Shown here: positions 1-23,058 of the stretch, one piece after another
Position numbering within the stretch: position 1 is the stretch's first letter
Layout: every line of letters starts with the position of its first letter
Virus record (IMG/VR): IMGVR_UViG_3300023443_000433
Coordinates: 1 to 23,058 of that record
From: a virus
Strand: one strand, 5' to 3'
Length of the DNA: 23,058 nucleotides
Notes under the pieces: generated by a model
Told to the model about the DNA's origin: nothing
Seen by the model: only the letters and a program-made list of their open reading frames with translations
Databases searched by the model: none
Translations under genes and position numbers: made by a program

Positions 1-646
1 CTAGTATTTCATCACCTTCTGTATTCTGCGGAATGGTATCATCCAACGGCATCACTGTTGTCACATTCGTGAACGTAGTCAACTCTACAAAATCACGATT
101 TACTAACACGGGTTGCGTTACAGATGTGCTTCTTAATATTGCAGCACCTGAACCACCGTCTGCTGATGCATCAAATATCATATCTGCACGAACACCGGCA
201 ACAATTTCACCACCAGCTAAGTCAGCACCGGCTTCATCAAGAATTTTTTTAGTACCAAATTGAGTACCACCGGTTTGACCAACTGAAAACGTTGTTGCAG
301 CCGTATTAGTAAAACCGGGGAAAAATGAAATTTGCATACCATCAAGGGTGCTGTAATCAGGTGGTAATTTCAATCCTGTTGAACCTGTTACGGGTGTCAG
401 TGTAATCGCATTTGCAGTACCACCTGACTGAAAGGTTGATGCACCTAGCCCATTGATCATCAACGCCTGTGCAAGCTGCGTAGTATCTTCACCTGTACCG
501 TCTTGTGGTGCAAGAGTTAAACCAGTAAGTTCAACAGCATTCTTTGATTCTGCACGAAGACTTGTTGCTTCACTACCACCGTATTTAGTAGCGGAATTCG
601 AATCAGGTAATGCACCAACATTCGATTTAGTTTGAAAATCTCTCAT
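1..646 (-). CDS. Tail fibre / tail collar-type protein, N-terminal part (runs off the window)
   Basis: An open frame starts at ATG 646 and stays open for 215 codons to base 2, so the gene continues beyond the window. The ATG overlaps the stop of the gp48-like gene (ATGA), and AAGG lies about 10 bases upstream. The protein has no cysteine and is rich in Gly, Thr, Ala and Ser. It shows short segments typical of myovirus tail fibre N-termini: a LKNAV-like segment (SKNAVELTGL), a QLAQAL segment, then TFSVGQTGGTQ, KILDEAGADL and a GGEIVAGVRADMIFD segment. The N-terminal part of such fibres normally docks onto the baseplate while the missing C-terminal part binds the host receptor. Position directly after baseplate J and gp48 is where Mu-like phages encode fibre genes. 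Fibre assignment rests on pattern and context, not a catalytic motif; a baseplate-fibre adaptor is the main alternative. Confidence 0.8.
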   Translation of the reverse strand, partial: MRDFQTKSNVGALPDSNSATKYGGSEATSLRAESKNAVELTGLTLAPQDGTGEDTTQLAQALMINGLGASTFQSGGTANAITLTPVTGSTGLKLPPDYSTLDGMQISFFPGFTNTAATTFSVGQTGGTQFGTKKILDEAGADLAGGEIVAGVRADMIFDASADGGSGAAILRSTSVTQPVLVNRDFVELTTFTNVTTVMPLDDTIPQNTEGDEIL

Positions 647-1269
647 GATAATACACCTTCAAGTATTAGCGGTAGGACGTTAGCGGGACTGATACGATCT
701 AAAACGCATTGTAACTGTGTCTGATCAATACCACCAGTGAAATCAAATTCAAAATCAAATTCAAAAAATGGCTCTTGTGGTGGTATCAACGCAATAATAA
801 TAAATCGTTCATCAACATCACCAAGGAAAAACATTTCAAGCGTATATTCAAAACTAAAAAACTCTGCACCCGGAATTAATATGACACCCAAACCGGGAAA
901 CAATTGATCAATAAACGCTTGCTGTTGTGCAAGTATTGTTACGGGTGTTTTGCTTAATCGTTCAACAACCAAATCACGACGTTCAACAATATCTGAAACA
1001 GGTCCAAGGCAAACATCAGGTAAACCTACGCTAATTTCCCAATCAGTAATTAATTCCACAGTTTGATTAATATCGAATTCCCGTGATAAATCTTCAATTC
1101 GACCTTGTGTCATATTGAATGGCTTTGATGTTCCATGCATCTGTGAATGAAGATCAGAATCTTCAACCAATTTAGCAGCCCATGCATCACCTGATGGCAT
1201 ATGATCAGCAAGCTGAACAACAGTGCCTTCAATATCCGGTTGTTTGAATTTGGCAGGTGTCACGGTCAT
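643..1269 (-). CDS. Mu gp48-like baseplate protein (DUF2313/YmfQ family)
   Basis: A 208-residue protein, usual length for the DUF2313 family that follows baseplate J in Mu-like phages and corresponds to P2 gpI. These proteins join the baseplate wedge or tail tip and help attach the fibres. Visible family features are the N-terminal QLADHMPSGDAWAAK segment (family pattern: Leu..LlPpG.aw), the middle block with EISVGLPD and VVERL, and a C-terminal segment ending in CVLDRISPANVLPLI (family pattern: C.ie...PAHt...f). An unusual Phe/Glu/Asp-rich run, FFEFDFEFDF, sits at about residues 168-177, just before the conserved C-terminus. The ATG overlaps the stop of baseplate J (ATGA), and the gene's own stop overlaps the fibre start, so the three are probably translationally coupled. 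Confidence 0.88.
   Translation of the reverse strand: MTVTPAKFKQPDIEGTVVQLADHMPSGDAWAAKLVEDSDLHSQMHGTSKPFNMTQGRIEDLSREFDINQTVELITDWEISVGLPDVCLGPVSDIVERRDLVVERLSKTPVTILAQQQAFIDQLFPGLGVILIPGAEFFSFEYTLEMFFLGDVDERFIIIALIPPQEPFFEFDFEFDFTGGIDQTQLQCVLDRISPANVLPLILEGVLS
739..771 (-). repeat. Short 12-bp tandem repeat encoding Phe-Glu/Asp alternation
   Basis: The plus strand shows an AAATCAAATTCA unit followed by a near copy, then a partial third copy. On the coding strand this writes the alternating Phe/Glu/Asp run near the C-terminus of the gp48-like protein. The repeat is in frame and in phase with four codons, so unit gain or loss would lengthen or shorten the run without breaking the gene. Boundaries are approximate. 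Confidence 0.5.
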
Positions 1270-2864
1270 GGGAATGTCACAGCCCCTAATGTTGCAATTT
1301 GCCCACCTAATACAACAATATCACCAGTTGGTGCTGTTAATGAAAACGATTGCAAAAGATCACCAGTTTGCAAATCCTGAGTATTTTGAATTGCACCCAA
1401 ATATGCTGCTTCAGTAACGGTCTGTTCAAAATCAACAGTGTCTTCAAAAAATGCTTCAAGCTGAAGTTCAACTGCACTGCGCATTGTTGGGGTATCAGGT
1501 GTGATTGATGCAAAATCAAAATCAGTTTCAACTGTTTCAGGACCAAGCACAAAAACATCAATTTCAGCAGAATGTGCTGGTAATGCCCCATCAGCAATTA
1601 TTGCATCTTTGGTTGTGTTCAACACTGTTTGTGTTGGTATAATGTTTGCATCGTTATCACGCAGCACATAAACAGCCACCTGACCCGGTGTAGGGACAAC
1701 ACCTGCTGATGGTGCAGAGAATTTACAATACAACCCTTCAATCGTTCCTGTTGCTGGTGACGTGGGTGACCCTGCAACTTGATATGTAATAGTGTCTGAA
1801 CCGGTAACAGTCGCTTGAAAATCACCGTTATAGTCAACTTCAACAGCACCTTGTATTGTCACAAACTGACCATCACCAATTGAATGATCACCTGTGAAAG
1901 TCACAGTTGCTGTTGTCCCTGACCGGGTGATGCTGGTCACTGCTTGTAATATCGCAACACCTGTTTGACTGACTGATAGTGATGGACGAATGACGAACAC
2001 ACGGGTATTACCTGCAACGCTCAATGCAGCAAGTTTAACCTGATCAGGGGTAAACACGCCTTCAATCAATGAACGCGATAAGAGTACACGCACTCTCAAC
2101 GCATCATTTGTTTCAACTTCAGCACCCCCTGACATTCCATCAAATTGTGCAAACCCTGATGGATCAACATTCACAATTGCAGGAGTTGGTGTGAAAACTG
2201 AACCGTTTGATGTATTCGTTTGTTGACCTGTATCAACAGCTTTCAATTCAATGCTTGCAAATGTTGCTGAATAATTAATTGTTCCCGTTGCCGGTGTCGT
2301 CGGTGTGGTTGCAATCGTATACGTGAATTTATTTCGAGCAACAACCGTGATCGTAAATGTACCATTATAATCAGCTTCAACAGCACCTGCAATTATGGCT
2401 TTAATACCACTTGCAAGTTGATGATCATCAGCCATAGTCGCTGTTATAGTTGACCCTGATCGTTCAAGTGTCTGAATAACCTGTGACACATCCACAACCG
2501 TTGATACAGCTTGTGATTCATAGTCAAGCCCGTTAGAGCCTTGGAAGACTGTCAGAGCTGGTATAGTTGTACCTGCAACGCCTTCAATTGATATTAGACC
2601 AGTTGCACTTGATGCAGGTAATCGTTCAAGTCCCTCATACCCTGCCCAACGTTCAAGAAATTCACCTTCAGCCGTTTGGGGAAACAATTGAACACTTAAA
2701 TCAACAACGGTCTGTTGAACTGAATAGGCAAGTGCAGATGCTGATGTGTTGTAAGGAACAGTGAACGAACCAAAAACCGTGGGATCAATATCAGGGTTGA
2801 CGCGCCTGACTTCAGCATTGGCTTGTGCAACAAATTCTTCAAATGTGATTAAATTAAAGCTCAC
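1266..2864 (-). CDS. Baseplate wedge protein J-like (Mu gp47), with two inserted beta domains
   Basis: Baseplate J family protein of 532 residues, considerably longer than the roughly 360 of Mu gp47. It should form the baseplate wedge around the hub and pass the sheath-contraction signal. The N-terminus (SFNLITFEEFVAQANAEV) matches the family start. The segments LFPQTAEGEFLERWAGYEGL and GTTIPALTVFQGSNGLDYES are typical J features, as is GGAEVETNDALRVRVL. I chose GTG 2864 because GGAG sits eight bases upstream; an earlier in-frame TTG (2909) would give 55 bases of overlap and lacks a comparable site. Two similar domains interrupt the J fold at residues about 136-196 and 315-376; both end in a TTP/SPTSPATGTI-type segment. 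The gene overlaps its gp46 neighbour by 11 bases and gp48 by 4. Confidence 0.92.
   Translation of the reverse strand: MSFNLITFEEFVAQANAEVRRVNPDIDPTVFGSFTVPYNTSASALAYSVQQTVVDLSVQLFPQTAEGEFLERWAGYEGLERLPASSATGLISIEGVAGTTIPALTVFQGSNGLDYESQAVSTVVDVSQVIQTLERSGSTITATMADDHQLASGIKAIIAGAVEADYNGTFTITVVARNKFTYTIATTPTTPATGTINYSATFASIELKAVDTGQQTNTSNGSVFTPTPAIVNVDPSGFAQFDGMSGGAEVETNDALRVRVLLSRSLIEGVFTPDQVKLAALSVAGNTRVFVIRPSLSVSQTGVAILQAVTSITRSGTTATVTFTGDHSIGDGQFVTIQGAVEVDYNGDFQATVTGSDTITYQVAGSPTSPATGTIEGLYCKFSAPSAGVVPTPGQVAVYVLRDNDANIIPTQTVLNTTKDAIIADGALPAHSAEIDVFVLGPETVETDFDFASITPDTPTMRSAVELQLEAFFEDTVDFEQTVTEAAYLGAIQNTQDLQTGDLLQSFSLTAPTGDIVVLGGQIATLGAVTFP
1737..1922 (-). repeat. Inserted beta domain, copy 2 in baseplate J
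   Basis: Protein-level repeat. It starts SGTTATVTFTGDHSI, contains QGAVEVDYNGDFQATV and TITYQVAG, and ends PTSPATGTI. It aligns by eye with copy 1 (2277-2459) across about 61 residues: both have SG(S/T)T at the start, a DH-Q/S segment, the AVE-DYNG core, an aromatic T-Y strand and the PATGTI end. It looks like a small Ig-like beta module inserted into a surface loop. Confidence 0.75.
2277..2459 (-). repeat. Inserted beta domain, copy 1 in baseplate J
   Basis: Protein-level repeat starting SGSTITATMADDHQL, with AGAVEADYNGTFTITVV, FTYTIATTP and a PATGTI end. It is clearly homologous to copy 2 (1737-1922), but the DNA has diverged, so the duplication is not recent. Confidence 0.75.
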
Positions 2865-3303
2865 CGGTCTGTCTCCATAAAACTGCGTAACGCTGTTCTT
2901 TACCTTCAATAGTCGTAATCACGATGTTTACTGTAACGCTGCGCAGTCCAGTCTTCAACACTGTGGCAGCAACTGATTTAGCAATACCATCTTCGATCAT
3001 CCAATTCAAAGATTCTTGTGCAGCAACTGCAAGGTCGTTCAGAATTGCGTCAGTCAATCTTGATTGGCTAAATAACCACAGGCGTGATCCCAACTCTCTA
3101 CCAGATGCTGCTGTTAATATATTACCCACCCAACCACGACGACGTGAAGGGGTTTGGACAGATGATGAAGGTGCCCGTGCGTCAGTCAGAAGTGAAACAA
3201 TGATTGCTGTTTCAAAACCATCTATGGTTTCAAGTACATTGTTCGAAACAACAAGATCAAACAAGCCGTCAGATTTTCTAACTAATTGTACATCTTGGCT
3301 CAT
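2854..3303 (-). CDS. Mu gp46-like baseplate protein (Phage_GP46 family)
   Basis: A 149-residue protein of the size and pattern of Mu gp46, a small baseplate wedge protein functionally equivalent to P2 gpW/T4 gp25. Typical features are the N-terminal SQDVQLVRKSDGLFDLVV, then LETIDGFETAIIVSLLTDARA, the RRRGWVGN motif near residues 54-61 (family pattern: gWWGd), a GRELGSRLWLFSQSRLTDAIL segment and an ISL-like basic C-terminus. Its ATG overlaps the gp45 spike stop (ATGA) and its 3' end carries the ribosome site for baseplate J. Order gp45-gp46-gp47-gp48 is exactly that of Mu. Confidence 0.92.
   Translation of the reverse strand: MSQDVQLVRKSDGLFDLVVSNNVLETIDGFETAIIVSLLTDARAPSSSVQTPSRRRGWVGNILTAASGRELGSRLWLFSQSRLTDAILNDLAVAAQESLNWMIEDGIAKSVAATVLKTGLRSVTVNIVITTIEGKEQRYAVLWRQTGEL
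2873..2876 (-). promoter_or_regulatory. Ribosome binding site deciding the baseplate J start
   Basis: GGAG on the minus strand, eight bases before GTG 2864. It lies inside the 3' end of the gp46-like gene, and it is why I prefer the GTG over the in-frame TTG further upstream. Confidence 0.7.
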
Positions 3304-3854
3304 GGGTCAGCAGGTCCATCTGTATCAACTTCAGTGTCACCGTTACCGTCAACACCTTGACTGTGAATGTGTGTATCAAATGTGATACCATTATTAACCA
3401 AATCCCCGTTAATTGTCACGTCGCTATTTATTGTCATCGTGGGCACCGTGATTGTTGCAGCCCCACTTGCAGTGATAATCACATTCACAGCTTTTGAAAT
3501 CGTAACATTAGCTTCACTTGATATTTCTATGTTACCGGCATTGTCCATAAATATGAATGATCCACTGACATAATTAGCAATACCATGTTCACCGGCAGCA
3601 GCGTCAGGTTTGATGCGATTTTTTGGATCAGATGCAAACCCAATACCGTTACTTTCATTACCGTTTTGAGCAAACAAAGCAACTTGACTACCGTCAGGTG
3701 GTCTACCAATTGTACCGTATGGAATGAACACCTGACCTTTAGCATTTGATCCCATATATACGAATTGACCTTGCAAGAAATCCCCAACGTTTGATGATGA
3801 CGCCAATCGTGCAATTTTGAAAATCGCCTTGATTCGTTGTATTAAATCTTTCAT
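3300..3854 (-). CDS. Baseplate central spike, Mu gp45-like (gpV equivalent)
   Basis: A 184-residue spike protein, as a trimer forming the membrane-piercing tip of the tail. Residues about 20-90 form the OB-fold-like part (QGQFVYMGSN, VFIPYGTIGRPPDGSQVALF, and an NRIKP segment). Residues about 98-155 are short beta repeats rich in Ile, Val, Thr and Asn (IEISSEANVTIS, INSDVTINGDLV), as expected for a trimeric beta-helix. Near the C-terminus, residues 160-166 read DTHIHSQ. In Mu gp45 and P2 gpV an HxH motif at this place binds an iron ion at the spike tip. The remainder (DGNGDTEVDTDGPADP) is an acidic end. ATG overlaps the hub gene stop. Confidence 0.92.
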   Translation of the reverse strand: MKDLIQRIKAIFKIARLASSSNVGDFLQGQFVYMGSNAKGQVFIPYGTIGRPPDGSQVALFAQNGNESNGIGFASDPKNRIKPDAAAGEHGIANYVSGSFIFMDNAGNIEISSEANVTISKAVNVIITASGAATITVPTMTINSDVTINGDLVNNGITFDTHIHSQGVDGNGDTEVDTDGPADP

Positions 3855-4972
3855 CTGATGAACCCTCTATCTGGTGGGGGTTCTTGAGTTTGTAAAGCAT
3901 CACCTTGTTGTGCACGTCTTGAATCACCCTGCGTTGATGTTCTGACATTGTATGCTTCAGGTGGTGCAAGTGTAATAGTCGTTCGTGTGCCTGAATTTCG
4001 ATCAACAGAATAATTAACTGACCGGATAAGAAACACACCAGTCATGCCTGAAAAATCGTCATTGACCTTGGTCAACTGACCGATATCCCACAGCATATCT
4101 GATGCACGTTCGACACCTGCAACCACAGCTTTATATGATGTTGACCGGGCACGACGAATATTTAATTCCTCAATTGAACGATCTTTTGTTTCAATTTCTG
4201 TAAAACTTTCTTCTGATTGAATTTCAATAAAACGACTTGATCTGATTTGATCATCAATCGATTCGCCTTTACGATCAACACCAAATTCATAATCAGCATC
4301 AGGGTCAGCACCAAAATTATCCTGTGATCGTGATGAGTATTTACCAAACCGTTGTGAATGATCAAATCGAACAGATGATGATATGATATTGTTTTCAGGA
4401 TTATTACGACGATTGATAATCAATCCGGGCTGTATCACTTCCACAGGTCTGAAGATTTCTAAATTTCCGCGTCCATCTGGTATTAAATAAACCTGTCTTT
4501 TACGTGCAAAGTCAGTCAAAAAAATCATACAATTTTTACCAGCATCTGCACCAAAAAATTCTAGTTCACCGAATTCTTCAAGGTTCGGAACACTGTCTAT
4601 CACACCGATGGCTGCACCCAATGCACTGATAACTTTTGTTGCAAGTCCTGACATTGACAATGGTCCCTGTATGCTCTTTACAGCATCAGGCATACTTGAA
4701 TCAATCAAGTCACCCGTATTGTCACGACCAGCAACCGTGATGGTGTCAACACCGTCTTCAACAGCCGATTCAAGGGTGTCACAGAACCCTGTTAATTTGG
4801 GTTGTCCCTCGATAAGAATCTGCACAGCATCACCTGCACGAACAGGATAATTGGCAGGAATAACATTGCTTGATGAAAATTGAAATTTGCCTGAATTTTC
4901 GTCAATCGTTCTTGTCAATCGGGCAGTTTTCCAGTTGTTAAATATTTTACCATTTACTGAAATTTCAAACAT
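3851..4972 (-). CDS. Baseplate hub protein, Mu gp44-like (gpD/gp27 equivalent)
   Basis: About 373 residues, the usual length of the Mu gp44/P2 gpD hub family that forms the trimeric ring between tube and spike. Family features: N-terminal FEISVNGKIFNNWKTARLTRTID, the ANYPVRAGDAVQILIEG strand pair, TGFCDTLESA, then ITVAGRDNTGDLIDSS, which is a hallmark (GR..tgdLvDcs). Later NIRRARSTSYKAVVAGV and LWDIGQLTKVNDDFSG fit the third domain. The C-terminus is a low-complexity tail (GDSRRAQQGDALQTQEPPPD). The start is ambiguous: GTG 4978, ATG 4975 and ATG 4972 are consecutive codons after AGG; I use the third because spacing is best. The stop of the preceding gene falls within these codons. Confidence 0.92.
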   Translation of the reverse strand: MFEISVNGKIFNNWKTARLTRTIDENSGKFQFSSSNVIPANYPVRAGDAVQILIEGQPKLTGFCDTLESAVEDGVDTITVAGRDNTGDLIDSSMPDAVKSIQGPLSMSGLATKVISALGAAIGVIDSVPNLEEFGELEFFGADAGKNCMIFLTDFARKRQVYLIPDGRGNLEIFRPVEVIQPGLIINRRNNPENNIISSSVRFDHSQRFGKYSSRSQDNFGADPDADYEFGVDRKGESIDDQIRSSRFIEIQSEESFTEIETKDRSIEELNIRRARSTSYKAVVAGVERASDMLWDIGQLTKVNDDFSGMTGVFLIRSVNYSVDRNSGTRTTITLAPPEAYNVRTSTQGDSRRAQQGDALQTQEPPPDRGFIR

Positions 4973-4974
4973 CA

Positions 4975-6303
4975 TCACACCTGAAAAATCTTGAAGTCAT
5001 TAACTAACCCTGCCGATGATTGGGCAGTATTAAGATTTGCTACATCAACTGCACGTACCGCAAGTTCATCAGAATTGGTAAATTCTTCAGCATAAAGCAA
5101 ATATGAACGTACAAATGACGATGTAGGTGAACCAGTATTATCCGTGATAATTTGAAAAGTTTCTTGTTCTTTTTGACCCAAAACATCCAATGCTGATAAA
5201 CGAGCGGATTCAACTGTTGATCGTATCAACGGATTAGATTGAATTAAATCATGATTAAATGTTTCAAGTCGCATAATACGTTCATGCAAATCTTCAATCA
5301 AGCGACGTGTTGCAATGATTTCATCATCTGTTGTATAGGATCGTGCAGCAGCAACCTCATATAACCCAACTAATGATGCAATTCGATTCGCTTGTGCATT
5401 TACTTCACGCGCTGTATTACGATCAATCCGCTCCTTTGTAGTTTCAGGCCATAAAGGTATTTCTGATGAAGTTGGGTCAATAGAAGTCGCACGATTAACA
5501 TCATTGATTGATAGAGATAATCCACCCCCTAAATTAGTTAATAACGAAAGTGGTTCAATTCCATTACCAAAAGCACTCGCCCTGCTTAACCCCAAACTGA
5601 TTTGTTGCCACAGTCCCGGTAAATCAGGAACACCCGCAAAAGTAAATAATCCTAAAGAATCTGCATCACGTACCAATTTTGCAGCATTTAAATCAACAGT
5701 ATCAGTAATTCTTAATACCTTTTCTAAATCTTCAACAGGAAGAGTAGTTTTAATCGTATTACTAATATTCTTAATAATATTATTTAAATCACCAGTTGCA
5801 GCAACAGAATTAGCTGATGTTTGTGGTGCGGGATAATCGGAAGCAAATACATCTTCAATTGCTTTCCTTGCTTCATCCCCGGCTTGATAAACATCTTCTA
5901 TGCCTACACGTGACACAGACGGTCCCGGTGCTGGTCGTCCTGCAAAAAACGGTATTACATAGCTGATTTCACCAACTGTCTGTTGACTGGCATCTTTGGA
6001 ATAGGCACCGGCAAACACTTCAATGACACCGAATACAGGCATTGATAAACGACCTGAACCTTCTTCATTCAATGCTTGTTCAAGACGATCTGCACGCGCA
6101 ATAAAATCAGCACCATGAACAAAAGCCCTGATCGAAAACTTTGGGGGTATTCGACCTTGATCTTCAACAAATCGTTCACCTGAATTCACATATTCATGCA
6201 GAACTAATTTACGGCCAATTTCAGAAGACGATTCTGAACGTACCGAAAATGAAACACCTTTGAAAGATGCCGGTAAAAGCTGTGATGTTCTATTATCTGC
6301 CAT
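4975..6303 (-). CDS. Tail protein with DNA-circularisation N-terminal domain (Mu gp43-like)
   Basis: A 442-residue protein matching the DNA_circ_N family of Mu gp43. Despite the family name, its place between tape measure and hub points to a tail-tip or tube-initiation role. The N-terminus is diagnostic: LLPASFKGVSFSVRSESSSE, GRKLVLHEYVNSGERFVEDQG, then a PPKFSIRAFVHGADFIARADRLEQAL segment, GSGRLSMPVFG (family pattern: G.L.HP..G...V) and ISYVIPFF. From about residue 150 on it is mostly alpha-helical and variable, with segments such as EATSLVGLYEVAA-like and DDEIIATRRLIEDLHERIMRL that could form coiled coils. No strong ribosome site precedes ATG 6303 (only GGTGG), so it may be coupled to the tape measure gene ending three bases upstream. 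Confidence 0.9.
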   Translation of the reverse strand: MADNRTSQLLPASFKGVSFSVRSESSSEIGRKLVLHEYVNSGERFVEDQGRIPPKFSIRAFVHGADFIARADRLEQALNEEGSGRLSMPVFGVIEVFAGAYSKDASQQTVGEISYVIPFFAGRPAPGPSVSRVGIEDVYQAGDEARKAIEDVFASDYPAPQTSANSVAATGDLNNIIKNISNTIKTTLPVEDLEKVLRITDTVDLNAAKLVRDADSLGLFTFAGVPDLPGLWQQISLGLSRASAFGNGIEPLSLLTNLGGGLSLSINDVNRATSIDPTSSEIPLWPETTKERIDRNTAREVNAQANRIASLVGLYEVAAARSYTTDDEIIATRRLIEDLHERIMRLETFNHDLIQSNPLIRSTVESARLSALDVLGQKEQETFQIITDNTGSPTSSFVRSYLLYAEEFTNSDELAVRAVDVANLNTAQSSAGLVNDFKIFQV

Positions 6304-6305
6304 TG

Positions 6306-8114
6306 TTAACCACCAGCAAGGGCCATATTCCCACCACCATTTAGATTAATTTCAGCACTATCAATTTTTGTACCGTTGGCAGCACTGATACCAATATTAC
6401 CAGATACATTAACTTGCTGTGCATCCTTTTTACCTGCTACCGCATTTGCATTATCCATACCGAAAGTCGAACCAACGGCAGACAACCCTTCAGCACCAAC
6501 ATCAAAAATATCAGACCCGGTTGCTTTCACAGCGTCTAATGCACCAGCGAAATCACCTGATAACAATGCTGATCCTGTTTTAACAATACCACGCAATGTC
6601 TTCAAAAGCAGTCTCACGGGTGTTAATACAGCTATAACTGCAAAACCCATGCGTTCGATAAAACCACCTAGACCATCAAAATCACTACCCGCATCACCAA
6701 CAAGACCCAACAATTCACCTAAAGGTAAAAGAATTGCACCGATATCAGAAGCCATATCACCAAGCATCGTAATCACAGGGTGACCTGTTTCCAACCATTC
6801 ACTGAACACAACAGAAAGTGCAGTCACACCTGCGATGATAGCGACGATAGGTAACGCAAACGTGGCAAGGAACGCGGTCAGGGGTGCCATAGCAGCCATC
6901 AACACACCCACTGTGGCAGCAAGCCCCGTGAAGACCACGATCAATGCCGCAAAACCTGCCCCAAACTTAATCAAGGTGGGGTTTGCTTTTGCTAATTCAC
7001 GAAATATCCGCATAAACCCTGAAAACAATTTAGCCATATTCACAGCGAATGGTTTGATAACGTCACCAATTGTATCAAAAGTGTTGGTCATTGTTGTGCT
7101 GAATATCTCAAATGCTTTACTTGACCTTCTCATTTGGTTTTCAAGTTCACGCTGCATTGAACCAGCAGCTTCAGGTGACAACGCTTTATCAACGGTGCTA
7201 CCAAATAATTCAATATTTGCAATTGCCTTTTCAACGAACCTTGATGCTTCAGCACCAAATACTTTTTGCACAAATTTAGTGCGCAATTCCGGTCCCATTT
7301 TTGCCATTTTTTCAAGCTGTGCATTAATCGCACCGATGGGATCAGTCATCAATTTTGTTGTCATACCCGGCATTTTTCGCATCTGACGAATCATCATGTT
7401 CATACCAGATGCTGCAAGTTGCGGTGTGACTTCAATCTGATCAGCAAAACCAGCAAGGGCTGCTGACACTTCCGGTGGAATTTCCAAAAGCTTAAATGTG
7501 CCTGAAAGCCGTTCTATGATTTCGATCATACGGGCACCGTTGGCACTGGTGGTGTCAGCAAGAAAGTTTGTACTATCAAGCAACCGTTGACTTTCTTCAC
7601 CCATCAAACCCATCTTGGCTTGAATTGACCCAATGGCACGACCAGCTTCTTGATCAAGCATATCAAACGCAATAGCGGTACGTGATGTCATCATCAGGAA
7701 GTCTTCCATGTTCCCGATTGACACACCAAGCTTGCCACCTTCAAACGCCATTTCTGCAAGACCACGTTTGGATTTACCAAGTTTTTCAGACATCGATTCA
7801 AGTTGATCTTCGAACTGTAAAAGACCGGCTGCACTGACATCTGTCACACGTCCAATATCACTCATTGCATCTTCCATATCAGAAGACACTGATATGACAT
7901 GCTTCAAAGCAGCACCTAAACCCAACGCACCAAGAGCACCTTGCAAATTCTGTGCCTTGTTCGCTAGATTATCCATTTTTTGTGACATTTTCAGAACAGC
8001 CTTTTGAGCACGTCGCGCCTGTCCTGCGAATCGTTTTGTTGATTTAGAAATCTTTTGTATAGGGACTGAATATCGATCTAAAATTTCATAGATATATGAA
8101 ACTGTATTAGTCAT
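6306..8114 (-). CDS. Tail tape measure protein
   Basis: A 602-residue protein with tape measure traits. It has a basic helical N-terminus (KISKSTKRFAGQARRAQKA), then the PhageMin_Tail-type core, with DMEDAMSDIGRVTDVSAAG, LAEMAFEGGKLGVSIGNMEDF and TRTAIAFDM-like segments. A long hydrophobic stretch lies at about residues 385-437 (GFAALIVVFTGLAATVG, then ALPIVAIIAGVTALSVVF), consistent with membrane insertion during DNA ejection. The C-terminus is Gly/Asn-rich. At the roughly 1.5 angstrom per residue rule of thumb, this length predicts a tail of about 90 nm; that is inference. Its ATG overlaps the stop of the predicted chaperone frameshift extension (ATGA), matching the usual chaperone to tape measure order. 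Confidence 0.93.
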   Translation of the reverse strand: MTNTVSYIYEILDRYSVPIQKISKSTKRFAGQARRAQKAVLKMSQKMDNLANKAQNLQGALGALGLGAALKHVISVSSDMEDAMSDIGRVTDVSAAGLLQFEDQLESMSEKLGKSKRGLAEMAFEGGKLGVSIGNMEDFLMMTSRTAIAFDMLDQEAGRAIGSIQAKMGLMGEESQRLLDSTNFLADTTSANGARMIEIIERLSGTFKLLEIPPEVSAALAGFADQIEVTPQLAASGMNMMIRQMRKMPGMTTKLMTDPIGAINAQLEKMAKMGPELRTKFVQKVFGAEASRFVEKAIANIELFGSTVDKALSPEAAGSMQRELENQMRRSSKAFEIFSTTMTNTFDTIGDVIKPFAVNMAKLFSGFMRIFRELAKANPTLIKFGAGFAALIVVFTGLAATVGVLMAAMAPLTAFLATFALPIVAIIAGVTALSVVFSEWLETGHPVITMLGDMASDIGAILLPLGELLGLVGDAGSDFDGLGGFIERMGFAVIAVLTPVRLLLKTLRGIVKTGSALLSGDFAGALDAVKATGSDIFDVGAEGLSAVGSTFGMDNANAVAGKKDAQQVNVSGNIGISAANGTKIDSAEINLNGGGNMALAGG

Positions 8115-8278
8115 CGCTTCACCCTTTGTCTGATATTTTTCAGTTCATCGTCAATAACTGAAAGCTGATATGTGGTTGTCTCAAGACATTCTTTAATGCT
8201 TATAGCACCTTCACTACCGTAAGCGATTCGGGTGCAGCTTCTGACACGTTCTTGAATGCTTTGTCCAACCCTATGCCA
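8111..8278 (-). CDS. Predicted -1 frameshift extension of the tail assembly chaperone
   Basis: In the -1 frame relative to the chaperone, the sequence is open from a TAA near 8297 down to TGA at 8111-8113, with no ATG, GTG or TTG in that stretch. It can therefore be expressed only by frameshifting or as part of a fusion. The seven-T run at 8278-8284 allows a slip after codon 162 of the chaperone. The extension is then 55 residues, from WHRVGQSIQE to LKNIRQRVKR, giving a fusion of about 217 residues. The part beyond the chaperone stop (GAISIKECLETTTYQLSVID) looks like real coding sequence. Its stop overlaps the tape measure ATG as ATGA. In lambda (G/GT) and P2 (E/E+E') the chaperone pair just before the tape measure gene is made this way. 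Confidence 0.72.
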   Translation of the reverse strand, partial: WHRVGQSIQERVRSCTRIAYGSEGAISIKECLETTTYQLSVIDDELKNIRQRVKR

Positions 8279-8763
8279 AAAAAAGCGCAGTATTTAACCG
8301 CCGCATCAATTTTGTCTTCAGGGTGTAATCGTTTCCATGCACCTTCAAGAATACGAACGCCTTCAGTAGTACAGATAGGATCACCACTTTTATTAGATAC
8401 CATAAAACCAAAGACCTTGACTAATTCTTCAAGATCATCGGATGTGCCAAGTGACATTTTTATGAATTCTGCAAAACCTTCAGCTTCTTTATCATGATCT
8501 TCTTCTTTGGTTTGGTGTAATGGTTTAACTTCATCACCACCAATCAAATTGTCATCCTTAGCTTCTTTAATGACATCACGTAAATCCTTCAACATACCAG
8601 CAGCTTTAATTTGCCCTGACGATATAAATTTACGCAGCTTCATATAATAACCGTCGTAACCTTCACCGCATTCATGAAAAGTCAAAACAGTCACAGGGTC
8701 ATGACACCCTGCAACCTCAATTGACTTGCGAAGTTTAAACTCAAATGTTCCATCTGCAAGCAT
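8200..8763 (-). CDS. Tail assembly chaperone (Mu gp41-type / gpG-like)
   Basis: A 187-residue, acidic, helical protein between the tube and tape measure genes, the standard location of the chaperone that coats the tape measure before tube polymerisation. The N-terminus (GTFEFKLRKSIEVAGCHDPVTVLTF) matches the family pattern of a short beta start followed by helices. The rest is rich in Lys, Glu and Asp (KEAKDDNLIGGDEV, DHDKEAEGFAEFIK). The zero-frame product ends at TAA 8200-8202; a longer fusion product is predicted through the T7 site in codons 161-162. A purine-rich site (AGGGGA) precedes ATG 8763 inside the end of the tube gene. No enzymatic motif is expected or seen. Confidence 0.8.
   Translation of the reverse strand: MLADGTFEFKLRKSIEVAGCHDPVTVLTFHECGEGYDGYYMKLRKFISSGQIKAAGMLKDLRDVIKEAKDDNLIGGDEVKPLHQTKEEDHDKEAEGFAEFIKMSLGTSDDLEELVKVFGFMVSNKSGDPICTTEGVRILEGAWKRLHPEDKIDAAVKYCAFFGIGLDKAFKNVSEAAPESLTVVKVL
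8278..8284 (-). promoter_or_regulatory. Slippery heptamer T TTT TTT (programmed -1 frameshift site)
   Basis: In the chaperone frame the codons read GCT TTT TTT GGC, so the seven T's sit exactly in the X XXY YYZ phase. This is the only classical slippery heptamer I find in the stretch where both frames are open. The same heptamer is the frameshift site in P2 gene E. No obvious strong downstream hairpin was seen by eye. Confidence 0.65.
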
Positions 8764-8765
8764 TT

Positions 8766-9164
8766 TTAAATCCCCTGATCACCTTTAAATTCAAGTGAAG
8801 TTGTGCCATCGGCAGCAGCTTCACGGCTCGGTTTATTGGTAAGCGATTGACCGGGGAATGTCAAAACAATGTCAGTACCATTCGGTACACGTTGAACAGC
8901 TTTGATGATGTTACCACCAATATTTTCTTTCCATTGGCGAATACGATTATCGTTTTCATTCGTCACATAGACAGAAAACATAGGTTCAGCAATTGCTGTT
9001 TCAGCATTAACGGTATGAACCGATTCTGATGCACCATTACCGGTGCTTGCTGAACGAACATTAATTTCAGCTTCACCTTTGTCATAGGTGAATGAATTCG
9101 GAACGATTGAAATTTTCTCATCATTTACAAGAATTTCAGGGACAGATAGTGCTACACGCGCCAT
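8766..9164 (-). CDS. Tail tube protein (Mu gpM-like)
   Basis: A 132-residue protein, close to the usual 115-ish residues of Mu-type tube proteins that stack as hexameric rings inside the sheath. The family signature is visible: SVPEILVNDEKISIVPNSF, a Tyr-Asp-Lys-Gly-Glu-Ala segment followed by NVRSASTGNG, HTVNAETAIAEPMFSVYVTN and then IRQWKENIGGNIIKAVQR. A strong ribosome site (AGGAG, nine bases before ATG 9164) fits a highly expressed major tail protein. It directly follows the sheath gene, the standard Mu and P2 order. Confidence 0.9.
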   Translation of the reverse strand: MARVALSVPEILVNDEKISIVPNSFTYDKGEAEINVRSASTGNGASESVHTVNAETAIAEPMFSVYVTNENDNRIRQWKENIGGNIIKAVQRVPNGTDIVLTFPGQSLTNKPSREAAADGTTSLEFKGDQGI

Positions 9165-9178
9165 GAGTTATACTCCTT

Positions 9179-10771
9179 TTACAAAGTGATTTGCGTGCCG
9201 GTCTGACCAACCGTAAACGCCAAAGACAGGTTATAATTGATCGTGCCCAATTGGGTCACGATTGGTAACGGACCATTGATCGTGACCGTGCGAGTGGCAA
9301 GGCTGACCGTCACAGTAGTGTTGGCATTGAAGAATGCTTCAGCATCTGGACCAGCTTGTGTTAATGCCTGATCAGCAAGCACACGATAGATGTTGAGTAA
9401 TTCACCCTTGATGCCAAGTTCATTGGTCATCGCACGACCTTCAACAATATTACCTTCAGTCAGACGATGTTGAGAAAAGACTGCCTTCAGGGTACGGAAG
9501 AAGATTTCACGACAAACAGAACCGGTATCAACGAAGTTCAGAAAATGAAATGAATCGTTCGGATTACCGGCTGAATCTGTTATAAAAGTCGTCACAACTG
9601 GACCCATCAGCATTGCATTACCAACTGTATTCACACCAAACGATGTGAAACCATCATTTTCAAGTTCAATCTGTTCAGTCGAATTATACAGATTAAGTGA
9701 AGATGTCACAGGTGTGTCAGTCAATGGAGTGTTGAAGTATGGCATTGATGCTAAACCCGGACCACCAATAGCATCATTCGGTGCATTCTGTGCAACGATC
9801 AAATCAGCAATCAAGGCACCTGTTGTCAATCGTTTAGCACGAATAGCCATAAAGAACGACGCCACCCAATCAGCAGGGATCAGAATTGCGGGACCCTTGT
9901 CAAGCGTGGCGGCATTGATGTTGTTACCCATGATAACAAGTGATTGACTGTTAAGCGGTGCAACAAGTGATGTATTGTTTGCGAATGTGTCTGTACTACC
10001 CTGAAAAATCATACCATCAAGGATGTCATTCGCAACATTGAAACGACTATCCATTTCAGTGACAATGACAGTGCGTACCCATGATTCAGGCCATCCAACA
10101 CCAGTATACCGACGACCATCAATAGCATCTAAGATTGATGTCAACACAGGGTCATTTGCACCACTTGTGAAAGCTGTGACGGCAACTGTCACACCAGCAA
10201 CAACGCCTGTTACCCTCACACCAAAGTCATTACCAATGGTGCCTTTATCTTTAGCTGTGACCGTGACCGTATCTGTCACAACAGCATTTGTAAACGGTGG
10301 GTCTGTCAAGGCAGTAAGTGCAGCATCCAATGCTGCCGCAATAACTGTGTTTGCATCACCACTTGATACAGCAACCGTAACAGGGAATTTCTTTTCATCA
10401 ACGAATGAAACGATATATGTACCGTCAGCAGTCGCTGTACCTGTAAACTGAACAGTCGAATCAGCAGCAACACCGGTCCCGCTTTCATCAATTGCAATGA
10501 CATCAAGCGTTGGAAGGATACCACCGTCAGAAACTTGTGCGCCTGAACGCCATGCAAGAATTTTCTGATAAAGATCAGCAGTACCAAACAGGGTCTGAAG
10601 TACAGCATCTGTTGCCAGATGCATATCAATGTTCAATGCTTCACTGACAGCAGCACCACCGGGACCAGTTTGACCAAAGATGATGCAACGACGATCTTCA
10701 AAAGCGTCAACAAGTGCAGCCGGTAAAAGCTGAATATTGACACGCGGGTTGGAAGTAGGAGAACCAGCCAT
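9179..10771 (-). CDS. Contractile tail sheath protein (Mu gpL-like)
   Basis: A 530-residue sheath protein, slightly longer than Mu gpL (about 495). The N-terminus (SPTSNPRVNIQLLPAALVDA) is typical: Mu-type sheaths start with a short arm and an INf..ipp..r.PG-like segment. The next lines (RRCIIFGQTGPGGAAVSEAL, LYQKILAWRSGAQVSDGGIL) and LDVIAIDESGTGVAADSTVQ fit. Residues about 105-205 hold an Ala/Thr/Val-rich beta domain (TGTATADGTYIVSFVDEKKF, KDKGTIGNDFGVRVTGVVAG), known in this family as a surface domain. The C-terminal half carries VCREIFFRTLKAVFSQHRLTE and a closing NYNLSLAFTVGQTGTQITL strand that joins neighbouring subunits. Its ATG overlaps the preceding stop (TAATG). Two possible SD segments, AAGGA and AAGG, precede it. 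Confidence 0.95.
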   Translation of the reverse strand: MAGSPTSNPRVNIQLLPAALVDAFEDRRCIIFGQTGPGGAAVSEALNIDMHLATDAVLQTLFGTADLYQKILAWRSGAQVSDGGILPTLDVIAIDESGTGVAADSTVQFTGTATADGTYIVSFVDEKKFPVTVAVSSGDANTVIAAALDAALTALTDPPFTNAVVTDTVTVTAKDKGTIGNDFGVRVTGVVAGVTVAVTAFTSGANDPVLTSILDAIDGRRYTGVGWPESWVRTVIVTEMDSRFNVANDILDGMIFQGSTDTFANNTSLVAPLNSQSLVIMGNNINAATLDKGPAILIPADWVASFFMAIRAKRLTTGALIADLIVAQNAPNDAIGGPGLASMPYFNTPLTDTPVTSSLNLYNSTEQIELENDGFTSFGVNTVGNAMLMGPVVTTFITDSAGNPNDSFHFLNFVDTGSVCREIFFRTLKAVFSQHRLTEGNIVEGRAMTNELGIKGELLNIYRVLADQALTQAGPDAEAFFNANTTVTVSLATRTVTINGPLPIVTQLGTINYNLSLAFTVGQTGTQITL

Positions 10772-10980
10772 TATACCTTATCCTTTTCACTAGAGGTTTT
10801 CGTTTCTGGCTGTTTCGTTTTCTTCGTCATACAGCCGTCAATTTTAGCGTCTTTCAACCGTCTACGCCATTTCCGATCAAGCGGAATGCCGTTTGTATCG
10901 ACATCAAGCAGAATTGTCTGACCTGCCTTCATACCGTGTATGTTAACATTGACGGTATATTCAACTTTCTTCTTTGACAT
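10771..10980 (-). CDS. Small DUF2635-like protein upstream of the sheath
   Basis: About 69 residues, strongly basic at the C-terminus. Mu-like phages often have a short DUF2635 protein directly before the sheath gene. The segment DTNGIPLDRKWRRRLKDAKIDG resembles that family's pattern of a Pro, then W-RRL-DG(D) (family: V....fW.RRL.dGdv). The terminal tail (MTKKTKQPETKTSSEKDKV) is probably disordered. Function is unknown in the family. The start is either of two consecutive ATGs (10983 or 10980); AAAGG sits better spaced for the second. There are 36 bases between its start and the terminator gene's stop. Confidence 0.7.
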   Translation of the reverse strand: MSKKKVEYTVNVNIHGMKAGQTILLDVDTNGIPLDRKWRRRLKDAKIDGCMTKKTKQPETKTSSEKDKV

Positions 10981-11019
10981 CATTTCGCCTTTCGTTTCGA
11001 TTAACTGAATATAGATTAA

Positions 11020-12123
11020 TTATATCGGTTCGTCATCAAGATTTATACCCACCGTTAATGGTGCTTCTTCATCACCAAAATTATTGAACGTCGCATTAAT
11101 ATCACGAAACGCAACATCAGGTTCAAGATTAAAGCCTTGATCAGCACTTATGACATCAGGACGTTGCCAATCATAGACATGAACATAGAACGCTGTATTA
11201 TATTCACCTGCACCGTGACCGGTTGAAACCGTGACATATGTTAATGCAGTGTCTTCATCTTCGAACTGAAACCCGTATAACACCCTCAACAACGCCTTGT
11301 AAATCTCATCATACGCAGCTTGCTGTGCATCATTACCCGCAATGTCATCTTTTGTCGGGATAAAAACCACAGTTGAAAAATTATTCAGATTGGTTTGTTT
11401 CTGGAAATTCTGTGCAGCGAATGCACCGATTGCATCATTGCTGGTGTTTCGATCCTTGGAAACAGTCACGTCAGTCATGATGACGAATAAAGCATATTCA
11501 TTTTTGGCTTGCTTGTTGTATAGGTCTTTTGCACGTTCAAAATCAGCAGCACCAAATATGCGCAATAGGCTGACAGCACCAAAGCCTTGAATGACACCTG
11601 TTGGTAATGACGGTACACCAGTCACAACAAAGGTGAATGTGTCAACATCAGGCACTGTGGCAATCGTTTGATCACCTAAAATCCCGGCTGACCTTGGTTC
11701 ATCCAACAAACCTGTACCAAGCGCGGGAACAACAGTTTCACCAGTAGCAAACGCAATTTCAAAGAACTTACGATTAGGAATAGCAACGATGTCATGTGTA
11801 CCATCCCAAACATTACCGAAACCTGAAAGTGTCAGTTGTGTTGGATCGGCAAATTGTTGGGGTTCTGTCAAATCATGTTCCTGATCAGTCTCAAACCGAA
11901 CAGTACCATCACCATTATCAATCACACTGACCAACAAATTTGAAAAAACACCAGCTGTTACGACAATCTGATTACTGACGATCAACCCATGAGCAATAGA
12001 CGACACTGTGACAGTTGATCCCAACGCTGTTGCAGTCCCGGCAATAGCTGTGCTGAAACGGCTGCTGACAGATGGTAGGAACTTCTGCAAATGAAAAACA
12101 ACATCGTTTGGTGTCAGGCTCAT
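11020..12123 (-). CDS. Tail terminator (Mu gp37-type) with a large beta-rich insertion
   Basis: A 367-residue protein, about twice the size usual for Mu gp37-type tail terminators, which cap the tail tube and bind the head. The N-terminus (SLTPNDVVFHLQKFLPSVSS) and the part from about residue 186 onward fit this role: LRIFGAADFERAK, then VVFIPTKDD and YDEIYKALLRVLYGFQF (family pattern: l...i...llGw.p). The C-terminal PFYVHVYDW-type strand is followed by an acidic end. Residues about 31-185 look like an insertion of two related modules: the first with VTVSSIAHGLIVSNQIVVTAG, the second starting near RFETDQEHDLTEPQQF and running through VWDGTHDIVAIPNRKFFEI. The latter resembles the modules in baseplate J. 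ATG overlaps the neck gene stop. Confidence 0.72.
   Translation of the reverse strand: MSLTPNDVVFHLQKFLPSVSSRFSTAIAGTATALGSTVTVSSIAHGLIVSNQIVVTAGVFSNLLVSVIDNGDGTVRFETDQEHDLTEPQQFADPTQLTLSGFGNVWDGTHDIVAIPNRKFFEIAFATGETVVPALGTGLLDEPRSAGILGDQTIATVPDVDTFTFVVTGVPSLPTGVIQGFGAVSLLRIFGAADFERAKDLYNKQAKNEYALFVIMTDVTVSKDRNTSNDAIGAFAAQNFQKQTNLNNFSTVVFIPTKDDIAGNDAQQAAYDEIYKALLRVLYGFQFEDEDTALTYVTVSTGHGAGEYNTAFYVHVYDWQRPDVISADQGFNLEPDVAFRDINATFNNFGDEEAPLTVGINLDDEPI
11569..12033 (-). repeat. Inserted beta modules within the tail terminator
   Basis: Residues about 31-185 of the terminator. Features shared with the baseplate J modules include an alternating Thr/Val start (GSTVTVSSIAHGL), a DxxHDL-like segment, a WDGTHDIVAIPNRKFFEIAF strand pair equivalent to YNGTFTITVV..FTYTI, and a TFTFVVTG-PSLPTGVI end. 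Similarity is at the level of pattern and hydrophobic spacing only; boundaries are approximate. Confidence 0.5.
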
Positions 12124-12557
12124 TTGTTACGCACCTTTTCAACTTCATCATAAAATATACGAACAACATCACCCTGTGTGTCATTGATTGCGCGAATCAT
12201 ATGCAGTCGTGGCTTCATCCTGCCTGTACCGTCTTCAAGGAAACCCGCATATGGTGCTGATTCCCCGACTTCCATTTGAAACGGACCATGTACATTGTAG
12301 TTGTAGGACTTCACCAACCTGCCTGATCGATTCGCAGGTGGTTCACTGGGTGCGGATGCTTGGTGATCCCGACCATGGAAACGATAAATGCGCCCTGTCT
12401 TTGGACCTTGTTCAATTAATTGTTTAACCCGGTTACCAACCACATCACCAACAATATACAAGCCATTTTCAATACCTTGCCTATGTCGCATCATTTCACG
12501 CGGCATAGCAACGATGACGCGCTTAGTTTGCTTTATGGGTTTGATACGAATGGTCAT
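12120..12557 (-). CDS. Neck / tail completion protein, HK97 gp10-like
   Basis: A 145-residue protein of the HK97 gp10-like family, a connector component that completes the head-tail junction. Recognisable are the helical LYIVGDVVGNRVKQLIEQGP, then TGRIYRFHGRDHQASAPSEP with PANRSGRLVKSYNYNV (family pattern: p.gr.hraSapGe.Pa..tG.L..si), and the APYAGFLEDGTGRMKPRLHM segment (family: Ya..lE.GT..m.pRPf). The ATG overlaps the head closure stop (ATGA), and its stop overlaps the terminator ATG (ATGA). This fits the connector order adaptor, closure, completion, terminator. Confidence 0.87.
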   Translation of the reverse strand: MTIRIKPIKQTKRVIVAMPREMMRHRQGIENGLYIVGDVVGNRVKQLIEQGPKTGRIYRFHGRDHQASAPSEPPANRSGRLVKSYNYNVHGPFQMEVGESAPYAGFLEDGTGRMKPRLHMIRAINDTQGDVVRIFYDEVEKVRNK

Positions 12558-12916
12558 CCTTTTGCTGCCTCACCTTCACCACGAACACGACAAAATAATT
12601 CAAGTTTAAGATCACGTTCACAGCAATTCAAATCACTCAAAATGTCATATCGTTTACCCTTGATCAATAGCCAATCTTCTTGACTGATACCAGCTATGAA
12701 GTTGAAACAGATTTTATGCGTTGGTGTTTCATCAAGACCAACATCATCAAATGTTGCTTTACCTTTGGGTGTTATGACAAGTGCTTTAACGGCTGCGTGC
12801 TTAGTCACAAATGATTGTTCAGGGTTCGACTTACCGAACGTAGCACCCGTGTTTGTGCGCGTCTGAATATCGATCAGTTGACCGTATTTATTCAAATTTC
12901 GTTCGAACAATCCCAT
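12554..12916 (-). CDS. Head closure / head-tail joining protein
   Basis: A 120-residue beta-rich protein between adaptor and gp10-like neck genes. The C-terminal half fits head closure proteins of the SPP1 gp16/Phage_H_T_join type: HKICFNFIAGISQEDWLLIKG, then GKRYDILSDLNCCERDLKL and ELFCRVRGEGEA (family pattern: g..y.I.s......n..l.l.c...g). Such proteins form the ring under the adaptor that holds DNA in after packaging. Two adjacent cysteines (DLNCCERD) plus FCR are unusual for a phage structural protein but may not be functional. It starts in a TAATG overlap with the adaptor and ends in an ATGA overlap with the next gene. Confidence 0.78.
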   Translation of the reverse strand: MGLFERNLNKYGQLIDIQTRTNTGATFGKSNPEQSFVTKHAAVKALVITPKGKATFDDVGLDETPTHKICFNFIAGISQEDWLLIKGKRYDILSDLNCCERDLKLELFCRVRGEGEAAKG

Positions 12917-13326
12917 TAGTTCACCTGAAACGGACTGACTGAACCCGTTGACCCAATCGAATGAAAACCAATAAGCTGTTTATCGAATTCAGCAAGACAT
13001 CCACCTGACATCGTATTTGCCATCTGTCCAAATGGTGTACCCTTTACACCTTCACCGAACTTGAAACCATATGTTGCTTTACCACCACAGGGGTCACTTT
13101 CAGATACCAATGATAACGTATTTTCAGTGACGGCTGCAAAATGTGCAGATAGATAGATATGAATTTGCGTCAAACAGTCGTCTGACAAATTACATTCTTC
13201 TAAAGCAAGCTGATCAACGACGCATTTTGCAGCAGCAATCGCCGCAGTGATTTGGTCGCTGGTCAAAGTTGTTTCCGTAGGTAGAATTTTACGAACGTCT
13301 GATTCTGTTGCCGGTGTAAAAGCCAT
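12916..13326 (-). CDS. Head-tail adaptor protein (DUF4054-like)
   Basis: A 136-residue protein of the adaptor type that docks under the portal. Family-like features are the N-terminal FTPATESDVRKILPTETTLT, then a helix ITAAIAAAKCVVDQL with the DDCLTQIHIYLSAHFAAVTE helix. The C-terminal YGFKFGEGVKGTPFGQMANT and MSGGCLAEFDKQ are also typical (family pattern: G.....t.yGqqa..ld..g.l....). Its first gene after the accessory cassette marks the start of the connector module. Its ATG is in a TAATG overlap with the cassette's last gene, and the four connector genes follow with no spacing. Confidence 0.8.
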   Translation of the reverse strand: MAFTPATESDVRKILPTETTLTSDQITAAIAAAKCVVDQLALEECNLSDDCLTQIHIYLSAHFAAVTENTLSLVSESDPCGGKATYGFKFGEGVKGTPFGQMANTMSGGCLAEFDKQLIGFHSIGSTGSVSPFQVN

Positions 13327-13760
13327 TATCTCAACTCCGCTGGAATGCGATATGATGCAATTGTTATTTTAACACCAACATCATTTGTTTTTGCGTTAAC
13401 CCATTTTCCTATGGGAATAATCCAATTCAAACCAATCGCTATAAAATTTGAAGCCCGTATCATCTGAGGATTAACAATTGAGGGATTTGCAACCAATGAA
13501 TCAGCTTCATCAGCTTCATAAATTTCAATGTCAGCAGGATCGACATTACTGACATTTTTATCAGTGCTGACAATGATGTCAGTAATGACAATGAATTTGT
13601 CTTGTTCAGGTGTTAGAAAATTGACGGCTGTATCTACAACTAATAATTCTCTTTCAAAAGGTCTGCTGTAATCAAGCGGTGAAACAACAAGTTGACCAAA
13701 ACGCGTGACTCTAGCACTGTTATCTGACTTTGAATCTTGAATTACCGCAGGTACGGGCAT
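13326..13760 (-). CDS. Accessory virion protein, paralogue 3 (unknown function)
   Basis: A 144-residue protein not assigned to a known family. I use ATG 13760 because it is part of a TAATG overlap with the preceding gene and follows AGAGG at ten bases; an in-frame upstream ATG (13790) would extend 30 bases into that gene. The N-terminus (PVPAVIQDSKSDNSARVTR, then FGQLVVSP) matches the shared motif of its two neighbours: VIQDxxSxNSA-V...(N/G)-L. The rest (DKFIVITDIIVSTDKNVS, DIEIYEADEADS, NWIIPIGKWVNAKTND) is beta-rich with no membrane segment. Position between capsid and connector genes suggests capsid decoration or head-fibre role; that is inference. Confidence 0.82.
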   Translation of the reverse strand: MPVPAVIQDSKSDNSARVTRFGQLVVSPLDYSRPFERELLVVDTAVNFLTPEQDKFIVITDIIVSTDKNVSNVDPADIEIYEADEADSLVANPSIVNPQMIRASNFIAIGLNWIIPIGKWVNAKTNDVGVKITIASYRIPAELR

Positions 13761-14293
13761 TATTCGGCAACCTCTAAAGATATGACACAAGTAATCAAAC
13801 CGGTTGCTTCTACACGTTCAAAAGCAATTGCTTGACCTTGCGGGATGATAATATTGCTAGTGGTTTTGAGTTGTTGAAGTTTATCAGCCGGGTTGCAATC
13901 TTCAAAAAATAATGTACCACCATCTGCCAATCCAGTTATATCAACACCATCTTGAATAATTGCAGTAGGACCTGCCGTACTACCTAATTTACGGCTGGTT
14001 ACCTCTGAGTCTGAACCACCTACAGCAACACCAGTTACCCGTTTGTAAAGTAGTTCAGTAATAACTGAACTCTTTATACGAACATCAGTAATAAACAAAT
14101 CCTTGGTACCTGTGTTTTTCAAATAAAAAAATTTATCATTTGCAGCAGTTGGTGTTACTTCAAAGAAAACAGACCATTGTCGGCCTTCTGTATTGGCATG
14201 TTTATCTTCAGCTTGGACAATAGAGAATGTTAGTAATCTATTTTCAAGGTCAACTTCTACAACTCTACCATCTGGTCCTTTAATTTTGGTCAT
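13760..14293 (-). CDS. Accessory virion protein, paralogue 2 (unknown function)
   Basis: A 177-residue protein with no recognised catalytic motif. The N-terminus (TKIKGPDGRVVEVDLENRLL) carries a version of the cassette motif: (D)GR...-V...NRL. The middle has FYLKNTGTKDLFITDVRIKS, a beta-sandwich-like pattern seen in phage decoration and fibre proteins. Later there is TLFFEDCNPADKLQ and NIIIPQGQAIAFERVEATG, also typical beta strands with a Pro/Gly turn. ATG overlaps the stop of paralogue 1 (ATGA), and its stop overlaps paralogue 3 (TAATG). No signal peptide or membrane segment is visible. Confidence 0.85.
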   Translation of the reverse strand: MTKIKGPDGRVVEVDLENRLLTFSIVQAEDKHANTEGRQWSVFFEVTPTAANDKFFYLKNTGTKDLFITDVRIKSSVITELLYKRVTGVAVGGSDSEVTSRKLGSTAGPTAIIQDGVDITGLADGGTLFFEDCNPADKLQQLKTTSNIIIPQGQAIAFERVEATGLITCVISLEVAE

Positions 14294-14883
14294 TTAGGTA
14301 ACTCCCGGAAAAAAACAACCTGAACTGCCGTATTTTGATTAGTATTTCCCACAGGTGGGGTAAATGCCACAGCAAATGATGTACCGGGAGGAACAACCAC
14401 AGGGCCAGCCGGAAAAGTTCTAAATAATGCACCTTCAGGAATTAGCGTAATCGGCGCATTCAAACCATCTGTAATAGTTTTACCTTCACCCCCTATTTTG
14501 ACTATTGCAGTTAATGGTTTAGGACTACCGATATTTAAATTGATACCTACTGAATCAACACCGTCGTCAACCAAAGTACCCGAAGTTGCACCGGTATTAA
14601 ATTGATTGAATGAATCACCAGAACCGCCTGTAGATTTTCCATAAGTGGCAGTGATACTTTCAACGACCCAGGGAACGGTATCAGTATTTTTTGCGAACAA
14701 AATCCATGATATACTATCACTTGTTAGGTTTATACTTCCCGTAGTGAAAATATATGTATCACCATTTAGTGACGATTCAATGACGGCAGCTTTAGAAATA
14801 GCATCCGTGTGAAGACGATTATTTGCACCAACCTTGGCACTATTACCTGATCGACCATCTTGAATTACAGTATCACCGCTCAT
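14290..14883 (-). CDS. Accessory virion protein, paralogue 1 (unknown function)
   Basis: A 197-residue protein. The N-terminus (SGDTVIQDGRSGNSAKVGAN, then NRLHT) is the clearest version of the cassette motif. An N-terminal DG-SG..AKV-.-NRLH-type segment is common in phage virion proteins of unclear role found near capsid genes; that is recollection, not a search. The rest is beta-rich and Gly/Thr/Ser-rich: TDSISWILFAK-type, VVESITATYGKSTGGSGDSF, and ALFRTFPAGPVVVPPGTSF, ending AVQVVFFRELPK. Overlaps by ATGA with both neighbours indicate a co-translated block. No cysteine is present. Confidence 0.85.
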   Translation of the reverse strand: MSGDTVIQDGRSGNSAKVGANNRLHTDAISKAAVIESSLNGDTYIFTTGSINLTSDSISWILFAKNTDTVPWVVESITATYGKSTGGSGDSFNQFNTGATSGTLVDDGVDSVGINLNIGSPKPLTAIVKIGGEGKTITDGLNAPITLIPEGALFRTFPAGPVVVPPGTSFAVAFTPPVGNTNQNTAVQVVFFRELPK

Positions 14884-15344
14884 ACGTCGCTCCTGTCAAT
14901 ATCAGTCTCATTTGCTTCTTCAAATCTGTCATTTAATAAACGTAATTCTTGATCTATTGATTTCAAAGTGACAATCAATGAATTTCTGAATTCTTGTGTA
15001 CTAATCAAATTTGATTCTCGTTCAGTAATGCTTATATCAGAAGCTGATGCAGGCGAGAACCCATGAACAGCCATAGGAATGACATTAACTAAACCATCTA
15101 CATTAGGGCAAAATGCCCACGCCCCTAAATCACCTTCGTTGTTACGAAGTGGATCACCATTTCTCTTTACTATATTAAATGCATCGTGATCATTTTCAGG
15201 CTGATCTGGTTGAACAGCCAAAAAAACATCACACACACCTGTATTTTCAACAAGTATCTGAACACCTACTTGAACCTCTGAAACGGCATATAAGTCGATC
15301 CAAGTATTTTTAGGTAATTTAATATTTGTTAATGTATTTGCCAT
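14880..15344 (-). CDS. Accessory virion protein at the head of the cassette (unknown function)
   Basis: A 154-residue protein without a recognised family. The N-terminal two-thirds are beta-rich (NTLTNIKLPKNTWIDLYAVS, QVGVQILVENTGVCDVFLAV), resembling the NTG-strand pattern of paralogue 2. The C-terminal 45 residues are helical and probably coiled (QEFRNSLIVTLKSIDQELRL, LNDRFEEANETDID). A beta domain followed by a coil would suit a trimeric fibre or spike on the capsid, but this is inference. It lacks the VIQDG motif of the next three genes. No clear ribosome site lies near ATG 15344; the nearest purine-rich run is inside the hairpin upstream. The stop overlaps paralogue 1 (ATGA). Confidence 0.8.
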   Translation of the reverse strand: MANTLTNIKLPKNTWIDLYAVSEVQVGVQILVENTGVCDVFLAVQPDQPENDHDAFNIVKRNGDPLRNNEGDLGAWAFCPNVDGLVNVIPMAVHGFSPASASDISITERESNLISTQEFRNSLIVTLKSIDQELRLLNDRFEEANETDIDRSDV

Positions 15345-15354
15345 GATGGAAGAA

Positions 15355-15381
15355 TTGAGGGGATCATACAGACCCCCTCAA
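15355..15381 (-). terminator. GC-rich hairpin between head and accessory genes (terminator- or attenuator-like)
   Basis: An inverted repeat: TTGAGGGG at 15355-15362 pairs with CCCCTCAA at 15374-15381, with an 11-base loop. It lies in a 42-base intergenic gap, one of the few gaps in this tightly packed operon. Downstream on the minus strand is AATTCTTCC, not a full T-run, so it is not a textbook intrinsic terminator. It may lower read-through or protect the 3' end of the capsid mRNA. Confidence 0.45.
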
Positions 15382-15386
15382 CACCT

Positions 15387-15707
15387 TTATTTGCTTGCTG
15401 CTTTAAGGTCAGCTTCAGCCTTCTTCAAAGCCTCATCTTTGACCTTCAGGTCAGCTTCAGCTTTCTTCAGGGCTTCGTCTTTGGCCTTCAGGTCAGTTTG
15501 CGCCTGTTCCAAAGCTTTAGAATCAGCATCAGAAACATCGACTGATTTCATATCTTTGATGGGTTTAACGAAACCACGTGCTTCAAGCTTTCCAGCTTGT
15601 GTTTTGGTTAAGGTCAATTGAGTACCGACTTCCATTTCTTTTTCACCTGATGTGAAATAAAGACCGGATTTAACGACCTGATGAGTTGCGCGTTTAGGTG
15701 CAGCCAT
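15387..15707 (-). CDS. Small protein with heptad-rich repeat tail, downstream of major capsid
   Basis: About 106 residues from ATG 15707, chosen because GGAG lies nine bases upstream; an earlier ATG at 15713 is too close to the same site. The N-terminal half (KRATHQVVKSGLYFTSGEKE, EVGTQLTLTKTQAGKLEARGFVK) has the pattern of a small phage domain often found near capsid genes: G-.y..G..i.Lt...A..L...G.v..i. The C-terminal half is a Lys/Ala/Glu/Asp-rich coil made of 14-residue units (DLKAKDEALKKAEA, then DLKVKDEALKKAEA, then DLKAASK). The gene follows the major capsid gene within 15 bases. It could be a capsid accessory or fibre protein. Function not recognised. Confidence 0.8.
   Translation of the reverse strand: MAAPKRATHQVVKSGLYFTSGEKEMEVGTQLTLTKTQAGKLEARGFVKPIKDMKSVDVSDADSKALEQAQTDLKAKDEALKKAEADLKVKDEALKKAEADLKAASK
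15390..15494 (-). repeat. 42-bp tandem repeat encoding a 14-residue coiled-coil unit
   Basis: Two and a half copies of a unit encoding DLK(A/V)KDEALKKAEA. The unit is two heptads long, so the copy number sets coil length without breaking frame or heptad phase. The DNA copies differ at several third positions (for example AAGGCC versus AAGGTC), so they are not freshly duplicated. Confidence 0.75.
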
Positions 15708-15721
15708 TGTCATTTACTCCC

Positions 15722-16792
15722 TTAACCAAGGTCTTGTGCAAACGATGCACATTTCTGGTTGGTGAAATCAGTGCGAACACTGAAACCAATAGCACCCCAT
15801 ACAGCAAATTCGAAATTCGAATTGAAGACGGGACGCGGCATAGCAACAGTGTTCAGACCCATACCAACGACCGGACGGACAGATTGACCATCAAGCGGGA
15901 AGGCCATCATTTCATTACCTGAAAGTTTAGACGATGATTTGATTTCCTTAACACCCATCAGACCTGACAAACGTTGCAGGATTTTGTTTTCACTGCTGGC
16001 AAACTCAGAACTGTTGCGTTCGAGATTCGACATGATTTGACGACTGATATAATAAACAGCCTCACGTTCACAGTTATTCGTGATGAACAGAACGTCACGA
16101 ACCTGCTTGAAGGCAGCTTCAATCTGTTCAAAGGTCTTGGTCGTATCCGTGAAATCAAAGTTGATACCGGAAACACCAATGTTAATTTGTGCAACACGAC
16201 TGTCAGCACGCATACCCTGCCAATCAAGACCATCGACCTTGATGAAGTTCCCGTCATTGTCTTTATGACCATCAAGGAAGTTGTCAGCCAGACGACGACG
16301 CAAAGCAGCAACAGATTCACGTTGATCATCAATCAGAGCATCGAACCCTTCAGAATTCTGAGCATTCCATTCACGCCAATTACGGAAGAAACCAGTATCA
16401 TGAACAGGAATGATGGTCCCATCAATACTGAATTCAACCTGATCCATCTTGATGCCGATTTGACCAGTCATAGATGTCTGCGTCTGACCCGCATCGGATG
16501 CCCGACGAAACTTGTCAACCAGCTTGCCGATATTAACTGAACGTGACATTGGTAATAGATCGTTCAGAAATGCATCACCATCATCAGAACGAAAACGTTC
16601 AACGGTGACATTATCGAATTCCTGAAATACGTCCTGTGGAATAATTCCGGTATTTGCGACAAGTCCTGCACGACGTTGAAGATCAGCAAAAGATTCTTCG
16701 TGGATGTTGAAAGCGTTGCGAACAGCGCGAACTTCACCCCATTGAGCAGCAGCAGCACGGCTGTTACCTACAATAGACTGTTGAAATAACAT
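15722..16792 (-). CDS. Major capsid protein
   Basis: A 356-residue protein strongly resembling a group of phage major capsid proteins that I recall as DUF6260; I am not certain of that label. Recognisable blocks are SFADLQRRAGLVANTGIIPQ, DVFQEFDNVTVERFRSDDGD, AFLNDLLPMSRSVNIGKLVD and the central QTSMTGQIGIKMDQVEFSIDG, followed by TIIPVHDTGFFRNWREWN. The EGFDALIDDQRESVAALRRRL helix is an HK97-fold spine-like segment, and FAVWGAIGFSVRTDF near the C-terminus is typical of the final strand. Presence between scaffold/decoration and connector genes supports the role. A strong, doubled ribosome site (AGGAAGGA) and a well-spaced ATG fit very high expression. No propeptide cut site was identified. Confidence 0.93.
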   Translation of the reverse strand: MLFQQSIVGNSRAAAAQWGEVRAVRNAFNIHEESFADLQRRAGLVANTGIIPQDVFQEFDNVTVERFRSDDGDAFLNDLLPMSRSVNIGKLVDKFRRASDAGQTQTSMTGQIGIKMDQVEFSIDGTIIPVHDTGFFRNWREWNAQNSEGFDALIDDQRESVAALRRRLADNFLDGHKDNDGNFIKVDGLDWQGMRADSRVAQINIGVSGINFDFTDTTKTFEQIEAAFKQVRDVLFITNNCEREAVYYISRQIMSNLERNSSEFASSENKILQRLSGLMGVKEIKSSSKLSGNEMMAFPLDGQSVRPVVGMGLNTVAMPRPVFNSNFEFAVWGAIGFSVRTDFTNQKCASFAQDLG

Positions 16793-16800
16793 TTTTCGGT

Positions 16801-16809
16801 TCCTTCCTT
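16801..16809 (-). promoter_or_regulatory. Strong ribosome binding site of the major capsid gene
   Basis: AAGGAAGGA, nine to seventeen bases before ATG 16792, immediately after the decoration gene stop. It is the most purine-rich initiation site in the window and fits the most abundant virion protein. Confidence 0.7.
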
Positions 16810-17275
16810 ACGCGATGCGTACACGCACAAGCGTGGTTGCAACTGTGGTTATGATTTCATCGGCAAAAGCAAGGACTTGCTCACTGGTGGCACCGACTGT
16901 TGCCGGGGTTACGGCAATCTTGAGAAGGCCAGCACCATTTAATGACAAGGGCTTACCCCGTTCACTGATTGTCTGACCGGTGGCAACAAGAATGTTCATA
17001 AATTCACCTGAACGTGGTTTGATTGCAACCATATTTTCATTGATGGTCCAAGCATCGTCAACGCTTTTAGTACGCTGTTGATCCTTATCAGCAACAAGAA
17101 GTTCCTGACCAAACAACGTCGCAGCACTTGCGTTAACTTGCAAACCAGTTGCAACAGATTCAACCACAGTGCCGGGCGCAATAGCTGCCAGTGCAACACC
17201 TTCAACATTTAAAGGCTTGTGGTTAGCATCGTCAGCAGGACCGACGAAGATTGTGCGTTTTCCAATAACACTCAT
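16808..17275 (-). CDS. Probable capsid decoration / cement protein
   Basis: A 155-residue protein placed between protease/scaffold and major capsid genes, the usual slot for a decoration (cement) protein. The N-terminus (SVIGKRTIFVGPADDANHKP) is followed by small beta strands (GVALAAIAPGTVVESVATGL), the segment LFGQELLVADKDQQRTKSVD, and a C-terminal strand set (TTVATTLVRVRIA). The GVALAAI-PGT pattern and the ADxD-x-R segment occur in virion proteins of this type. It has no cysteine and no membrane segment. Ribosome site AAGGGA precedes ATG 17275. Role is assigned by position and fold pattern only; a head stabilisation protein of another type is equally possible. Confidence 0.78.
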   Translation of the reverse strand: MSVIGKRTIFVGPADDANHKPLNVEGVALAAIAPGTVVESVATGLQVNASAATLFGQELLVADKDQQRTKSVDDAWTINENMVAIKPRSGEFMNILVATGQTISERGKPLSLNGAGLLKIAVTPATVGATSEQVLAFADEIITTVATTLVRVRIA

Positions 17276-17287
17276 TTTTCTGATCCC

Positions 17288-17803
17288 TTATTCAGGCATG
17301 TCAGCAGGGGCAGTATTGCCATCTGCATCATTGTTGATATTAAACGGTAAACCGTGACCGGAACCGCAACTTGCAGCCATGTTCTGAAGCTTGTCCAGTG
17401 GTATGGCATTTAAAGTATCTTCATCAAGATCAGGATACTTTTTCGAATTGGTGATGACCTTGACCGCATCAGATTTTTCAGCTTCCGAATTGGCACAAAG
17501 CTGATCCTGCAACGGCTTGATTGCATCAGCAACGGCTGTTGCAATAGCATCAGTAATTTCTTCGTTGACAACAGCCGGTTTACCCTTGTTGGGGTCATCA
17601 GCATTAACAGCCGGTTTACCCTTGTTAGGGTCATCAGCATTAACAGCAGCAGCCGGTTTACCCTTGTTGGGGTCATCAGCATTAACAGCAGCAGCCGGTT
17701 TTTCAGTCATGAGCTTGTTATACGCTGCAAGCAATGCGTCTTCATCCATACCTTTGGTATCGATTCCGACCGCATTCAACGCAGCACGAATTTTCTTTTC
17801 CAT
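17288..17803 (-). CDS. Predicted nested scaffold protein (in-frame internal start)
   Basis: An in-frame ATG at 17803 (residue 303 of the protease/scaffold protein) is preceded by GAGG with eight bases of spacing, as good as any site in the window. Starting here would give 171 residues: a helical N-terminus (EKKIRAALNAVGIDTKGMDE), the repeat linker and the helical C-terminus, without the protease domain. Lambda encodes its scaffold (Nu3) as an in-frame nested product of protease gene C, so this organisation has a known precedent. The break point coincides with the end of the DUF2213-like domain. Confidence 0.6.
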   Translation of the reverse strand: MEKKIRAALNAVGIDTKGMDEDALLAAYNKLMTEKPAAAVNADDPNKGKPAAAVNADDPNKGKPAVNADDPNKGKPAVVNEEITDAIATAVADAIKPLQDQLCANSEAEKSDAVKVITNSKKYPDLDEDTLNAIPLDKLQNMAASCGSGHGLPFNINNDADGNTAPADMPE

Positions 17804-18709
17804 AGCGTCTACCTCTTTCGAGTTGGTTTTAGGAATAAACGTGACTTTTCGCTCAACTGGTAGCGGAATGCCCGTTATGGTTACGCGCCCGGAATCATCC
17901 GAACTAAACGGTACTGAGAACAGACCGGATTCTGTGTGAAAAATAACATGATCGTCAAATAATTCTTCAATCCAAACAAAGCCTGTAATTGCAGAACGTT
18001 CAAAAGCATCATGAATTGCTTGGTGAAGTTCTGAAAATGACCGACCTTCTTGATTAACACGACTATCTTTCACGTCAAGATTAACTGTTTCAACATCGAT
18101 TTTTTCACCGTTGCTATTCACAGCCATACCGACACCCTGTGATGGTTGTGCAGCACCAATACTATCAAGCAAAATTGCATCATGATCAAAGACCATGTTG
18201 CGTGCAATCATGTTGAATTCATGACCGTCTTCATTAGTTTGTGGTTCAGTGAGTTCTTCGATTTCAAGAAAAATGCCAGTTGATGTATGTATTGGTCGTG
18301 GGCTTTTTGACGTTTCGACTTCATTGATACGATCAAGTAAACGACGACCCTTTTCACTTTTCAGTGCTTCCTGAACATTAATGATCTTATCGACCTTAAC
18401 CCGATTGCCGATCTTTTCAGCATTGTCATTAAATGCCCCTGCATGAAAATTGTGAATTGCTTCAGGATCATTGGCAGAAACAAATTGACCGTTTGCATTC
18501 ACAGGGTGTTCAATAGGTGCAAGCGTTCGGTTCAATCCTTCAAACGACGCATCAATTTCAGCAGCAGGATATAGAATGCCGTTCATAACGACGTTATCAG
18601 GTAGCGTGAAGGATGAAACAATGATGTGTTCAACACCATCAATATTTGTGCGTGTGACAGCCTTTGGATTAACCAACGATGTACAGCGTAAGAATTTTCT
18701 TTTAAGCAT
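17288..18709 (-). CDS. Prohead protease/scaffold protein, DUF2213-like
   Basis: A 473-residue protein resembling the DUF2213 family, which occupies the protease/scaffold position upstream of the capsid genes. The N-terminal about 290 residues hold the folded domain: GVEHIIVSSFTLPDNVVMNG, NRTLAPIEHPVNANGQFVSA, and HTSTGIFLEIEELTE followed by ARNMVFDHDAILLDSIGAAQ, where a conserved DHDAIL-type segment is typical. The HPVNA and FDHDAI histidines are candidate active-site residues; that is inference. After residue about 302, a helical scaffold-like part begins (MEKKIRAALNAVGI), then a tandem-repeat linker (about 336-379), then a helical C-terminus (ITDAIATAVADAIKPLQDQL). A nested start within the gene is described separately. 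GAGG precedes ATG 18709. Confidence 0.82.
   Translation of the reverse strand: MLKRKFLRCTSLVNPKAVTRTNIDGVEHIIVSSFTLPDNVVMNGILYPAAEIDASFEGLNRTLAPIEHPVNANGQFVSANDPEAIHNFHAGAFNDNAEKIGNRVKVDKIINVQEALKSEKGRRLLDRINEVETSKSPRPIHTSTGIFLEIEELTEPQTNEDGHEFNMIARNMVFDHDAILLDSIGAAQPSQGVGMAVNSNGEKIDVETVNLDVKDSRVNQEGRSFSELHQAIHDAFERSAITGFVWIEELFDDHVIFHTESGLFSVPFSSDDSGRVTITGIPLPVERKVTFIPKTNSKEVDAMEKKIRAALNAVGIDTKGMDEDALLAAYNKLMTEKPAAAVNADDPNKGKPAAAVNADDPNKGKPAVNADDPNKGKPAVVNEEITDAIATAVADAIKPLQDQLCANSEAEKSDAVKVITNSKKYPDLDEDTLNAIPLDKLQNMAASCGSGHGLPFNINNDADGNTAPADMPE
17573..17703 (-). repeat. 36/42-bp tandem repeat array in the scaffold linker
   Basis: Units begin at 17573, 17609 and 17651 on the plus strand, with a partial unit at 17693-17703. 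The first is 36 bp, the next two 42 bp; the extra 6 bp add Ala-Ala. Copies are nearly identical at the DNA level (differences include TTGGGG versus TTAGGG), implying recent duplication or gene conversion. Each encodes VNADDPNKGKPA with or without AA. All units are multiples of three, so frame is kept. Confidence 0.92.
17812..17815 (-). promoter_or_regulatory. Ribosome binding site of the nested scaffold start
   Basis: GAGG on the minus strand, eight bases before ATG 17803, inside the protease/scaffold gene. The surrounding residues (NSKEVDA) form a likely interdomain linker, so the codons are free to encode a site. Confidence 0.6.
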
Positions 18710-18730
18710 TATACCTCACAATGTCTTTGG

Positions 18731-18759
18731 TTTATAACATGGCTTTTAGAATTAACCAA
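18731..18759 (-). promoter_or_regulatory. Possible promoter in the 61-base gap upstream of protease/scaffold
   Basis: On the minus strand TTGGTT (18754-18759) is followed after 17 bases by TATAAA (18731-18736). The -10 is 5/6 and the -35 only 3/6 to the sigma-70 consensus. It lies in one of the largest gaps in the window and would start about 20 bases before ATG 18709. Weak evidence. Confidence 0.25.
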
Positions 18760-18770
18760 CATATTGTTAA

Positions 18771-19739
18771 TTATCGTTCAAAAAATTCACGTTCCTTAAT
18801 CAATGTCTGCTGATCGTCAACTTCTACAACATCACCACGACCATCAATCAACACGGTGGATGTGGAACATTTGCAGTTAATGCGGTTAACGCCTGTGTCC
18901 CACCATTTTTGCTGATCGTCAACAGTGAACACTTTACCATGTCGTGCAGCATGTGAATCACGTGTTGTTGGTAATAAAGCAGAGATATGTAGAACACCAG
19001 CACGTTGACCGGATTGTTTTTCAATTATTTTAACACTGTCAAGCTTTGCATCGTTGTATGCACGATTGATTTCAGTATCCGCGATTCGTTTTGCATTCGA
19101 TTTTGCTACATCGAACCGTTCAGTGATATTCTTGCTGATGTCGTTTGGTGACAATCCTGCACTGATACCACTGTTGATTTCCTGAATGACCTGCGCTGCC
19201 GTTCGTCCTGATAATGATTTAATCGTCCCATAATTCTTGACAATCAGATTACGCAATGCAGTTTGATATTCGAAAGACTGAATGACTTGATCAACAGAAA
19301 TTTGCTGAACGAATGGGTCAGTAATTAACCCGGCAATAATGGCTGCTGCAATAAGTTGATTAACACGATTAACTTCTTCCATTGTCCCTTGACGATATGG
19401 GGGTTCAAGCTGATCAGACCAAAACCACAGGAAGGGAACTGTGTCACCTTCAGTTTCAAGTTGAGTATCAAGGATCAATCGAATTTGTGCTTCAAGCTGT
19501 GTCAGTTCAGCCGGTGATAAATCATAATCATAGACAACCGTGACTTCCTGATTAGGAACAGGTGTGATCGGTTTCAACGGTGTGACAGTTCGTCGTGTTG
19601 ATGGGATATCACGAAACAACCGTTTGATTGCACCTTGTGACGTATTTAACCGTGCATCAAGTACCCGTGTTGCTTTGCGTCGTCGAGGTGCTTGCCCTGT
19701 TGGATCGGATTTGCGTTTTTTAGACCTGTTCAGGCTCAT
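18771..19739 (-). CDS. Head morphogenesis protein, Mu gpF / SPP1 gp7-like
   Basis: About 322 residues from ATG 19739, chosen because AGGA sits eight bases upstream; earlier in-frame ATGs (19748, 19763, 19769) lie deeper in the portal gene and have no good site. The N-terminus is very basic (LNRSKKRKSDPTGQAPRRRK). The C-terminal 150 residues fit the family: a helical GRTAAQVIQEINSGISAGLS, SNAKRIADTEINRAYNDAKL, ending with the conserved ARHGKVFTVDDQQKWWDTGV and RINCKCSTSTVLID, where the CxC motif is the family signature. Such proteins are minor capsid proteins involved in assembly or DNA entry. It overlaps the portal stop by 20 bases. Confidence 0.88.
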   Translation of the reverse strand: MSLNRSKKRKSDPTGQAPRRRKATRVLDARLNTSQGAIKRLFRDIPSTRRTVTPLKPITPVPNQEVTVVYDYDLSPAELTQLEAQIRLILDTQLETEGDTVPFLWFWSDQLEPPYRQGTMEEVNRVNQLIAAAIIAGLITDPFVQQISVDQVIQSFEYQTALRNLIVKNYGTIKSLSGRTAAQVIQEINSGISAGLSPNDISKNITERFDVAKSNAKRIADTEINRAYNDAKLDSVKIIEKQSGQRAGVLHISALLPTTRDSHAARHGKVFTVDDQQKWWDTGVNRINCKCSTSTVLIDGRGDVVEVDDQQTLIKEREFFER

Positions 19740-21132
19740 TTTCGTCATCCTGTTCAGGATCATCTTCACCTTCAGGTTCTTCTATTTCTTCAGCATCAAA
19801 CCCGGCTTCTTCACGAATTTCTTCTGAACTGAATGGTGTATCACGACCTGATTTAAATTGCTTTTCATTAATTTCAGCCATTGACTGACTATTTGTCAAT
19901 TTGTCCTGCTTACTCAGTGCAAGCAAATCAGACCATTCAACAGTATATTCAGATGCAGGAAGCACGCCAAATTGAATGAACCAATCAATATGATTACGTA
20001 CCATTTCCGTGACGAAATTTTCATTGCGACTATTCACGCCTGATAGGAAATGTCGGGAATCTTCACTTGATGCAAGGCGACCTGTTTGCATTCCAATTAT
20101 AATTGTTGCCGGTGTTTTTGATGCAGCAGATACATCAGCTAATGCAGCATCAAAGAATTCTTTTGGTTGTGCAAGATCAGCATCAAGCACTTTTGCCTTC
20201 ATTCCCGGTGTCCACATCGCACGACGGGAACGATTAGCAGCGAAGTCATCATAACTTTCATTGAATTTATTCAACAGTCCTTCATTTTGCTTGGCACTGG
20301 CACCGTCCTGAAGTTCAAAAACAATATTCTGTGCAGCGTTTTTATAGAACCCTTCACCACCAGCACCAATGATCTTGCGTAAATCCATCAATGAATTATA
20401 GGGTGCTTCAAGACTTGATATGCCGAATATACCACCGTTGTCAGCACCTTCAGCAGCAATCACGATACGGTCAGGGTGAATGTTAAACGATGTGCTGAAT
20501 TTTTCATTCCGGTTACCGGTTGACCCACTATTGAAATTATACAATGTAGGCATTCCAAAATTGTCAGCCATCGGGTCATTTTCGGTGCTGCTGATTGTCA
20601 ATTGACCTTCATAAATTGGGATTAACTGAATGACAGAAGCGATGTTTGTTATCGAACCTTGTTTGATCGGTTCGGATGGGTCAAGGTTATCCCGAACACG
20701 CATGAACATTCCTGCATATCGACCAACCCGTTGACGGGTGTCCAGTGCACGCAATCGATCCCATAAATTTATTTGTAACACCAGTTTTTCAAGTTCACTG
20801 TTGAATTTATCACTACCTTGAACGACGGGGTTTTTCATCCAACCAGTGTCAACAGGCAGTTCAACGATATTGCGTGCAATACCAAAACGACGGTACATGT
20901 TCCAAAAGTTCTGGAAATTCACGTGCTGAGGATAACCATAATCAAGATAAACATTATGCAATGTGTCTGCAAAGTCATATCCACCTGACACAGCCTGTGC
21001 AATTCGTTGACGAATACCTTCAGCATCGCTATTACCCATCATTTGCAGATGTTCAAGAGCGTTCGACACTTCCTGCTTGATTTGAATATTGATGTCAGGT
21101 TCGTTGGTTTTATTACGATTCCACCAAGCCAT
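19720..21132 (-). CDS. Portal protein, DUF1073 type
   Basis: A 470-residue portal: the dodecameric ring at the packaging vertex. I start at ATG 21132 because GGAG sits nine bases upstream; a TTG at 21165 would add 11 residues and overlap the small membrane protein gene. Family features are YDFADTLHNVYLDYGYPQHV, NFQNFWNMYRRFGIARNIVE with LPVDTGWMKNP (pattern: rr..ia..iv..p..d..r..), NIASVIQLIPIYEGQLTISS, the SFNIHPDRIVIAAEGAD segment and SLMDLRKIIGAGGEGFYKNA. The C-terminal KTPATIIIGMQTGRLASSED and ADVSAASKTP fit the clip/wing region. It ends in a long acidic tail (EEIEEPEGEDDPEQDDENEP). Acb1-type HxT/HxS phosphodiesterase motifs of some DUF1073-associated proteins are absent. Confidence 0.93.
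   Translation of the reverse strand: MAWWNRNKTNEPDINIQIKQEVSNALEHLQMMGNSDAEGIRQRIAQAVSGGYDFADTLHNVYLDYGYPQHVNFQNFWNMYRRFGIARNIVELPVDTGWMKNPVVQGSDKFNSELEKLVLQINLWDRLRALDTRQRVGRYAGMFMRVRDNLDPSEPIKQGSITNIASVIQLIPIYEGQLTISSTENDPMADNFGMPTLYNFNSGSTGNRNEKFSTSFNIHPDRIVIAAEGADNGGIFGISSLEAPYNSLMDLRKIIGAGGEGFYKNAAQNIVFELQDGASAKQNEGLLNKFNESYDDFAANRSRRAMWTPGMKAKVLDADLAQPKEFFDAALADVSAASKTPATIIIGMQTGRLASSEDSRHFLSGVNSRNENFVTEMVRNHIDWFIQFGVLPASEYTVEWSDLLALSKQDKLTNSQSMAEINEKQFKSGRDTPFSSEEIREEAGFDAEEIEEPEGEDDPEQDDENEPEQV
19748..19751 (-). promoter_or_regulatory. Ribosome binding site deciding the head morphogenesis start
   Basis: AGGA, eight bases before ATG 19739, within the last codons of the portal gene. 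It selects this ATG over three earlier in-frame ATGs. Confidence 0.6.
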
Positions 21133-21136
21133 TGTT

Positions 21137-21229
21137 TTATGCTCCAATCCAAAGAAGGATGACAATAATCAAATCAATTATGACAAGCCAGATAATAACG
21201 CTTGCAGCATGTCGTGTTTTAAATTTCAT
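21137..21229 (-). CDS. 30-residue single-membrane-segment protein between terminase and portal
   Basis: A short frame from ATG 21229 to TAA 21137-21139. The start overlaps the large terminase stop as ATGA, the same coupling used at most other junctions here, and the gene fills the whole gap before the portal. The product has a basic N-terminus (MKFKTRHAAS) followed by about 19 hydrophobic residues (VIIWLVIIDLIIVILLWIGA) with one Asp in the middle. The positive-inside rule predicts an inside N-terminus. The last codons carry the portal ribosome site, so translation could couple terminase to portal. Function unknown; membrane peptide in a structural operon could be an entry, exclusion or lysis accessory factor, but nothing in the sequence says which. 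Confidence 0.68.
   Translation of the reverse strand: MKFKTRHAASVIIWLVIIDLIIVILLWIGA
21142..21145 (-). promoter_or_regulatory. Ribosome binding site deciding the portal start
   Basis: GGAG, nine bases before ATG 21132, lying inside the last codons of the 30-residue membrane protein gene (Ile-Gly-Ala). It supports the ATG over the upstream TTG at 21165. Confidence 0.7.
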
Positions 21230-22713
21230 GAACCAATTGCCATTTCAAGTAGTTTACCCATATCTGCACCACCACTTAATTCGGTTAATAACCACACGGC
21301 TGCATCAACTCTATTTGGTGATCGTCCATTGCTTTTACCAGTTAACGGGTCAAAGTCCATCATTTCATCTTCAAGCAATGATAAACCGGGCTTATGTTTG
21401 ACATACCCCATTTCATATAATGCTGCAATAGGTTCTGCACGTGCTGTCTTACCCTTTGATGCATGAATACGAATTACCCGACCCTTAAAGCCAGCATTTC
21501 GAAGTGTGTCTTCACACATATCACCACCTTGATTCGTTTCAATCACGATAGCATCAGCTTCATGTTTGTCATACGAAGCAATAGCAGCATCTGCCCATTT
21601 CTTAGGACTTCCATGACGTGTGTAATCGGCGAGCAATCCATAGTGATCTTCACCATAGGATTCACCAACAATAATACCATGTTCATCTGATGTTTTATTA
21701 TCGGTGGTTGCGGGATCAACAGAAACAAGCGTTCGAATTGGTTCAGCATCAATCCACTGACGTGAAAGATTGATAACCTTTTCAGTCCATAATGCTGTTT
21801 CTTCATCCCGCTTAATTGGTTTCTGACGGTATTGTGCTGACCAACGTCGTCTATGGGCACGAAGTGCTTGTTCATGTTTTTCATTATGTTTGAAAGGCCA
21901 TAACCAACCATCATCAAGACCGTGGTCAAGCGGGATACCGTGTGTATATTCTTTAGGATATTCATCTGAATTATCGATCTTAACCGGCAGGTTCAAGTGA
22001 TGCCACATTTCACCACTACCACCGCGCAACAGATATCCACTCAAATCATCCCAATGGATACGCTGCATGATGACGATGATCGGGATTGTTTCAATTGCAA
22101 CACGTGAAGCAATTGTTTCATTATAGCTATTATTCACTTTGGATCGGATGGTTTCTGAATATGCGTCATCAGGTTTGACAGGATCATCAATAATCAATGC
22201 ACCTGAAAAATTATCGTGATCCATGTGACCAGCACGAAAACCTGTGACCTGACCACCAGCAGCCGTGGCAGTAAGACCACCGTTATCAGTTGTATGCCAA
22301 ATCTTTTTTGAATCAGTATCAGTTTTAACACCGACATCCCACATTGATTGAAAATTATCATTTTTAACAATTTCGCGAACGGTATTTGAATTCTGTAAAA
22401 CAAGATTGTCTGAATAACTCAAATGCAAAAAACGACTTGCAGAATTCAAAGCGAAACCACGGGCCATGTAGCTAATAGATGCCAATTCAGTTTTTGTATA
22501 ACCGGGTGGAACGTTGATGATTAGACGGGGAATAAAATCAGGATCAGAAGGCGACAACAATGTTCGATCAAGCGTTTTCTGCATGATGTGATGGTGACGA
22601 CCAATAGCCATCTTTGTTGCAAAACGCTGTTTGAAAAAATACCGACAAAAATAAAGACCGTCGTCTTCACATTCAACACGTCGTGCTGCTGTGATGTGTT
22701 CAGCAGTCGTCAT
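21226..22713 (-). CDS. terL: Terminase large subunit (packaging ATPase and nuclease)
   Basis: A 495-residue large terminase that cuts concatemeric DNA and drives it through the portal. I use ATG 22713; an in-frame TTG two codons earlier is possible. ATPase: Walker A-like NVPPGYTKTEL at about residues 68-77 (a PPG-x-x-K deviant loop common in this family), Walker B GALIIDDP at about 171-178, coupling motif IMQRIHWDDLSG at about 216-226. Nuclease: VSVDPATT (Asp near 333), IVIETNQGGD (Glu near 392) and NRVDAAVWLLTEL (Asp near 470), the three acidic residues of the RNase H-like domain. It overlaps the small subunit stop by 14 bases. Only a weak ribosome site is visible. Confidence 0.95.
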   Translation of the reverse strand: MTTAEHITAARRVECEDDGLYFCRYFFKQRFATKMAIGRHHHIMQKTLDRTLLSPSDPDFIPRLIINVPPGYTKTELASISYMARGFALNSASRFLHLSYSDNLVLQNSNTVREIVKNDNFQSMWDVGVKTDTDSKKIWHTTDNGGLTATAAGGQVTGFRAGHMDHDNFSGALIIDDPVKPDDAYSETIRSKVNNSYNETIASRVAIETIPIIVIMQRIHWDDLSGYLLRGGSGEMWHHLNLPVKIDNSDEYPKEYTHGIPLDHGLDDGWLWPFKHNEKHEQALRAHRRRWSAQYRQKPIKRDEETALWTEKVINLSRQWIDAEPIRTLVSVDPATTDNKTSDEHGIIVGESYGEDHYGLLADYTRHGSPKKWADAAIASYDKHEADAIVIETNQGGDMCEDTLRNAGFKGRVIRIHASKGKTARAEPIAALYEMGYVKHKPGLSLLEDEMMDFDPLTGKSNGRSPNRVDAAVWLLTELSGGADMGKLLEMAIGS

Positions 22714-23058
22714 GGTCAATCATCACTAAACGTGCAGCCTTGTATTCATCAACTGACATATTGACGACACCCATTAAACCACTGTGTTCAACTTCCTGCT
22801 TATCACGCCAACGTTTAGGGTCACGGTTCTTTAACCAAAATATCATTGATGTTGCATCTGGTGGGTAATGCTTGGTGATGGGTGTCAACGTAACTTCACC
22901 CTGATAATTACTGATATGCACGTCAGGGTGACTATATCCAACAGCGCGATGACGCAAGGATGCTTCAACCATGTTTGTATCAAATGCTGACCGTCCTTCT
23001 TTTATGGCATCCGATAATTCAGGATATAATTTAACCCATTCATACAACGTCGATACAC
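22700..23058 (-). CDS. Terminase small subunit, C-terminal part (runs off the window)
   Basis: The frame is open to the window edge, so the apparent start (TTG at 23047) is not real. The visible 118 residues read VSTLYEWVKLYPELSDAIKE at the start, the recognition half of a helix-turn-helix DNA-binding domain. Then GRSAFDTNMVEASLRHRAVG, YSHPDVHISNYQGEVTLTPI and a YPPDATSMIFWLKNRDPKRW segment follow. The YPPD-.-...FWLKNR..-RW pattern is a strong mark of this small terminase family. It binds the packaging start site and hands DNA to TerL. The C-terminus (RLVMIDHDDC) overlaps terL by 14 bases. Confidence 0.9.
   Translation of the reverse strand, partial: VSTLYEWVKLYPELSDAIKEGRSAFDTNMVEASLRHRAVGYSHPDVHISNYQGEVTLTPITKHYPPDATSMIFWLKNRDPKRWRDKQEVEHSGLMGVVNMSVDEYKAARLVMIDHDDC

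Follow-up and report, generated by a model that had tools for sequence, protein, structure and literature searches.

A very probable −1 programmed frameshift in the tail assembly chaperone gene of a Mu-like contractile tail

The gene at 8763-8200 is, with very little doubt, a tail assembly chaperone gene whose −1 programmed frameshift would give two proteins, one of 187 and one of 217 aa. It lies in a stretch of 23,058 nucleotides from a virus record, here called the window. The tail genes are on the minus strand and are ordered as in a Mu-like contractile tail module (Table 1), with a Mu Gp48-like protein encoded beyond the gene for the gpP/gp44-like hub. The chaperone gene stands between the genes of the sheath (phrog_165) and the tape measure (phrog_28), and the same is found in the relatives. 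The tube protein is a probable assignment, made from position alone. Other parts of the window also show distinctive sequences. Tandem repeats of 36-42 bases at 17570-17701, within the ORF 17288-18709, encode repeated NADDPNKGKPA units, and a tandem 42-base repeat at 15406-15496, in the ORF 15387-15713, encodes a heptad-like KAEADLKxKDEALK stretch. Three neighbouring ORFs (154-197 aa each), which overlap in the ATGA manner and lack a Pfam match, occupy 13760-15344.

Table 1. Tail module genes and elements of the putative frameshift site in the window.
Feature	Coordinates	Strand	Evidence or remark
Tail sheath protein	9179..10771	-	phrog_165, E 3e-41
Probable tail tube protein, 132 aa	8766..9164	-	Placed between sheath and chaperone, as in relatives; without family match
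Zero-frame tail assembly chaperone (G/E analogue), 187 aa	8200..8763	-	ORF; homologues in 72 loci; position between tube and tape measure
Slippery heptamer T_TTT_TTT	8278..8284	-	In phase within GCT TTT TTT GGC
−1 frame extension (T/E' analogue)	8111..8278	-	55 codons 8278-8114 + TGA 8113-8111
Zero-frame-only tail, 25 codons	8200..8277	-	Overlaps −1 extension
Tail tape measure protein, 602 aa	6306..8114	-	phrog_28, E 7e-38; PF10145 (PhageMin_Tail), E 4e-12
DNA_circ_N hub-type protein	4975-6303	-	
gpP/gp44-like hub	3851-4978	-	

Near its end, the chaperone gene reads ...TGC GCT TTT TTT GGC..., and the seven T are placed in the phase GC[T TTT TTT] GGC, that is, as the phase-correct slippery heptamer described in the initial annotation. 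The other elements of that description were also recovered, namely a zero-frame stop (TAA at 8202-8200) 25 sense codons past the slip and a −1 frame open for 55 codons, whose TGA shares an ATGA with the tape measure start at 8114. The extension had been regarded as free of ATG, GTG, and TTG; one GTG does occur, at codon 53 (about 8122-8120), so near the end that it is of no consequence. The gap of 85 bases between the zero-frame stop and the tape measure start is indeed the largest of the window, but the claim that the operon has almost no others was slightly overstated, as gaps of 36, 42, 60, and 61 bases are also present. Upstream of the heptamer, the −1 frame opens just 9 bases before it. 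The predicted products are a 187-aa zero-frame protein and a 217-aa fusion, and the extension protein includes WHRVGQSIQERVRS... A Mu-type −2 shift was considered for the same gene and rejected: at the slip, the −2 frame is open for just 2 codons and the +1 frame for 1.

The heptamer by itself is weak evidence, because the genes of the window contain 16 in-phase heptamers, and T7 runs number five. Its significance derives from position, open frame, and conservation. Synonymous shuffles leave the −1 frame open over the overlap region in 1.2% of cases, and base shuffles leave it open further downstream in 9.8%. The other T7 runs were discarded as frameshift sites, since at 14314, 15225, and 4523 the −1 frames close within 1-7 codons and the run at 14131 is out of phase.

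Relatives were collected from viral contigs using as bait the chaperone and then the hub and sheath proteins. The chaperone was present in 72 of the loci examined, in each directly downstream of sheath and tube; 3 run to the contig end, leaving 69 for counting the extension, and removal of copies more than 95% identical gave 60 distinct sequences. A homologous −1 frame extension is found in all 69 loci long enough to show one, and no stop breaks it in any of them (60 distinct). It measures 51-68 codons across the distinct relatives, and in 54 of these the start of a long ORF lies no more than 30 bases from where the extension ends. The order sheath, tube, chaperone, extension, tape measure is common to the relatives. 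Together with the homology of the extension in 69 related loci, this conserved order upholds the reading, already proposed from the window, of a frameshifted chaperone pair before the tape measure gene. In 27 of the 60 distinct relatives the zero-frame tail has exactly 25 codons, and in the others it has 2-27. In the window and in the relatives inspected, the zero-frame stop falls within the bases encoding a conserved Ala/Ser-Leu/Ile-Thr/Ser stretch of the extension, and this location of the stop may explain the fixed length of the tail. In one relative of 64% GC, the extension is separated from the tape measure gene by a homing-endonuclease-like ORF (L019:4356-4853) that contains HNH_3 and AP2 domains and whose first residues resemble the tape measure start.

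The slippery codon pair is under selection in this family. A canonical X_XXY_YYZ heptamer occurs in 58 of the 60 distinct relatives, at the same codon pair in 56 and one codon further downstream in two (L084 and L087, both of the T type). The seven-T run itself, whose conservation had been suggested as a check, is kept in only 16/60; what the relatives retain is T_TTT_TTY or A_AAT_TTY, with six T followed by C in about half of them. Phe-Phe is encoded at the aligned codon pair in 45/60. Here the first Phe codon is TTT in 45/45, as compared to 61/113 at three Phe columns used as controls (Fisher p 3e-10, a value to be taken as indicative since the sequences, being related, are not independent). 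T is also the last base of the codon before it in 45/45 (background 28%), even as the residue of that codon varies among Ala, Ser, Cys, Thr, Val, and Arg, and the second Phe codon is unconstrained (30 TTT and 30 TTC over all 60). A fixed TTT, a preceding T, and a free second Phe codon are the pattern of the X_XXY_YYZ rule as read from the codons. In 12/60 the first residue is Asn, encoded by AAT in 12/12, and A_AAT_TTY results in 11. The only two relatives without a canonical heptamer (L089 and L103) both retain GCT TTT, which would permit slippage of a single tRNA.

The pattern is not a single inherited accident, as indicated by the GC-rich relative L019 and by the tree of the fusion proteins. 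Outside the slip site, L019 uses 2 TTT vs 42 TTC, yet its slip site reads TCT TTT TTC. On the tree, the heptamer class must have changed at least 15 times, and A_AAT_TTY must have been gained or lost at least 4 times. Since the heptamer types (T_TTT_TTT, T_TTT_TTC, and A_AAT_TTY) changed often and both slipperiness and frame were kept, selection acts on the frameshift itself. It has an even chance of being true that one chaperone lineage repeatedly swapped its slippery site between tandem-Phe (T_TTT_TTY) and Asn-Phe (A_AAT_TTY) heptamers, partly by one-codon slides as in L084 and L087, and that L089 and L103 use a reduced, single-tRNA slip. If this repeated swapping is true, the frameshift would be selected regardless of the site at which it occurs and of the residues encoded there.

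These observations also bear on other explanations of the locus. Transcriptional slippage, in which RNA polymerase adds a U within the T7 run and some mRNAs thereby fuse chaperone and extension in frame, would yield a nearly identical protein, and the window does have the seven-T run for it. It is nevertheless very unlikely: about half of the relatives have T6C and 11/60 have A_AAT_TTY, without a long homopolymer and with the frame relation unchanged, and the feature that is kept is the codon-phase X_XXY_YYZ rule of tRNA slippage rather than the length of a run. The same T6C and A_AAT_TTY sites speak against an error of sequencing or assembly that broke a single gene in two. Errors are common in homopolymers, and the sequence is that of a metagenome-type virus contig, but the frame break is shared by 69 loci and the zero-frame stop lies exactly 25 codons on in 27 distinct relatives, so that the relatives refute this explanation and its probability is negligible.

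That the extension is a separate gene with its own start is scarcely credible. The −1 frame does contain ATT and ATA codons, and the extensions of some relatives include an ATG or GTG; however, no ATG, GTG, or TTG precedes codon 53 of the 55 in the window's extension, the −1 frame is open only from just ahead of the heptamer, and conservation of the extension sets in near the slip, ahead of any internal start in most relatives. A separate gene would also leave the 45/45 TTT unexplained. A chance coincidence of a random heptamer with an untranslated open stretch could appeal to the abundance of in-phase heptamers in the window, but the relatives contradict it as firmly as they do an assembly error, the extension being conserved as a protein in 69/69 loci at one frame offset. 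Its probability is equally negligible.

A −1 programmed frameshift would proceed as follows. Most ribosomes would read the chaperone gene to the stop at 8200 and produce the 187-aa protein. A minority would pause with two Phe-tRNAs on T_TTT_TTT and slip back by one base; both tRNAs would re-pair with TTT, and the −1 frame would then be read for 55 codons to give the 217-aa fusion. We infer that both proteins are made, as well as their ratio and their binding partners. By analogy with gpG/gpGT of lambda and gpE/gpE+E' of P2, the N-terminal part common to both products most likely forms a coat on the tape measure protein, while recruitment of tube subunits most likely falls to the C-terminal domain of the rare product. 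Because of these two roles, the ratio of the two products would matter for tail assembly.

Stimulatory signals are modest. In the window, no RNA structure folds below the shuffles (fold z −0.23 and −0.13) and no SD-like site is recognisable. Family-wide, SD-like matches upstream of the slip amount to 4.08 vs 3.48 in synonymous shuffles (sd 0.15), and folding downstream of the slip is stronger (mean z −1.13 vs −0.18 to −0.68 at control positions of the same genes). Both excesses are modest and present in some lineages only; GAGGTG or GGTGA precedes the heptamer in several lineages. It has been reported that U_UUU_UUU is less shifty than A_AAA_AAG in E. coli (PMC5009743), and therefore the frameshift efficiency in the window may be modest, although E. 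coli may not be the host.

The two C-termini differ in their predicted structure. AlphaFold2 models the zero-frame protein with confidence as far as about residue 160, save for a weak stretch around 69-82, and residues 168-187 are predicted to be disordered (pLDDT about 31). The extension modelled alone is predicted to form three helices, with a mean pLDDT of 83. A PDB fold search and VIA-align 2 gave only low, scattered matches (best Z 3.2), which show neither a known nor a new fold. The weak Foldseek rows include a Mycobacterium phage tail assembly chaperone for the chaperone (E 0.13) and a "tape measure chaperone" and a "tail assembly chaperone" for the extension (E 3-5). The chaperone had no match in Pfam, PHROGs, or NCBIfam, and neither chaperone nor extension, in the window protein or in the other members tested, matched a named chaperone family above weak noise. 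A tblastn search of 50,697 annotated phage records found no match to the chaperone, to two of its relatives, or to the sheath, and for the fusion one chance-level row (E 8); genome contigs searched with chaperone and sheath patterns contained no relative. The assignment to the tail-assembly kind of frameshift rests on how it works and not on sequence family.

Among known systems, P2 E/E+E' (T_TTT_TTG) shares with the window a contractile tail, a U-rich in-phase heptamer near the gene end, and the order tube, chaperone, tape measure. The P2 extension has 57 codons as compared to 55 in the window, and both run into the tape measure start. P2 E is of 91 aa vs the 187 aa of the window chaperone, and the zero-frame tail past the slip is longer in the window than in P2. 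In lambda the slip site is G_GGA_AAG, and the tail is long and non-contractile, unlike the contractile type of the window; the two are likened by logic, not by homology. The likeness consists in a common short chaperone and a rare C-terminally extended one encoded just before the tape measure gene (PMC5009743). In lambda, gpG and gpGT bind the tape measure, and the T domain binds the major tail protein (PMC5009743).

Different phages use −1, −2, or +1 shifts, that of Mu being −2 (PMC5009743; see also PMC2628397). The tail and baseplate genes of the window are Mu-like (gpP/gp44, DNA_circ_N, and Gp48) and alike in order, whereas the frameshift of Mu gp41 is −2 and the extension of the window is in the −1 frame. 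Profile comparisons of the window chaperone with Mu gp41, and of chaperone and extension with P2 E/E', were not significant for either part. Since, moreover, no catalogued family matches, common descent with Mu gp41 or P2 E/E' is neither shown nor excluded. In the Burkholderia phage KS10 (NC_011216), one of the loci collected, a +1/−2 frame is open across the last part of the chaperone gene as far as the tape measure start (L023:1022-1207) and encodes ...SLREMPKVQLMAQAADLERLHKAQRAEARKRR, which resembles a chaperone extension. The KS10 paper reports no frameshift before the tape measure gene (PMC2628397), and this open frame suggests that a Mu-like −2 shift may have been missed there.

The finding adds to the known tail-assembly frameshift a large chaperone family unseen by current profile libraries, and indicates that −1 shifting can serve a Mu-like contractile tail module in place of the −2 of Mu. 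Automatic annotation would overlook the 217-aa protein. The 60 distinct sequences provide a natural data set on the retention of a recoding site through changes in its bases and amino acids.

Follow-up and report, generated by a model that had tools for sequence, protein, structure and literature searches.

A recurrent phage gene set of three paralogues and a coil protein that may encode an accessory virion appendage

Phage heads often bear accessory surface proteins whose genes are unrecognized. According to portions of the published account of phiCrAss001, each capsid carries two kinds of fiber, and the head-fiber proteins gp21 and gp29 are docked in capsid hexon pockets via N-terminal residues 1-38 and 1-58 (PMC10172136). 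Agrobacterium phage 7-7-1, which has a contractile tail, is reported in part of its description to carry head fibers that contact the flagellum (PMC12796354). Here we describe a set of four genes in the window, by which we mean the entire 23,058-nucleotide stretch of IMG/VR virus record IMGVR_UViG_3300023443_000433. The reading that we favor, with a probability of slightly more than one-half (0.52), is that these genes encode one accessory virion appendage that is anchored by a beta domain and that displays the jelly rolls of three proteins, termed A, B, and C, on a coil peptide.

The four genes occupy positions 13326-15344, all on the minus strand and with overlapping stop and start codons. 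The first encodes a 154-aa anchor-coil protein (14880..15344) predicted to comprise a cupin-like beta domain, a linker, and a long C-terminal helix, and it is followed by the genes for A (14290..14883; 197 aa), B (13760..14293; 177 aa), and C (13326..13760; 144 aa). The start codon of C is the ATG at 13760; a longer listed open reading frame (13326-13790) begins at an upstream TTG. Upstream, the set is bordered by a small companion gene (15387..15713, minus strand; 108 aa, coil) of the major capsid protein (MCP) gene, which itself lies at 15722-16792 (DUF6260, E 2.6e-99; also phrog_771). The downstream border is a head-tail adaptor-like gene (12916..13326, minus strand) with weak matches to DUF4054 (E 0.2) and phrog_302 (E 0.0025), and the set sits directly before it in this contractile-tailed phage. 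A homologue of the adaptor-like gene adjoins the same slot in 20 relatives, and a small gene at the companion position is present also in relatives whose slot is empty. Coordinates, gene content, and profile comparisons show that the first-pass annotation, which had recognized a four-gene cassette with three paralogues between capsid and connector genes, was largely right.

Profile comparisons with hhalign, using families of 34, 24, and 29 sequences for A, B, and C, respectively, indicate that the three proteins are paralogues beyond their N termini. A and B are related along their full length (P 6e-27 over 171 columns; 7e-18 in another run), and C is the weaker and most distant member (A-C: P 1.4e-6, probability 90.5, 120 columns; B-C: P 1.7e-5, probability 78.8, 119 columns). 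The N-terminal motif DG-x-G-x-A-x-V...NRL, originally thought to be common to all three, is clear in A (VIQDGRSGNSAKVGANNRL; aa 6-24, 14812..14868) and recognizable in C (VIQDSKSDNSARVTRFGQL; aa 5-24, 13689..13748), but is degenerate and only partial in B (GPDGRVVEVDLENRL; aa 6-20, 14234..14278), with all three intervals on the minus strand. When the N-terminal ~38 residues of the proteins encoded in the window are aligned, none of 5000 shuffles is as good as the A-C pair and 24 of 5000 are as good as A-B; for B-C the figure is 4821 of 5000, such that any likeness is undetectable from the window proteins alone. The protein bodies had also been expected to vary. They do not do so freely: mean pairwise identities of 42, 51, and 56% for the bodies of the A, B, and C families are close to the 49, 49, and 61% seen for the first 30 residues (12 sequences per family, after exclusion of two A rows and three B rows as divergent).

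AlphaFold2 models A (mean pLDDT 83.7) as a jelly roll spanning aa 42-193, preceded by a loose, low-confidence N-terminal arm that includes the motif. The model of the anchor-coil protein (mean pLDDT 82) contains a beta domain and a helix, in agreement with the earlier description of a beta domain plus coil. The beta-rich bodies proposed for the paralogues are likewise supported by the model of A and, by homology to A, are probable for B. Among the structural matches listed for A, the trimeric cement protein KHP40 ranks first by Z score (7dou; Z 8.5, rmsd 3.3, 114 aligned), tied with unrelated beta sandwiches, and KHP30 (Z 7.6) and 7eel_H, a capsid chain of cyanophage Pam1 (Z 7.3, rmsd 3.0, 110 aligned), are listed also. 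None of these matches rises above what common beta sandwiches give, with Z below 9 and low Foldseek TM-scores, and a profile of A built from 6 sequences retrieved no KHP30/KHP40-type chain from the PDB at E values up to 10. In the BFVD, the first match of A is A0A516M9T5 (194 aa, 29% identity, E 1e-19, TM 0.78), which may well be a family member among public viral proteins. The third is a protein of Vibrio virus vB_VspP_SBP1 (16% identity, TM 0.56), a fold neighbor. For two further fold neighbors, from Pantoea LIMEzero and Citrobacter CVT22, the candidate proteins picked by length lack the N-terminal motif.

The cement-like matches of A, along with the placement of the set right after the MCP gene in the window, would suit a cement that locks the lattice of the capsid, in which A, B, and C might form a pseudo-threefold trimer to which the anchor-coil protein serves as a linker. 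We regard this explanation as quite unlikely, because the set occurs with six capsid families as counted by PHROGs (all of which may share the HK97 fold), because 8 of 20 relatives that share this MCP carry nothing in the slot, and because a head-decoration gene of phrog_766 is already present in the window (16808-17275). The occurrence of A-B-C with several MCP families argues in particular against a lattice-specific contact.

The transition from MCP to adaptor gene, which the first-pass annotation assumed to be conserved, is a variable cargo slot of 266 to 3741 nt across the 20 relative contigs with the window-type MCP. It is filled with 1.3-3.7 kb in 12 of them, and six of the eight contigs with an empty slot form two groups of near-identical sequences. 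Copy number at this locus varies among related phages, a point that the first-pass annotation had proposed to test. In PhiPLPE, the matching slot (gp31-gp36 region) holds two anchor copies, and the record notes gp34 and gp35, which differ from A, B, and C, as virion proteins confirmed by mass spectrometry (MS). A slot that is empty in some relatives, together with the fact that a virion role for A, B, and C is deduced rather than directly observed, would be compatible with cargo or moron genes whose products are internal head proteins or act in the cell, off the virion surface. This is the least probable of the alternatives we consider, given the predicted jelly-roll and cupin-like beta domains, the conserved gene order with C last, the structural genes that adjoin the set in the classifiable contexts, and the fusion of the anchor to phrog_1645 bodies. 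The initial suggestion of capsid decorations or head fibers is partly supported, in its general sense of a probable accessory virion role, to which the slot in the head module, the predicted jelly roll of A, the phrog_1645 bodies that two relatives carry in this slot, and the MS-confirmed PhiPLPE proteins all point.

The anchor domain corresponds to aa 1-91 of the anchor-coil protein (15072..15344, minus strand). Residues 1-88 align with positions 1-91 of the 94-column phrog_4770 profile (E 8.3e-16), which constitutes a whole-domain match. In relatives, this domain either stands alone (about 92 aa) or is fused to large bodies, including, in L006 and L003, the phrog_1645 family annotated as "head and packaging, virion structural protein." The coil portion of the anchor-coil protein weakly matches a terminase small subunit family (phrog_141, E 0.003), which we take to be coil similarity. 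Close to its gene for an SGNH hydrolase, Pseudomonas phage tf encodes two small proteins with an anchor-like fold (fold matches were assigned to genes by length); the anchor profile has no sequence match to them, and we treat them as a lead. Part of the published description of this phage reports a virion band of a size matching gp63 (PMC3517423).

The long helix of the anchor-coil protein ends in LLNxRxEEAxET, within a C-terminal peptide (ELRLLNDRFEEANETDIDRSDV; 14883..14948, minus strand) that is common to coil proteins of other phage types. A peptide profile made from 6 coil proteins recovered 6 more that precede A (L043, L046-L049, and L055) and gave a match in 17 of the 28 loci L062-L089. 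For the other loci (11 minus L084), leave-one-out profiles ranked the upstream-adjacent open reading frame first of 20-40 in 10 of 10 cases, though with E values above 0.1 in three (0.14, 0.62, and 3.3). These ten diverged coil proteins are picked out only by leave-one-out profiles that include other diverged members; with the core-member profile none is significant (best E 4.5, ranks 1 to 28). L058 has no peptide match. The sequence preceding the peptide differs among phages. It is the cupin-like domain in DUF6260 phages, a segment of the EYLNRFLHDLFIRxGG type beside the P22-like hub, and, in T7-like phages, a domain that bears a weak resemblance to the anchor (P 2e-4). Several phages carry the peptide alone in a separate protein of 50-76 aa, and thus anchor and peptide need not share one chain.

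A scan with the C profile yielded 31 viral contigs with C, some of them near-duplicates. An A- or B-type gene lies upstream of C in all 31 (28 scanned loci plus L029, L030, and L035), and 21 have the complete A-B-C arrangement. The remaining ten contain two A-type genes and C (4), one A, an unassigned gene, and C (2), or a single A/B-type gene and C (4). B-type genes are found without C in L050-L052. Carriers of C are uncultivated viruses of several architectures, including P22-like and T7-like, and the set co-occurs with capsid families phrog_771 (DUF6260), phrog_283, phrog_212, phrog_371, phrog_9953, and phrog_10. Wherever examined, these genes are preceded by a protein that ends in a related peptide and has an N-terminal part that differs from one phage type to another. 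Because the same genes accompany six PHROG capsid families, the proposal that the shared N terminus is a common capsid-docking peptide becomes less likely. Docking on the upstream coil protein, whose C-terminal peptide is the more constant partner, is the simpler idea. Trees built separately for A, B, and C conflict on some rows (L049 and L035), and a joined tree groups the four DUF6260 rows with support of only 77/82; we therefore make no claim as to the number of transfers.

The position of the set changes among these phages. It lies directly before the adaptor gene in L028, L035, and L049, as in the window, and between terminase and portal in T7-like L066-L069. In P22-like phages, coil and A-B-C genes directly follow the hub gene (phrog_578) and precede the ejection genes, which is where P22 carries its tail needle, gene 26. 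That placement is found in the P22-like relatives and not in the window. It would accord with a tail-associated receptor-binding tip, in which the coil protein forms a needle- or fiber-like stalk and A-B-C the knob, as would the weak match (E 0.016) of the L029 C protein to phrog_2126, annotated as "tail fiber protein." As an explanation for the set we nevertheless find this unlikely, given its adaptor-proximal and terminase-portal placements in the loci named above. The Pfam and PHROG matches of the two podovirus coil proteins compared, L029 and L033, include no needle family. Gene positions in the P22-like phages and in L066-L069 make a tail location possible there.

Under the favored appendage reading, the anchor-coil protein would attach to the particle via its N-terminal beta domain, here most likely at the head or head-neck surface, and its long helix would extend outward to the C-terminal peptide. 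A, B, and C would gather on this peptide, with their conserved N-terminal arms as the likely contact, and their jelly rolls would face outward, probably to bind glycans or proteins of the host or the environment. The set may pass between phage types by anchor swap, such that C is kept along with the coil peptide and with one or two genes of the A/B type. We speculate, more tentatively, that this amounts to a mobile "plug and socket" appendage shared by contractile-tailed, P22-like, and T7-like phages, in which jelly-roll paralogues (usually three, including C) hetero-oligomerize on a widely shared C-terminal peptide that each phage fuses to or pairs with its own virion-docking domain; this broader proposal is possible but distinctly less probable than the appendage itself. 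In either case, genes for A, B, and C, to which Pfam and PHROGs assigned no family, keep together across capsid families while the attachment part changes. If the set is indeed a surface device, it offers a search rule for viral dark matter (a LLNxRxEEAxET tail, then DG-x-G-x-A-x-V genes) and a natural peptide-to-protein docking pair.

Window A, B, and C gave only chance-level matches to Pfam and PHROGs, and ten proteins of the A, B, and C types, either diverged or in tandem, gave no PHROG family apart from two weak matches (E 0.0075 and 0.052). A tblastn search of 50,697 phage records produced no match to window A, B, or C, nor to L029 A and C, the L028 coil C terminus, or L087 C. PDB sequence searches with A, B, C, and the anchor returned nothing credible. 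Two pattern-based scans of bacterial genome contigs with C and B alignments, whose reach is sequences that hold the pattern, found no relative, and the literature titles and abstract openings listed by our searches contained no description of the gene set.

Several distinctions and similarities emerge on comparison with described systems. At E values up to 1, A, B, C, and the coil protein match none of the Pfam or PHROG head-fiber families. The phiCrAss001 fibers, in the portions of the account noted above, are a trimer and a dimer of single proteins, whereas the window set combines paralogues with a coil protein. Phage 7-7-1 is contractile-tailed like the window phage, and the part of its description cited above leaves the gene for its capsid fibers open. 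The predicted jelly roll of A resembles the trimeric cements of Helicobacter phages KHP40 and KHP30 near the level of a common fold (Z 8.5 and 7.6), but A-B-C differs from these in having no tie to one capsid family. In PhiPLPE, gp31-gp36 occupy the same slot after the MCP gene and include two anchor-type proteins; its cargo, however, includes a GDSL acylhydrolase and other bodies, and inspection of the slot translations by eye found no A-B-C. Finally, proteins related to phrog_4770, a family of unknown function, are 82-108 aa long, and in the named phages examined their genes come after the capsid gene, which in pYD21-A is unannotated. The window member differs from these in carrying an additional helix and the shared peptide.

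The late genes of a contractile-tailed phage lie on the minus strand of this 23,058-base record of an uncultivated virus. They encode a large terminase, portal, head morphogenesis protein, phrog_760 protein, tail sheath, tape measure, baseplate-wedge-like protein, head decoration protein (phrog_766) and major capsid protein (MCP; DUF6260/phrog_771), together with head-closure-like and tail-completion-like products. Between the MCP and its small companion gene on one side and an adaptor-like gene on the other sit four minus-strand genes, whose stop and start codons overlap; they encode the anchor-coil protein (14880-15344), A (14290-14883), B (13760-14293) and C (13326-13760). Elsewhere in the window, the phrog_760 protein (17288-18709) carries tandem repeats of the type NADDPNKGKPA. 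Two stretches of the baseplate-wedge-like protein (1266-2909) match phrog_9998, and its residues 143-237 match phrog_5838 (virion structural protein); by eye the protein also contains a repeated beta module, which a stretch of the protein at 11020-12123 resembles.

The first-pass annotation described A, B and C as three paralogues, and profile comparisons bear this out. Homology between A and B extends over their length (hhalign P 7e-18 for families of 14 and 15 sequences, and 6e-27 for larger ones of 34 and 24; all such P-values are for single comparisons). With a C family of 12 sequences, C matched A over the first 40 residues only (P 1e-4), and its match to B was unconvincing (P 0.03). At 29 sequences the match extends over 120 columns, with P 1.4e-6 for A-C and 1.7e-5 for B-C. 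When the first ~38 residues of the window proteins alone are compared, none of 5000 shuffles is as good as A-C and 24 of 5000 are as good as A-B, while B-C does not rise above shuffles (4821 of 5000 as good).

Searches with the three proteins retrieved viral contigs of several kinds. All 31 contigs retrieved with C have an A- or B-type gene upstream of it, in a sample that includes the near-duplicates L075-L077, L067/L068 and L083/L084. The complete A-B-C set is present in 21 (18 among the 28 loci L062-L089, plus L029, L035 and L030, the last counted as complete though the contig end cuts A). Four carry two A-type genes ahead of C (L075-L077, L089), two carry A, an unassigned gene and C (L083, L084), and four carry a single A/B-type gene with C (L080, L081, L085, L088). 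B-type genes also occur without C (L050-L052), and the L055 contig ends after A and another A-type gene. L058 has three tandem motif proteins, two of them recognized by the A profile, and no match to the coil peptide. A protein of ~112 residues follows C in L031 (6217-6555) and at the same place in L063-L065, L070 and L071, all of them P22-hub members, and seems to be a fifth member of the set there; in the window, by contrast, the adaptor-like gene comes directly after C. No phage with A-B-C was found among the isolates searched, though by fold A has a close counterpart in an unnamed public viral protein.

The carriers differ in particle type. Marker searches of the 28 loci identified a DUF6260 MCP in two (L062, L074), a P22-type coat or hub in eleven (L063-L065, L070, L071, L073, L075-L077, L082, L087) and a T7-like terminase or portal in six (L066-L069, L072, L080). 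Family searches assign P22-like members a phrog_578 hub, phrog_283 coat and phrog_598 ejection protein, and T7-like members a phrog_332 portal and phrog_212 MCP. Further MCP families beside the set are phrog_371, phrog_9953 (L078 and L083) and, in L079, several weaker ones led by phrog_10; the L085 portal is phrog_145. The classification from markers and families together leaves out L081, L086, L088 and L089. The P22-type hub gene of L064 (2792-4196) is apparently two ORFs (335 and 141 residues), which appears to reflect a frameshift or an assembly error. In a joined-protein tree of 11 contigs, rows group by phage type with 4 changes for four labels, a value as low in 3 of 200 shuffles. Because the DUF6260 group is weakly supported in this tree (77/82), the demonstration of exchange between types comes from presence and not from dated events.

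Coil proteins of contractile-tailed and P22-like phages, when aligned, share the end LLNxRxEEAxET...D and no common N-terminal part. The profile of these six retrieved six others, which precede A in L043, L046-L049 and L055. The exact pattern LN.R.EE..ET is present in 11 of the 12, the exception being L029 (EEAFDT), and LN.R.EE occurs in 22 of 1115 ORFs of the loci, each of which is one of those coil proteins or a second copy of the same position. The peptide profile found 17 of the 28 loci L062-L089. A leave-one-out test covered ten of the eleven missed, with L082/L086 held out together, and in 10 of 10 the upstream ORF was the top-ranked one at its locus (E 5e-8 to 3.3, above 0.1 in three). 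Ahead of the peptide lies the cupin-like anchor in the window, L028 and L035; EYLNRFLHDLFIRxGG in L031, L033 and L048; a different start, beside another hub, in L029 and L043; and, in T7-like phages, a domain with weak similarity to the anchor (hhalign P 2e-4). In L049, L055, L073, L075 and L089 the peptide is a protein of 50-76 residues that has no N-terminal domain.

We propose that the coil peptide would serve as a socket for A-B-C and that the N-terminal part of the coil protein would be the plug fitting each virion type. Such a division of labor would be expected to keep the peptide, the A/B-type genes and C constant as a core while the N-terminal part changes, which is the pattern seen.

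Searching with the MCP gave 26 viral contigs, of which 20 reach the adaptor and so show the full interval between MCP and adaptor. This interval is short in eight (266-473 nt, containing just the small gene), six of which form two near-identical groups (L008/L009 and L011/L015/L016/L022), and long in 12 (1307-3741 nt). The anchor domain is present in 11 of the 12 (ten by profile, L019 as a 92-residue ORF), L007 being the sole exception, and is either a separate protein of 92-93 residues ahead of the other genes or fused to bodies in proteins of 305-817 residues. Fused bodies in L006 and L003 match phrog_1645, a "virion structural protein" of the head-and-packaging class. The coil peptide was found in 0 of the 26 contigs at the threshold used, so the coil with A-B-C is one among several cargos of this interval. 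Iodobacter phage PhiPLPE (L036, 7634-13315) has two anchor proteins, a GDSL acylhydrolase, gp34 and gp35 there, and its record calls the last two MS-confirmed virion components; a comparable arrangement is seen, by fold only, in Pseudomonas phage tf. Vibrio phage 1.013.O, which has an MCP of 46% identity across 85% of the query, carries five annotated genes, about 4.7 kb in all, between the small gene and the adaptor. A large slot protein of L007 (10175-11740) and a large neighbor protein in L089 (6188-7591) have starts resembling laminin-G type lectin domains; the L007 protein gave no Pfam match.

The A model is a beta sandwich (residues 42-193, block pLDDT 77-97). Three structural matches come first by Z and are treated as tied: the Helicobacter phage KHP40 trimeric cement protein (Z 8.5), a plant-virus coat protein (8.3) and Bacillus endospore appendages (8.0). 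Foldseek ranks virus jelly-roll coats, at low TM-scores. In the anchor-coil model, a loose linker connects a compact beta domain (about 1-92) to a helix (106-149). The first match of this beta domain is PirA (3x0t; Z 8.9, 84 aligned), followed by many cupin-type double-stranded beta helices (Z 7-8), and the label "cupin-like" thus describes predicted shape alone. Fold sharing at these Z levels gives no indication of function for either A or the anchor. The main structural rival, that the jelly rolls cement the capsid, corresponds to the KHP40 match, one of the three tied rows. Alternatively, they may form a tail-tip knob, as gene position in P22-like phages suggests; the presumed position of the set on the particle comes from gene order alone. 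We prefer the reading in which exposed jelly rolls would mediate adhesion to the host or to surrounding glycans.

The shared N-terminal motif was originally proposed to be a capsid-docking peptide, which is now disfavored because the capsid families beside the set differ. For the same reason, the conserved arms of A, B and C would contact the coil peptide rather than the capsid, and they are natural candidates for this role. Residues 1-40 of the A model, which hold the motif, have pLDDT 49-58; such values would fit an arm becoming ordered once it meets a partner, but a shallow alignment produces them as well. According to PMC10172136, the head fibers of phiCrAss001 dock N-terminally, by residues 1-38 and 1-58. 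That phage thus offers a precedent for N-terminal docking, as a feature of its fibers there and as a proposed property of the arms here.
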